Assembly (NCBI GenBank): GCA_012862575.1
Contig: BLSF01000028.1
Span: 434,001 to 498,000 of the forward strand
Source: Parietichytrium sp. I65-24A
Taxonomy: Eukaryota > Sar > Bigyra > Thraustochytrida > Thraustochytriidae
Length of the DNA: 64,000 nt
Direction of reading: 5' to 3'
The notes under the pieces are model-generated. The model had not been told where the DNA came from and ran no database searches. It saw nothing but the letters and a program-made list of their open reading frames with translations. Positions 1 to 64,000 of the stretch are shown in pieces (positions within the stretch are counted from its first letter, which is position 1; every line of letters starts with the position of its first letter). Position numbers and translations under genes: made by a program.

Positions 1-369
1 GAAGAGGATGTTAGACAAAGCGGGCTTCCCTACTCGGGAAACGAGTTTTCTTTGGCGGAGGTGTCGGCAGAAGATTCCGCGAAGCTGCTCGATCTGCTAA
101 AGTCCAAGGAGAAAGCCTATAAGGCCCGCACGAAGGCAGCAAAGGCAGCCGTTGATGATGACGTGCCCTCGCACGAAGATCTCCTGCACCTACGAGAAAG
201 GCTCGATGGGAGTCGCGAAAAATATTTACAGGCGTCAAGCCAGCTGAGCAGATACCACGGTCTAAGCGAGGACGTTCACCTAGCTCAAATTCAGCTGTCT
301 GAGAAGAAAGCCCAGTTGGCCCAATTGCAAACAAAGTTCGAAGCCCTCATCGGACGGATCGATGTGTAA
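1..369 (+). CDS. C-terminal part of a coiled-coil protein, possibly augmin subunit 1 (HAUS1-like); 5' end outside window
   Basis: The frame is open from base 1 to the TAA ending at 369, so this is the last 122 residues of a gene that starts upstream. The visible part is charged and helical with long coiled-coil stretches. Its end, around LSEDVHLAQIQLSEKKAQLA, resembles the end of HAUS1, where a short loop and a 'laxaqixieekkxeL' helix close the protein. HAUS1 belongs to the augmin complex, which nucleates microtubules from existing microtubules in the spindle. The coding frame is certain. The HAUS1 name rests on recalled family pattern and could be wrong; any microtubule-associated coiled-coil protein is an alternative. 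The stop lies only 24 bases from the stop of the convergent gene at 394. Confidence 0.5.
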   Translation, partial: EEDVRQSGLPYSGNEFSLAEVSAEDSAKLLDLLKSKEKAYKARTKAAKAAVDDDVPSHEDLLHLRERLDGSREKYLQASSQLSRYHGLSEDVHLAQIQLSEKKAQLAQLQTKFEALIGRIDV

Positions 370-393
370 ATTATGCATGAACCTGAAAATAGC

Positions 394-1818
394 TTATTTG
401 TCACAAGAGAGATGAAATCCAAGGAGAATCCAATTTGAGGTGCCGCATATAATCCCACAAATGGCCAAGGCAGCGAACGGCCCAATACGCGTCCTGGCAC
501 TCGCAGGATGTACGCCACGGCTCTGAAAAATGGCTGCCTTGATCATGTCAGAGGCGCTCTCCAGCAAGATTGCTAAAAGCAGCTTTGCAAAGTCTTTCTT
601 GACGTTAGACCATCCGGTCAAAAAAAAACTTAATAGCCAAGCACCAAATAGAGAGGTCATATCACCGAGCGATTCATACGACAGCAAGGCGGCATGAATT
701 TCGAAGAAGGCTTCTCTTGAATAATCTCTAGATTTCACTGCTCCGACCTCGGCAAGCACCTTTTGAAGAAATTTGGCCTGTCGATTGTCAACGGGTGTGA
801 CATTTGGATGAGCGCAGCCGTCAAGCGCTGGTGAAGGCCCCTGGGTCTCGAGTGGGCTGATGGATTTGGATGTTGCCCCTCGTCTGCCCACTTTTAGCAT
901 CAGGTGTACGAAAATCGCCGCTCCGACATTTTCGACGACCAATTGAAGAATGGATGTGACTACGAACTGTCTGATGTTCTGCACCCAAAACAAGCCCATG
1001 TAAGCGGGAAACGAGAGGGAACATACAATAAGCAGCTCGGCCCTTCCGAGCACCTCGCACAGACGTGAAGTCTCTGTCTGGTTGGTCGTAGCTTTGCTTG
1101 ACAGTCGGAGAGCAAGACGCCTAGTGCTCAGTCGGCTCGCAATTTGCAAAGCTGGATAGATCACCCCGATAACGACTGTTTGCATCCACCCAGTGGTGTT
1201 GACTGCGAACACGACATATAGTTCAATGAGCACTGCAACGCCAAGCAGAAATAGGAAAACGCTGAGCTCCGTCAAAGTTCGTTTCACACACGTGCGAAGC
1301 GACTTGCCGGAGAACGCTGTCTTGGCAAAGAGTGGTAAGCAAGAGGACACATACAAGAAAAGATGGCCTTCTAGAGCCTCTACTTTGAACGAAGGCACTT
1401 TTACAAAGGCAATAAATACCGTGATCCACATTGGCATTCCAAAAAGGAGAAAGTATCTCAATCTTCTCTTGAGCTGCTCTGAGGAAGCGGTGGCTGCAAG
1501 GAGCCCCAAACTCATAGCTTCGGTGCATAGAGAGATTATGAACGCGTACGCGAGCCAAGAGCCGTCTCTGGAATTCGGGACTTGGGAGCGCGCCTCGCAG
1601 TAGCCCGCTGATATATTTTGAAACCCGTTTTGAGTGACGTACGCTTGGATCACGTCAAACGAGCAGCTTTGTGCAATTGACTGCTCGAGTCTATCTCGAA
1701 TCAGTTTACTCAACGCAGCAAAGACACAGAAGCCCAAGGTTGCTAGGATGACAGCCTTTGCAACTGTCCGTACGCACCAGCCCGCAAGCAGAACTGCTTC
1801 TCTAGGTGCCTTCCCCAT
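394..1818 (-). CDS. Unknown polytopic membrane protein (474 aa)
   Basis: I do not recognise this protein. It is a single exon starting at ATG 1818. Hydrophobic segments occur at about residues 12-37, 90-107, 120-140, 150-165, 185-210, 212-230, 265-285, 290-310, 390-412 and 445-465, so eight to ten membrane spans are likely. Two long cytosolic-looking stretches carry basic and polar residues, around 235-255 and 315-370. There is no transporter signature I can name and no clear signal peptide beyond the first span. It is transcribed convergently towards the HAUS1-like gene. A role as a channel, transporter or membrane organiser cannot be told apart from the sequence. Confidence 0.7.
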   Translation of the reverse strand: MGKAPREAVLLAGWCVRTVAKAVILATLGFCVFAALSKLIRDRLEQSIAQSCSFDVIQAYVTQNGFQNISAGYCEARSQVPNSRDGSWLAYAFIISLCTEAMSLGLLAATASSEQLKRRLRYFLLFGMPMWITVFIAFVKVPSFKVEALEGHLFLYVSSCLPLFAKTAFSGKSLRTCVKRTLTELSVFLFLLGVAVLIELYVVFAVNTTGWMQTVVIGVIYPALQIASRLSTRRLALRLSSKATTNQTETSRLCEVLGRAELLIVCSLSFPAYMGLFWVQNIRQFVVTSILQLVVENVGAAIFVHLMLKVGRRGATSKSISPLETQGPSPALDGCAHPNVTPVDNRQAKFLQKVLAEVGAVKSRDYSREAFFEIHAALLSYESLGDMTSLFGAWLLSFFLTGWSNVKKDFAKLLLAILLESASDMIKAAIFQSRGVHPASARTRIGPFAALAICGIICGTSNWILLGFHLSCDK

Positions 1819-3754
1819 CGGACCTTGCGCAGCACTCGCTCATCTCCAGCCGTCCTTGCGAATCTGCGCAAGCGGCCTCGGTCACGAGGTTGTGGACTGT
1901 ACGAACTATGTTCTAGTGACTCGCGAGTTTGTGGCGTTCCGTTGGTACTAGCCGATTCGTTATTTCGGCTTTCTTCGTGCTCTTTGTGGTTCATTCGTGT
2001 GCTTGCAACAAAATTTGGCTCGGCAACCGAGGGCCATAGTGGTTCAATTGCACAAGTTTTGCGAACAGAAGGAAAGGTGCATACGCAACCTAACCCAAAA
2101 GCCCCAAGGGCTGAAATGGGCAAGACTGGCTTTTACAGACTCGTATACTGGTGGACCGCAAAACAGATATATGTTTTTTAGGGTTCTCTTGCCACGCTAT
2201 ATTGAACATGATTATTATTTCCATGTCTTCACAGTCAGAAAAAAACGCCACTTCGCTCAATGTTTGCAGTCGTTTGCACTCGTTCTCAGCTTCGTGCTCA
2301 CTGCTCCTGAGATGCTTGAGCTTACCGATGCAGCTAAGAGCGCACGTAGCCTCTGAACGGATCTAATAGAACAAACTCGAATATTCGCTGGTAACCAGAT
2401 GAACAACTTTAGATTCCAAAGGGGGGGGAACTCATGAGAAGAGTTCGTCGAGGTGAAATGCATTTCACGCTTCTGCACAGCGCTCGGAATAGTACGATCA
2501 GTAGTAGTGCGGTGTGATTGAATTCGTGTGCAACTCGATACCGTACAGGTAGGTACAGCTAAGCTACCCAAGGAAAAGTCTACAGACAAAGCATCGACAC
2601 AGATTTCAAGCCCGGCGGCTTAGGCAAAGAGCTACTAGGTGGTAGTGGAGAGTGGTACTCAACTCACACGAACAGGAAACGGCTGGAGACCGCCGCCGGA
2701 GGAATGGGCCATCGGACACTTTGCAATCAATCGTTGGCGAGAAAACATCGTTCGTTTGCAGGAGAGGGGAAATAAATTAACAGGAATAGCAGGAACCCAA
2801 GGGTTCAGAAATGTTCGCAAGTTGCAACTTGCGAGTGTATTTGACTGTAAATACTTTCCTCTAAAGCTGCTGAGAAGAGGTGATGAACAGGTGCGCTGAA
2901 AGTGCTCGTCACCGCATTTCCAGCCCCTTCGCTGCGTAGGCCTGACTAGCGATGAGCTATTCCTTTCTGCTAGGCATGGGGTGACGCGAACTAATAACCG
3001 AAGGCGTACGATTGAAAGTACGAGTGCGGCCAAGAAGGAAGGTAGGACCGGCCGGGACTAGCGAAAGACTACCCTGTTGCAATGGCATTTCACCAAGTCA
3101 AACGATTTCCCATAGTGGTTTACCCTAGTAAGGCGCTACAGTACCGAGCGAGTTTACATTGATTGAAATTTGACTGATTTTGAACTTTTTGATAAATGAT
3201 CAACATTCATTTATCAAAAGTCTTATTTCTCCTCGCTCGACGCTGGTATTGCAAAAGCTGGCGGTATTACCAGTATGTGCTGGAAGAGAGGGACGGATGA
3301 TGCTTGCCTTTCCTTCTTGCCCTCTTTGACCGCTTTGCCTTCTTTGCAAACCTGCGTGAAAGCTTTGCAAGCAAGCGCCTGTACCAGGAGACTAGCCGAG
3401 GAGCTAGCACCCCGTAGTTCATCTGGGCAAAAGAGAGAAAAAGGGCAGCGCACTGGAGCAATACTGGAGCACACAACAACACACCCACAACAGCGTCTTT
3501 TGGACAGAGCACAACGCGAAACACATCTCATTTGCACTGGGAGGCGAGAGAATCGCGAGGTGCGGAGCAGGAAGCAGAGAAGCAGAGAAGAAGAGCTTAG
3601 AGCTCAGTAAGGAGTAGAGCTCGGTGTCAGACGCGCAAACAACGAGTCAGGCTTGAGGTGTCCGCCAGAGGCACGACCAGACGTCGCTTGTTTGGTGAGG
3701 TGAAAGAGGGCGTGGAGCTCGAGGACTAAAGTGCGCCACGAGCCAAAGTGTTGG
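1819..3754. other. Intergenic region without a supported gene
   Basis: About 1.9 kb between a leftward and a rightward gene, so it should hold two promoters. Short frames on both strands overlap one another and show no domain or codon pattern. The one clear structure is a perfect 13-bp inverted repeat at 3187-3219. The part after 3230 is purine-rich with repeated GCAGAGAAG-type runs near 3575-3600 and is likely promoter or 5' leader of the gene at 3755. Confidence 0.6.
3187..3219. repeat. Perfect 13-bp inverted repeat with 7-nt loop
   Basis: The left arm TTTTGATAAATGA (3187-3199) and the right arm TCATTTATCAAAA (3207-3219) are exact reverse complements, separated by seven bases. It lies about 535 bases upstream of the start codon at 3755. 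The pairing is seen directly. Whether it acts as a protein-binding site, a cruciform or nothing is unknown. Confidence 0.7.
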
Positions 3755-4762
3755 ATGGCTAGCGCAGTCACATCTCGCGTGATGGATCTAAACGCGCAAG
3801 ACCAGCGCAAGGTGGTGAACTTGATGGCTCTGCTGCCGAAAAGACCAAGCTCCGTCGGTGCTGAAAAGAGCAAACGGTCGGACGATGCTTGGGACTTTTT
3901 TATGCCACTGGACGATGGAACAGGAGAGCAGGCGCCGCATGACAGCGGGAACGAGAGTGGAAAGGGGAAGGGAATCGAGACCTCCAATGAGTCATTAGAA
4001 AGTGCTTTTGGCGACTCCGGACCTTGTGGCGAAGATGATTATTGCGAGAACAGTGTACATAGCAGATCGGGACTGAACAAAAACTTCAGCTGGTCCAGCT
4101 CTATAACGTCAGTGACTGCCGGGTCAGCATTTGTAGACGACCACGGCAGCAATCGCACCGGCCGCCACAGTCGCTCAAACACCGACTCTGAGCAGGAGCT
4201 TGGCAAACAGACAGATAGCTGCGGTAGCAAGCACGAGGGTTTTGCTGTCCAATCGGACCTTGACCCACTGGAGGAAGAAAGTGAGAGGCCTGGTTCTCCA
4301 AAGAGCGCTGATGAAAAGAACCGATCTTTTTTGGATGAACATCACCAGGTTATTCCTTCGCGCCAGGCCGCTGGCGAGGGACCAGATGCAAAGAAGAAAA
4401 ACGAGAGCAAGCTCGGCTCGTTAGAAAAATATTTATTAGACATTCTGACTCGCTCTATTGGAGGGGCAGATTCGTCCACAGTTAACCGCCTGTGCCTTCT
4501 CGGTCTGATAGGCGGATCAGTCATGTATTTATCGTCGGGGCATTCCAGCTCTCAGTCCTCGAGCGGATCGTCTGGCCTGATGCAAACAGGTTCCAGTTTG
4601 AAGAGCTTGTCTATGGTGGTAGCGCTAGTCAACTTGGTCGGCGGTGCCTTCTTCTCCAACATCGGCGGGACCGATGGGCATGACGAAGACGAAGAGGTTG
4701 AAGGAGAAGAGGCCATCAATCTCGATGAGCTCGCCTCAACCTCAAGTGTATATCGAAAATAA
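3755..4762 (+). CDS. Ser-rich protein with hydrophobic C-terminal segments, unknown function
   Basis: A 335-residue product if the ATG at 3755 is used; a second ATG at 3782 is also possible. The first 215 residues are hydrophilic and rich in Ser, Asp, Glu and Gly, and look disordered. Two hydrophobic segments follow, near residues 245-260 (LCLLGLIGGSVMYLSSG) and 285-300 (SMVVALVNLVGGAFF), with a Ser-rich linker between them. The last 35 residues are acidic. This resembles a tail-anchored or hairpin-inserted membrane protein with a long cytosolic N-terminus. I do not recognise a family. It is a single exon in tandem with the next gene. Confidence 0.65.
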   Translation: MASAVTSRVMDLNAQDQRKVVNLMALLPKRPSSVGAEKSKRSDDAWDFFMPLDDGTGEQAPHDSGNESGKGKGIETSNESLESAFGDSGPCGEDDYCENSVHSRSGLNKNFSWSSSITSVTAGSAFVDDHGSNRTGRHSRSNTDSEQELGKQTDSCGSKHEGFAVQSDLDPLEEESERPGSPKSADEKNRSFLDEHHQVIPSRQAAGEGPDAKKKNESKLGSLEKYLLDILTRSIGGADSSTVNRLCLLGLIGGSVMYLSSGHSSSQSSSGSSGLMQTGSSLKSLSMVVALVNLVGGAFFSNIGGTDGHDEDEEVEGEEAINLDELASTSSVYRK

Positions 4763-5420
4763 TATCCTAGTAGTATTTAAATCCAATCATAATGAACAAT
4801 GTTTTGTACCTCCCAACCTCACTGCCAAATTTCACTTCCCCTCAAATCTCATTGCACTTTCTCTCCTTTCCTCACTACTACATATAGGATTTCCTATCCC
4901 ATTTTAGGAGTGCCACTCAATGAATAGACGAACAGTTGATGTCAAAGAGCTGGTTGGGTCGTTTCACTTGGGAGATTAAAGTTTTGTCTAAATGCGAAGG
5001 TATCCTCTTGCAAGGATTTGATTGCAACTCGAAAAAGTCCGAGCTTGAGCAGTTGAGACCTGGACTCTCCCGCCTTTCAAGTCTCTTGCGCGGGATCAAA
5101 AGTGCGCTAATGATTCGGGGAGCATTGTTCTTGGGTTGCCGTCAGAACGATGAATTGTGTCGTCATTCCTGAAGCGCATGAGGCAAATGTGGAATTTGTG
5201 GAATCGAGTCGCGTCTCAAGGATTGTTGTGCAAGGTCACCAATGTACAGAACTCGATAACGTTTATAACCCTATCGTAGTCGGTAACTGAACGATAAAAT
5301 CGATGGCGCTAGTACAATGAAAAGTAGCTAAGGATAGCGCACACCTATTTAAATTGCTAGAGTCGGCCAGCAAGTTGTACAGTACTGTGTACTGAGTGCT
5401 CCTCTGGTGCCCCCAGATAG
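4763..5420. other. Spacer between tandem genes
   Basis: The spacer holds the 3' end of the upstream gene (AT-rich after 4763) and the promoter of the gene starting at 5421 or 5544. A TATA-like TATTTAAAT lies near 5346. A weak open frame at 4936-5172 has no ATG start or recognisable domain and is not called. Confidence 0.5.
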
Positions 5421-5543
5421 ATGACAACTTCGTTAAAAAGCTTTTCAGTCTTTTCAGTCCCTTCAGACCAGCAACGTAGAAATCGAAGCCGACTGACCTC
5501 GAGCACCTGGCTTCATACGCGCTGCGCGAACCACGCAACAAAG

Positions 5544-6383
5544 ATGGACCCCGAGAACCTCATTCGCACAGCGGTTCCGCAGGGCTTCGCATCGGAGTCC
5601 ATGACAACTTTTACTAGGTCTCTGTTCGGCAACTTTTTGGTCGGCCTGATTCTGACCGTGTTCGATCACTCCGTGGCCAAACACACTCGCGCGAGATGGT
5701 TTGCTCTGCACGCTTTCGGCAATCTTCTCGTGGTCCTCACGGCGTGTCGCTCCGTGCTTAGCTGTGTTACCGATCCAATGAACTGCGCTGACTCCCGACA
5801 GTATAGCGATGAGTCCCTCCTTGGCACAGCTTCGCCGTGGCCTGTCATTATCACCAACACCATGCACCTCTATCACCTGACATACCCGTTGACAGCGGAC
5901 GAGCGCTTTCATCATTTCATGTTTATTCCGACAATCGGATTTATGGGCCAGTACTACAAGTGGGGCGGCTTGCAAGGATCTCTGGCATTCTTCATCTCGG
6001 GTCTCCCTGGCGGCCTAGATTACGTCATGCTGGTGCTCGTCAAGCACGGCCTGATGCAAGGTATGACTCAAAAGCGTGTATGCGCGGCTCTGAACGTTTA
6101 CATGCGCGGTCCAGCGATTGTCATTGTCTCGTTCATCATGTGGTCCGCCTACATGTACGGAACAACGACTATCCCACTTCCGGTCGGCATCGCAATCAGC
6201 TCGATGGCCCTGTTCAATAGTCTTTACTACACCAAACAGAGCGTTGCGAATTACGCCATCTCCCATGCTGTCAACTGTATCCGGTCTGATACTGACGAGA
6301 AATCTAAGGATGAGAAACAAAGGCTCGAGGAGCGAAGAGCAGCCCAAAAAGTTCTTAAAATGCCTCAGAACAGCATGTCTTAA
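5544..6383 (+). CDS. Polytopic membrane protein, TLC-like (tentative)
   Basis: I prefer the ATG at 5544 (279 aa) because it sits in a strong AAGATGG context. An in-frame ATG at 5421 would add 41 Ser/Arg-rich residues that could be a targeting peptide. The protein has about six hydrophobic spans, a Cys-containing loop (SCVTDPMNCADS) and a double histidine in ERFHHFMFIPTIGF, about 25 residues after a His/Thr-rich span. That HH placement recalls TLC-domain proteins (ceramide synthase and TMEM56-type), but the rest of the TLC signature is not clear to me. The last 40 residues are a charged, probably cytosolic helix. If TLC is right, it acts on lipids in the ER. Confidence is high for the gene and low for the family. 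Confidence 0.6.
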   Translation: MDPENLIRTAVPQGFASESMTTFTRSLFGNFLVGLILTVFDHSVAKHTRARWFALHAFGNLLVVLTACRSVLSCVTDPMNCADSRQYSDESLLGTASPWPVIITNTMHLYHLTYPLTADERFHHFMFIPTIGFMGQYYKWGGLQGSLAFFISGLPGGLDYVMLVLVKHGLMQGMTQKRVCAALNVYMRGPAIVIVSFIMWSAYMYGTTTIPLPVGIAISSMALFNSLYYTKQSVANYAISHAVNCIRSDTDEKSKDEKQRLEERRAAQKVLKMPQNSMS

Positions 6384-6455
6384 GAAATAATTCACTCACC
6401 GTTGCGCGTCCAACGAACGAACGATGACGAGCTACTATCACCTATTTACCTTCAA

Positions 6456-7146
6456 TTATTTTCCTTCACATGCTGTTGTTTTCACCTTTAGTACAACCGG
6501 TCCAAATTCGGCCAAGGACGGAGTCAGCGTTCGAGAACCTGGAGAGCCCTGTGCAACCTCCGTTGCATCTCCATGCTTAGCCGCAACATCTGGCACAAAT
6601 ACAAACGATGCATTATCAGGAATTGACATGTCAAGCAAGGCGTCTTTCAAACCTGGAAGGAGCGGCGACGAGCCAACGACGACCTGTACAGGGTCCGCTC
6701 CGAATTCTTCTGCCGTGCCCTCAATGGTGCGCCCATTCAAGTATTCCAGCCGGTAATGTATCCCAACCTTCATTCCCACGGAGATGAACTCTGCTTCATC
6801 GTTGATAGAGTCCGCATCGGCAGCCTCCAACCGCGCAATGCACTTTGGTCCGCCCCCCCCTTGCTGCCTACTTTGCTCGCGTAGCTTTTTCACGGCCTTG
6901 CAAACATTTTTGTGGGCTTTCCAGCCCTCCTTGAGGTGGTCCGCCCCGCAATAAAACACCGCTGCACCGCGATCAGCAATTCGTTCGGACGTTTCAAGTG
7001 CTGTCAGAACATCCGGGAGAAAGAAGCCCAATCAGATGTGTACTTCCCCGCCAACTCAGGCACTCACCTTTGCAAGCGCTGCAGCAGCTCTTCCCGCCCT
7101 CGCCACACACCGCGCAGGCGAATCTATCTTCTGCAAGCTCCGCCAT
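6456..7146 (-). CDS. MYND zinc finger-FKBP-type peptidyl-prolyl isomerase-like fusion (194 aa, one intron)
   Basis: Two exons: 7146-7068 and 6961-6456. The 106-nt intron has a GTGAGT donor and a GTGCAG acceptor. This splice joins the two halves of a MYND zinc finger exactly: CAVC (residues 11-14) and CSAC (22-25) from exon 1, then YC (30-31), His35, His43 and Cys47 from exon 2. His35 occupies a place where many MYND fingers have Cys. From about residue 85 an FKBP-like fold follows: VGIHYRLEYLNGRTIEG, then SPLLPGLKDALLDM, and a closing strand near FGPVVLKVK. MYND fingers usually bind proline-rich peptides. FKBP domains isomerise Xaa-Pro bonds, although I cannot confirm the active-site residues. 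The gene is divergent from the one at 7826 and shares its 680-bp promoter region. A more distal acceptor giving a 15-residue insert between the zinc pairs is possible but fits the finger less well. Confidence 0.75.
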
Positions 7147-7406
7147 TTGCCGGTCCTTGCCACTGCCACTCCTGAACCGCCCGGGATGTCCACGTTATTT
7201 CCCGGTCGCCTGCACCCGATGCTCACACGCCTCCGCGTGGTACCGTGGTACCGTGGCCAGGCGCCTCGAAAACCAAACGTGTTGTGTAGATACAGACGAA
7301 ATGAAGACGCAGACGCAGAGCGGCGAAGGCGACCGACCAATTTCGCATGATCTCGACAACAGAGCGATGCGCAGGATGCCTCCAAAGTCTCTGCGTGGCG
7401 GGTCGC

Positions 7407-7429
7407 AGAGAGAGAGAGAGAGAGAGAGA
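7407..7429 (+). repeat. (AG)n microsatellite
   Basis: An uninterrupted dinucleotide run of about 23 bases in the divergent promoter, followed by further GA-rich sequence. Confidence 0.85.
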
Positions 7430-7530
7430 CGAAGGAGAGATGGAGAGATGGAGAGACGCGCGCAAGGGGAGAGGACTGAAGGAACTGAAGGGTCCGTTGG
7501 ACTACTTGAGCACTGCTCTTAGGCCAGCAC

Positions 7531-7554
7531 CCAGCCAGCCAGCCAGCCAGCCAG
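7531..7554 (+). repeat. (CCAG)6 tandem repeat
   Basis: Six exact copies of the tetranucleotide CCAG in the divergent promoter region. Confidence 0.85.
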
Positions 7555-7825
7555 GTACTACCATTATCCAGTACGCTGTGGTGGTTGATGATGGCTGTAC
7601 GTACACGATGCGAGAGGCATACAGAGTGGCTGCGGTGTGGGGCGCCGGGGCACACACAACAGGATCGTGAATCGACCTTTCGGAGCATCGCTCGCCTCGG
7701 ATTGCCCACGGCGGAGGCGTCGTTGTCTTGGGCGCAAGTTAACGGTTCCCGAGGACGCTCAAACGAGATAGATTTCGAACGCAAAAGTCGCTGCTTGACG
7801 CGCTTGTTTGTCGAGCGCAGTCGCC

Positions 7826-8794
7826 ATGCTGTCCAGCCCGGTACCCTCAGGGAGAACGAGCGCAGAAGAATGGGAGCTAGTGTGCAAGGTCTTCTTTTAC
7901 AAGGATGAGCATCGATTCTTCGCGGATGCAATCAAGGAGGAAGATGCACCAAGTACTACAGTGGCGAGCGCTGTGATTAATGCTGTGGAGAACTCCCGGC
8001 AAGCGCCGTTGCAGCTTAAGAGTCTTGACAAGAGCACTTTGGAGATACTCTTGCGGATTGGCTTCGTAAGCGAAGAGGTAAGCCAGACATGTTCAGCGCC
8101 CAACCAGTTATTAGATGAATTGACACGTGCGCGAGATGGATATAGGTCTGCTTTCCACAAAGCAATAGCCGAGCTTCGTTACGAATCGTATTTACAGCAT
8201 CTCATCAAGGTAGTGCAAGAATCTGACAAGGAATTGAAGAACCCGGAGAATCTTGAGAGCGGAGCGATCGGAGATGGGTCCAGCCCACGCTATGTGGAGT
8301 CCTCGGACATGGCCGCTGCGCAGAGAATGGCGGTGATTGCCTACATTTCAAGCTTCTCGCAGGTTCTAGCATTTCAGCCGGTTATAAATGGTCTTCATCG
8401 AGCACTTACACTTCAGCTCAATAGTGGCCCTAACCAGGTGGTGTGTTGGGAGCTGGAAGATGCCGCTCTCGTTGAGCGTGGCCACGACTTTGCCTTTCCA
8501 ACCGCAAGTCTATTAGCAGGTGACCTTCGGTTTCTGTTGATAGAGTTCAACAAGAGCGAGGCGCGTGCGGAGAGGAAATTTGTGGTGGACCCCATGCTTT
8601 CTGACCAGAGGTTGGCAAGGATCCTGCGGCTCTTCCCTTCCTCGTGTACTGCGATGCGCGCTCCCGTGTCCGGGAAAGTAGGTTTTCTCGAAAACTCGGA
8701 GCTTTGCAGGTTGAACAAGGATGGCATGCTTGACGCCGGGTGTCCGCAGGATTCTCTGCTTTACCCGATTATCTCCCGTTGTGATATTTTGTAA
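7826..8794 (+). CDS. Unknown soluble protein (322 aa)
   Basis: The first ATG of the frame is at 7826, in a GCCATGC context. The product is mixed alpha/beta in appearance, with no signal peptide, no membrane span and no motif I recognise. Two helical stretches occur near residues 85-145 and 165-195, and the C-terminal third is richer in strands. The stop at 8792-8794 (TTGTAAGC) resembles a splice donor. Just after it another frame stays open and looks coding, with AKKGIAQIGKYKIFNSY before a TGA near 8879. The true 3' end may therefore differ through an intron or a sequence error. It converges on the JmjC gene. Confidence 0.6.
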   Translation: MLSSPVPSGRTSAEEWELVCKVFFYKDEHRFFADAIKEEDAPSTTVASAVINAVENSRQAPLQLKSLDKSTLEILLRIGFVSEEVSQTCSAPNQLLDELTRARDGYRSAFHKAIAELRYESYLQHLIKVVQESDKELKNPENLESGAIGDGSSPRYVESSDMAAAQRMAVIAYISSFSQVLAFQPVINGLHRALTLQLNSGPNQVVCWELEDAALVERGHDFAFPTASLLAGDLRFLLIEFNKSEARAERKFVVDPMLSDQRLARILRLFPSSCTAMRAPVSGKVGFLENSELCRLNKDGMLDAGCPQDSLLYPIISRCDIL

Positions 8795-8939
8795 GCTCTT
8801 TCCAAAGCCAGAGAGCGATGCGAAGGCCAAAAAGGGGATTGCACAAATTGGCAAATACAAGATTTTCAATTCTTACTGATCCGTAACATTCTAACCAAAA
8901 AAAGGCCATGAAAGCTTGACTTTCACTTTCACCCTAACC

Positions 8940-10103
8940 TCATGAACAAAACTTGGCTCTACATTGTTTCAAAAGCGCGGGTACCCTGTTGCTGTCTTTC
9001 ACCACGGTAAGGATCCAAAGCTCCAAGAGATGAGAAGCAACGATTTCAGCAATGCCACGGGATACCTGATTCTGTCGCCAGTCTTGCAACTCGCAGTCTG
9101 GTTGAAGGGTGGCTGTGGCGCACTTTTCGATATCAAGGGTCCACTGTTGTGCAGTGCCCTCAAACTGGCAACGTTCACTTGTGCTCGCCGGGGTGGCCTC
9201 GTTGCAGCTAGAGCTAAATGAGTTACCCAGCGGTTCAAATTTTGATTCCAAGACACGATCAAGAAATTGCTTCCCGGAATCGACACCCCAGGTGCTCTTT
9301 AGAAACTCCGCGCAGAAGTCTACCAGGGCGCCTTCGGTCGTGATTCTAGAATCCATACGACGGCCAAAGGCCCGAGACGCTAACATGGTGATGTCGCTCT
9401 GGCTGAAAAGATTCACGGATACGCTACCAGGTGTTAAAACTTCCAATTCGTGAAACCAGAACGCTGGGATGAAGACGGCATCCCCAGGCTCAAGAACGAT
9501 ATCCAAATCAGGCTTGTTTAAAGACTGAAAGAGCGGATATTTTTTATTGTCGACGACATCAACGTCTACTTGAGACTTCCTAGCTCGAGGGTGGCAGTCC
9601 GGAAACACGTGAAGCGCAAAATGTTCGGACGGTGCCCAAACTCTGAGGCGCTTCTTACCGTGGACCTGAACGAACTCGTTGTCGAAAACGTCATAGTGAG
9701 CTCTAGTGCCCGCGCCAAAGCTGCTCAGCCAAAGCGAAATGTGGTGCCTTTGGTACCCGAGCTCGAAAAGCTCGGAGTGCCGCTGCGGCCAAAATGACTG
9801 CAAACTAGTTGTAAAGTAAGAGTACATCCCTCTACCAGGCTCTTGTATCAAATCCAACATTTCGCCCCTTGTAGTTTCTTGAATGGAATCCTCTGTGTCT
9901 TCCATCAGCCTCGAGTTGACTTGCCTCGACTCATTGTACATAAACCATCTGTTGCGAGACAGCTTCACGAGCGCTGGCTCTGTGGCAGAAGCGCACTTCC
10001 TCAAGGCGTCGAAATCCCACCTCTTCGCAGGCGCTGCCCATTCCACGGTTTTTTCCCCAGCGACCTTGCGCGCATGGCTTGCGAGAACCCTTGGCCTGAG
10101 CAT
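8940..10103 (-). CDS. JmjC/cupin-type Fe(II), 2-oxoglutarate-dependent oxygenase (387 aa)
   Basis: A single exon from ATG 10103. The core holds the facial triad of this superfamily: His136-x-Asp138 in TRAHYDVFDNEF and His218 in PGDAVFIPAFWFHELE. A Lys at 150 or 151 in VHGKKRLRVWAP is the likely 2-oxoglutarate partner. This arrangement matches the small JmjC-only hydroxylases (the FIH, JMJD5 and TYW5 group) rather than large histone demethylases, as no PHD, JmjN or zinc-cluster domain is present. Known members hydroxylate proteins or tRNA bases, and the substrate here cannot be read from the sequence. The C-terminal 130 residues are helical and may form the dimerisation region seen in FIH-like enzymes. 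Confidence 0.85.
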   Translation of the reverse strand: MLRPRVLASHARKVAGEKTVEWAAPAKRWDFDALRKCASATEPALVKLSRNRWFMYNESRQVNSRLMEDTEDSIQETTRGEMLDLIQEPGRGMYSYFTTSLQSFWPQRHSELFELGYQRHHISLWLSSFGAGTRAHYDVFDNEFVQVHGKKRLRVWAPSEHFALHVFPDCHPRARKSQVDVDVVDNKKYPLFQSLNKPDLDIVLEPGDAVFIPAFWFHELEVLTPGSVSVNLFSQSDITMLASRAFGRRMDSRITTEGALVDFCAEFLKSTWGVDSGKQFLDRVLESKFEPLGNSFSSSCNEATPASTSERCQFEGTAQQWTLDIEKCATATLQPDCELQDWRQNQVSRGIAEIVASHLLELWILTVVKDSNRVPALLKQCRAKFCS

Positions 10104-11057
10104 GCTGTCTGCTGTCTGCCGTCTGCCGTCTGCCGGGGTGTGCCTTCGCAGACAGCGCCCCGAAAGGATTTAAGCTGGCAGTGCTCGCTGCGAGCGACTG
10201 TCCAAGATGCACGAGATGCACGAGAATGCACGAGCGTGTGTGTAAGAATATCTATTGTTTCGCGTATGGTACACCAGTAAGTCCTTCTTGCGTAGGGTCT
10301 AAGAAAAGGCGAGGAAAAGGAGAGGAAAAGAAGCGGAAAAGAAGCGGAAAATGCCCTGAAAAATCGCAGAATTCATATTTGTTCGTCGGGAATTGACATT
10401 GATTTCACACTCCACGAGCAGATCCAAGTTTTGGCTTAGCGCGGGGCGTACCTGGACGCAATAAAAACTCCAGAGGGTGTCAGGGGAGAGGGAAATGAGA
10501 TCTGTTGAGCTTTTCGCCAGTTTGGTCGCGAGAACATTCGCAATCCTTGGTTTCTACTGCCGTTTTTTATAAACTTTATAAGAACACTGCGAACATATCA
10601 AGAGAACGCCGATCCTGAGTGCTCAGAGTCTGAGTAACTGTAAGTTGAAATTGAAGGAGGATGTGCGCTGGCATCGCTTGGCACAAGCACCCAAGTTTAC
10701 AAAACTTTGAAAAGAGATCTTACAAAAGAAACAAGAATATCTTTTCGCAAACGCAGAGGGAACAAAGATGCCAGACAAGCGTGACACCGGTACTCGTACT
10801 GAGTATACCACGCTGGACTCACGACAGAATCGAGAGTTTCGAAAGCTGCAAGTGTATCGAGTCCGATTCCTCATTTCTTGCAATGGCCAAGTTCGCGATG
10901 TTTGGGTAGCAACTTGAGGCATGACGCTTTGGGACAGAGCTTTAGGAAGTCTGCGAGAAGCATACCATTCGAGTCGCAAGCCAAAAATTGGAGGAGAAAA
11001 CCCAGCGCCAGTGAAACGAAGCGCTCTAGATTGATTTAAAAATGAGTGCCGAATGCC

Positions 11058-11068
11058 GTACTCGAGTA
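11058..11068. promoter_or_regulatory. GTACTCGAGTA palindromic element
   Basis: An eleven-base match to a palindrome that recurs between genes throughout this window (see 19963, 20246, 38556 and 58371). It is followed at once by GTACTGGGTACC. The sequence is seen directly; a regulatory role is inference. Confidence 0.4.
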
Positions 11069-11737
11069 GTACTGGGTACCCGCCGCACGGACGTGCACGG
11101 ACTTGAGCATTGGCTCAGACTAAGAAAGAGGAAACTTTCAGACCGAGGGTGAGTGAAACCGGTGTCAGTGCTGTGAGAGCAAGCGGAGCTCCGCCCGCGC
11201 CTCTGTCCCAACGTGAGTTTTGGCCATTCGATGCGCAACCCGTCGGGTCCGAAATGTGATCCCGCTATAGTACTCGCCATAGAGCACGGCATAGAAGATC
11301 CCGATATGAAGAAACCGTACGATATGGCCAAGGGGGAGTAAGTACTTACTGACACTTTCAGTAAACTAGTACTCCATAACCCTGCGAAGCCCGCGCTGCT
11401 TCTCCATATTTGACTGTTAATCAGCACTAATATAAATTCCGGACAGTTAGTGAGTGTGCCACGCGTGTTGTAAGAGCGCCTAATCATGGCTGGCGTTTAG
11501 CTTTTAAGGCGCTCAGTAGAACTTGATAATTAAAATTTGAACCAAGCATTTTGTCAATTACGAGGTGCGGAGAGGGACGACTGAGAAATGTGGTTGGAGC
11601 ACAGTGAAGGTACTCACCGTACAAATACGCACAGTCAGCAATTTATTGACAGTGTGAGTACTGGATATCGGCTTGCCTGACAGGCTGGGTCCACGTCTGA
11701 GAGTTCTCTTCTGGCTGCTTGACTTCTTCAGTTGAGA

Positions 11738-11770
11738 ATTCATTCATTCATTCATTCATTCATTCATTCA
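11738..11770 (+). repeat. (ATTC)8 microsatellite
   Basis: About eight tandem copies of ATTC, about 1.05 kb upstream of the start of the 2287-residue gene. Confidence 0.85.
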
Positions 11771-12419
11771 CAACAGATGACTGTGAATTAGGAACTCTAC
11801 TTTTTTCCAAACACCCTAGTCAGCCTGAAACAGTTTGGCGCTACGGTTCTTTCACGGTGTCAATGATCATCAATGATTGTGACTTGATTTTTTATTTGTC
11901 GTGTTACGATGAACAAGGAAATCCATTGGCACACCTCCCTATCCTTACGGTTCAGCGATATTTAGCGATCCAGGAGCGAAACACTGTCGGCACCGCATGG
12001 CATGGGGTGGAAGCTCTGATGGCATCTGAATGCATCGAACGATGTCGGACGGCTGAGAATGAAGAAATTCGCTGCATACTCGGCACTGAGTCGGCAAGCC
12101 ATCAGCAGCTGAGAAAGGACAGGGACGGCATAGAGACTGCTGCAGTGCAATTGCAGTGCTGCCAGTGCGAGCATCACATTGAGACAAGTGAGAGGAAGTT
12201 TACCTCGGTTTACCTGGACCGGTAAGTGCCACTGACCGTGAGCAGTGAGTGCAAAGGATGGAAAGCATTTGGAAGGTCGAGCGCACACCTTCTGGTCTTC
12301 ACAGAACTTCTATTGTCGCGGCTATCTGGCGATCTACAGATGCTTGGTGATATGGCTCACATAGGCACAGCCGTAAGCCACAGGTTTGTGTGTGTTCCTG
12401 CCTGTACAAATTGGAGCGC

Positions 12420-12450
12420 GAGAGAGACAGAGAGAGAGAGAGAGAGGGAG
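12420..12450 (+). repeat. (AG)n-rich run
   Basis: A short interrupted AG dinucleotide repeat continuing into AAAGGG-type purine runs, about 360 bases upstream of the start codon at 12812. Confidence 0.75.
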
Positions 12451-12811
12451 AAAGGGAGAAAGGGGGAGAATTACGAGTTGAGAAAGTACAGTAAAACGAC
12501 AAAGGCTACAGAGGCTACTGGTTTCGAGTATCGTAGAAGCACAAGGCACCCACCCAACCTCGGCAGAGAGGCAGAGAGGCATCAGAGAACGACCAAACCT
12601 TCAACTGTTGAGGTCTTGCTTGGTGGGCAACATCACGTGCAAGAGCAAGGACCCACTGCTCAGGAAAGCCGCCAAGGAAAAGGGCGCCGGTAGTCAACAG
12701 CGTATTGCGCGGGTAGAGAACGGCAGTGCTCTTGCGGTTGTTTGGCGCGAGCACTGCATCATAGACAAGGAGGCACAGTGATACGGCGCAGCCCGCCTTG
12801 CCATCGTCAAA

Positions 12812-15800
12812 ATGAAGAAGGGGTCGGCAATTTTGATATTGGCTGCCGTCCTGCAGTCGCTAGTGGGTGTGAGCTCCGGGAACGTCATCAATGACTACCT
12901 TGCAGACAAAGTGTTCGGCATCAGCCCTGGCCCTTGCCCCAACGAGAATGACAAATGCACTGGAGACTATGCCAACCTTCCAGAGTCCGTAAAAAACATC
13001 AGAATCTGCCTCATCGGCAGCATCTGTCTACGTATGGGGGATTTACTTCGGGCCGGAGTGGTCGAAATTTGGAATCTGACCTGCAAGAAAATATCATTCG
13101 GAGATGTGATCCTCAACTTTGATCCGTCGGAAGCCACCGACACGCAAGCTAATTCGGAGATCGACTTGCAAGAATTCCGGCTAGCTTGCTCCTTCACTGC
13201 AAACATCATAGATTTGGTCATCGCGGTGTTCGACAACGACAACACCTCAGAAGAGTCAGAATTAACCCGTATCAGGGTGAACACCAGAAATACTCAGATT
13301 TCCTTCCCGAAGAGCAACAGCGCCTCCGGTGTAGTAAACTCTGACCTCCAGATTAAACTCAGGACCGACACTGCGAATGGAGAGACTTTTGCGACCGATC
13401 TGCCTTTTGAAGTCCGCATTCCTGCAGATTCGTGTGAGATCGGAGTTGGCCTTGGCTTGAACCTCGGCCTTGATGGCCTCAAGTTCGAGGTTTTGATTCT
13501 TGGCACTTATGTAAACCTAACGTCGGCCATAGCACTCTTGGAATTCATTTCCGGCATCAGTCTGGATGCTCTTCTCACGCTTATTGTCAACGTAGTTGAG
13601 GCGTTTGTCGGAGCCATTATCTGTCAGTTCGCAGAGGAGCTTGCTATCCTTCCAGTCAGCCCAGGGTTCCCCACTGAGAGGAACGGGATCCTCAATGAAG
13701 TTTTGCAGGATATCATCAAAGCTACAATTGACGAGTACGCCGCAACTCCCGCCATCAACCCGGAGGATTTTGACTCTGACGACGCAATTCGTGAGGACGG
13801 AGTGACGTTTAATCAGCTGCAGTATTCCACCAACTTTGCAGAGAGTACGGTCGCAGAGCTTGCATCTGCAGGGCTGAATGGATGGCTTGGAGCTACAAGC
13901 CAGACCGAAGGTTACGAGGGCAAGCTTGTGGTCAATGAGCTCGTAGATCAAGTCACTGAACCGAATGGTGAGCTGTACCTTGACCTGGTTGGTCTTGACC
14001 TCGCCCCTACGGTTTCAATGGATTTATTGGTAGCCACCGTCACGACGAGGTTGAACTCGTTGAAACTAGCCGGACTCAATACGTTCAAAATTTTTCAAAT
14101 TATGCAAAACAGCTATGACGTCGAAGATCCCGCGCAACGTATGCGCTACACGTTCGTGAACGCTCTCAAGATCGGGGAAGCTTCTATGGAGGTGGAAATG
14201 TACATCAAGTTAGCGCCAGGAGAGTGGGTGACCAGTGGAACGCACGAGGAGGAGTTCACCTTCAAGTTTTCCATTGGTGCCAAAGACATGCTCTTTGATG
14301 TTGCAACCCGCGTCATGTTCAACTTGGACGAGCTCGACGAGATAAAATTGGGCCAGATAACCAACCTCGCCAAGCAATTGGATCCCGACGCTGGTTTGGA
14401 TGGCGTGTCAAGCTATTTGACGGATGTGTTGCAGTGCGTTGGGCCATCTCTCTACCGCGTCAACTTGACAGATTTGGAGATCAGCATTGGCGAGTTGGGA
14501 GAAGCAAAAGTGTCTGGCGATGTCACTAGCCAGCTCATTGAGGACAGTGTCGAGTACGGTTCACACGTCCTACGTGGCGCTTTGAGCACCAAACTTGTCG
14601 GCCTTTCGCGTAGTATCATTCGGACAACGGCCAACGACCTTTTGAAGGAGTATGTGACAGACCCTGGTACGCAGGGAGCACCCGACTGCCCCGCGTATGT
14701 TCCGCCAGCAGCAGATGAAAAGTTTGTGATCGACTTTGCGAGTGGTATTTTCGCTTCCGTTTACAAATTGATCGATGACTCTGTCGGCGGGGATCCCATC
14801 GTGGACAGCGGAACTGACATCAACGAACTCGTAGATGTGGTCGTCAAGTATCTAGTAGACACTTCCACCAACTTTCCTCTTCAGAGTTCCGGCAACAAAG
14901 GGGACTGGGAGCTAGCCATTCAATACAAAGACTTTGCACGCCTGCCTGCCTACCAGCGCCCTGCAGATGTGGTCGAGCTTGAAGACGTGTTCATCATCAA
15001 CTTGGACTCCATTTACAAGCTACATGCCACCCAGGTGAGCTCCGAAACTGGTGGTGTAAACATTGATCTGGGCGTCGGTGGGTTGCTTGACGGAATGAAT
15101 GGCACCAACTCTCTCACGTTCCAATTTCCCCTCAACGTGTTTAGAAATGAGCGCGTAGATGAGTCGATCCCAAGCATCAAGGAGGAGTTTGTATTCGGCC
15201 TAGAGCTGTCCGAGATCGACGTGAGCCTGGCGCTGACCCAGGTCATTCTGGCCACCACCTTCCTGGAGTCGCTCTATGTCAGCCAGATCCAGGATTTGTC
15301 CTGCATCCTTGGCGGCCTTGATACAATAGAATTCAAGGATGACTACCGCGATCTCAATCTTGGCAAAATGGTGCTAACTCTTGAGCGCAGCGGAGTGTCA
15401 GACAATCAGAACTCGCTCAACGTTGCGTTGACGAGTCTCAAGAACAACATTGACACCCAACCTGACTACGCCAGGTTTCGGACTCTGTTGAACACGATCA
15501 TGAAAAACTCCTTTTCTATGGCTCTTGACGCGATCGAAACTATACCATCAATTTTTGGACGCGGAGTCGTGACGCCTGACAATTGCAGCAGCGCCACCAA
15601 CCCTCTCGATCTGCTCCTAGAATTGACTACAATTCAGGTGCCAAATGCCACCGCTACCATCGAGCTTTGCCTCACTCCAGTGGATTTTGCCACCCTCCCA
15701 ACGGTCGCGGAGTACGAAAGCAGTGTGCAGTATTCTGAGGAAAACGGTGACGTCGTTTTGGACCTTGAACAGAGCGCTGTCGTCACCTTCGTGTCCGAAC

Positions 15801-18800
15801 TCATTACCAATAATTTCCTCAACGGTGGCTTGGATGTTATTTTTCAAAGGCTTGCCAACTCGACCGGAACTGTCATTGGAGATGCCTTCACGTTCGATGA
15901 GGAGGATCCAACTATTGTTAACATGGCTCTTCCGCTAAGCGCATTGGGACTCAAATTTACCAATGATGACATCATCCCTGGGCTCATTGTTGACGCAGGT
16001 TCGTTTACGATTCACGGGGTTAACAAGTTCCTGGAAAATGTGGAGATCATCAAGCCCGTAGGAACGTTCACAACAAGGAATACTGTCCGCTTCAACCAAA
16101 ACGCAACCCTGGACGTGACTCTGAGCGCTTACGTCGAGATGGATCGCTCTGCCTTGGACGGTGAGGGTGCTACGGGTAAAGTTCGTGAAATTGTGGACTT
16201 TGATTTCACAATGACAGACTTCCTCTTTGAACTGGATTTGGTGACAGCCTTCAACACCACCGCGATTGGAGAGATGACACTCAGCCATTTTGTCTACATT
16301 GACGAAGATCAGACCGTTTACCTCGGCGACAATTGGCTGGACTGCTTCTTGGCATCATTTTTCCCTCATGGATTGAGCATTCGCAAGATGGAGATTGATG
16401 TACAAAAGGTTTCAAAGGTAGCCGTGTCCAGCCGCACCAACGAGATCTTGAGTGAAGAAATGGAACAAGTTTTCGTGGCCATTGCAGATATCGTGGTGGA
16501 CTTTTACAAAGATTCACTTACGAGCATTGGTCAGAATTGCGTTCGCGATTTTGCAAACCAGAAAGCCTTGGAGTACCAGCTTGCAGGAAGCTGCCCGAGC
16601 AGTCCAAATGCGCCAAATTTGACTGATGCCAACCAGATTCTCCGATTCAGCACACAGGAGGACTTCAACTTGTTCCAGGACTTGTTTACGGAGTACTTTG
16701 TCGCCGACAATTTCGCTAACGTCAACGCTTTGCTCACTGATGTCCTCGGCCCGAGCGTATTCTTTGACAAATCCAAGGGGGAGGAGTTTCTATACGAAGA
16801 TCTCCCACTTGTATACTACGGGGCGAGCTACGGCTCGATCGACGTTGGTCTTGCGAACGTCCAGGTGACGAATTTAGGATTTTCCAACCTTCGAATTGCT
16901 GAACCCGTCGGCCGAACACCTGCGGCGTCTTCTAGCGAGTTCACCGCAGAAGAGGAGCCTTATGTGACGCTCACGCAAGCAACTCTGCCAGGCCCATTCA
17001 CACTGCAGTTTGATCTGGTTTTCAATGCCCGTGAGCTTTTCACCGGGTACGCGGACATGAAGAACAGCATCCAGGTCAAACTCTCCTTGGAAAACTTTGA
17101 CTTTGGCATCCTTGCGCTCAGCAAGATCAACATGGTGGATGCTGCAATCATGCAGTTCAAGACTGCGTCGACCTTGACCGACCTTCCGTGTTTGCTCGTG
17201 CCCCTAGAGGCGTTCGAGCCAATGGACTTCAACCTCTCGGCTAGCGCGATCTCAGTGCAGCTAGACTGCTTAGATACGTGTGATCTCCCGTTCTTCAAAG
17301 AGCTGGAGAAAACGGGAATTGCCTTCTCCAGCAGCAACGGGGAGCAAGTCGGTATGTTGCTCGCTGAGTTCGTCAACTGGGGCACTGCTTACTTGGAAAA
17401 AATCAATGCCCAGGAGTACGTAGATATTGAACTTGCCACTGCGGAAAAAACTTGCGACGAAATCATTGACGCGATCTCTGGCCTATTTCAGGACGCCGAG
17501 GATCCAGACGACATTGCCTCCAAAATGGGAGTCGGCTTTGCTGGGCTCACCTTGGCGTTGTTTGGCGCGTACAGTTGCGTTTACCCTGTGCACAAGATCC
17601 GAAGGAAGCAGACTCTGTTGAAGAACTTGGCCGCAAACGAAAAGGATCTCACCAATATGGGAGCTGAAGCAAGCTCGGAGGAAATGGCTCGTATTATGGC
17701 TTCTACTGAGATGAGTATGAAGTCCATCTTCCAACATCCTGTGACGCCAGTTGTGGCAAAGTTTCTTGTGCCTTTCGTGTGTCTCCTCAACATTGGCTTG
17801 GTAGTGCTGGCGGTGGCTTATTCTGGTGCACTGTCCTTGGTAATCAAAATAACTCTCTTTGGGGCCGAGTCTACGCTGTGGGAAGTCGTCCCTCTAACAA
17901 TCGCGTCGTTGATTAACACGATGTGGGAGGAGATGGGGTGGTATGTTGGTATCGTCATTGCGCTGGCAACTGTGGTGTTCCCCATCCTTCAGAACATGGC
18001 GCTGCTGGGTCTCTGGTTCACTCCAAACACCATTCTTAAAAATCATCAGAAGCGAACCGTGGTCACAGCCCTTGAGCTCACTGGTAAAGTGGGTTTCATC
18101 TTGATTTTTGTGCTAGCAGTCACAATTGCAGCGTTGTATACCGTCTTTAATGCCGCAGATTACCAGTATCTGGACTTTGTTCCTTCCAACACAGCAGGAT
18201 TTGAGCTGAACGTCACTGCAAAGCGGGGCATGATCCTACTCTCTCTTATTGCTTGCATCACGCTGGTTTTGGGCCACACAGTGAGCTATTACCTTGACAG
18301 AACGGCAAACAACAACAAGAAGGTGCAAGATGAAATCGACGGAATCCGTGATTCGCGCAAAGAACCAACAAAGGCACTCACAGCAAAACGGCGAATCATT
18401 GACCATGTCTTCATGGGTCGCGATAAGAGTGGTTACCAAAGGAAAATGAAGCGCAGTATGGGCTTGGCAGTCACTGGAGCAGCTCTACTTGGTCTGCTGT
18501 TGGTGATCGCCGGGATATTTGTTCCGGTCATTACGTTCGAAATTAAAGGTGTGGCGGGTCTTCTTTTGGAGGAGATCAGCAATGAGTCACCAACTCTCGA
18601 CACCCCTTTGCAATTCAAAACTTTCTCGCTCTTTGGAATTGGAGCAGGCTTGTCGAAGTCCCCTAAAGTTGATGCAGCGACCACATTGGGAACGATTTTC
18701 TTACAAATCGCCTTCTTCGTGGTTTTTATGCTCGCCCCGATCTTCCAGGGAATCTGCGTGGCGATCATCATGCTCGCGCCGCTTCACTTGAGAAGTGCTC

Positions 18801-19675
18801 GCCTCGTGATGTGGTTCGAAAGGGTTTGCGTCTTCTGGAACTCGCTCGATCTGGCGTGCGTAACCCTCGCTGCGATGCTGATCATCATCTCGCCGCTCGT
18901 GCAAACGTACGTCAACTTTATTTCCTCTGTGCTCGTGACGTCCGACTTGTGCAAGACACTTGAAGACCCGCTGAAGCTCATTGTTCCGTCCGAGGATGAC
19001 GCCTTTTGCATGGACACCCAGGCCAAGCTCGAGCCAGGCTACGCAGTCCTGGTCATCGGAACCATGATACAGATTGGCGCCTCGTTCGTCTTTTCCATCC
19101 TCGCTGGAGCTGCCCTGTCCGACCGCTACTATGCAGCATACCACAACATTCGTTCCGATGCTAAACCAAAGCGCCTGAATCGCTTGTCGGTCAAGATCCT
19201 CAACCTCTGTACTCAGGTGGTTCCAGGTACAGATAGGGAAGAGCCTGAGCAATCAACGAGCTACTCCAGTCGTGGAAACCAAGGTCAATCTGTCTTCCGA
19301 CAAGAAGAACTCCGCGATCACGACCCAAGCATCTGCTCGTCAATATTTTCTTATTATGGCCGCTGCTGCTCTTCAAAGAACGACGACCAAATGAGTGACA
19401 TGGAGAGTCGGATGATGTCTTGGCGAGGTCGATTTGAGGGAGCCAACAGCTCCGCCTCAAAAAGAACGTCCGAGAACCCACTTTTTGATGGTCCAGCAGG
19501 AGGTGACTCCACAACTAGTGCGCGAAGAAACCCGTTTGACTCCTACGTGCGTAGCAGCAGAGACCCTCCTCCACGCCCATCGAACAAGTACTCACTTGCC
19601 TCGTTCGCCAGTCGCGCTACGAGAAGCAGCGCAGACTACAGCAGCCGCGTGCGTGCAGACAGCGTTGAGGTGTAA
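12812..19675 (+). CDS. Giant secretory-pathway membrane protein: repeated extracytoplasmic modules plus two PqiA/LetA-like four-helix domains (2287 aa)
   Basis: One uninterrupted frame from ATG 12812. Residues 1-22 form a signal peptide. About 1550 extracytoplasmic residues follow, with Asn-x-Ser/Thr sites and scattered Cys. They appear to be about five related modules of roughly 300 residues (near 23-310, 311-655, 656-940, 941-1280 and 1281-1545). Each alternates amphipathic strands with helices and ends in a Cys-containing helical stretch. A span at 1573-1595 leads to two groups of four spans, 1650-1830 and 1884-2105. They share VVFPILQ (1721-1727) and MLAPIFQ (1973-1979), each followed about 28-31 residues later by the start of the next helix. 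This layout matches bacterial PqiA/LetA proteins, which work with MCE proteins in lipid transport between membranes. The zinc ribbons of LetA are not evident. The last 180 residues are a Ser/Arg-rich cytosolic tail with an NPFD motif at 2240. Lipid handling is inference. The modules could be TULIP-like, but I cannot show that. Confidence 0.75.
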   Translation: MKKGSAILILAAVLQSLVGVSSGNVINDYLADKVFGISPGPCPNENDKCTGDYANLPESVKNIRICLIGSICLRMGDLLRAGVVEIWNLTCKKISFGDVILNFDPSEATDTQANSEIDLQEFRLACSFTANIIDLVIAVFDNDNTSEESELTRIRVNTRNTQISFPKSNSASGVVNSDLQIKLRTDTANGETFATDLPFEVRIPADSCEIGVGLGLNLGLDGLKFEVLILGTYVNLTSAIALLEFISGISLDALLTLIVNVVEAFVGAIICQFAEELAILPVSPGFPTERNGILNEVLQDIIKATIDEYAATPAINPEDFDSDDAIREDGVTFNQLQYSTNFAESTVAELASAGLNGWLGATSQTEGYEGKLVVNELVDQVTEPNGELYLDLVGLDLAPTVSMDLLVATVTTRLNSLKLAGLNTFKIFQIMQNSYDVEDPAQRMRYTFVNALKIGEASMEVEMYIKLAPGEWVTSGTHEEEFTFKFSIGAKDMLFDVATRVMFNLDELDEIKLGQITNLAKQLDPDAGLDGVSSYLTDVLQCVGPSLYRVNLTDLEISIGELGEAKVSGDVTSQLIEDSVEYGSHVLRGALSTKLVGLSRSIIRTTANDLLKEYVTDPGTQGAPDCPAYVPPAADEKFVIDFASGIFASVYKLIDDSVGGDPIVDSGTDINELVDVVVKYLVDTSTNFPLQSSGNKGDWELAIQYKDFARLPAYQRPADVVELEDVFIINLDSIYKLHATQVSSETGGVNIDLGVGGLLDGMNGTNSLTFQFPLNVFRNERVDESIPSIKEEFVFGLELSEIDVSLALTQVILATTFLESLYVSQIQDLSCILGGLDTIEFKDDYRDLNLGKMVLTLERSGVSDNQNSLNVALTSLKNNIDTQPDYARFRTLLNTIMKNSFSMALDAIETIPSIFGRGVVTPDNCSSATNPLDLLLELTTIQVPNATATIELCLTPVDFATLPTVAEYESSVQYSEENGDVVLDLEQSAVVTFVSELITNNFLNGGLDVIFQRLANSTGTVIGDAFTFDEEDPTIVNMALPLSALGLKFTNDDIIPGLIVDAGSFTIHGVNKFLENVEIIKPVGTFTTRNTVRFNQNATLDVTLSAYVEMDRSALDGEGATGKVREIVDFDFTMTDFLFELDLVTAFNTTAIGEMTLSHFVYIDEDQTVYLGDNWLDCFLASFFPHGLSIRKMEIDVQKVSKVAVSSRTNEILSEEMEQVFVAIADIVVDFYKDSLTSIGQNCVRDFANQKALEYQLAGSCPSSPNAPNLTDANQILRFSTQEDFNLFQDLFTEYFVADNFANVNALLTDVLGPSVFFDKSKGEEFLYEDLPLVYYGASYGSIDVGLANVQVTNLGFSNLRIAEPVGRTPAASSSEFTAEEEPYVTLTQATLPGPFTLQFDLVFNARELFTGYADMKNSIQVKLSLENFDFGILALSKINMVDAAIMQFKTASTLTDLPCLLVPLEAFEPMDFNLSASAISVQLDCLDTCDLPFFKELEKTGIAFSSSNGEQVGMLLAEFVNWGTAYLEKINAQEYVDIELATAEKTCDEIIDAISGLFQDAEDPDDIASKMGVGFAGLTLALFGAYSCVYPVHKIRRKQTLLKNLAANEKDLTNMGAEASSEEMARIMASTEMSMKSIFQHPVTPVVAKFLVPFVCLLNIGLVVLAVAYSGALSLVIKITLFGAESTLWEVVPLTIASLINTMWEEMGWYVGIVIALATVVFPILQNMALLGLWFTPNTILKNHQKRTVVTALELTGKVGFILIFVLAVTIAALYTVFNAADYQYLDFVPSNTAGFELNVTAKRGMILLSLIACITLVLGHTVSYYLDRTANNNKKVQDEIDGIRDSRKEPTKALTAKRRIIDHVFMGRDKSGYQRKMKRSMGLAVTGAALLGLLLVIAGIFVPVITFEIKGVAGLLLEEISNESPTLDTPLQFKTFSLFGIGAGLSKSPKVDAATTLGTIFLQIAFFVVFMLAPIFQGICVAIIMLAPLHLRSARLVMWFERVCVFWNSLDLACVTLAAMLIIISPLVQTYVNFISSVLVTSDLCKTLEDPLKLIVPSEDDAFCMDTQAKLEPGYAVLVIGTMIQIGASFVFSILAGAALSDRYYAAYHNIRSDAKPKRLNRLSVKILNLCTQVVPGTDREEPEQSTSYSSRGNQGQSVFRQEELRDHDPSICSSIFSYYGRCCSSKNDDQMSDMESRMMSWRGRFEGANSSASKRTSENPLFDGPAGGDSTTSARRNPFDSYVRSSRDPPPRPSNKYSLASFASRATRSSADYSSRVRADSVEV

Positions 19676-19962
19676 ATCAACTTAGCATGCGTACTTGTAC
19701 TATCGAAGCAAAATATCTGTGTTTTTCGTTTTATCAGGAAGCTCTTTCTCTCTCTACCTTTCGTACAAATTAGCAAATTGGGAATTACTGCTGTGAACAA
19801 GCCGTGGAAGGTAATTTCCGAGTTTTTACAATTTGTCATGAGGATGAGTGGGTGATTTTCATAATAAAAAGTACACAGTACAGACCACGTTTCAACATGT
19901 TTCAACCCAGATTGCCCCTGTGCACATGAACTTGTTTGTGGCTTTGCAATGTCTGCCCGTCA

Positions 19963-19978
19963 CGGTACTCGAGTACCG
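19963..19978. promoter_or_regulatory. 16-bp perfect palindrome CGGTACTCGAGTACCG
   Basis: A perfect palindrome containing the GTACTCGAGTAC core found in several spacers of this window. Four bases later a second perfect palindrome of 14 bases begins. Together they look like a paired binding site for a dimeric DNA-binding protein, but no function is shown by the sequence. Confidence 0.5.
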
Positions 19979-19981
19979 ATT

Positions 19982-19995
19982 GTACTGTACAGTAC
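19982..19995. promoter_or_regulatory. 14-bp perfect palindrome GTACTGTACAGTAC
   Basis: A self-complementary 14-mer four bases after the 16-bp palindrome. It shares the outer GTACT/AGTAC half-sites but has a different centre. Confidence 0.45.
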
Positions 19996-20245
19996 GTACC
20001 GAACACACTAAGTAGGGCGTGTACACCACAAGTACTACCAGAGTTTCCAGCTTGGTGGTAGCCTGGTTTAATTTAGAGTGGTGATAATTGTTGCTATGAA
20101 ACATTTTAAATTGTGTGATCGTTATCTCTCACTCAGGGACGGTGTGCGACTGTAGTAAATCATGACAACTGTGACCGGATTCGAGGTTAGAAAAGAATAA
20201 AGAGGACAACGAAAACTCGAGAAAAGTGTGCTGACGGCAAGCACA

Positions 20246-20257
20246 GTACTCGAGTAC
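20246..20257. promoter_or_regulatory. GTACTCGAGTAC palindrome upstream of Hook-like gene
   Basis: A perfect 12-bp copy of the recurring element, about 215 bases upstream of the start codon at 20471. Confidence 0.45.
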
Positions 20258-20470
20258 CCGCATACAAAGCGGGCATTCGGACCCACTTTGGCCACTTTAG
20301 CAGAGCAAATCGGCAGCCTGGGCACCCTGGGCACCCTGCTTTCTGCTGCGTATCCTTGTTTCCCCTCTTTTCAAAGGCCTTTGAGAGGAGATCGCAAGAG
20401 ACATCTTGTATATACAAATACTGAGAAAAGCAAGGGTCCTTTCACCTTCAAGCACCAAGACATCGTTGCC

Positions 20471-23420
20471 ATGTCCAGTGTGGCGTCGCTTAGCGGGATC
20501 GCTCGCTCTACGGAGCACTATTCGGGCTTGGTGCACTGGGTCAGTGTCGTGACAGAGGAGGAGTACACTGCGCTGGACGATTTTGCGGATGGTGCGTTAC
20601 TCGCGTTAGTGCTTACCAAGGTGTGTGGCAGAGACAAGGCCTTGGAAAATGACTCAGAAGAAACAAAAGAGCCACTATCGCAATTCTTACATGCTCTCGA
20701 AGAGACACTCGAGATTCCTAATTGTCTCGTCGACATCTTTTTGCCGTGCGGCGCGGAAGGATCTAAAGACATCCACGTGGCACGTATCGCTGACCTTGTA
20801 CAATTAGTACTTGGCGCGGCAGTTCAAGGGCCGAGAAAGGAGGCATGCATTAAGTCCATCATGTCCATGAGTCCCGAGGTGCAGCGTGTTTTGATGGAAG
20901 AGGTGGACTCCTCGCTGAAGTGGATCACGAGGCTTCGAGAGCACTCTAGTGTACAACAGACAGAACCGGAGCTATCGGGGGATGCGAAGCGTCTTCGGCG
21001 AGAGAGGGATGCTTTGTTTGGAGACAATGAGTTTCTTCAAAAGGAGAATGCTAGTCTACAGAAGAGAGTCGAGGAGCTTGAGCTCGAGTTTTCGAAGGCT
21101 AAACAAGACACGAAGGAGACTTGGCTGAGGAAGGAGTTGGAACTCACTGGCCTGGTTCAGAACAAGGAGTCTGTACTTCTCGAACGGATAGAGGCAAAGG
21201 ATCAGGAAATCGCTTCCCTAAACTCTTCTCTGGAGCTTGCTGAAGGGGAGCTTCGGACAATTGGAGAACTGCGCGATCAGATTGAGGTGCTCTCCTCGCA
21301 AGCCAAGCTTGTAGAAAAGAAGGAGGCCTCTATTTTGCGCCTAAAAGAGAAACTAGCGGCCGCTAGCGCGCTTTCCAAACAAGTAAGTTGAGTGGTTTAT
21401 GAACTTTTGTTTGTAACAGATGTGACAAGAATTGCTCACACTGGTATTCGAAAACACACAGGTCGCTGCTCTCGAAGAAAAGAACGAGTCTCTTCTAGAA
21501 CGCAGCCTGGCAGCAGAAGAGATGTGCAAACAAATTCCAAAAGCCAAAGGTGAACTGGAGGCTTGCAAAGCAGCATTGACGGATGCACAGCTCACCGCGA
21601 GCGAGTTACGTGCCCAACTCAGCGAAAAGACACGACTGCTTGAAGACGCCCGTGCAGGTCTCAGCGAGAGCGCTTCTAACACTGCGCGGCGTCGTAGCCT
21701 CGACTGGTCTGAAACTTCGGCATTATTTCAAGAAGGTTCCCTGGAAGATGAGTTACACGGGTCTCTCCAGCTTTCCGAGGCCAATCCTGAGGTCAGGGAA
21801 AGAATCGCGATTCTGGAGAGTGAGAACCGTGCTTTGAAAGCACAGCTTTCCGATCAAAGCGAGTCGACGGTAGTTGAGCTCCGAATCGCCAACGAAAGCC
21901 TTGAGCGAATCCAAGTAGAGCTCGAAAAACAAATTGACGAGTCCAGGCAGCGAGAAGTGCAACTAGAGAACCGGCTTTCGAGCACCGAGGCAAGGCTAGC
22001 CGCCTCCTTGGATGAAGGCGAGAGCCTCCGCACTGAGCTCGAATCGAGTCTTCTTAGGCATCAGGAAGAGCGCGAGTCCACAAAAGCACACTATGAGACT
22101 CAACTTTTGGATGTTGGCGCACGGAACGATATGGCCATGAGGAAACTCAAATCCGATCATGACGCTGGAATCAAAAAGCTGCGCGAAAAGTATGAGCAAG
22201 TCATTCACATGACCCGTTCGGAGATCGTGCAGGCTCGGGATGCCTTCAAAGCCAAACTTGAGACAATGCACAGACAGCACGAAGTGGCCGCGGTTGTTGA
22301 TTCGCTCGTTTATGGGACCATGGAAGCCGTGCTTGAAAATGATCTCAGAGCGAGAGTGGAGCTCGAGATCAAACGGGCCAACGAGACTTCCTCCGAGCTC
22401 GATCTGGAGCGGAGTGATCGTCGCAGGAGTGAAAACGAGTTGCGGTCCCAACTTGACGACCTGAATAGGACCATTGAGAAAGGACGGGAATATGTTGCTG
22501 GCTTGAAAGCGCGACTTCAAAACAGCGTCGCAGACAAGGAGAGAGTAGAAAAGTCACTTGCCAATGCGAGCGAAACGCTCAAGAAGAAAGAAAGTATCAT
22601 TTCGGATCTTGAAACGGAAGCAAAGAAGAACCGTCAAGAGATGGACGTTTTGGAAGGCCACCTTGCCAGCGCTAATACAGAAATCGAAAAAGCTAGACTT
22701 CGTCAAGATGAGCTACAGTATGAGCTAAGCCATGCTCGGCGTCGTCTTAAATCTGTGCAAGTCCAACGAAACCAAGGTCAGGCAGGTGATGAGAGGGTGC
22801 ACGTAGATGGCGATGTATTTGCAGAGCTGGAGCGGTATGCGCAGTCTAACAAACAACTGCAGGAGGAGAATTCGGATCTCCGCGCGCAAATTAATACGAT
22901 GATCTTGCACAAGGAAAACAACCAAAATTTGGGTAACGGGGTCCCCTCAGGCGCTTCAACTTCCAAAATCGGATCGCGCAATACAGGCATGGCGGAAATG
23001 GTGCGGAAATACGAGGAGGAGATTAGAAATCTCTCTAAGGAGCTTAACATTCAAAGTATGGGTAAGGTGCACGAAATGCAACAGCGGAGAGAGTTTGAAG
23101 CGATGTTTAACAAGCAGAAGAAGGCAAACGAGGAGCTCCAGACCGAAAACACTTCCCTTCGTCTGCGCGTGGAGCGTTTGCGAAACTCGGATCAGAATTC
23201 CAGCATGCCGGCGCGGGTCGCGTCGCGAGAGTTTTCGAAAGCACATTTTACCCCAGCTGGCTCTCAAGTTGAAAAAGCTACATCTTCGCACAGTAGTGTG
23301 CACATGCAAACTGGAAAGTCGTCGCACACTCCGGCCAACAACACTACATCTCACAACCCCTTTGATGAACCCAATGCAGAGCTTGACAGTGAAAATCGTC
23401 AGGAGTGCACCCAACAATGA
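20471..23420 (+). CDS. Hook-family cytoplasmic motor adaptor (956 aa, one intron)
   Basis: Exons 20471-21382 and 21462-23420 are joined by a 79-nt intron with a GTAAGT donor and a CACACAG acceptor, phase 0. The ATG at 20471 (GCCATGTCC) begins the HOOK domain. The frame is open further upstream but has no better ATG. Residues 10-165 match the Hook N-terminal calponin-like fold: LVHWV near 20, FADGALLALVL near 38, then ARIADLVQLVLGAAV and the VQRVLMEEV helix. Hook proteins use this domain to bind dynein light intermediate chain and link dynein/dynactin to cargo. From about 175 to 890 the protein is almost continuous coiled coil. The tail is polar and carries NPFDEP near its end, an EH-domain-type NPF motif. 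The length exceeds animal Hooks (about 720 aa), so a HkRP/girdin-like relative is possible. Confidence 0.85.
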
Positions 23421-25098
23421 GACGCGCTCCTGCGTTGGACAAACCTTGCACATTCATTACACGTAGTTTCTCGACAGTGAATTGCATTTCAGGCTGTATA
23501 CTAGTAGACTTTTACATAATATTTTTTCCAAACAATCAGACTGTGTTGTCACCAGACAAGTTTGGTCTCGAAGTATGCCAGAAAAAGGTATGTACTAGTA
23601 GTATTCACCGCCAGTAAAATGTGGCACTGAGTACTTACCAATACCTTTGGGCAATGGTTGGTTGCATTGCAAATGTAAATTGCGAGTCTCTGCATTGCAA
23701 TAATTAATCCAACATGTACAACGTCGTGGATGAGGAATCAGTCGCTCGTTGAGGAGCCCATTGGCACGAATGGCACGTGGGGCTTCGCATGCCGTCATGT
23801 TGCGCCAGCAACTTGGTGGGCTTGGTAATCGCAGCCAGTGCGCGACTTGCGCGCGAGTGGTGCTGGCCACTTCGTTGGTACTCGAGAATTAAATATTACT
23901 GAGTACTCGTATTGAACTGACTGACAAGTCATTCAAGACTTGCTCTCTGGCTAATAACCAGCACTAACCTGCTCTTGGACACTTCAATATGACTTGGCTA
24001 CAGCCGTTCCGCTGAAAAAGTACATTTTACTCTTTTTACATGTGATCACGTGATAGACAGTTAGTCACACGGTGAACGAAAGTTGCGGCTTCTGAAAGTC
24101 ACGTAGTAGAAGTAGAGTGGGGAACAGTGTGGAAGGTCGACTTCGCCTCTTTCGTTCACAGTCAGCAGCTGTCAGTTTCAAGGTTTTGAGTTGGGTTTGT
24201 CATCGACCGTTCCTTACTCTAAAGGAAACAAGACAAGAACTCTCTTTTGGTGGAAGTACTTCAGCACCAGACAGAGACAGACATCTATCTACTCGATACG
24301 TAGTACTAATTACTCAGTACTATCGTCTTCTTTTTTTCTCTCTGAGTCGAACTGGCGAAGATGTGGTTTTAGATGATTGAGGAAAGGAAACCGCTGGTAG
24401 AGCAAGCACACCATCAACAGCTAGCGTCCCGTGCGGTTCGTTGTTCTTGCTACCCCGTCACTAGATATAGCTAAATCGCTGGCAACACACCGAGTGTGCG
24501 AGTAAGGCAGAAATGAAAGAGACCGAGACTAGTGAGCCAGTTAAAAGCGCTTATAGGGACTCAGTAGATTCTCAGTAGCAGAGCAAATTTGTTTCTGGGC
24601 TCTCTGTCTACCGTCAAGCCAAGCAGGATAAGGAGGGTCGGGTGGTTTGTTTGTCAGCTTGTCTGGCTTCCGCGTTTCCTCTGTCATACGTTACAAAACT
24701 TACAGTTAGTGTGAGGGACTGGCAATCAATACACTGTCAGTCAGTCCTGTCTGGTTTGTCTCAATGAAACAGTTCAGAAATCAAAGCTCGCCAATCGGAA
24801 ACACACAGAAACACGGAAAGAGACTCAGGAACAGTTGGCGGGTGGTGTCACACGGAGTGTTCGGCACGGATCCCTGCGTTCGGCGGGTGCGGGCACAATC
24901 CAATTCTGTGGCTCGTCGCTTCGCAGAGCGGGCTCAGCTGCGCGACCGGCAGGGGACGTCTTGGAGGCTGCGAAAAGAAAAAGAAAAAAGAGGAACTTGT
25001 TGTGACGAATCGCTTGGAGAAGCAAATTGACACAGGACACTTTCCAGCAAAAGAGCGCAGACGAGGTTGTGACGACAGTTTTTGGTTTGTGTCGCAAT
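23421..25098. other. Intergenic region, 1.7 kb
   Basis: No supported gene. It contains GCAATGG/ATTGCAAT-type words around 23650-23705, a GGTACTCGAG half-element near 23876 and dispersed AGTACT words to about 24320. The stretch 24500-25098 is probably promoter and 5' leader of the desaturase gene. The frame into that gene is open from 25027, but the first ATG is at 25099. Confidence 0.55.
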
Positions 25099-28000
25099 AT
25101 GTCTGCGCCGAGGAGGATGCGGGTTCCCAATCCCGCGGAAAAGGACTTCGCCGCAGCTGGCGAAGAGCGCTCTAGCTTTGAGCAGGTCATGTCAAGCGTT
25201 CTCTCCAAGAAAGGGCGTAGCGGAGGAGCAAAGAAGGGGAATCTTTCGCTAGCCGAATACACGCTATCTCTCATTGTCCTTTTCGGGGGATGGATGGTAG
25301 CTTTGTTTGGAATCGCCGGGCAAGTTCGACCAGCCGGTGTCACTGCCTTCGCGATCACTGCCGCCGCTGGACTGGGGTTTATGGTGTTCAGCTGGTTCAT
25401 TTATGGTTCAAACATCCAAACTCTTATGTGGGTGGCGGATCTGATGGAGGATCGTGTGTTGCGAACAAGGGAGAACTGGAGAAATGAGACCTTGCGTTCA
25501 TTGGTCGAAGTGGGTTCTTGGTTGCACATTATGTTTCGAATTTATGCAATCACCGAAAGCGCAGTTATTGCTGCGTTTTGCGGTTCCGTGGTCGGTGCGT
25601 TCTGTGTTGTATTAGGTGATTATTTTACAGACTACACGCGCGAGGCCGAGGAACGATTGAGAGCTCAGGCCGAAAGCAGTTTGAATAGTTATCGCTATCT
25701 TCGTAGTATTTCGGAAGATGGATTTCGACCTGCAGAGGAAAGATCCCAGCATTCTCGTGGAGGTCCAGGGCCTCTTGAAGCAGTACAGAGTGAGGCGAAA
25801 GAGTCCCATGCGGAGGATGAAAGTAGCATTAGTGCTGGTGCTCGCCCAGCCGAGCCAAGGGTTTGGGCACACGAGGAGTTTGCCTCTGTTTTTTACACCC
25901 CACAATTTGTTTCTCTTCTCGTCTCGTTCGCGCTGGCGGTCTCCCTATATCATGTAAAAGATAGCCAGGACCTTGGAGTGGCTGCAATTTTAACCACGCT
26001 GGCGAACGTTGCTTTCATTACAGCCGAGCAGCTTCTTATGCTCTGGCGCCCCACTCGTTGGGCGGCGGTCATTCTTCATGACAGGGTCATGAACGTGGTC
26101 TACAACTGGGAGCATAAAACCATTCGGTCCGGATTTGAGACATGCTTCTACCTGAGCTCGATCTTTTTTTGCTACGCGGTAACCGAGAACGTGCCATTTG
26201 CCGTACTGGTTGGCACACTTGCGGGGATGGGTATCGTTTTAACGTCGTCGTGGCTCGGCATTGGCGTCCACCCATCGCAGGATGACGCCTCTCGCCTTAC
26301 CAAAGAAACAGAGCGCGGGGTCTTCATGCTCGCCATCTTTGGTTGGGCATGTGCGATCTTGTTGTACACTATCTACATATACTCACGCAGCAGCGTGCTT
26401 GCGCTGGGCCTAGTGTTGCCCACTGGAATCGCAATCATTTGCCTGTCCGAGCTAGCTGTATCGCACTGCGCGATGAACTCCAGCTTTTTGGTCGAAGACA
26501 CAAGTTCCGGTCCTTCTCCTCCCTCGCAGAGTCAAGATAGATCTGCCGCTGTAGATTTCCCGCGGCTGGAAAGCAGTCTGCAAGAGAACGCCAAACCAAA
26601 GAGTCTCAAATCCAAGTGGTCTGTTTTCCAGTATACCATAGGCTCGCTCCTGTTGCCTTCGCAAGCGTGGATGTCGGATTCGTCGGACAGAATTCACAGA
26701 CTTTCTTCTGTAACCTTTGAGCAGGTGGAGTCCGATAGCCGTGGTGGCGATCCCGTTGAGAAAGTCAAGAAGATATTTGCGAAAAAATCAACTCGAGTCA
26801 TCTCTCGAGACGAGATGTGCGGCAAAAGCTGGGTTATCATCGAAGGCTTTGTCTTTGACGTGGGCCAGTTCGCGAGCTCCCATCCAGGGGGTGAGGGACT
26901 ACTGCTTGATTATTCTAATAGGCAAGCTGATATCTCTGACCAATTTGCTGCATTTCACCACCCTGCCACGTACAATCGATTGATCCCACTTCTTGTGGGC
27001 AAGTTTCAAGAACAGTCCGCGTCGCAGCCAACCGACGATACAGACTTGGGCGAATCACATGCCGCTTTTCGCCGAGCATCGTCTGAATACCGCATGCTTC
27101 GTTCGTACCTTTGGATGAACGGGTATTTCGACGGGGCTGAGAGTGATTATGACTCCGCAAGGAGCTGTGCACACCAACACCTTGTAGTGTTCTCGCTTGG
27201 AGTCCTTGCTGCATGCCAAATTGCGTTGTTGGGGCACTTGCTGTCCAACACCCCTGCTGAAGCGCAAAACACAATGTGGTTCACATGTCGTACATATCTC
27301 CAGTGTATATTGGCTGGTGCCTGCTTGGGATTTTTCTGGCAGCAAGGCGCTTTCATTGCTCATGATGCTCTCCATAATGGTGTTGTGAATCGAACCAAGG
27401 AGGGCCGGCCAAAGTCACCGTTCATTCCTAACAATGTTCTGGGCTGGTTCCACGGCAGTGTTTTGTTTGGAATCAGTTCTGCAATGTGGCTTGACGAGCA
27501 TTCCGTACACCACGCAATGACAATGCGTCCGTGCCAGGATGCTCAATTCAACTATCTTCCACTCTGGTGCGTATCTATGAAAGAGCTCTCCACTCGATTT
27601 TGGCAAGACATGCGTGAATCATTCTTTCTGATGCCGATGATTACAAAGCTGTTGGTTTCCATTCAACATTATACTTTGCTGCCACTAGCAGTCCTCGTGG
27701 GAAGGTTCAACTTTTATTTGATCAATATCGCGTACGCTGTCAAAAACGGAATCTACTACGACTTGCTTGGGATGGCGATATACTGGATGGCGTTTTCCGT
27801 GCTTTTATTTCAAATTAGTGGTCACCTCGGACTTCAAATTTGCTTTGTGTTGGTTTCGCACTGGACTGTCGGCATCTTGCATGTTCAGCTTCTTATTAAC
27901 CACCTCGCGACTGATGCATTCACTGACAAGGAGGAAGAGGACTTGGAGTTTTTCTCGTTCCAAGTCAAAACTACCAGGAACATCGACAGCACCGAGAACT

Positions 28001-28221
28001 CTGACTGGTTCCATGGAGGGCTTCAGTACCAGATAGAACATCATCTCTTCCCTCAGCTGCCACGCCATCGCTTAGCTCTTGTGAAGCCTGCGGTGCTCGA
28101 GATCTGTCAGAGAAATGGACTGCATTACGAGTCGGTCTCCTTTGTGCGGGCCGTAAAACTCTCCCTGTTGAACTTTCGTGAGCTTGCGAATGAAGTTTGG
28201 GAGGGACGTCTTACAATTTAA
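25099..28221 (+). CDS. Cytochrome b5-fused front-end fatty-acid or sphingolipid desaturase with an extra duplicated N-terminal membrane domain (1040 aa)
   Basis: The start is the first ATG, at 25099. Residues 560-1040 form a complete front-end desaturase. The cytochrome b5 domain has the heme motif HPGG at 595-598 and a second His at 620 or 621. The three histidine boxes are HDALH (755-759), HSVHH (801-805) and QIEHH (978-982), where Gln at the start of the third box is the mark of front-end enzymes. Such enzymes insert a double bond between an existing one and the carboxyl end of acyl chains (delta-4, -5, -6) or desaturate sphingoid bases (delta-8). The chemistry is clear but the regioselectivity is not. 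Unusually, about 470 residues precede this unit, containing roughly eight membrane spans arranged as two copies of one module offset by 210 residues. I know no front-end desaturase with this addition. It is in tandem with an SLC44 gene. Confidence 0.88.
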   Translation: MSAPRRMRVPNPAEKDFAAAGEERSSFEQVMSSVLSKKGRSGGAKKGNLSLAEYTLSLIVLFGGWMVALFGIAGQVRPAGVTAFAITAAAGLGFMVFSWFIYGSNIQTLMWVADLMEDRVLRTRENWRNETLRSLVEVGSWLHIMFRIYAITESAVIAAFCGSVVGAFCVVLGDYFTDYTREAEERLRAQAESSLNSYRYLRSISEDGFRPAEERSQHSRGGPGPLEAVQSEAKESHAEDESSISAGARPAEPRVWAHEEFASVFYTPQFVSLLVSFALAVSLYHVKDSQDLGVAAILTTLANVAFITAEQLLMLWRPTRWAAVILHDRVMNVVYNWEHKTIRSGFETCFYLSSIFFCYAVTENVPFAVLVGTLAGMGIVLTSSWLGIGVHPSQDDASRLTKETERGVFMLAIFGWACAILLYTIYIYSRSSVLALGLVLPTGIAIICLSELAVSHCAMNSSFLVEDTSSGPSPPSQSQDRSAAVDFPRLESSLQENAKPKSLKSKWSVFQYTIGSLLLPSQAWMSDSSDRIHRLSSVTFEQVESDSRGGDPVEKVKKIFAKKSTRVISRDEMCGKSWVIIEGFVFDVGQFASSHPGGEGLLLDYSNRQADISDQFAAFHHPATYNRLIPLLVGKFQEQSASQPTDDTDLGESHAAFRRASSEYRMLRSYLWMNGYFDGAESDYDSARSCAHQHLVVFSLGVLAACQIALLGHLLSNTPAEAQNTMWFTCRTYLQCILAGACLGFFWQQGAFIAHDALHNGVVNRTKEGRPKSPFIPNNVLGWFHGSVLFGISSAMWLDEHSVHHAMTMRPCQDAQFNYLPLWCVSMKELSTRFWQDMRESFFLMPMITKLLVSIQHYTLLPLAVLVGRFNFYLINIAYAVKNGIYYDLLGMAIYWMAFSVLLFQISGHLGLQICFVLVSHWTVGILHVQLLINHLATDAFTDKEEEDLEFFSFQVKTTRNIDSTENSDWFHGGLQYQIEHHLFPQLPRHRLALVKPAVLEICQRNGLHYESVSFVRAVKLSLLNFRELANEVWEGRLTI

Positions 28222-28521
28222 TCATTTCAAACCAGTGTTTCCATTATCATTCAAGAGCCAAACTCTAGAAGCTAGATACACCCCAGTAAGAACTCACCGT
28301 GAACTTCTGAAGCAGCCGCGCCGTCACTGTGGCACGGTCACACGCAAACGGTCATACGTAACTTTGGCTTACCGGTACCGTTAGCTAGTGAGGGCACCAA
28401 AAAATCTATATATCGGTAGGGTCTCATTAACAAAATCTGGCGAGTGCTGTGAGAATCACGTGAGCAAACGGAGATCGCGGTCCACCGTCTCCAAAGGTAG
28501 AGTGCTGCCCCGCCGGTCCTC
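28222..28521. other. Short spacer and promoter
   Basis: Three hundred bases between tandem genes. A TATA-like CTATATATC lies near 28408, about 110 bases upstream of the ATG at 28522, and a TACCGGTACCG repeat lies near 28370. Confidence 0.5.
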
Positions 28522-30969
28522 ATGGATGAAGGGGAGGACACAGAGGAAGGGCGTCGCCCTCCGCTAGAGAATCGAAAGTGCAACGATTGCTTATTCGTTG
28601 TGCTCTTCGTCCTGTATTGGCTTGGCATGCTTGTAGTGGGCATCGTCGCACTTTCAACAGGGGACGGGCGACGGCTTCTTTTCGCGACGGATTATCTCGG
28701 AAATACCTGCGGACAGTGCGAAGACGGAGACAGTTGCGGAACCTCAATCTATTACCCGAGACTGGCACTAGATGCACTTCTGCAAGGGTTTAATCCTTTC
28801 ACGGGTCTGTTCCCAGACACCGCTTCCACAAACTACTATGGCATTTGTGTCGACTCTTGCCCCGATCCCGGGAGCTTCGTATGTTCGTACGAAATGAGCA
28901 GGACCTTGCAAAGCTTGTACATGTCGGAAGAAGCCACAAAGACAATTCTTGAGGATTGCAGTCTCGCAATGAATCTTGCGAGCCGTGGATCAGAGAACAA
29001 TTTTGGGATGGACGCCCTTAACTCCTCCTGCAAAAGTGCGATGGAGGAGTGCTGGAGGGTTTCACAGGAACAAGTGAACGTTTTGTTTCGTTGTATCCCG
29101 GTGGAGCAGCTAAATACTTCCTCAGAAGCGAGCTGTTACTACCCAGAATATCAAGATGAAGAAAACGAAATTAGGATGCCCGCAACACTGTGCCCTGACC
29201 AGTTGTATGCCACGCTGCTTGACGAGAAGTGTGTTGACGCAGATTGTCTTGCACGTACAGGGGAAACGTGTATCACGAACCCGCGGTGTAGCTACAAATT
29301 GGAAGAGGAAACGACATATTCTGTGACAAGCCAATATGCAAGCAGCACTAGCTTGCTGCTTTCGAAACTCAACACTTGGGTGTATTACCTTTCCAAAAGC
29401 CTTGGAGACGTGGGCGAGACCTGGCAGACGATTGTCCTAGTTGGGGGCCTGGGGGCAACCTTGCTCGGCTTTGCGTGGATCAAGATTTTGCAGTACACAG
29501 TGCAGCTATTTGTCACTCTTGTGATTGTTCTCAGCCTCGTTACACTCGTTCTCGCCACGTTGCTGTGCTTCTCAAAGGCTGGAAAACTAACCTCAGAGAT
29601 AGCTTGGGTGTCGACACAGTTGAATAGTACTCAAATCAGCGCCATATTTAGTGCATCGGATGGCCTCGCGGGCGTGTGGAACCTCTTTGGAATATTACTT
29701 GCGATACTCACCTGTGTTTACTTTCTTATCTTAATCGTGATGAGGCGGAAAATTAAGCTCGCAACTCGCATTCTTGCAGAGGCATCAAAAGCGCTGCAAA
29801 TGGTCACCTCAGTCATGTTGGTGCCTTTATTCTCCATCGTTTCTACCACTGCGCTCTTGGGTTATGCACTTGGAATATTCAGTTACATTTTCACCTCGGG
29901 AACTCCTGAACTGCATAATCTTACGTTGGCAGGTATCGAAGAGAGTTTGGTCCAAGAATGGGCATCGGTGTCCGCCTCGTTCGACACACGACGCACTCTT
30001 GTCGCGCCAAATCTCGCCGAGCTAAATTCGCACTTAACGGCCGAGTTCGTTCGAGCGCTAGACAGTAGCAGCGATTCACAGTCAGTCAGCTATTACGACG
30101 TTTCTTTTTTCGCCATTATACCTAGCGGAGGCATCGGTGGAATGATGGCCTATCACATATTTGGCTGTCTTTGGGCGCTGCAAGTCATAAGCGGAGCTTC
30201 ATACCTCACGATCTCCAGATCTGTTTCTCACTGGTACTGGACGAGGGACAAAGACGAGCTACCCTTCATCTCGGTCTTGTCGAGCTTGACAGTGTCTTTT
30301 ACGACAAGTTTCGGAACAATCTGTTGCGGGGCCTTCTTTATCGCCTTAATGAAATTCATCCGCCTGCTGCTGTTTTACATCGACAAGTACACCCGGAAGT
30401 TGCAGCAACGAAACTCGATCGTCAGAGTAGTGCTTAAAGTCCTACAATGCTGCATGTGGTGTTTCGAGAAGCTTCTCAAGTACGTCACCGAGAATGCATA
30501 CGTTATGGTTGGCATGTTTGGGTGCGGATATTGCAAAGGTGCACAGCTTGCAATCCAATACATCCTACAAAATATCGGTCGGGTCGGTGCTGTCGGATTT
30601 CTCGGAGGAGTGGTCTCGCTTCTCTCTATACTTGTTGTGACTGCTTGCTGCACTATGTTAGAATATATTTGGCTTTCCGAAGCGCAAAAGTTTCAGACGG
30701 GAGGAGAGCGAGAGGTGTCCTCAATATCCCTCTCAGTAATACTCACTGCGTTTCTCGCTTTCTTTATGGCCTGGTCCTTTATGCAGGTTTACTCCGTCGC
30801 GGTAGACACGATATTGCTGTGCTTTTGCGTTGACGTGGACTACAACAAGGACACAAAAAAATATTTCATGGAACGGAGCCTTCGGAAGGTCTTCGGAAAG
30901 AAGAAGAAGAAAGATGCCGACCGCGCCATCTCTCAACGGACCAAGACCACTGCCGTTGTTCCCTCCTAA
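28522..30969 (+). CDS. Choline transporter-like protein (CTL/SLC44 family, 815 aa)
   Basis: A single exon from ATG 28522. The N-terminus follows the family plan: a cytosolic leader, a first span at about 23-46, then ATDYLGNTCG (55-64), a hallmark of CTL proteins. A large Cys-rich extracellular loop with N-glycosylation sites follows (about 65-280). About nine further spans lie between 295 and 775. The last 30 residues are strongly basic (GKKKKKDADR). CTL proteins move choline or ethanolamine across plasma, mitochondrial or organelle membranes and so feed phospholipid synthesis. At 815 residues it is longer than animal CTLs (about 650-710). The stop lies 30 bases from the stop of the convergent gene at 31000. 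Confidence 0.9.
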   Translation: MDEGEDTEEGRRPPLENRKCNDCLFVVLFVLYWLGMLVVGIVALSTGDGRRLLFATDYLGNTCGQCEDGDSCGTSIYYPRLALDALLQGFNPFTGLFPDTASTNYYGICVDSCPDPGSFVCSYEMSRTLQSLYMSEEATKTILEDCSLAMNLASRGSENNFGMDALNSSCKSAMEECWRVSQEQVNVLFRCIPVEQLNTSSEASCYYPEYQDEENEIRMPATLCPDQLYATLLDEKCVDADCLARTGETCITNPRCSYKLEEETTYSVTSQYASSTSLLLSKLNTWVYYLSKSLGDVGETWQTIVLVGGLGATLLGFAWIKILQYTVQLFVTLVIVLSLVTLVLATLLCFSKAGKLTSEIAWVSTQLNSTQISAIFSASDGLAGVWNLFGILLAILTCVYFLILIVMRRKIKLATRILAEASKALQMVTSVMLVPLFSIVSTTALLGYALGIFSYIFTSGTPELHNLTLAGIEESLVQEWASVSASFDTRRTLVAPNLAELNSHLTAEFVRALDSSSDSQSVSYYDVSFFAIIPSGGIGGMMAYHIFGCLWALQVISGASYLTISRSVSHWYWTRDKDELPFISVLSSLTVSFTTSFGTICCGAFFIALMKFIRLLLFYIDKYTRKLQQRNSIVRVVLKVLQCCMWCFEKLLKYVTENAYVMVGMFGCGYCKGAQLAIQYILQNIGRVGAVGFLGGVVSLLSILVVTACCTMLEYIWLSEAQKFQTGGEREVSSISLSVILTAFLAFFMAWSFMQVYSVAVDTILLCFCVDVDYNKDTKKYFMERSLRKVFGKKKKKDADRAISQRTKTTAVVPS

Positions 30970-30999
30970 GATCGCACGTACACAGGGTACGGCGCAATC

Positions 31000-32191
31000 T
31001 TAATCCAATCGTGTCCCGTCGCGGAGCAACGTCTTGGAGTTTCGCTGAAATTGATCCAGGTACTCAAAAAAGTCCCCATCACTGTCGTGTTCCTGTGAGA
31101 AGTGCAAGTCGTCGTAAAGACTGTCCGCCTCGCGTTCCCCTTGATCAGCCTCAGCCCTTCCATCAGCCTCGCCGGGCAAACGGTGGCCTCTTGTACACTC
31201 GCCTTCGTGCGCCCCAAAGGAGGCCGTGTCTTCATAGTCGCGAAAGCGTAGCACGTCATCTTCGGGAGGGTCATATGCGCCTTCCATGCTGCGTTCTAAA
31301 CGCTTATTGTTTACGCGATAAAATGCTTCAGAATGGCCGTAATCTTTGTCATGTAAAAAGCTGGCGTTGGAGTTCTCCTGCATATGCAACAGCTCCTGTA
31401 CGTGCAGTTTCCGTAATTCATCGATCTCCGCGGCATGTACCTGCCGAAGCCTCTCGCGCTCGCGAAGTCTCAGCATACGCTCTGCCTCTATTTCTTTTTC
31501 CAACAGTGCGTTTCTGTGTTTTTCTGCTTCGAGCTGTTTCAACAGGGTTTCCATTTGTTCGATCAAAGTAGATACATGAGGATTACTTCCTGCGCTCTTT
31601 CCGTTTTCAAGTGCAAAGGATTTGCCGCTGAAACCATGATGCTTCTTGGTCTTTCCAATCCTGACGGGTTCCTCCTTTGGCAAGGTGGCGGGGAAGGAGT
31701 TTTTACGCTGCCGCCGGAAGGATGGTGTCGAGCGAAAGTCCTTTCTCCCGATGGATTGGCTTGAGGCCAATCTCAAGTGCATCGGCAGAGTTTTCAGCCC
31801 ATCCGTCGGGGGAACGTGGGTAAAAGGCTCTGAGAGCCCCCCCTCGTGAAGTTGTTTCACGAGAAGACCTGCATACTGGTTTCGATTCTTCTTCCAAGTC
31901 AGATTTGACAACGGCTCACTTAGCTTCTCCGTCCACTGCTTGACACGAATTTTTATGTGTCTGCTTGTCAGTTGCGAGGCAAGACGTTCTGCGGCGTCCA
32001 AATCGCGCAGAAAACCATCGTCCCAACTCCTAGCTTCCTCTTCAAGCCGCTGGTTGCGAGCAAGAAAGCGGTCCTGAACCACAACGATTGTGCGCCGAGC
32101 CGGGGGTTAGTGCTCTTGCCAAGGTTCGAACTGTTCGACAAGCGAGACTTACAATAGCTGACTCACCATCTGCTGAGAAATAAGATGACAT
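31000..32191 (-). CDS. DUF4485-domain coiled-coil protein, CEP112-like (370 aa, one intron)
   Basis: Exon 1 is only 13 codons (32191-32153). A 79-nt intron (GTAAGT to TTCAG) leads to exon 2 (32073-31000), phase 0. The joined N-terminus reads smoothly from AI into DRFLARNQRLEEE. Residues about 15-90 match the DUF4485 pattern as I recall it from centrosomal CEP112/CCDC46: a helix with RVKQWTEKLSEPL, then LTWKKNRNQYAGLL and a GLSEPF turn. A coiled coil occupies about 180-250 (EKHRNALLEKEIEAERMLRL). The C-terminus is acidic. CEP112-type proteins localise to centrosomes or flagellar structures. No membrane or catalytic features are visible. Confidence 0.75.
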
Positions 32192-33051
32192 GGCCGAGCT
32201 CTTATGCTTGTTGCACTCCGCAGCGAGTGACAATTGAGAAGAAGCAGGGCCGATATATCATGATTCACAGTCTCCGAAGGGCCTGCAACTTTCGCACTCT
32301 CCTCTCTCTCCTCACTCCAACTCCTCAAACTACTCCATCCAACTGCTCCAACTGCCTTTTTGGTTCATTTTGGTTCCCCTTTGGTTTCGCAAAATCGAGC
32401 TCTGGACAAAGGCTCGTTTCTATTCGGTTTGTTCTTTAGTGTTTTCCATAAGGCCACATAGCTTTCAGACTAGCTAAGAGTCAAGTTTGCAATCTCGTAT
32501 AGCTACTATAATTACGTGTTAGTTGGGAGAGCCTGCTGCAGTATCCCTTTCGTAGAATGGGATGTGTACTCAGTACTCCGCACTAGTAACAAGTCAGTTC
32601 GAAATTCCCAGACACCTCTTTCGCGCAAGTCGTCTGAATCGCCTCTCCAAAGCTTTTAGCGGCTGGGTAAGAGTCGGGGTGCATGAAGCAGATTTCACTG
32701 TAGCATGTGTGGCATGCTCCTTCACTTCTCCCCTGCAGTGATATGTGAATCAAGATATTTTTCGTTGCGGAAATAAAAAAGTCCTCAAACCTTACTGTTT
32801 AGGATAGCTTACATCGTAAGACCCTTACCTCGCTTCGTCATGAGATGTGTGTTTGTCTGACTGCGAGTGCAGCGTATGAAGCACAAGCCCAGCAGTCGCG
32901 CGCAAAGGTCGAGGTGCCGAACGTGCAAACCTGTAAAGACACAGCTCCCGGTGATAGCAGCGCCCGGAAGACGACGAGCAGCGAAGACGCGTTTACATTT
33001 CGGTGTGAGAACGCCCTCCACTTGCGAAACTTTGGAAGAAGACCACTCAAA
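32192..33051. other. Divergent promoter region
   Basis: This region lies between the starts of two divergent genes and has a pyrimidine-rich stretch near 32300-32350. In frame with the carrier gene an open stretch reaches back to an ATG at 32845, but the added 69 residues are not carrier-like. I therefore treat 32845-33051 as probable 5' leader. Confidence 0.5.
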
Positions 33052-34191
33052 ATGGACCTCAAAGCGTTTGCAAGCAGCAGATACTTTGGCGCTCCTGCGT
33101 CTGGAGCGCCTACCAAATCGGGCGTGATTGCTTACTCTGCTGCCGGAGAGAACGGAGGGGCCCCAGTGAAAAAACCTGTTGCTCCTGCTCTTACTCTGAT
33201 TCCGCTCACCAGTGCTGCCGTTGCGACTGCGACAATCATGTATCCAGTTGATGTGATGCGAGCGCTGACGATGGCTTCTGCGGGTTCAAAGGAGCCATTC
33301 AAGATCGGCGAGTACTACAGCAAGTTTGGTGTTCGCGGGTTTGTGAGCAAAGGTGTCTTGCCGGAGATCGCCAAATCGACTGTGATGCGTGTAAGCAAAT
33401 TCTTTTTCTTTCCCGTCATCTGCCAAAATTTGCATGGCAAGCCGGTGAAAAATTGCTCGACCGGAGAGAAGGGTATTGCTGGCGCCTTGGCTACAGTCCC
33501 TGAGATTCTTCTCATTAGCCCTCTTGAAGTGGCGAAGATCGGTATGCAGCTGGACGTTGACAACAAATACAAGAATAACTCTCGTCTTTTTCTGAAGGAA
33601 CTTTATCAAAGCCGCGGATTGAGCGGGTGGTACAGTGGGTGGGCTGGTATGCAATGGCGACAATGCTTCTGGACTGGCACATATTTCGCAACACTGTCGT
33701 GGTGGAAGGAAACCGTAGAGCCTCCAATGCAAAAGGCAGGTATCCCTCAGCCAATTGCGACTTTAGTCTCTGGGTTCCTTGCTGGGTAAGTTGGGGGATC
33801 GCATCCGAAGGCATATTTTAGTGAAATGCCAAGGATTTCCTTGGCAGAGCGCTTTTTTTGGTGAACAAATATTGGAAACTAACTCTTCACATCGCACGGT
33901 CTTTGATGCAGGTTTTTTGCAACTTTTCCAAATGCGCCTGGTGACGTCGTGCGATCCGTTGTGCAAAAGCGCCTCTTTAAGGAGCCAAACAGAGCGGCAT
34001 ACGGGATCTCCATTGGAGGTGTCATGGAGCATGTCAGTGTCGCCAGCGACATTTTCAAATCTCACGGAATCCGCGGTTTGTACGCAGGGCTTGGATTCAA
34101 AGCAATGCACTTGGGTGGAAGCGGAGCTTTGATGGCTATGCTCATTCCAATCTTTGCCGATCTATCTGGCATTCCTTACTCCGGAGTGTAG
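33052..34191 (+). CDS. Mitochondrial carrier family (SLC25) protein, substrate unknown (337 aa, one intron)
   Basis: Exons 33052-33785 and 33912-34191 are joined by a 126-nt intron (GTAAGT to TGATGCAG, phase 2). The ATG at 33052 (AAAATGG) gives a family-typical length; an upstream in-frame ATG at 32845 would add 69 residues. The three-fold carrier repeat can be seen from its P-x-[DE]-x-x-[KR]-like signatures: YPVDVMRA in repeat 1, SPLEVAKIGMQ in repeat 2 and a degenerate FPNAPGDVVRSVVQ in repeat 3. RGLSGWYSGW and RGLYAGLGFKA match the usual glycine-rich turns after the matrix helices. Members exchange metabolites across the inner mitochondrial membrane. The substrate cannot be assigned by eye. 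The weak third signature places it outside the best-known groups. Confidence 0.85.
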
Positions 34192-35423
34192 GTGCTGAAT
34201 TCGAGCACTCATTTCAGGCAGGTACTCAACTCAGTATACAAGGCATTTACAGTGAAGGACCATTTTCTTTCTACCCGAATACAATGACTTAACTTTTCGA
34301 GACAAAACTTCCATTTTTCACGTGTCAGCTTAGTTCTTCGGCCATTAAACCGAACTAGAAACAAAGAGCGACATTGACTCTGACTCTGAGCTAAGGATTT
34401 TGGTATGTGTGGTGTGTTCGACCTTCTCAGAGTTGCCACATATTTCTCGACTCTTGCTGAGATCTTGGAAGTGGCTTCAAGAAATATGATATTTTTGTCA
34501 TGTTGTACATTTTTCAAAGAAATGCACCCCTCGCGACCATATATTCCCTGTTCGATTCACGCGCGACTGCATCACATGTGTTGAAAGTGCAAATATCCAT
34601 GCATCTTCACGCAGTGAACTCGAAGCACGCGTTGAGAGTTGGAGACGTGAGGAAGTTAACCTTCCAACTTTGCCCACTGTTTAAACCTGAAAAAGTCATT
34701 GAAAATTTATCTACAGAGAGGCTGGTGGTCTACGAGCCCATCAAACGAGCACAAGTGGCGCGGGCGACATGTGCAAGCCCGTAGGCAAATTGTGGGCCTA
34801 CTGCGACATTGCCAATTGCAATGACACTGCACTGAATGGCGGCAATGGCATTACATGGCAATGGTATTGCAATAGCATTGACTCGGAACTTCGAACTTCG
34901 AATTTGAGATTGAAAACGGATAGTGCTATAAAATCATACGGGTCCACCAACTCTGATACTGTTCCGCTACGAAACTGGATTAAGGGATACTTATAATATA
35001 GTACTAATAGACTCCGGAATGGAGAAAAAAATGCACACTACAAGACACTCCGCGCTCGAAAAGAGCTTAGGCGTGTTTCTAAAGAGGCAGTCAATCATTA
35101 GAAAGAATGAAAGCATTTTGTGAGAACTACACCAGCCCATCAGCAAGTGGCTGAGAGCAGGTCAACAGGAAAGGCACAGGCGTCGGCTCGCTGATGCCAA
35201 GGACGCGCCTGGAGGAGCCTAGTGCAGGAGAACAGCAGTGACAAACGACGAGCGCTGAAGTGAGCACGAACCAAGGGCTGGCTGGGCTTGGTTTCTAAAG
35301 ACCCTAAGGAGGCGGCAGGAGAGGCAGGCAAGGCGCCGTCTTGACGGACGACACTCGCTGGCACAAGACGAACAAGCCAAGTGTGGAGTTGCGAGGTGAT
35401 ATTTACGCGGCGCCCGTCTCCAA
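34192..35423. other. Intergenic region
   Basis: No supported gene. Around 34785-34880 there is a patch of imperfect repeats of ATTGCAAT/GGCAATGGCATT words. A TTCGAACTTCGAA doublet follows at about 34889. The last 250 bases lead into the gene at 35424. Confidence 0.5.
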
Positions 35424-36497
35424 ATGGCAGCTTTTCAAGGAGAGGAGCAACCTCGGATCGAGTGCGGAGATTTCGATGATGGAGAAGAGACTCCGAAGGA
35501 AGTGTCCTCCAAAGACATACTGAATATCTGGGCGCACCATGAGGATACGCAAGGGAGGAGCTATTTTTACAGTGCAATCACCAATAAATCTCAATGGGTG
35601 CTGCCAGAAGGAGAGAACGACTGGCTGGAGTGCAAAGACGAGAAGGGAAAGACGTTCTACCACAACGCACACAGTGATGTCTCAATTTGGGAACATCCGA
35701 GCACATATGGCTCATCGAAATGGATAGAATGCATCGACAAAGACTCTGGAAGAACGTTCTTCTACAATGTGAAGGAGCGCAAATCTGTTTGGCTGCGGCC
35801 TGAAAGTGGTGGTTCTCAGCCAGGGCAGCTTGACCAAATCACTGCAAGTCTTGCAAATGCAGCGCTAGATTCTTCTTCCCACTCAAGCTCCGATACATCC
35901 TCGGCTCCAAGTGGCTCATCGAATGGGCATGCAAAGCCTTGCTCACAGCAAGACAAGGATGATTCAACTACACGAAAATCGGACTCCCACGAAGAAGTTT
36001 CCCTGCAAAATAGGCTTTATGTTGAAGAATCAAAAAGGTCGGACAGCCAATCGACGGATTCCTCCGAGGACCCCTTCACCATCAGCACGCTGTCGGAAGG
36101 CGAGTTCCACGATTACGTCATGAAAGAAGGTGGCGGCACAACAATGTTCGGACGCCGTTCTTGGAAACGAAGGTTTCTCGTCCTCAAAGGTGGAGAAATT
36201 GCTTGGTTCAAATCTTTCAAGGACTATATTTCTGGAGTTGGCCCCTTGAAAGAACGTTGGACCAGTTTAGGTTCTTACAGAATGGAAGAGTCTCTTGCTG
36301 ATCCCCTTGGCCTTCGTCTCTTGCCAGCATCCTCTCAGTCTCTAGATCGCGTTTGGAATCTCAGGTGCGAGAGCGGAGATAAGAAAATCTCCCTGATGGA
36401 GGCCATGTCTCCTTTCGTCGTATCACGGGGTTTTGTGAAGTCGTTGGACAAGCAATTGAGCGGACGAAGATTTCTGAACGATAGCGAAGAAAGTTGA
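35424..36497 (+). CDS. Triple WW-domain and PH-domain protein (357 aa)
   Basis: A single exon from ATG 35424 (CAAATGG). Three WW-type repeats lie in a row, each with two spaced tryptophans and a closing proline: W36/W58/P61, W67/W89/P92 and W100/W123/P126. Each has the aromatic strand (SYFYSAITN, TFYHNAHSD, TFFYNVKER). A Ser-rich linker (about 130-215) follows, then a PH domain at about 228-345, with RRSWKRRFLVLKGGEIAWFKS forming its first strands. WW domains bind proline-rich or phospho-Ser/Pro peptides, and PH domains bind phosphoinositides or proteins. The protein therefore looks like a membrane-recruited adaptor. The WW repeats are close to the paired FF/WW style of splicing factors, but no FF domains are present. 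Confidence 0.85.
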   Translation: MAAFQGEEQPRIECGDFDDGEETPKEVSSKDILNIWAHHEDTQGRSYFYSAITNKSQWVLPEGENDWLECKDEKGKTFYHNAHSDVSIWEHPSTYGSSKWIECIDKDSGRTFFYNVKERKSVWLRPESGGSQPGQLDQITASLANAALDSSSHSSSDTSSAPSGSSNGHAKPCSQQDKDDSTTRKSDSHEEVSLQNRLYVEESKRSDSQSTDSSEDPFTISTLSEGEFHDYVMKEGGGTTMFGRRSWKRRFLVLKGGEIAWFKSFKDYISGVGPLKERWTSLGSYRMEESLADPLGLRLLPASSQSLDRVWNLRCESGDKKISLMEAMSPFVVSRGFVKSLDKQLSGRRFLNDSEES

Positions 36498-39400
36498 ACA
36501 TCAGTGCTTTTTACATAGGATTGCTCTCAATCGGTTGTTGTCGCCAATAACTCAAACTTTCGGGATGTAGCCAATAATTCATATATTTGAAGTGACTTAG
36601 TTTTCTTGTTACCGGTACTACCCTGTAATCATTCTTGTGTTTCCCCCTCCCTGGCAAAGGTCTAGCGCCGGATTAGGAGCAGTTGCCTGAGTTCCAGGCG
36701 ATTCTCCAGCGTGAAATTGAGCAGCTGTAGTACTTGTACAGCTCCCCCTGCCATAGAAGGGTGGAAGATATTTTCCCGGGCCGACTCCGCAAGCAACGGC
36801 TGTAATCAATGGCTCACTATCGTAGAGCTTAATTGTGCAGTAAGAATTTGTCTATCGTCTTCGTCGTGTGTTCATCATACTCATGTGAGTGCAAGAGGAA
36901 CAATCTAGGCTTGGACGTTTGACCGAGCTCCTTCGGCAGCTCTGTCTCGATGCAACAGGAGTTACACCTTTGAAATGCACAGGACCCGGGCAGGATTAAA
37001 AATAAGTTTATTTAAAATATATTGTTGGTTCTCTGAAGGATTGCCAGATTTCTGGAACGCGGATGCGAGATTGATTGATTGCCAGTTTATCTGCGGAAAC
37101 TGCGGAACTCGGAAATTTACTGTGATCATCAGCGAGATCCCGAACAAATCTGCGTGCGTTTTGACTCGAACACGTAAGTACACTTTGCAGCAGAGAAATT
37201 CGAAGGTGAAGAGTGTAGCTGTTTTGTTGCATTAGTAGAAGCAAATATCCGTGGAAGGCTTCGGTTCTTTGAACAAGAGAGCGACTGGAATGTCAATGAA
37301 AGCAAGAGAAAAAAAAAATTGTACTTGACTTGGTTGGTCGTCCAAAGACACAATAAATCCATTCTGGGTGATCATGATCGATCGAGATCGCCAGTCCCGA
37401 AGAAAGCGAAGCTTTCGAGATTGTCTCCGGAATTGCTGCAAAAGGTTTTAATTGCACTTGTTGAAAGAAGATGGCAGGCTGAATTCAATCCATTTATATA
37501 GCGAGAAAAAGCACTGAAAGGCGCGAACAAGTGTGAGCAGCCTATGAAACCTGACGGTGACAAGGTGCATCACGGGGCCCAGCGAGATCCAACGCGCAAG
37601 AAGAGTTATGGTGTAATCAAATGAGGAAGAGGAGGAAAAGTTGTCGCTGTCTATTGGGACCAGTCGATTTATGTGCAACAGTGAAGAGAAACGTCAGAGT
37701 GACAGAATATCCGAAAATAACGGACGAGACCTGTAAATGGTTGATTGAAAAGAGGAGTGTTTTGTGGTTCTTCTAACGGGATTTGAGTTCGGTGATTGCT
37801 CGATCGTGAAACACGATGAGATTACGTTTTAGCGAATGAGCTGTCCGACATGATTACTTTATTTTGTTGAGCATTCCAGCGCTGCCCCATCAGCTTGTGA
37901 TGCCCGTTCATCCAGGGTGCAAGGTGCGCTGCGCATGTTGAATCACAGTGATTGCTTTCGACGATGTCCTAAATGATCGATTTTCTTCAACAACGAAGTG
38001 CGAGAGAAGCTGCACTTTGAAAAGCAATCAATTTCGATTCATATGGTCGTATCGATCCAACAAACGTTTCCATCAGCAAGTTTTCGCCATCGAAAATGGG
38101 CGCCGCGAGCGAAAACCTACCGGATCTGATCTGATAATCTTTGCCCACACATAGATTTGTCTCCCAAGAAGCTCTTGAAGCCACATCAAGAAGTACATTC
38201 ACGAAGACGAGTCGACTCTAATTCCAAATCAGAATATGGAATTTCAACTCTTGAGGGTGTCTGTCCGACTTGATTCAGAGGCCAAAAAAACATTGCAAAA
38301 GATTTGCGATCGTTATCGGGTGGGAGGCGTGGGGTGGGAGTTCCTTGGCTCGAGGAGTCGCAGTGTCTCGGGTTGGAGCTTCGAGATAACAGGTGAATGA
38401 CAGAAGCCGATTTCACGAAACAGACAATGTTGGAGCCCTTGAACATGAAGCGGAACCCACCGAGACAGCGTCGCGCTGGAGATTGGATTCCAAGAACATA
38501 CAAGAGCCAAACCTTGACACTAACTAAAAGAAAATTGCGAAGGTCCACGTACTCAGTACTCGAGTACCGGAACTCACAGTCAGTACTCATTCGGGGTGAA
38601 TAAGTTGTGACGCGTAGGCACTGCAGCACTTTATTGCAGGGGGCTACAGCTGCTCACTGTTGTTCGCCTCCGCTGGAACTGCAAACCATGATGACGCAAG
38701 GCACAGCGACATTCTACTAACTTTTTTGTTGAGAGTCTGCCAATGTCTGCCACCTTCCGAGTTAAGAATTAACTCTGGAACTTAGATCTTGAAAGGCATT
38801 TCCAGCAAAGAGAAAGTGTGCACTAACCAAAACATGCTTGACGTCCTCACGTCCTTGGCGTTTTTTTGGGCGGTCCAGTTCTCACTGTCACTTGCTCGAA
38901 GAATGATTAAGCTTACTCTAACAAAATGGGTCTTGATCACGCGTACTCTCGGGGCTGCAAGGAATCACTGCCTCGGAAAAGCAGTTCAGAAGTTAAAATT
39001 TAAAGGAATCATGGAAATCAGAGGAGCATGTGGAACATGGTGATGATGATGACTCTCCTTCTATGGTTTCTGGCTGCACTCACCTTACTGTGTCACTCAT
39101 CCACTCAGTTAGCATTCGGCCACGGTACAAATAAGGAGGAATTTGTAAAGTTATGATAAGAGTTTTGGTAACAAGACGTGGGAATCGGAGTAGCGAAGGC
39201 CTGAGATTTCAAGTTCGCTCTATTGCCAAGCCATTCAAGTTCTAATGGATAAGACTATTCTACAGCTAAATGTAGAGCTACACTGACCAACCTACTTCTC
39301 CTACCGCGGCTTGGTCACCGGTGCACAAAATTCGCGAGTGTCACAGTGATAAACCTAAGGCTGCTAGTCCAATTGCTGCATTGTATACTGCATAGCATAG

Positions 39401-40558
39401 TAGGGGAGGGAGAATGTTGACAGCGACGGTGTCGGGGAGGTTTCACATAACCCTACCTGGTACTGTGAACCAAAGGTGATTGATTGACTGACATCGATTT
39501 TGAGCGGGGTGCCGATGGGTGCCAAACGGGGGGAACAAAGGGGCGGAAGTACGCTTAGGAGGCGCTACTGTGGTCACCTGAGAACGCATCTCATCTTCAT
39601 AACTAAGTTATAGCTACAGTTTTGGTATCGCGTATCTCGGATGGAGCTAGGGAGGAGTGTGATGGATGTCTCAACATAGCTTACTGCTATGCCTACTCTC
39701 GGAGGTGGCTGGGTTGGTTTTATCTCACTTTCATTGTGCGTACTCCATCTTGGTTCCTATAATTTCCATAGGAGCGAGTAATACACCTCCTTGGCCCATT
39801 GCGATGATAGCAGGGACTAAATGCAGTTTACTTAGACAAAGCAATAAGCCTGGGCACGCAGTGTGTCCTGGCCCACCTAATGGGCGGGTAAGAACTCTCA
39901 ACCCTCTCACCTTATACACCGTACACTTTTGACCGCAAATTCTCTGCTCCACCACGATTGACCACCAGCGCAGTTCACTTGTGTTCGCGATCTCGCCCCA
40001 ATCGCCCCGGCCCACTGACAGCGTCGCTTTCACGCATGCATAGGATCACTTCTTGGTAAAACACCTGCGCTGGTGCAAATCGCGACGCATCGCTCGCGCA
40101 CGAAACCCTTCTCGCATTCTGTAGGTCCTCTTCGCGTTGCTTCGCTTCGCTGAAGGGTCTGTTAATTCTATAGTGGCTGCCGTCGCGAACCTTTCGTGTC
40201 GGCGCTCAAGGCGTCAGCGATAACAGCGAAGCATCGCTCCTTTTGGAAATTTTGCTTTGGTTTCCAGGTCTGGGTCGGCGAGTACCCTCCACAGCTTCTC
40301 TTCCACTGGTGACGCCCTGTACGGCTCAATCTTGTTTTGTTCTTGCTCGCAGAATTGGTCGGGAGTCCCGAGGCGAAGATTCTCTTTGTTGTGGCCGAGA
40401 AAAAGCTCTGACCGAGGAGGTGTCGCGGTATTCATCACCGCATCAATTCGAGCAGCCGTTTTGACTTCTGTCGTGTTGGTGGGCCGAGCCATCTTTGGCT
40501 CTAGCTAGAACTTCGTCGCCCGAGATCGACGCTTCGAGTTTGGAAAGGAATTTTCACG
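36498..40558. other. 4-kb region without a supported gene
   Basis: The longest gene-free stretch of the window. From about 36950 to 38400 the base composition becomes AT-richer, with many GATC/CGATCG words, and broken frames appear on both strands, for example 37319-37501. None shows a domain. A GTACTCGAGTAC element lies at 38556-38567. Between about 39300 and 40550 the sequence is mixed and probably includes promoter and 5' leader of the NIPA gene at 40559. I found no tRNA or snRNA in it by eye. It could be a decayed gene or element, or ordinary non-coding DNA. Confidence 0.5.
38556..38567. promoter_or_regulatory. GTACTCGAGTAC palindrome
   Basis: A perfect copy of the recurring 12-bp element, preceded by ACTCA and followed by CGG. 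It lies about 2 kb from the nearest start codon, in the 4-kb gene-free stretch. Confidence 0.4.
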
Positions 40559-42418
40559 ATGGATACTGTACTCGAAGATGTGCTTTTTAGGTTGCTAGAT
40601 TCGAAGGACGATGAATGGAGCAACATGACTTCGTACCCCAAACACGATAGCGCTTTTGTAGCTTGCTTCAATATTTCTTCGGAAGTAGCATGCACTCCAT
40701 CGGATACAGATAGCTCTTTGTGGGGGGTTGGAGTTGCCGTGTCAATAATAGGATCCATTTTGAGCAATTTTGGAGTGAACACGCAAAAGTATTCCATGAT
40801 CAAAGAGATTCGAGCGGGAACAACGCGTTCCTACATCAAGCAACCAATCTGGATGCTCGGCCTTTTAATGGTTTTCTTGGGAGCCGTCGCTGACTTTGGC
40901 GCTTTGGGATTTGCCGCTCAGAGTTTGATCACTCCAGTCGGAGGGTTCACAATGGTTGCAAATCTCTTCTTTGCATCTATGTGGCTTGGGGAGACAATTA
41001 CCAAACTCGATCTTGCATCGACTGGGCTCATCATTGTCGGCATCATCCTCGTTGCTGCTTTTGCGGACAAGAGCTCGCAGTGTTTTACTGTCGACAATCT
41101 GCGATGTCTGTATACGAGGCCTCAATTCATAGCCTACGCTGTTGTTATCGGGGCAACGATCATCGGTATCTATGCCATCATTGTTGTTGTCCGCAAGAGG
41201 GTCGCAAAGCTTCAAGAGAAGGAGGAGACTGCTTCCAAGTCGTACTCCCGGTATAGAACTGTTTTCCCGCTGCTATGTGCGTCTTTGTCCGGACTCATTG
41301 GTGCTCAAAGCGTTTTGTTCGCGAAGAGTTCAATTGAGATTCTCAAGTCTGCTTTCCGAGGAAACCCCGAGTTTGCTCGCTTTGAGACATATTTTATTGT
41401 TATTGCTATGCTTGCAGCAATATTTGGGCAGATTCATTGGCTGGCCATGGGTTTGAAAGAATTCGATGCAGTCATTATGGTCCCAGTATTTCAGTGTGTG
41501 TTTGTGGTGTTCACCATCATCGGTGGCGGGGCCTACTTCGCCGAGTTTAGAGGCTTCAATAAGCTTCAGACCATCATGTTCCCTGTTGGTGTTCTCGTAC
41601 TAGTTCTTGGTGTGCTCGGACTTGCTCTTCATGAGTCTCGGTCAGCAGAGGAGCTCTTGGATGACGGTTCCGTCACTGTTCTTGGCGAGGAGTCTGATCT
41701 GGAGTGTGGTGACAAAGATGGAAAGGATTGTTCATCGCCTGGCCATTTTGGCGGAGCCTCTTCGGACTCCAATGACGATGATGCCGACAGTCGATCCGAG
41801 AATGGAGTATCTATCAACCTCTCGACGAATGGCGCAGATTCGGTAAAATCACCTGGGCAAACCCCTTCTTCTGAGCATGGTGCCTCCCCAAGAGAGCGAG
41901 ACAGTGCTGCTCTGCGAAGGAGTGTGTCACGATACGACGAGTTTAATCGCCTTCTTCCATATGGCGCTGTCGCCGGGCGCCTTACCCCCGCATTACTGCT
42001 TTGGAATGAAATGGAGCCCATTTTCCACCGTCACGGACACGGGGCTAGCTTTACCTTCGGACAGCACCACAGCGATGACCAGCCTTCCGCGCAGTCTCAC
42101 AGCCTGTCTTCCTCATTTAGCCTGGATAACCTTCGCCGGCTCTCAGTACCGCATCGGCGGTCACCTCGTCATTCCACATCTCGCCAGCCGAGTGACAATG
42201 CTGACAAACCTGACTCACCTTCACAGAAAAGCGGTCGGGATAAAGCTGCAAGTTTTGCGGGGATTGAGCATCTCCTCTCAACGAGTCAGAAGAATCTTCC
42301 TGTGCAGGAAGACTCTAGCTCTGAAAGTTTAAGTGATGTCGAGGAGGAGTCTGAGGATGAGGCCGACAAAGGCAGCAAACCCAAGTCCAAGTCCAAGAAG
42401 AGTTCCAAAGGCAAATAA
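40559..42418 (+). CDS. NIPA-type magnesium transporter (619 aa)
   Basis: A single exon from ATG 40559 (ACGATGG). Residues about 53-355 hold nine hydrophobic spans in the NIPA/DMT pattern. The first span is followed by NFGVNTQKYS, the third region contains ADFGALGFAAQSLITPVGG, and the fourth carries FFASMWLGET. These are the conserved parts of the NIPA (DUF803) family, which transports Mg2+ in endosomal or plasma membranes. An N-terminal extension of about 50 residues has two N-glycosylation-like sites. The C-terminal 260 residues are a Ser/Asp-rich, probably disordered cytosolic tail ending in KSKSKKSSKGK; typical NIPA proteins (330-400 aa) lack it. The tail may carry phosphorylation-based control, which is inference. 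Confidence 0.9.
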   Translation: MDTVLEDVLFRLLDSKDDEWSNMTSYPKHDSAFVACFNISSEVACTPSDTDSSLWGVGVAVSIIGSILSNFGVNTQKYSMIKEIRAGTTRSYIKQPIWMLGLLMVFLGAVADFGALGFAAQSLITPVGGFTMVANLFFASMWLGETITKLDLASTGLIIVGIILVAAFADKSSQCFTVDNLRCLYTRPQFIAYAVVIGATIIGIYAIIVVVRKRVAKLQEKEETASKSYSRYRTVFPLLCASLSGLIGAQSVLFAKSSIEILKSAFRGNPEFARFETYFIVIAMLAAIFGQIHWLAMGLKEFDAVIMVPVFQCVFVVFTIIGGGAYFAEFRGFNKLQTIMFPVGVLVLVLGVLGLALHESRSAEELLDDGSVTVLGEESDLECGDKDGKDCSSPGHFGGASSDSNDDDADSRSENGVSINLSTNGADSVKSPGQTPSSEHGASPRERDSAALRRSVSRYDEFNRLLPYGAVAGRLTPALLLWNEMEPIFHRHGHGASFTFGQHHSDDQPSAQSHSLSSSFSLDNLRRLSVPHRRSPRHSTSRQPSDNADKPDSPSQKSGRDKAASFAGIEHLLSTSQKNLPVQEDSSSESLSDVEEESEDEADKGSKPKSKSKKSSKGK

Positions 42419-43014
42419 TAGAATAGAGCTTGTCTGCTGGAAGTAGTGCGATAGTGTACTGTACCATACTTGCGCTGTTGTAAGATTGACTGTGAGTTGA
42501 TAGTCCTTCTGCTTGAGAACGTTTGAAGAGTCGTTCGTTGTGTTGAATTGCTGATCGGTATGAATGACATAAAAATTTACAAACAACAACAAATTTTGAA
42601 ATGACACCCCACCTTCCGATAGAGTTTGTTTACGCTCTCACTTCGTGGCTTCAAAATGATTGATTGATCTTTTTGATCTGTTCTGAAAAAAATTCTAAGA
42701 TTACTACTAGTAGTTGCTGTAAAGTTCAAGGAGCGATTCTGTGTTCGCTATGTTTCCGTTTCACAAGGTTCCCCGTGACAATGCCTCACATGTCTCACGT
42801 AATTTCGAGTAGTAGAGTACCTTGGCCTATTTATGACCATGCACGATTTAATTTGGACCGCTCTTACACTCTCTGCTAAGTTATTGAGATTGAACTCTAG
42901 CTAGAGGTGGACAAGTGCACAGACACTTGAAAGGTGATAGCACAATTTGGAAACAATGAGGGCGCGGGCGAGGGGCCAAGCAGGGAGCCGAGAAAAGTTG
43001 GAGAGACCCATGAA
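42419..43014. other. Spacer between tandem genes
   Basis: An AT-rich 3' flank of the NIPA gene, then a short region leading to the coiled-coil gene. The frame is open back to 42934, but the first ATG is at 43015. Confidence 0.5.
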
Positions 43015-45609
43015 ATGCCCAAGAAACGCTATTCTCCTGACTTGAGCGGCGTGCGGCCGAACGCGCCGCCACAGCTCCTCGTCGGGCAGAATGGACTTGC
43101 TGAGCCCAAGGCGTCGAGGGTAGCGTGTACAAAAGGTGATGAGTCGCCGCTGGCGCGAAGGCGACTGGGGAATAGCAACTCCCCGCGCTTGTCGCATGTA
43201 GCTGATCGACCTGTTGGCGTAGTTCAGAATCGGAAAGAGTTCCTTCGAGAAATCGGCGCGACTTCGTGGAAATTCCAACAGAACTTCAAAAGCATCCATG
43301 TGGAAGACGACCTGGCAAGGAGTGTGCTTCACTCCAAAAATGTGAAAAATATTGACATAATCGAGACTTGGATCGAGAATGTTTTATCCCGTGATCACGT
43401 GCCACTCGACAAACAAGACGATGCCTGCACAGAAGAATCTATTCGCGCTGCTGGAGCTCGGCACGAGCTGGAAGCACTCGGGCTCGATCGAGCGACGCTG
43501 CTCGGCAACGGAGTGAGTGAAGACGACATAAACAGGGTATACAGAGCAATGTACGTCTACTCTGTAGGTTTTCACCACTGTGTCCGAGAAGTCGTCGGCT
43601 CTCCAAACACGAAATTGGACAATCTTCTAGGAAAAATTTGGAGAGCGTATTCGATGATTCTAGAGAGAAGCTCGATTGTACTTTGCCCGGATGGCTTGGC
43701 GTCGCTGGAAAGAGTGCACAACGTTTTACTAGAAAGGGTTCGGCACCAGCATCAGCAAGAACTCCAAGCTTTGGACAGTCTGAGGCTTCAGGAGGCGGAG
43801 TCAAAGGCAATGGTCCTCCAGCAGAAATCTGAGAAAGAGATGGAGATTGGGCTGTTGAACCAGCAACTCGGTGACATGAAGAAGCAGCAGATCCTGCTCG
43901 AAAACGTAGCAAAGGAGAAGCAAATCGAAATCAGCCAACGAGAAGCCGATATGTGCAGTCTTGAACAAAGGATCCAAGAAATGGAAGCCAGAATGCGTGG
44001 GGACGCTCTGGAGTATCGTAAGCAATACGAGGAAAACACGGCTTTGAAGGGGTCAATCCGAGAATTGCAAGAGACGTTGAGTTCGAAAGAAGCATTCCAG
44101 GAAGAGTCCATCAGGAACGTAGATGACTTGAGAAGACAATTGCAAGCAGCAAGAGCGGATTTGGACCAATCCGAGGAGAGGAGAGCTCTTCACGAGAAGA
44201 ATTTGCGAGAGCTGCGCGAAGAAAATGCATCAAATGTCCGACAAGCCAACGTGTACAAGAGGTCAGTGCAGCAGTTGGAGGACCGCTTAGCAGTACAGCA
44301 AGAAGAGCTGCGACAAACTAAAGGTGACACCAATTCGACGAAGAGGGTAATTGACGAGCTCACACGGAAGTTGGAGTCCACGGAATCTCAGCTCAAACAA
44401 GAAACGCAAAAGCATTCCATCGTGCGGAAAGAGCTCATGAAACTTTCCAGTGGGTACAACGAAGCGCGAAGAAAGGTCACGACTCTGAGCTCGTCAAATG
44501 CTACTCTGGAAAGCCAGAACATTACACTTTCAGAGCAAGTCGGGAAGCTTTCAAGCTCCAGGGCAGAATTGAAGAACGATTTGAACAAGACTCTCCAGGA
44601 GGTGGAGGAGCTAGAAGGACAGCTCGAGTCTGTTTTAAAACAATACGATGCAGAACGAGAGAAAAATTCGGATTTGCAGAAACAGCTCGCTGAACGCATC
44701 ATGGACCTTGGTACGGCTGAAGAGTCGCTCAAGAAAACAAAAAACACACTTGCAGAAAAACAAGAACAACTTGCACAATCACGGATTCAAATTTCGAGCT
44801 TGGACAACAAGCTCCATCTAGAACGCACTAATTGCCTGGAAATGGAGGAGGGATACAAGGCGCAACTGTTGGCACATCGTCAAGAAAGCCAAGAGCTGCG
44901 TGATTTGCTAAATGACGCGTGCTTGGAGCGAGACTCGGTTCTTTCACGCGCCAAAGACGCCGAGTCCGAAATCGTCAAGGCTCATGAGAGGGCTCGACAG
45001 ATTGCAACAAAATCTGTAGAGCTTACAAAGTACCAGTCTCAGATTGATGGTCTTGAAGAGGAGCTGGAGCGCTCACACAAAGAGTTTGTGAAGGCAGAGG
45101 ATGTTGTGAATGGGCTTTCGGAGGATCTCATGAGAATATTTCAACTCGTTTCTCCTGACAAGATACAGTCCAACGAACTTGCCGAGAAGGCGGCCATGGA
45201 GGAAGCCGAGATGGACGCGAAGGCCACTGGCAATAGTAGGAGAACTTCGATGGCTCTTGTTCGGCTCCACGTTCGCCGAGGAATGCTCCGGGATCTCGAA
45301 AACGGGGTGCGCAGATTGTGCGATTTGTTGAAACTGGAGGTCGCTGCCAGAAAGTCTGGCCAGGCAAGCGCAGAGAGAGAAAGAGAGTTAGCGCTTGCAC
45401 AGGCCGAAGCTCGGTTGAAGGAGCAGCTTGAAGTGAAGTCAAAATTAAATGCACAGCTACAATCGAGTTTGCACGAAGCAGAAGAGCAACTAAAGGCACT
45501 AGCACGAAAATTCAAGAGTTATCATCTTGAGCAGAAGGTGGACGACCCCGACCTTTTGCAGCAGCTGGAAACACTGCTTTCGGGCATAGACAATGCAGAT
45601 TCCACGTGA
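43015..45609 (+). CDS. Long coiled-coil protein, possibly TSNAXIP1-like / flagellar (864 aa or longer)
   Basis: The start is the first ATG of the frame, at 43015. Residues about 95-225 form a helical domain with GVSEDDINRVYRAMYVYSVG and KIWRAYSMILERSSI, which recalls the N-terminal domain of TSNAXIP1-type proteins. From about 240 to 850 the chain is continuous heptad coiled coil, rich in Glu, Lys, Gln and Leu. No motor, kinase or membrane region is present, so a structural role in cilia, centrosome or cytoskeleton is the best guess. The stop TGA overlaps a perfect donor (ACGTGAGT). A frame downstream stays open to 45864, so a further C-terminal exon is possible, although the nearest acceptor would make a 33-nt intron, shorter than any other here. 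Confidence 0.75.
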   Translation: MPKKRYSPDLSGVRPNAPPQLLVGQNGLAEPKASRVACTKGDESPLARRRLGNSNSPRLSHVADRPVGVVQNRKEFLREIGATSWKFQQNFKSIHVEDDLARSVLHSKNVKNIDIIETWIENVLSRDHVPLDKQDDACTEESIRAAGARHELEALGLDRATLLGNGVSEDDINRVYRAMYVYSVGFHHCVREVVGSPNTKLDNLLGKIWRAYSMILERSSIVLCPDGLASLERVHNVLLERVRHQHQQELQALDSLRLQEAESKAMVLQQKSEKEMEIGLLNQQLGDMKKQQILLENVAKEKQIEISQREADMCSLEQRIQEMEARMRGDALEYRKQYEENTALKGSIRELQETLSSKEAFQEESIRNVDDLRRQLQAARADLDQSEERRALHEKNLRELREENASNVRQANVYKRSVQQLEDRLAVQQEELRQTKGDTNSTKRVIDELTRKLESTESQLKQETQKHSIVRKELMKLSSGYNEARRKVTTLSSSNATLESQNITLSEQVGKLSSSRAELKNDLNKTLQEVEELEGQLESVLKQYDAEREKNSDLQKQLAERIMDLGTAEESLKKTKNTLAEKQEQLAQSRIQISSLDNKLHLERTNCLEMEEGYKAQLLAHRQESQELRDLLNDACLERDSVLSRAKDAESEIVKAHERARQIATKSVELTKYQSQIDGLEEELERSHKEFVKAEDVVNGLSEDLMRIFQLVSPDKIQSNELAEKAAMEEAEMDAKATGNSRRTSMALVRLHVRRGMLRDLENGVRRLCDLLKLEVAARKSGQASAERERELALAQAEARLKEQLEVKSKLNAQLQSSLHEAEEQLKALARKFKSYHLEQKVDDPDLLQQLETLLSGIDNADST

Positions 45610-45995
45610 GTTTTATTGCTCGCTTCAACTCTGAGCAGTTTCAATTTATTACGCAAGAGTGCTTTGCACTCGAATCAGTGGAAAATGGCGGAAGTCGCTG
45701 AGCCTCACCGCAGCCGACCCTCCAAGACCTGGCGGTTGAAGAGACTATTCAATTTTTCGAAGTTACAGACAATTTCTGCAGGAGTCATCCTAGAGAGGGA
45801 AAAAAAAAGAACAAGAGTTTGCCATGTCAACCTAGTGTGCACAGCAACGTATATTTGCTATTAGCACTTGCCAATTGTTCTTTTTATGCTCCGTCGCCCA
45901 TGTTAATGTTCCTCCTTCCGGCTGAAAATAAGACTTTTTCGCAAGGAGTTCGGTGTAAAGTTTAATGTGTTTTTTTTTAACGTAGTTTTAAAGTA
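45610..45995. other. Convergent spacer
   Basis: This lies between the coiled-coil gene and the end of the F-box/WD40 gene. The first 255 bases keep an open plus-strand frame that may be a last exon of the upstream gene. The remainder is T-rich 3' flank. Confidence 0.4.
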
Positions 45996-47519
45996 TCATT
46001 TTGATTGTTCTGTAGACTGTTGTCCGCCTTCAGAACTATTCAGATGCACTGTCCAAAGCACAACGGCTTTGTCCAAACCGCACGTCACTGCTCTCGGGCC
46101 TTGAACATCGACGTCGTACAAAGGCTTATCACCATGCTCTAGCTCTCGGAGCACTACAAAGTCCGATCTTGTCTGGGATCGGAGGCGAAGTATGCCGTCT
46201 GAACACGCGCAATATACGATGCCAAAGTCTTTCTTGAGGGCATTGATGTGGTATGGCTCTACCAGCTTCTGAAGCAGCACGCCATTCTCTACGTCCCAGA
46301 TACACACGATTCCGTCGTTTTGACGAAGGCTCAGATTTGAAGTTGAAAAAACTTTGGTTCCAGCTACGAGGATGCATGAGATTGTGGACTCATTGTGTAG
46401 CTCTGGGTCGAAAGAATGCTTTCGCGAGCCAAGCTCCAAGTCCCAGATGAACACTTGGCCTTTTGCAGACCCAGTAGCAAGAGTATTGCCTTGGAAATGA
46501 AGGCATGAAACCCCTTGCGAGTGGCATGGCGGAGAAACCCAGGCCGTCTGACAAGACGGATATGCCCACACGCGAACTGTGCAGTCATAGCTTCCAGTCA
46601 CGATAAGGTTTTCGGCAACCTGAATTCGATGCACATCGTGATTATGGCCTAACAACTTATGCAAGAGAGAAGCGCTAGGCCAATGCCACACCCCAACAAA
46701 ATCGCGGCTACAACTAACCAGAATTTCCGACGAGATCATGATGACTCGGTAGACTGCGCTCGAGTGCCCGATGAGCTCTGCAACACATTTATCCTTGAAC
46801 ACACTCCAGATCTTAATTGTGGAGTCCTCTGAACATGTGACGGCCACTTGACCATCGAACCAAATTCCAAAGACCGAGCCGCTGTGAGACGCGACCTGCT
46901 TACTATGCTTGCTCCCAGCATCTTCCGTCAAGTTCACCATTCGTAGCGTTCTGTCCCAGGATGAGGACACAATAGTGTCAGTGCGGATACGAACGTGGCG
47001 TACCCTGTCCTTGTGTCCCAAAAAGACACTCTTCTCGATGGGGCTTCTAATCCAGCCAATCCGACTCCTTCCTTGTAGCTGGCAGAGCGCGCGCCACGAG
47101 TAATTACGCCACATCTTGAGATTGTCAATGAAGGTTGAATCAGAGTGCAAGCGAAGAAACTCTGATTTCCACAGGTCGTCCACCGATGGGTTCGAGCACC
47201 TGTGCCTCCAGCGCCTTGAAACGCACGTGCAAACCGCCATGCTATTCATATCCAGAAACTCGAGAACGTTCGTGCAGAGTACCCTTGGAAGGAGATCTAG
47301 GAAGTCCACTTGAGGAACAATGCTTAGCGCCCTGGTCTTTTTAGTCACCGCATTTCCCCCATACTCGCCACCGTACGCGTCTCCGGAGTGGCTTCCGTTG
47401 ATTTTCAAGATATCCCTCGCTAGCTGGCGCGCCACTGAGCCTTGTGCGAGAAGCCTTCGCAACGCTGCTCTCTGCCGCTCAACGTCCCACTCGACGAATT
47501 CTCCCAGCCAAGCCTCCAT
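45996..47519 (-). CDS. F-box and WD40-repeat protein (507 aa)
   Basis: A single exon from ATG 47519. An F-box lies at about residues 74-115 (LLPRVLCTNVLEFLDMNSM, then CTCVSRRWRH), the Skp1-binding motif of SCF ubiquitin ligases. From about 165 to 500 there are about seven WD40 blades, with GH near the start and a WD or equivalent at the end of each. Examples are the blades containing FLGHKDRV, ASHSGSV, IGHSSAV, LGHNHDV, CHSQGVSC and DGIVCIWDVE. The propeller would bind the substrate, making this the substrate receptor of an SCF E3 complex (FBXW type). The substrate is unknown. Its promoter region lies between it and the end of the MPI gene. Confidence 0.9.
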   Translation of the reverse strand: MEAWLGEFVEWDVERQRAALRRLLAQGSVARQLARDILKINGSHSGDAYGGEYGGNAVTKKTRALSIVPQVDFLDLLPRVLCTNVLEFLDMNSMAVCTCVSRRWRHRCSNPSVDDLWKSEFLRLHSDSTFIDNLKMWRNYSWRALCQLQGRSRIGWIRSPIEKSVFLGHKDRVRHVRIRTDTIVSSSWDRTLRMVNLTEDAGSKHSKQVASHSGSVFGIWFDGQVAVTCSEDSTIKIWSVFKDKCVAELIGHSSAVYRVIMISSEILVSCSRDFVGVWHWPSASLLHKLLGHNHDVHRIQVAENLIVTGSYDCTVRVWAYPSCQTAWVSPPCHSQGVSCLHFQGNTLATGSAKGQVFIWDLELGSRKHSFDPELHNESTISCILVAGTKVFSTSNLSLRQNDGIVCIWDVENGVLLQKLVEPYHINALKKDFGIVYCACSDGILRLRSQTRSDFVVLRELEHGDKPLYDVDVQGPRAVTCGLDKAVVLWTVHLNSSEGGQQSTEQSK

Positions 47520-48055
47520 CCTCGGCGAAAAGGGCTACGGGCCGTCGGCAAACACTCCCTCCAGTGCTTTGAGCCTCGCTTATTCCACAACGGAAGCAGA
47601 GCTGCAAGGCTGCAGCGGATGGGGCCACTGACACGATACGGTGACCCGAGGCTGCTGCACTCAGAAGGATATTGTCCTCGGACCCTCAGGCTCCCGCAGT
47701 GAGTAACGATAACGTGCCACCTATCTCCGTCAGAGTCCTTCCCCTCCTTCCCCCCCTAACTAGTGGCCGTAGTACTTTACTCTCCATCAGACGGAAGGGA
47801 AAAATACATGGCGAGACTGAGAAATCTACAGCTCAAATTCATTCCACATCGAGTGGCGGCCCCGAGCTTCCAACGAGCACGGTCAACCACGGACCGCGCA
47901 AATGAAGAGAAAATCGACTTGTCATCCTCGAAGTTTCAAGATGAATTGGTTTTAGCTTGTGGAATTTTTTTGAAAAAGTGATGTACGAGGAAAGTGAGTG
48001 ACTGACATGTGACTGCTCTGATCGATACTTTTCGAAGATTGACCGGCCGGTTCGA
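47520..48055. other. Promoter of F-box/WD40 gene and 3' flank of MPI gene
   Basis: No independent gene is visible. Short frames on the plus strand are not supported by motifs or starts. Confidence 0.5.
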
Positions 48056-49408
48056 TCAGAATGCTCCTTTGACGGAGGCTCTGAAAAGAATGAGGTTCGA
48101 GGATCCTGTGTTTTGGACACTGATTTTTGCCTCGGCAGAGACAAAAAAGATATCGCCACGCTTAGCATTTTGGGCTGTCTCATTTCCAGCATCGGAGAGC
48201 TGCCCTTCGCCTTCAAGCACAAGGATGACACACGCAAAGTTGGAGGAGTCGAGCGCGAGGCTTTCGCCTTGGGAGAGCACTACCCGCTCAAGCTGAAACT
48301 CATCCACAGCGGGATCGGGCGGACTGTAAAGCTTGCTGTTCTTGCTGATTTCCTTGCCTTCAAGCAGGTTTCCAGGATGAAACTCAGCGCCCTCGTGTTT
48401 TGGTTGCCGATAAGTAAGCATTGAAATCAGTGTATCAACATCACGGAGTTTTGGCGTCAGTCCTGCGCGCACAACGTTGTCTGAACATGCCATAATCTCA
48501 GCGCAATCACCAGCAAGGTACGCGTGTGGTTCGTTGGCGCCAAGGAACACAGCCTGGCCAGGCTCGAGAACCCTGTAGCACATCAAGTATGCGCAAAATA
48601 CGCCCACATCGCCAGGGTATTGGCTGATTAGGCGAAGAACAAGCTTGTCCACCTCGTTGAGACTATCTTGCGCATTCAAGCGCTTGTCTAGCTTCTCAAC
48701 CTGGGCCTTCACGAGGTCTGCTTGCGAAGACATGAGAGCTGCAAAGATTGTCTTCAAGTTCGCCTTTTGAGTACTCTCTTCCGAGCTGCCAAGCTTACTG
48801 CTATCTCCCAGCAAGGCCTTGCAATCTTCATCAGCGCAAAGGAGCTCTTCAAGTTCTGGGGTGCGATTGATATGGCCCACAACTTCATCCAGCGGCAAGA
48901 ACCCTGCAAGCGCCTCGAAAGGGGTGATTGCGCAAGCCATTTCAGGCTTGTGATTTGGGTCTTTGTAAATGTCTGGATAGTTCTCAAACAGTTTTTCAGC
49001 AGATGACTTGTCCGGGTGAGCCTGGGCAAAAAAAAAGGTGAACTGGGTTAGAAACTCTCGATGACAGAATGTTTTCGGCAAGGGTCAGGAATAACGTACC
49101 TGAATTGAAAGAGCGGTCTCCACGGAGAGAATTTTGAACAGATAAGGCAGCCCGCCACTCGCATCTTGTGACCCTACTTTCATGGTGTTCGGATTCTCGG
49201 CAAGGAAGTCAGAGAGAAGAACCTTTTCTCCGGACTCAAGAATGACTTTGGATGGTCCGTTTGGATGAGTGCCCATCCACAGTTCCGCATATGGTGAGCT
49301 AGGATCAATTTCTGTGCCTTGCTCCTTCACGAGCTGGGCCACCGTGCTCTCGGCTCCGATCTTGCCCCAGGCATACTTTTGTGCGGCACACTCCAAGCGA
49401 AGCAACAT
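48056..49408 (-). CDS. MPI: Mannose-6-phosphate isomerase, type I (424 aa, one intron)
   Basis: Exons 49408-49100 and 49021-48056 are joined by a 78-nt intron (GTACGT to TTGCCCAG, phase 0). Splicing restores the metal-binding motif ETALSIQAHPDK across the junction. The enzyme interconverts fructose-6-phosphate and mannose-6-phosphate and so supplies GDP-mannose for glycosylation and cell-wall or scale sugars. The zinc ligands are visible: Gln and His in SIQAHPDK, Glu in NHKPEMACAI and His in ANEPHAYLAGD. The N-terminal LRLECAAQKYAWGKIG is the usual family start, and the length matches other eukaryotic MPI proteins. The protein is cytosolic, with no targeting signal. The gene is divergent from the cytochrome b561 gene, 1 kb away. 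Confidence 0.95.
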
Positions 49409-50415
49409 GGTGTCTACGGGGATGCTCCAGAGAAAATATTGACAATAAGAAACGCGAAATGGTCGGATGCTCTGCGACTTGGTCGCTTCGAAAGCACTTG
49501 CTCTACGGGGTAGCCAGGTCGCACCTGCTCGGCCGTCTTGCAGTCTCACACACGTCAAGAGTCTCTCCTTGCCTGAGCTTGGAGCTTGGAGTCAAATCAT
49601 CTCAGTTCGGATAGATACTCGTTGAGCTTACTGTGTGTTATCCTTTACAACTACCACTCGCCTTACGCACAGCTTCACAGTCAATCACGTCACCTGTGAA
49701 CATCAGAGTGACTGTGACAACTGAGACGGTACAGTACGGCACTCGAGTACTAGTTCGACACCTACTGCCAGGGCTGTCATATTGGTAACTAACTACTCAG
49801 AACCGAAGGACTCGGATCGAATAACACTTCTTGACAGCACGCTGACGCCGACGCCAAAAGCAGAGAATTCAGAATTCAAAATAATTACTCAGAATCAGTA
49901 CTTGTCATAGAAGGAGACCGTCAGAGGTACTGACGCGAGCACTGGTACTGAGTACTAGTCTCTTGCCTGGAAAAGGCGGAACCATCATCGCGACAACAAA
50001 CTCTACCGAGCTATTAAATGGATGGGTAGCCTCAGGCTGCCTATTGAAGGTACTAAGTAGCACTATTTCCAGGAAGGTATCTCTTACGCCCTTGAGAACA
50101 CTGCTATTGTGAGATGAAACCAATCTCTACTCATGCCAGGTGGAATGCTTTCTGACTGCACACTCCTACTAGCGAACGGCTAACGAATGGGACGAGCACA
50201 GTACATGCACTGCATATGCAGTGGTACTCAGTATTTACTGCTACTGTTACTGTACTCACCAGTACTGGCACTGATATACGTGTACTGACAGTGAGTACTG
50301 AAATCACCACTTTGAAAATGCCCGAGGTGGAAGCATAAAGCGTGGAGCTTGGAGCGTGGAGCAGCGTCGCTCAGCACCGTCAGATCGAGAGGCTCAGGGA
50401 AGTGAAAAAAAGGCA
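49409..50415. other. 1-kb divergent promoter region rich in AGTACT words
   Basis: This lies between the MPI and cytochrome b561 start codons. It contains CACTCGAGTACTAG (49740-49753), a partial copy of the window's recurring palindrome, and many GAGTACT, CAGTACT and TACTGAGTACT words, especially near 49940 and 50220-50300. No gene is supported. Confidence 0.55.
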
Positions 50416-51171
50416 ATGGCTCAGAAACGCAAGCAAACACCAGCGGCTGCGCCGGCAAAAGCTGCAGCTCCAGCAGCCCCGAGTAATGAGGCTCGCGCTG
50501 CCGCTGCCCTCGCTGCCAAGCGCAACAAGGCGGTTCAACAGTATGGGTTTTGGAAATGGGCGATTATTGTTTACGGCCTAGTCGTGAGCTTTGCCATGGC
50601 ATATCGCAAGGGCGAGTGGTCGTGGTTTTCGTGGCACCCTTTCCTCATGTTCCTTGCCGCAGTTCCGGTCAATTTGCTTGCAGTCATGATCAAGCGTATG
50701 GGCGGCCTGGAAAATACTCGCTTGCACGGTAACTTGTTCTTTCTATCTGGCCTCATGATGGCTGGAGGCTTTTACGTCATCTACACCAACAAGGACATGT
50801 TTCTGAAGGAGCGTAAGTTTCCTGCTTTATTTGTTTGGTCCACAGGAGTGTTTCTTTCGAGCGTGGTTCGCTAACCTTTACAACTTTTTCTCGCAGATTT
50901 CCAAACGACGCACTCCTACATCGGTTCCGCGGTATTTCTCTCTATGATTGCCGTCGCCATTTTCGCGTCACTCGCAATAAGCCCAGATTACGGTATGTTG
51001 AAAGGCAATGTCCTTGTTAGAAACGTGCACAAGCTGCTTGGTCGCCTTACTGTGCTCTGGGGATTTATGGCCTGCATGACCGGAATTCAGACGATTGAAG
51101 AATCCGCAGTCGTCCACGTCTTTACTGCGATACCACTTATGTATGCAGCATATGAGGTACTCAAAGACTAG
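50416..51171 (+). CDS. Cytochrome b561-domain membrane protein (223 aa, one intron)
   Basis: Exons 50416-50812 and 50897-51171 are joined by an 84-nt intron (GTAAGT to CTCGCAG, phase 1). After a basic, Ala/Pro-rich leader of about 40 residues come about five or six spans. Four histidines fall where b561 heme ligands are expected: SWHPFLMF, RLHGNLFF, THSYIGS (His completed across the splice) and NVHKLLGR. Such proteins carry electrons across membranes using two b-type hemes, often with ascorbate as donor. No fused DOMON or reductase domain is present. The protein is slightly shorter than plant and animal CYB561 and resembles the small protist forms. The stop is 195 bases from the stop of the convergent CHD gene. 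Confidence 0.85.
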
Positions 51172-51366
51172 TTGCTAAACTTAAAGTTAATCCAAATCGT
51201 CATGTCTTTTCTTTTCCCTTCTGTTCTGAATTTTTATCTTTAGGTCTTGTTTATTTTTACTCTTCCGCGACCGGTCTCATGACTTCAAATTGCTGATGCA
51301 AAATTTCTGCTCACCGACAATCGCAAATGCCAAGCGGCAGCACTTCATGCGGACACTATTGACTCC

Positions 51367-54300
51367 TCAACGCTGCACGAGGAGCTGCAAGTACATCTGA
51401 ATATTACGAAAAGAAGGAAGATATGATGCTGGTCCCTGCTCCAAAATCATATTCAAGTTGAGGACCTGCTCGGAATCCCCCGCAGCGCTACCATCTGCTT
51501 TGGGGTCCTTGGGTGATCTGCGGCGCCTCGTGTCTTCGCGGGCAGCGAGGTGCTGGTTCATCAAGTGCAGGAGAGCCTGCATCCTATCCGTCCCCAAAAT
51601 TTGGGCAAAAATTAAGCTTGGATCGGCCGCGATACGATGTATCGTGATCTTGCTGAATCCGTGCTTTGATATCCCGATCAAGAGATGCATGTCCATCTCA
51701 CGAGTCCAGCACAAATTCACCTTCCTCAGCTGCATAGTGTGGAGCTTTGATCTCGCAGTACCAATCACATCCATGTCGTGAATTGCAACGGCAGTGCGGT
51801 TGAATACCAACCTTTCCCAGTCCAAGTACGAAGCAATTGCGACGACTTCGCCGGCTTCTCCAACAACCTCTTCCTTGGCATCTACTGACTCAGGCTCAGC
51901 GCTATTTCCTTCCTCAACATCACCTGCGGCGGGCTTGGAGTCTGCTAATTCGCCCCCCGAGAGCATATCGCCGCTACTCTGCGATACCCCTTTGCCTGTG
52001 CCTTCTTCTACCTTTACCTGTTGGCTCGGTGCCTTTCCGGACTCCTCTTCGACATCCATTTTCTCGGGGGCGCTTGCTTCGGCTCCGGAGGAACTATCGA
52101 TCTTTTGTTCTTCGCCAAGCGCTCCACTAGACTTGCTTTCCGTGAGGCCCTCAACTTTCGCAACTTGCTCAACTTGGACCTGTGGTGGCACGCCTCCCTC
52201 GATCTCCGCCTTGGTTGCGCTAAGAGCCTCCCATACTTTCTGCGCATGCCCGTCCAAAAGCCTGCTCCGCCTCGTGTCGAAAATGAAAACTTGGGCGGCG
52301 TCCAATGGTCGCCCCACAAGAAGAGGCTTTATAATATCCAAGTAAGCTGCCGCATCGTATGGATCACTCTGCTCCACCGCGTTGCTAGGCAATAACCCGG
52401 TCAAATTCAGCATGAATGGTGGCATTGCGCCAACAGGTGTTTCGCCTGTGAGGTGTGCAGGGTGAGCTTGTCCGAGCGACTGTCTAGTCTCAAAGGACAG
52501 GATTCTACGCTGGGTCTGAACAGCAAGCTCGTATTCCTCAAACTTCCACTCTTTGCCTTGCATGCGAGAAACAAAAGCTGCCGGGATCAAAAATGCCTCC
52601 ATTAGATCCTGAATTGTCTCCAGGTCCTTAGCAAGAAAGCCGTTGACGCGGGTCAAAACGTCGCCTGGTTTCAGAAATTTGCCATTGCCCAGCTCAGCGA
52701 ACTCTTTCCTGCAACCCTGTGCGATCCACTCTATGCGAGAATTGCCTCGCGCGGATTTCAGCCTTCGCATCCCCAGAATTATTCCCATGGGCATATTGCC
52801 GGCGCCAATGATCTCATAGCTCAAGGCAGAAAACCCTCTCTCTATTCTCTGTCGATGGAGCTGCTCAACAGCGGCGGGAGCTGATTCATCTTTTCCTACT
52901 GGCTCCAGACTGCTATTCTTTGGATCGCCGCCGTTTTGGTCGGCCTCACCCACACCCGACACACTGGCGCTCTGGTCAGCCTTGCTGTCATCCGGATGGG
53001 GTCGTTTTGCATCAGAATCGAGGTTGCTCGCGCCTTCCTCCGTATCTTTCACAACTTCCATCTTTTCCTCCTGGAGAGCATCCTGTGCAGCTTCGGAGGA
53101 AGGGCCGCTATCAGCTGCATCAGCCTCACTGACAACCTTTGCAGGAACAGGTTGGCTTGCTACTTGCCCTTCAGAGCCATTTCTCTCCGTTTTGAGCTGA
53201 TTTGCAGCTCCGCTTTCGCCTCCTTCAGAAGGCACAGACGCGCTGCCCTCTCTGTTGGCTCCAACTTCGCCTGAAGACGGTTCACTTTTCTCCGTGGCCT
53301 TCGGGTCTTCTCCATCTTCGTTCGCAGCTGGCACTTCGCTCTTCTCTGTAACCGCATCTTCGGCTTTAACCGTTTCGGCCTCTTTGATATTTCCACTAGA
53401 TCCGCCGTTTACCTCTGCTGCTCCATCGCGCTCATCGTGCCCACTGCTTGGCGAGTCAGACTCCAGCTTCGCACTGTTCCCAACAGGCACCTCCATGGCC
53501 TTGGAGAGCACAGATACGGCCGTGGTGATGCCTTTTTCCACGTATTTTTCCACATCCAGGAGCAATTGCAAATTCTCCAAAAGCATTCTCGCACCGCCAT
53601 TGATCATTCTCGACAAGAAAACGGGTTTGGTGAGAACGCTTTGAACTTGGGCCAGCTCTTCGTTTTCTAAACGAGAAATCCGTGCTCGATCGAGAATGTC
53701 CGCAGCAGTATACATTGGGTCAAAGGCCTTGCAGCCGTACTTGATGAAGTCATTAGAACGCTTTGGATCAGATGCGGCTTCAGAGCAGGCGTATGTATAT
53801 ACAGCTCGTACTATCGCGCTGCAAAAGCGCACCACGCGATCTTCGCTTCCGAACGATTCAAGATTGCCGCTCGAGGTGAATTGGCCCCATTTACCCCATT
53901 TGCCCCAACCGTACGTTGTCAGAAACTCAATGACCCCGTCCCTACTCGTTTCTGACCAAGGGCGACCGTCCACCACGACAACAGGCTTAGATACAGCAGG
54001 CTTACGCTGAACAGGTTTTCTTGGATTTGGACCGAGCTGGCTCGGCGAAACGGGAGTACCGGCATCTGCGTCTTCCTCTTCTTCCTCATTCGAGTTCTCC
54101 TCATGCCCGGAGTATTCGTCATCGCTTTGTCTGCTCTTCTTTCCGTCTTTCTTCCCATTCTTGCTTTTACCATCTCCTTTCTTCTTCTTCCCATCGTCAC
54201 TATCTTCGTCCAAGTCAGAGAGGTTTTTCACCATCCCCATGCGAACAACGGCCCTTCTCTTCCTCTTATGTCCTTCGCCCAAAATTTCGTCCTTGGAAAG

Positions 54301-57300
54301 ACCAAGTCCAGATAAGAGCGACTCGCTCGGATCGTCCCCGGGATCTTTGAACCCCGCAACCTTGCTCCAAAACTGCGGGTCGTCCACGTCCACATTCTCC
54401 TTACTCTCATTTTCTCCTGCGATGAATACCGCTTTTGCAAAGGCGCCAAGAACAGACTTGTCCGTAATTCCTCCGCCCGAAGAGTCTTTGTTGTAATCAA
54501 TGACATGACTGGCCTTGTCCAGGATTTCCTCGATGGTAGCGTTCATAAAGTTCTGACTTGCCTCCTCGGAGGCCTGTTCGCTCTCACCAAATACGGCATA
54601 AGCTCCGTGTTTTAAAATGTGATCCACTTCTTTGGCACTCAAGCTAGCTTTGCTTTTGTTTTTCGCGCCGGTCTCCTTCGCCCCCGCCAACATGGCCCGA
54701 TCGAGGCCTAGCTTGATCGATGCCTTCTCAAACATGACCATCTCATAAGTCTTCCGCGTCATGAGCCGATACACCTTGACCGCTCTGGTCTGCCCGATGC
54801 GGTGCGAGCGGGCTTGCGCTTGCAAGTCATTCTGTGGGTTCCAATCTGAGTCGTAGATAATGACAGTGTCAGCGGTGGTGAGATTCAATCCCAACCCACC
54901 TGCACGAGTGGAGAGCAGCATGATGAAGTGGCTGGAATTTGGGGCAGAGAAACGGTCGATCGCAGCCTGCCTGTCCGCACCAGTGACGGTACCGTCCAAA
55001 CGCTCGCACTTGAAAGACCGCACCCTGCAGTATTCCTGTAAAAGGTCCAGCATTCGTACCATCTGTGAAAAAATGAGCACTTTGTGCTGACCTGACTTCA
55101 ACTTGGGTAAAAGTTTGTCCAAGAGAATCAACTTTCCGGAAGCCTGTACGAGCTGCCCTTCCCTTGTTTTTATTTTGAGCATCGAATCCGGAGCGTCAAC
55201 TTCCGCGGCAACAGCGTCCTCCACGCCGTTAATCAAAAAAGGGTGGTTGCAACACTTACGTAGCTCCATCATCACGTTCATCAGGCGCGGTCCATTGCCG
55301 CTTTTGCCTCCACGGAAAAGAAACGAGGTGTTTTTCTCGTAGATCCCTCGGTAGTACTGTTTCTGCAGATGTGTGAGCTCAACTTCAACGAGAGTTTCTT
55401 GCTTTGGTGGAAGCTGTTTTCCGACATCCTCCTTAACTCTACGAAGAAGAAACGGTCTCAGAACCTCTGTGAGTTTTTCGACTTGACTGTGGCTCGTCAT
55501 GGTGCCAAACTCTTCCATAAAACGAGCAAAGTTGGCTTCCATGAACCAAAACTTTTCATCCGACTCGTCCACGTTAGCGGTTTTTGGCGGCCTTCGCCCG
55601 GGCTCTGTGGGCAAGGTGACGAGAAAGTTCATCAGCGACCAAAGCTCCTCTGTGTTATTTTGAATGGGTGTACCGGTAAGGAGGACGGTGAAATCCCTCG
55701 TATAGCTCTGTAGCTCTCGGGCAAGTTGCGACTTCCTGTTTTTCAGGCGATGAGCTTCGTCGACTACAAGGCAACGCCAGGGAATTTTGCGAAGCTTCGT
55801 CGCCTCGCGCGCGGCAATTTCGTAAGTCGTGATTAGTATTTCAAATCGCATAAACTCTTTGTGATGAATTTTGCGGGCATCTTCGCCGTTGTACGCTTCG
55901 GATCGACGAAAGTAGAACTCGAAATCGTCAGCCTCTTGTCTAGCCTCCTGTGAGCCATGAAACACAACGGCGTTCATTTTTGTCCACGTCTGAATTTCGC
56001 GCTGCCACTGCACGACACAAGAAAGGGGAACTATAATCAAATGCGGTCCTCTAGTTCGCATCCACTTTTGCTTGCCTGCACTGACCTTTGGAGGTATTCT
56101 CCTCCCCGCCTTCAATTCTTCGAGCATTGCCACGACTTGGATCGTCTTTCCTAGACCCATTTCGTCTGCGAGGAGGGAACCCGGTCTTCCATTGACCCAA
56201 TTCCACAAAAGCCAATTGACACCTTCGAGCTGGTAGTCCCTTAGCTTCAAATCCTTGTCGTCACCGGTCCAGCCGTTGTAGGTGGTATTTTCGTCGAGTT
56301 TGCGGAACGCTGAGTTGCTCAGTTTGACAAGTTTTTGGTGCAGCGGAGCATATTTGTGTTTGGCGTCACCAATGTCAAGGTAGTTGAACGCTTTGAACTC
56401 GGTATACTTTTGTTCAAAGACAGACCTGTCAAGGACATCTACCCTCTCCCAGGTGATTCCATCATAGGGCACCTGCTCCCACTTTACTAGGACAAATTTG
56501 TGCCGCGCTTCGACGAGTTCAAGACTTTCGATTTGCGGGGCTTGCGCCTCTTTCTTTTTTATAGGAGCCTCTGTGTCAGGGCCCTCCTTCTCTCCCTCGA
56601 CTTTACTTGCATCGCCTTCCGCGACGCCCTCCTCTGACGTTTTCTTGCCATCAGCCTCTTCTGTTCCCTGGGTCACACTGGCCGCGGTGTCTGCCTTCTC
56701 GGTGGGGCCTTTTTCGGCCACGGCATCTTCTTCCACTACCTCAATCTTTCCTTCCGGGGCGTAATAAGAAGGATGGGTGGTGAAGTCCATCGCAGGAAGA
56801 AATTCAGTATCCACGTCCGGGTTCTCCTCGTAATACGCAAGAAAGCGGTCAACAACAACGAAGTTTGGATTGAAAGGGCATGACTCATCGGCATCCAGTT
56901 TTGCATCTGCCTGCTCCAGATCAAATTCGGTACCACCGTCCGCGGATATAAAGTTCTGCTCATCCTTCAAAAAGTTCTGGATGCGGCGCTCCACATTCGG
57001 GTCTGTCCCCAACAGCTTCCTTTCGCTCATCCACGCCACGTGGAGGTGCGAGTAGCCTTTCCACTTGACCAAGTACTCATTCTCTCCACTAGCTTTGTTC
57101 TTGCGAAAGGACAACAGCTTTTCTGTTTCCAGTGAGGGGGGAAAGTACGGGGTAAACAGTTCTCTCAGAGGCGGATTGTCGCGAAGCTCCTCCTTGGATA
57201 GCGTTGCGTCCACAGCATTTTTTGAGCCGGTGTCTTTTCGCTTGATATAGCCTCGGCGGCTTTTGACTGTCTTGGTGGGCTTTTTATCGTCGAGATCGCT

Positions 57301-58059
57301 GAATCCACCGCCATCGTCTGATCCGGGAGGAAAGTTTCCATCTTCCACAGAGTCAGACTCAAAGCCCGAGCCGTCGTTCTTCTTGACGCGGATTCTCGAG
57401 CTCTGCCGCACGGAGTGAGAGCCATCCTTGGACTTTCGTCTCTTCTCGTCTCCTTGCCGCCAAGCACCTTCACTATTGTCGCTGCTCGCTGCGTCATCAC
57501 CTTCAGATTCTACATCAAAGTAATCACTGGCGCCCTCCTCCTCGTCTCTGCTTTTGCGCGACCTTTTGGAAGACTTTTTGTCTTTGGACTTTTTCTTTTT
57601 CTTCTTCTTCTTGTCCCCGTGCTTTTTCTTCTTCTTGTCCTTCTTCGATCCCGCTGCTTTGTCCTTCTTCTTCTTTTTGCTGCTCTTGGCAGGCTTACTA
57701 GCCTCCGCGTCCGCTTCCGACCAGGACCCAGCCGAAGCACCGTCCGCGAGAGCTACGACCTCGTAGGACTCCTCGTCCTCGTGCTCGTCGCCTGCCAGGT
57801 CCAACTCCACGTCCATGTCCATCTCCTTTACGTCGTCATCTTCCAACCCTGCGTCCGAGTCGCCGGAGAAATAGTCGGCGTAGTTCTTCTTCGCGGTGCG
57901 CCGCCTGCTACTGCGCACTACGGCGTCCCCTATCACCCCTGTGAGCTCCGAGGACTCCTCGTCGCCGTGCTGCCTCCTACTGGGACGCTTACTGCTGCTC
58001 TCCGCCACATCCCCGTCCACCTCGCGGGAGCGCTTCCCGTCCCTCTTGCGACTCGCCAT
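51367..58059 (-). CDS. CHD-type chromodomain helicase, ATP-dependent chromatin remodeler (2230 aa, intronless)
   Basis: A single frame of 6.7 kb from ATG 58059. The first 290 residues are acidic and Lys-rich, with a poly-Lys block (129-165) that is a likely nuclear signal. Chromodomain 1 is at about 310-365 (YLVKWKGYSHLHVAWMSE). Chromodomain 2 begins at about 397 (NFVVVDRFLAYYEENPD) and resumes at about 510 (FVLVKWEQVPYDGITWERV), with an acidic 80-100 residue insert between. The Snf2 ATPase spans about 605-1130, with Walker A DEMGLGKT (632-639), DEAH (767-770), TGTPIQN (795-801) and the helicase-C motif near 1050-1090. A SANT/SLIDE-like DNA-binding region lies at 1370-1520 (YGWGKWGKWGQF). A PDZ-like module at about 1745-1835 and a helical domain at about 2115-2175 follow, linked by acidic low-complexity segments. 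The family slides and assembles nucleosomes, with chromodomains reading methylated histone tails. CHD subfamily assignment is uncertain. Confidence 0.93.
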   Translation of the reverse strand: MASRKRDGKRSREVDGDVAESSSKRPSRRQHGDEESSELTGVIGDAVVRSSRRRTAKKNYADYFSGDSDAGLEDDDVKEMDMDVELDLAGDEHEDEESYEVVALADGASAGSWSEADAEASKPAKSSKKKKKDKAAGSKKDKKKKKHGDKKKKKKKKSKDKKSSKRSRKSRDEEEGASDYFDVESEGDDAASSDNSEGAWRQGDEKRRKSKDGSHSVRQSSRIRVKKNDGSGFESDSVEDGNFPPGSDDGGGFSDLDDKKPTKTVKSRRGYIKRKDTGSKNAVDATLSKEELRDNPPLRELFTPYFPPSLETEKLLSFRKNKASGENEYLVKWKGYSHLHVAWMSERKLLGTDPNVERRIQNFLKDEQNFISADGGTEFDLEQADAKLDADESCPFNPNFVVVDRFLAYYEENPDVDTEFLPAMDFTTHPSYYAPEGKIEVVEEDAVAEKGPTEKADTAASVTQGTEEADGKKTSEEGVAEGDASKVEGEKEGPDTEAPIKKKEAQAPQIESLELVEARHKFVLVKWEQVPYDGITWERVDVLDRSVFEQKYTEFKAFNYLDIGDAKHKYAPLHQKLVKLSNSAFRKLDENTTYNGWTGDDKDLKLRDYQLEGVNWLLWNWVNGRPGSLLADEMGLGKTIQVVAMLEELKAGRRIPPKVSAGKQKWMRTRGPHLIIVPLSCVVQWQREIQTWTKMNAVVFHGSQEARQEADDFEFYFRRSEAYNGEDARKIHHKEFMRFEILITTYEIAAREATKLRKIPWRCLVVDEAHRLKNRKSQLARELQSYTRDFTVLLTGTPIQNNTEELWSLMNFLVTLPTEPGRRPPKTANVDESDEKFWFMEANFARFMEEFGTMTSHSQVEKLTEVLRPFLLRRVKEDVGKQLPPKQETLVEVELTHLQKQYYRGIYEKNTSFLFRGGKSGNGPRLMNVMMELRKCCNHPFLINGVEDAVAAEVDAPDSMLKIKTREGQLVQASGKLILLDKLLPKLKSGQHKVLIFSQMVRMLDLLQEYCRVRSFKCERLDGTVTGADRQAAIDRFSAPNSSHFIMLLSTRAGGLGLNLTTADTVIIYDSDWNPQNDLQAQARSHRIGQTRAVKVYRLMTRKTYEMVMFEKASIKLGLDRAMLAGAKETGAKNKSKASLSAKEVDHILKHGAYAVFGESEQASEEASQNFMNATIEEILDKASHVIDYNKDSSGGGITDKSVLGAFAKAVFIAGENESKENVDVDDPQFWSKVAGFKDPGDDPSESLLSGLGLSKDEILGEGHKRKRRAVVRMGMVKNLSDLDEDSDDGKKKKGDGKSKNGKKDGKKSRQSDDEYSGHEENSNEEEEEDADAGTPVSPSQLGPNPRKPVQRKPAVSKPVVVVDGRPWSETSRDGVIEFLTTYGWGKWGKWGQFTSSGNLESFGSEDRVVRFCSAIVRAVYTYACSEAASDPKRSNDFIKYGCKAFDPMYTAADILDRARISRLENEELAQVQSVLTKPVFLSRMINGGARMLLENLQLLLDVEKYVEKGITTAVSVLSKAMEVPVGNSAKLESDSPSSGHDERDGAAEVNGGSSGNIKEAETVKAEDAVTEKSEVPAANEDGEDPKATEKSEPSSGEVGANREGSASVPSEGGESGAANQLKTERNGSEGQVASQPVPAKVVSEADAADSGPSSEAAQDALQEEKMEVVKDTEEGASNLDSDAKRPHPDDSKADQSASVSGVGEADQNGGDPKNSSLEPVGKDESAPAAVEQLHRQRIERGFSALSYEIIGAGNMPMGIILGMRRLKSARGNSRIEWIAQGCRKEFAELGNGKFLKPGDVLTRVNGFLAKDLETIQDLMEAFLIPAAFVSRMQGKEWKFEEYELAVQTQRRILSFETRQSLGQAHPAHLTGETPVGAMPPFMLNLTGLLPSNAVEQSDPYDAAAYLDIIKPLLVGRPLDAAQVFIFDTRRSRLLDGHAQKVWEALSATKAEIEGGVPPQVQVEQVAKVEGLTESKSSGALGEEQKIDSSSGAEASAPEKMDVEEESGKAPSQQVKVEEGTGKGVSQSSGDMLSGGELADSKPAAGDVEEGNSAEPESVDAKEEVVGEAGEVVAIASYLDWERLVFNRTAVAIHDMDVIGTARSKLHTMQLRKVNLCWTREMDMHLLIGISKHGFSKITIHRIAADPSLIFAQILGTDRMQALLHLMNQHLAAREDTRRRRSPKDPKADGSAAGDSEQVLNLNMILEQGPASYLPSFRNIQMYLQLLVQR

Positions 58060-58093
58060 TCCTGCGCTTCGCTTCCCCGCTCCTTCGCTCCTT

Positions 58094-58138
58094 CCTTCGT
58101 TCGTTCGTTCCTTCGTTCGTTCGTTCGTTCGTTCGTTC
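58094..58138 (+). repeat. (TTCG)n tandem repeat in CHD leader
   Basis: About ten copies of TTCG with one or two TTCC variants, 35 bases upstream of the CHD start codon. It would be transcribed as CGAA repeats in the 5' untranslated region. Confidence 0.8.
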
Positions 58139-58205
58139 CTTCCACCCGACCGCCCGCGCGGCTCCTCCGTATCCTTAGGAAACCTCCGTATATACGTGCC
58201 CCCAC

Positions 58206-58240
58206 GCTCTCTCTCTCTCTGTCTCTCTGTCTCTCTCTCC
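58206..58240 (+). repeat. (CT)n-rich run
   Basis: CT dinucleotides interrupted by two GT steps, in the CHD upstream region. It reads as a GA tract on the CHD-coding strand. Confidence 0.8.
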
Positions 58241-58370
58241 CGCGGGAAACCTCTTCCGAGGCTGTCTCTCCCTCTGTCTTGGGTTCCTGCGGGGGCGCTC
58301 GCGCGTAGGAGAGCCAGCGGCGAGGACGGCGACGAACGCGAAGGAACCGCTGCCAGCTAGCTAGTGCCTC

Positions 58371-58382
58371 GTACTCGAGTAC
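58371..58382. promoter_or_regulatory. GTACTCGAGTAC palindrome upstream of CHD gene
   Basis: A perfect copy of the recurring 12-bp palindrome, about 310 bases upstream of the CHD start codon. Confidence 0.45.
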
Positions 58383-59071
58383 TCTCAGAGACTACGGCCG
58401 AGGAGTCTGACAAGTCTGAGGACGCTGCTGGTGGTGACACAAGTGGGGGGGCGCGGAGACTACGGAAACATCTAGTGGACCCAACAGGGTTTGAAATGCA
58501 GGGTAGCCAAGATATGCGACGATCCCAGTAGCCAGGATGTAGCTTGGCGCCTAGCTCCGAGTTAAGATAATTTTCATATGGCTTTCAGTAGCCTTCTGGC
58601 AGTGTGGCCCATGTGAGCTCAATTTCAAAAAATAAATGAACAACAGAGTCGCGTTTATGTCCACATGTCAAGGGAACAAGCGCTCGGAGACACAGGCCCA
58701 GTGCTCCGGAAGAGTGGTCTGCTGATATTCTGAGCTATTTTCGGACTGACAGTGAAGAAAAGGGAATCTCTCACCCTGAAAGCGCCGTGGGTCACTGCGC
58801 GACCTCTTCAATCTTCAATGAGGAGGATCACGAGGACTCGAAGGACTCGGGCAGGCTCAGCTACCAACCCTACTAACAGTTACTTGTACTACGAACAGGA
58901 GCAGCGATTCCTACCGACTGAAGCCAAAGCATGCCAAAGGTATTTCACATTTCACGTTCTGCTCAGGGAAAAACCGAAACGAATTCCGTTCTGGAAGAGC
59001 GCTTGATCTTGTGAGCTACTCAGAGACAAGGCAAAGGTGTTCTATAAACGGGTGAACTTGGCGCGGGCACT

Positions 59072-60710
59072 ATGGGCCGCGAAGGACGGAGATTAGAGCA
59101 AACCCAGCACACTGCCAGGTCGCTTTGTGGCTGCCGAAAATCCTCCACAGCTCTCAATCTTTTTGCGTTTGCCCTGTTGTGCGTGGCAGGTGTTGGCGCA
59201 ACCGTGACACGCTCGCTAGAGCTGCCGGAGTGCTCTTCCTTGGACGGGCCCTTCTGCAGGATAATAAATCACAAACTCGCCCCTCCTCACGCAAATGGAG
59301 TTTCGAAATCGTTTACACAGCCACACGGCACGCCACTTCGTGCGCCCGAAAAGGTAAGTTCGGCTCCCGCCTAGTGGAAAGGAAACAATCGAGTGATCCG
59401 TTTGTGGTCCCTGACCCACATCGCCCCTCTCTCTTTTTGTATGTCTGCCCTTCTTCTCGCAGCAAGACAAGTCAGGAAAATCGTTTCTTGACTCTTTGGT
59501 AGAAAAGATTGCAGAAACGTTCGAGGTAGATCTCAGCATTGGAGGGTCCGGGGTGGGTGACAATAAAGGGGGAAATCCCAAAATTGGTGCAGACGGGAAG
59601 AGCAAGCAAGCCAGTGGTGCTTCCTCTACATACGCCAAAGGTTCCTTCAAAATTGATGGCAGCTTTGAGGGCACAGCATCGCCGGACGCTGAGAACATCG
59701 CCTTTTCAGCGACCCCAGGGGATTGGCTCGAGAAACCGGGTCCAGACTGGCTGACGGTCGGTCTACGTGGGAAAATACAAAGGACTGACAAGGAGACCCT
59801 GAGCATTGAAGCTGTGCTGGTTGACGAGGAGGGCGAACCTTTCGAAGGCTGCACAGGGTTTCAAGCTACCATGGTGCGAAAAACTGGCGTCGTGCTTGGA
59901 ACGACTCAGTGGGCCAGCATTTTGCAAGGCAGCGTATGGAAGGGGACCTACGCATGCGCCGACCTCCCAACTTCTGTAACTCTTTTCTTCAACGGTGCAC
60001 AGTTCAAAGACAAGGATCTAAAGGGCAAAATAGCTGGAGAGTTTCACTTCCAGGTGAGCGAGGAAGCGCATTTGCAACGAGCTACTGCAAATAACTTATT
60101 TCGGTTATTCGACGCTGGTTCGTTGAAAGATCTTGTAAGAAAATCGAAAAGAAAGCTCACTGTGGCAGGGTGCGAGTGTTTGGAAACTTGGTCAGAGAAG
60201 GTTGACGGTAAAGTGCATACCTTCTCAGGCGTCAAGTGTGGCAATCCAGCGAAACGCAGTGGTGACTATTGCAAAATCGTCTCAGGTTCGTGTGATAGCT
60301 CCCCTGCTGCCTCGGATTGGGATTTTTGCATCGAGGACTGGGTTGAGCTGAGACGAACTGGCGTTGATTTCGAGACCATAGAAATCAAGCTCGACGATAC
60401 CGATCTACTACAAGGCCTTGATATCGACATGAGTGACCTCTCGGAGCTCTTGCGGCAGACCATGTCACTACTCGCGACTGCTTCTCCTGATGAGCAAGAT
60501 CCTCGTGGCCGAGATGATCGAGAGGGTCTGCAAGGTCAAGAGGAAGCTCGAGAACAGCAAAGCGCGAAATCTACACAAAATGTCGACGCTGATGAGGAAG
60601 TGGACGATGACTACGACGAATCTGAAAGTGATGATGATTACTCTCCAGAAGGCGAGGACGAGACGAAGGAGGATTTGGACAATTATGAAGTGGACGGGGA
60701 TGATCTCTGA
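59072..60710 (+). CDS. Secreted or luminal acidic protein with a Cys-rich module, unknown function (509 aa, one intron)
   Basis: Exons 59072-59353 and 59463-60710 are joined by a 109-nt intron (GTAAGT to TTCTCGCAG, phase 0). A hydrophobic stretch at about residues 26-44 (ALNLFAFALLCVAGVGA) looks like a signal peptide or signal anchor after a basic leader. A beta-rich domain spans about 165-300 (WLTVGLRGKIQ, then SIEAVLVDEEGEPFEG). A Cys-rich module near 325-375 has the pattern C-x-C-x4-W, then a GVKCGNP turn and three further Cys, which resembles small extracellular binding modules of protists. The last 60 residues are extremely acidic (Asp/Glu with Tyr). There is no ER-retention tetrapeptide. 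I do not recognise a family. Calcium or polysaccharide binding is possible but unsupported. Confidence 0.7.
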
Positions 60711-60992
60711 AGATTGATAATTTACAATGTTTTAAAATAATGGCTGACATAATCTAATCTTCCCCAGCCGTCCTAATTTTATCTCACTCTAGCTCTAGCT
60801 ACTATCTCACTAATTACTACTAAGACTTTGCCGCGCTTTGAGGGACAACGGCTATGCTTTCACTGCGTGACAAAGACGTCGCCTCAGGCTCGGTGGTATA
60901 TGCGAGACAGAGAGAGCCAATGCGCTCGCGCTCAAGATAAAATCTGTGACGTTGGTGGCGTGGAGGCAAGAGCCTCGCTACGGGAGAACGTC
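60711..60992. other. Short spacer
   Basis: An AT-rich 3' flank of the secreted-protein gene. The following frame is open from 60828 and has an in-frame ATG at 60900 in a weak context. I use the better-placed ATG at 60993. Confidence 0.45.
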
Positions 60993-62951
60993 ATGAGCGC
61001 CAAAGTCAAACCACAGCCAGGCGCAAGTAGTGGACGACTCTTTGAGAATGGCAAGCCTTCGCAAAGTAAACGTGAGTCGTCTTGCGCGTCACAAGCCTCT
61101 ATGGCCCGAACGTGCCAAACAGTCGCATTGCTGATCTGTGCCGCAGTTTGCATCCTCTTGAATTTCGCCGTCATCTCTTTTGTGGAGTGGAATACTGGGA
61201 ACGAGACATCATACACAGTGCAGGTTGCCTTGAAGAATACAGAAGAGAATTGCCCATCATTGGCCGGCGGAAATCTTTTCTCTCAGCTCATTTCGAGCGT
61301 TTCTTTAGGAGGGGGGTCCAACCGCGAATGGGAAGATGCACTCCTGTTTGGCAACTCTCTGGTAGAAAAAGTCGTGCATGTGTTTGAAGAAGGGGACGAC
61401 TCAAACGTGGTGTATTTTCGTATGCTGAGCAAGCGTTACGTTGCAATGATTCCAAGGTGGTTAGTTCGAGTGCTGGCACTCAACACGCTGTCGCGTTCAA
61501 AAGACAGTCTTTTAATCGTGGTGCAGCCGAGTACAAGTAATGTCTCAACTTGCGCCGCTAGCTTTCAGATGGGTGAAAACGCGGCAGCAGCTCTGGCGGT
61601 CTATCTTCTGCAGCAGGCAGGCGAATCCGACATAGAAGTGTACTCCGCCGCGGAGAACGGCACCTCTTACAGTTATGAGCTGACTTGCGATGTTTACAGT
61701 GCTTCCGTTCCCTCCGATATGTGCTCGACTGCGAGTCTCTCTCGTCGAATCGATACCACATATGCTATCTTTCTGGGGATGTGGGCATGCATCGTAGTGG
61801 TTTGCTTGATTTGGTTTGCATTGTTAGTCTCTTTCTTTGAAAAAGACCGTCTTCAAAGCTCAAAGAATAAGCTTGTACAATGTGTACAGCATGATTCCAC
61901 CGGGGGTTTGCAACCAAGCGCCAAGGTGCCTAATGGAGAAGAGAAAATCCCCCAAGGTGAGGCAAAGAAAATTGAGCCGGCACCCTCGTCTATGGCTTCG
62001 CAGATTTTCGCGGCGATCAATGTTTTGGATCTGCTGTTTGTCAGCAAGTCTGTAGAGAATGATCTTTCCACCCTACTCAAGAATGGTCTGCGAGCTTGTG
62101 TCAGAGACACCTTGAAGAGATTTCTAGTATTGTATGCCCCTGCGATATCACCAAGCATCGTTCTTTTGCTTGCCGGCTGCGGCTCTGATGAGACCAATTG
62201 CGCTCGTAAAACCGAACTTCAGGTGCCCATATTTTACACAATTCTGGCGTACACTGTCTTTATTGTTGGATTTCTGCTAGGAACAATTTGGTCCGTGTTC
62301 CCTGGGAATGTATACCGCTACGCGACCCGTTTCTTGGTCGGTGTGATGAGTAGCTCTTCGCTGGTCCTGCTCGTTACGCATGTGCTATGGCTACTCGTCG
62401 CTTGTACTGTGGAGCCTGTTGCCGCAGGAAGCAAGATTATTTCAATTGTTTCCATTGGAATCTATGCGTGGCAAACCTGGAGAAAAGTGGAGCTGTACCG
62501 CAAAAATGCGGCGAAACGGCTTCTTGAAACAAGGCAAAATCTGAACCAAGTGGAAGCGGAGCTGGCGAAAGCCGGCTTCAGCAGGGAACACATTTTCTCA
62601 TTGGTATCCATGACAACCTTGATCCTCGTGCTGTTGTTCATCTGGTTCATGACCTGTTCCGTAGTCTTTTACGCACACCGTGCAGAATCGGAATCTGCTG
62701 TGTTCTCTGTCATTTTTGGCGTTTTCTTGCCAGCTTGCTCTGCTGTATTGCACGTGATGACCACGATTCGCTGCCGAGCTGCAGCAGACTCTTTGACTCC
62801 TGCAGTAGACTTCTTTTCAGGTGTTGCTGACGCAGGGACAGGTGCAAACTTCAGTCTCACTGCTGCTGATATCGCAGCAGAACTGAAAAAGTATGCCCAA
62901 GTCGCACCCTTGATAGTTACCGGTACCACCAAGCAGTCGGATGTCTCATAG
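60993..62951 (+). CDS. Unknown polytopic membrane protein (652 aa)
   Basis: The ATG at 60993 gives 652 residues; ATG 60900 would add 31. After a polar leader of about 35 residues there is a first span (VALLICAAVCILLNFAVISF). A large loop of about 195 residues with N-glycosylation sites and four Cys is probably extracytoplasmic. A second span follows (YAIFLGMWACIVVVCLIW), then a basic cytosolic loop of about 110 residues. About six further spans run to near residue 600. The two-span-with-big-loop start recalls sensor or receptor-like proteins, but no cyclase, kinase or GPCR signature is visible. It resembles the unknown protein at 394-1818 only in general layout. I do not recognise a family. 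Confidence 0.65.
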   Translation: MSAKVKPQPGASSGRLFENGKPSQSKRESSCASQASMARTCQTVALLICAAVCILLNFAVISFVEWNTGNETSYTVQVALKNTEENCPSLAGGNLFSQLISSVSLGGGSNREWEDALLFGNSLVEKVVHVFEEGDDSNVVYFRMLSKRYVAMIPRWLVRVLALNTLSRSKDSLLIVVQPSTSNVSTCAASFQMGENAAAALAVYLLQQAGESDIEVYSAAENGTSYSYELTCDVYSASVPSDMCSTASLSRRIDTTYAIFLGMWACIVVVCLIWFALLVSFFEKDRLQSSKNKLVQCVQHDSTGGLQPSAKVPNGEEKIPQGEAKKIEPAPSSMASQIFAAINVLDLLFVSKSVENDLSTLLKNGLRACVRDTLKRFLVLYAPAISPSIVLLLAGCGSDETNCARKTELQVPIFYTILAYTVFIVGFLLGTIWSVFPGNVYRYATRFLVGVMSSSSLVLLVTHVLWLLVACTVEPVAAGSKIISIVSIGIYAWQTWRKVELYRKNAAKRLLETRQNLNQVEAELAKAGFSREHIFSLVSMTTLILVLLFIWFMTCSVVFYAHRAESESAVFSVIFGVFLPACSAVLHVMTTIRCRAAADSLTPAVDFFSGVADAGTGANFSLTAADIAAELKKYAQVAPLIVTGTTKQSDVS

Positions 62952-63258
62952 AAGAGAGGGAGTTCTGGCAGCGAAAACACGTCTCCAACAACTGTAAAAA
63001 GCGGTGACGATGGTACACTGTGTAGCTCAGATCCATTACGAATCGCCTTGCTTTATTCAAACGAGCGGAGCTGGTTTAGTAATTAAAAATGAAGTGGCAT
63101 CGAGTTTGGCAACAAGTGAGACACTGGAAGGCCATCATCTTTCCTGGCATCTAGTCTCAGCGCCATGCATCTTGCAGCGCTTCGATACAGTTAATTTTTG
63201 TTTGTTTGGTTGCACTTTTTCTCTTTTTTTTCTTTAAAGGTGTGTAAAGGTAAACAAT
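62952..63258. other. Convergent spacer
   Basis: About 300 bases between two converging genes, ending in a T-rich run. Nothing else is seen. Confidence 0.5.
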
Positions 63259-64000
63259 TTATCTCTCAAGGATCGAAGTCTCGAAGATCTTGGAAGTAAC
63301 AACGTATGGGTCCATGTTGCTCGCTGGGCGACGATCCTCAAAGTAACCCTTGCCATCAGCCTTTGTGGAGTTTGGAATGCGCACAGACGCACCGCGGTTC
63401 GCAACACCATAACTAAACTTGTCGATGGAGGCGGTCTCGTGTCTTCCGGTGAGACGAGCCTCGTTTCCGGTTCCGTAAACAGCAATGTGCTCGGCGTGTT
63501 TGTCAGCAAGGCGTTCAATTGCTGGGATGATGTACTTGTCAAAGGCACCGTCCTCTTCGCGCATCTTTTTCGTGGAGAAGTTGGTGTGGCAGCCAGCTCC
63601 ATTCCAGTCTCCTGGAATTGGCTTTGGCTCGTAAGAAACAGTTACATCATGCTTCTCGCACACCCTGTTGAGAATGTAGCGTGCCATCCACATGTGGTCG
63701 CCGGAGTCAATTCCAGTGCAAGGTCCAACCTGGAACTCCCACTGTCCAGGCATGACCTCGGCGTTGATGCCACTGACGTTAATGCCAGCATCAAGGCACT
63801 TGACCATGTGCTCCTCAGCAATGTCGCGGCCGAAAGCGACATCTGCGCCAGCAGAGCAGTAGTATGGGCCCTGAGGTCCTGGGAAGCCCATCTGAATGGT
63901 TGGTCCGCCAAAGCTGCGAGCAGTGGAGCTTGGCCATCCCAGAGGAACTCCGTTCTGGAACAAGGTGTATTCCTGTTCAATGCCAAACCATGGCTCCTCG
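63259..64000 (-). CDS. Glutamine synthetase, class II (GSII), C-terminal 246 residues; 5' end outside window
   Basis: The frame is open to the window edge, with [14 protein letters not shown] as its first complete codons, so the ATG-proximal part lies beyond 64000. The enzyme joins ammonia to glutamate using ATP and is the main entry of inorganic nitrogen. Catalytic-core motifs are clear: the metal ligands in WFGIEQEY, the nucleotide and ammonia-site region PGPQGPYYC, the His-containing loop [14 protein letters not shown], the flap region RLTGRHET, and NRGASVRIP, which binds substrate and ATP. These are typical of the decameric eukaryotic GSII form. No C-terminal extension is present. The gene reads towards the unknown membrane protein at 60993. 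Confidence 0.95.

Follow-up and report, generated by a model that had tools for sequence, protein, structure and literature searches.

The window, that is, the whole 64,000-nt stretch of DNA that was analysed, carries a genuine gene at 12812-19675 on the forward strand. The gene runs in a single frame for 2287 codons without a stop, a length with a chance probability of ~2e-48 under equal base use. When the frame was cut into 16 blocks, each of 150 codons, the in-frame coding score, determined against four Pfam-recognised neighbours, was above zero in 14; the last two blocks, which correspond to the C-terminal tail, scored weakly (0.06 and 0.0). An earlier note on this DNA had proposed one uninterrupted gene with a single-chain architecture, and the 2287-codon frame bears this out. 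The features assigned to the gene and its product are listed below.

12812-19675, forward strand: whole coding frame, 2287 aa and stop (ORF call, coding score)
12812-12880, forward strand: signal-peptide-like N-terminus, aa 1-23 (hydropathy maximum at aa 4-22; predicted cleavage site)
12881-13801, forward strand: module A1, aa 24-330, estimated limits (weak match to A3)
13802-14731, forward strand: module B1, aa 331-640, estimated limits (match to B2)
14732-15676, forward strand: module A2, aa 641-955, estimated limits (match to A3)
15677-16666, forward strand: module B2, aa 956-1285, estimated limits (match to B1)
16667-17521, forward strand: module A3, aa 1286-1570, estimated limits, adjoining the membrane (match to A2)
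17525-17587, forward strand: predicted lead-in span TM0, aa 1572-1592 (weak hydropathy, strong charge bias)
17747-18283, forward strand: first predicted four-span set, aa 1646-1824 (hydropathy; PqiA-related)
17891-18133, forward strand: match to Pfam PF04403 (PqiA), aa 1694-1774, model positions 34-114 of 156 (Pfam search)
17972-17992, forward strand: motif VVFPILQ, aa 1721-1727 (translation)
18467-19105, forward strand: second predicted four-span set, aa 1886-2098 (hydropathy; putative PqiA kinship)
18728-18748, forward strand: motif MLAPIFQ, aa 1973-1979 (translation)
19106-19672, forward strand: predicted cytoplasmic tail, aa 2099-2287, 189 residues (topology prediction)

The genes around this frame are of eukaryotic type, in agreement with the setting assumed earlier. 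Pfam analysis identified a CHD-like remodeller (chromo and SNF2 domains), a HOOK-domain protein, a mitochondrial carrier, a choline-transporter-like protein, a NIPA transporter, a cytochrome-b5 desaturase, and WW and F-box/WD40 proteins. No tRNA or Rfam match was found in the 64,000 nt. The desaturase frame (25027-28221, forward strand) encodes a front-end enzyme with Cyt-b5 at aa 599-659 and FA_desaturase at aa 760-1036; its first ~590 residues are without a Pfam match at E 0.001 and seem rich in membrane spans, so that the frame may represent an unusual fusion or a pair of genes joined in one reading. Some genes in the window may have introns, because a mannose-6-phosphate isomerase frame (48056-49081, reverse strand) lacks the start of its catalytic domain, the Pfam match beginning at model position 99 of 143. 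Two further long frames (394-1818, reverse strand, and 60828-62951, forward strand) appear to encode multi-span membrane proteins and gave no Pfam match at E 0.01.

Hydropathy prediction placed a signal-peptide-like stretch at residues 4-22, consistent with the signal peptide proposed before, and nine spans in the C-terminal part: a weak lead-in span followed by two four-span sets. The spans lie at about 1646-1670, 1707-1732, 1753-1778 and 1803-1824 in the first set and at about 1886-1908, 1957-1990, 2006-2031 and 2077-2098 in the second. The four predicted cytoplasmic loops contain 8, 3, 16 and 3 Lys and Arg residues, compared with 1, 0, 4 and 3 in the four outer loops. From hydropathy and positive-inside counts, two four-span domains in succession are predicted, their ends lying in the cytoplasm, an arrangement like that of PqiA and LetA. 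The two sets had been described previously and are retained in this prediction, whereas the lead-in span at 1572-1592 was missing from that description.

The hydropathy peak of the lead-in span is 1.62, compared with 2.33 for aa 253-271 and 2.32 for span 7. The lead-in span contains no charged residue and is preceded by six acidic residues and followed by five basic ones within 20 positions. Because of this charge-free core and flanking bias, 1572-1592 was taken as a span and 253-271 was not, and the charge bias was also the reason for placing the N-terminal part outside the cytosol. Residues 24-1571 thus probably lie outside the cytosol, and the ~1550 extracytoplasmic residues claimed earlier stand as a prediction from a weak span and its charge. 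This region of 1548 residues is acidic (Asp and Glu 233, Lys and Arg 92) and contains 20 Cys. Residues 253-271 (13568-13624, forward strand, in module A1) include N260 and E263, with one basic residue among the next 20; this stretch may be a helix that faces lipid, or a span that went unrecognised. The number of N-glycosylation sequons in aa 24-1571 (12, compared with a shuffle mean of 12.7; 633 of 1000 shuffles reach 12) is at chance and was dropped as evidence for the secreted side. The membrane part has sequons at 1800 and 1924, both within predicted outer loops. At the other end of the chain, two short motifs lie in the tail, NPF (aa 2240) and PPPRP (aa 2252). Such motifs are EH- and SH3-type ligands in endocytic proteins; here they may occur by chance.

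The first four-span set contains a PqiA domain, as judged from profile comparisons. PF04403 was the sole family over a Pfam cut-off in the protein, scoring 26 bits (E 9.9e-6) with the whole protein and 31.1 bits (E 2.6e-7) with the 301-residue fragment aa 1560-1860, against a curated cut-off of 23.8. The match covers 81 of the 156 model positions and spans 2 and 3 of the set. The NCBIfam PqiA model topped the matches for aa 1560-1860 (E 0.006), with 15.7 bits against a cut-off of 562; no match to this model was listed for three other queries of the same search.

Bacterial PqiA profiles were built from 68 domains (64 non-redundant domains from retrieved bacterial loci and four E. coli seeds), sorted by their P..K and G.WSM motifs into 35 N-type and 33 C-type domains. 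The first set scored 21.9 bits with the C-type and 15.6 bits with the N-type profile. None of 500 block shuffles, which preserve local composition, reached either score (best shuffles 8.2 and 9.0, respectively), and the reversed sequence scored -0.4 and -1.0 against the two profiles. HHalign gave a similar outcome, with 0 of 60 shuffles for either profile. This ORF had the top domain score in the window, which has 168 ORFs in all, with the C-type, N-type and combined profiles (full-sequence E 3.6e-5, 170 and 5.4e-6, respectively); the best domains of the remaining ORFs, membrane proteins included, stayed at or below 6.0 bits. MAFFT aligned the C-type domain from bacteria across the four spans of the set with 22-27% identity, a figure from a forced global alignment that carries no test. 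When the whole chain was searched against 299 Pseudomonadota genomes, a single match was returned (E 0.007), to aa 1667-1754. The Pfam match, the shuffle counts and the comparison among ORFs support the PqiA homology proposed earlier for the first set.

Kinship of the second set to PqiA is plausible. No PF04403 match was found in the fragment holding it. In hmmsearch comparisons with the bacterial profiles, its score was reached by 12 of 500 shuffles for the N-type and by 13 of 500 for the C-type profile; its first span alone was reached by 7 and 6 of 500, and its last three spans alone by 119 and 329 of 500. HHalign gave 0 of 60 shuffles with the N-type and 7 of 60 with the C-type profile. 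Direct alignment of the two halves was reached by 26 of 500 shuffles, and the scores with three profiles enlarged by the first half by 7, 198 and 56 of 500. The closest local likeness is in the first span, where FVPVITFEIKG resembles the start of bacterial N-type domains. The earlier note had asked for a significant PqiA match in both halves as its test; one was obtained for the first half and not for the second. Kinship is consistent with where the set lies, with its topology and with a short motif, but the profile tests are borderline or negative, and the earlier claim for this half was rejected as a proven one. Bacterial PqiA and LetA each carry two domains, and by topology and position the second set would be a degenerate second PqiA domain of the same kind.

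The motifs VVFPILQ and MLAPIFQ are placed alike in the two halves as noted before, with P1724 and P1976 lying 252 residues apart. In both, Gln (Q1727 and Q1979) stands where the P..K motif of bacteria has Lys. All 33 bacterial C-type domains, which were selected for this Lys, carry it, as do 11 of 35 N-type domains. WSM.D is likewise present in all 33 C-type domains, selected for P..K and G.WSM. Its Asp is absent from the first half, and a W2009-x3-D2013 pattern occurs in the second half only; it was rejected as PqiA evidence, as 440 of 2000 shuffles contain such a pattern. Owing to the loss of the motif Lys in both halves and of the Asp in the first, the transport chemistry may differ. The four cytoplasmic loops contain no Cys, which indicates that the zinc ribbons are absent. 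Given the lost Lys and zinc ribbons, the protein may work differently from LetA.

Compared with bacterial LetA and PqiA (E. coli b1833 and b0950; LetA PDB 9n8w and 9n8x), the protein shares the PF04403 domain and two successive predicted four-span sets. It differs in its lack of zinc-ribbon cysteines, its Gln in place of the P..K Lys in both halves, its extra lead-in span and its huge fused N-terminal part, and PqiA kinship of its second set is putative. The AlphaFold models were too poor for use, both for the membrane part aligned with 11 enterobacterial PqiA rows (mean pLDDT 53.7, pTM 0.34) and for module B2 with its four sister modules (mean pLDDT 35.5, pTM 0.23). Foldseek returned 12 matches for the low-confidence model of the membrane part, none with E <0.001, and LetA was not among them.

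From its sequence, the region aa 24-1570 can be divided into about five candidate modules, each 285-330 residues long. The limits were estimated from phmmer repeat signals, and the shuffle counts that follow are therefore not independent of them. B1 and B2 (aa 458-628 with 1105-1269) were the sole pair of ten to beat every shuffle (0 of 300), followed by A2/A3 (aa 769-859 with 1397-1484; 3 of 300), A1/A3 (9 of 300) and B2/A3 (18 of 300). The other six pairs were at chance, A1/A2 included (199 of 300). The phmmer self matches reached at most 3.6 bits, with E-values that refer to a one-sequence database. Self-BLASTP of the chain returned the full-length self match and no internal repeat. HHalign among single modules likewise found no repeat (probability at most 0.5%), its two exceptions being residues common to overlapping fragments. 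The repetition described earlier for the N-terminal region is thus weak, with B1 and B2 as its best case and six pairs at chance, and neither self-BLASTP nor HHalign recovers it. A strand-alternation signal in aa 24-1570 was rejected, as 36 of 500 shuffles reach it.

No Pfam family exceeded its cut-off in the N-terminal part, in searches with the whole chain and with fragments. Matches were also inspected up to E 10, a range in which the HMMER filters drop most weak matches. Among them, no MCE family was found with the whole chain and nine fragments, in line with the earlier statement that the bridge part does not look MCE-like, and neither LBP_BPI_CETP nor any other TULIP family was found. 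HHalign of the modules with a BPI/LBP/CETP profile, which was built from three sequences and has little power, gave a probability of at most 1% in all 10 pairs; with 25 shuffles each, the score was reached by none in one pair, by one in another and by at least three in the remaining eight. No credible relative was found in the PDB, in searches that included one with a profile of the module alignment. Several isolated matches were dismissed as noise: Pfam CUB_M02D8_5_4th in one fragment (E 0.0056, below cut-off), phrog_29597 (E 0.004), RpoN in the PDB with the module-alignment profile (E 0.22), and NCBIfam TLTLP_motif (E 0.017) and PCisTranLspir (E 0.18).

The PqiA/LetA family has been described mostly from bacteria, working beside MCE bridges. 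LetB and PqiB, which form these bridges, are separate proteins with MCE domains; the bridge role would be alike here, whereas the present protein matches no MCE family. The genes for PqiA and LetA adjoin genes for phospholipid-binding MCE proteins, and E. coli K-12 without pqiAB is inhibited by 1% lauryl sulfobetaine (PMC5561183). PqiA is described in a portion of another report as having sequence homology to LetA alone and, if it is a transporter, an unknown energy source (PMC10897342). On the eukaryotic side, the available text of one study reports that a few CETP/BPI proteins of protists and amoebae end at the C-terminus in a PqiA domain with 9-12 spans, proposed as a lipid permease (Wong and Levine, 2017; PMC5507252). 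The nine predicted spans found here fall within that range, and the present protein resembles this class in its single chain, its C-terminal PqiA domain and its long N-terminal part predicted to be non-cytosolic. It differs in that the TULIP nature of the N-terminal part is undetectable by sequence, and in size: the part has ~1550 residues, compared with 350-500 for most family members in the text available, which does not give sizes for the PqiA-bearing ones (PMC5507252). Because such proteins have been published, the architecture is already known in outline, and the novelty claimed for the fusion in the earlier note was overstated. Among the matches listed, as judged from titles and abstract openings, no other report on eukaryotic PqiA proteins was found. 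No relative was found in viral contigs (whole chain and membrane part) or in plasmids (tblastn), and an alignment search of viral contigs yielded no bacterial-type PqiA; these collections hold few eukaryotes, and the missing relatives therefore say little on how widespread the protein is.

The best reading is that the protein is a large, divergent member of the CETP/BPI-PqiA class. We consider the odds about even (roughly 0.5) that it is a eukaryotic membrane-anchored lipid-transfer protein. By analogy with the published class, the N-terminal modules would be divergent BPI/CETP-like lipid-binding tubes; BPI, LBP and CETP are proposed as their kin through that class, at a sequence similarity that is not measurable. 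As a PqiA-related membrane part and a long, probably non-cytosolic part are joined in one chain, the protein may move lipids across a gap alone. In the likeliest mechanism, lipid would enter or leave the outer leaflet of an endomembrane or of the plasma membrane by way of the PqiA part. The modules would bind the lipid and pass it along, or deliver it to a particle, a wall or a partner membrane. Membrane part and bridge would then be one chain, instead of LetA plus LetB or PqiA plus PqiB. We infer the lipid transfer itself and likewise its direction, the lipid and the location.

The most serious competitor, itself unlikely, holds that the PqiA part is an anchor or sensor only and that the N-terminal part serves as an ectodomain of the adhesion, wall-binding or receptor type, without lipid carriage. 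It would account for the acidic, cysteine-containing character of this part, which is like that of many surface proteins, for the lack of a detected lipid-binding family in aa 24-1570 and for the lost Lys of the bacterial C-type motif. The published class, which in the text available joins PqiA to lipid-binding domains (PMC5507252), argues against it, as does the placement of bacterial PqiA and LetA genes beside those of phospholipid-binding bridge proteins (PMC5561183, in part). Somewhat less probable is that the modules do bind lipid, but as separate cups that shuttle or store it, for example in collecting lipid from food or prey, and form no continuous conduit; the available discussion of TULIPs allows both tunnel and shuttle models (PMC5507252). 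It is improbable that the N-terminal part has a new fold, or another lipid-bridge fold such as an AsmA/RBG-like beta groove, in place of TULIP. The negative TULIP comparison and the absence of any family over cut-off would fit this, and the sole counterpoint is the presence of CETP/BPI domains in the published class, as described in the text available (PMC5507252).

Slightly less credible still is a topology in which 253-271, and not 1572-1592, is the span, so that most modules would be cytosolic in a protein of the contact-site type. The higher hydropathy peak of 253-271 is in its favour, the loops further on would keep their charge bias, and the sequon number is at chance; N260 and E263 within the stretch, the single basic residue after it, and the uncharged 1572-1592 with its acidic and basic flanks speak against it. 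Finally, a chance likeness of membrane helices, suggested by a match to 81 of 156 model positions in one half of two and by the composition bias of hydrophobic sequence, is very improbable in view of the composition-keeping shuffles with two profiles, the reversed-sequence scores and the low scores of the other ORFs, membrane proteins included.

To return to the membrane-anchored lipid-transfer protein, its most far-reaching form is a one-protein conduit in which about five lipid-binding tubes stand in line on a LetA-like pump or gate with two domains, and in which the bridge is not MCE. We regard this form as doubtful. If it were true, the modules would perhaps alternate between two types (A-B-A-B-A), the chain would span tens of nanometres outside the cytosol, and it would do by itself the job of the bacterial LetA plus LetB tunnel. 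The size of the N-terminal part and the extent of its divergence may be new. A eukaryotic PqiA domain joined to a different large N-terminal part would show the gate working with another bridge, and the fused chain would offer a one-protein system for testing lipid loading and transfer.
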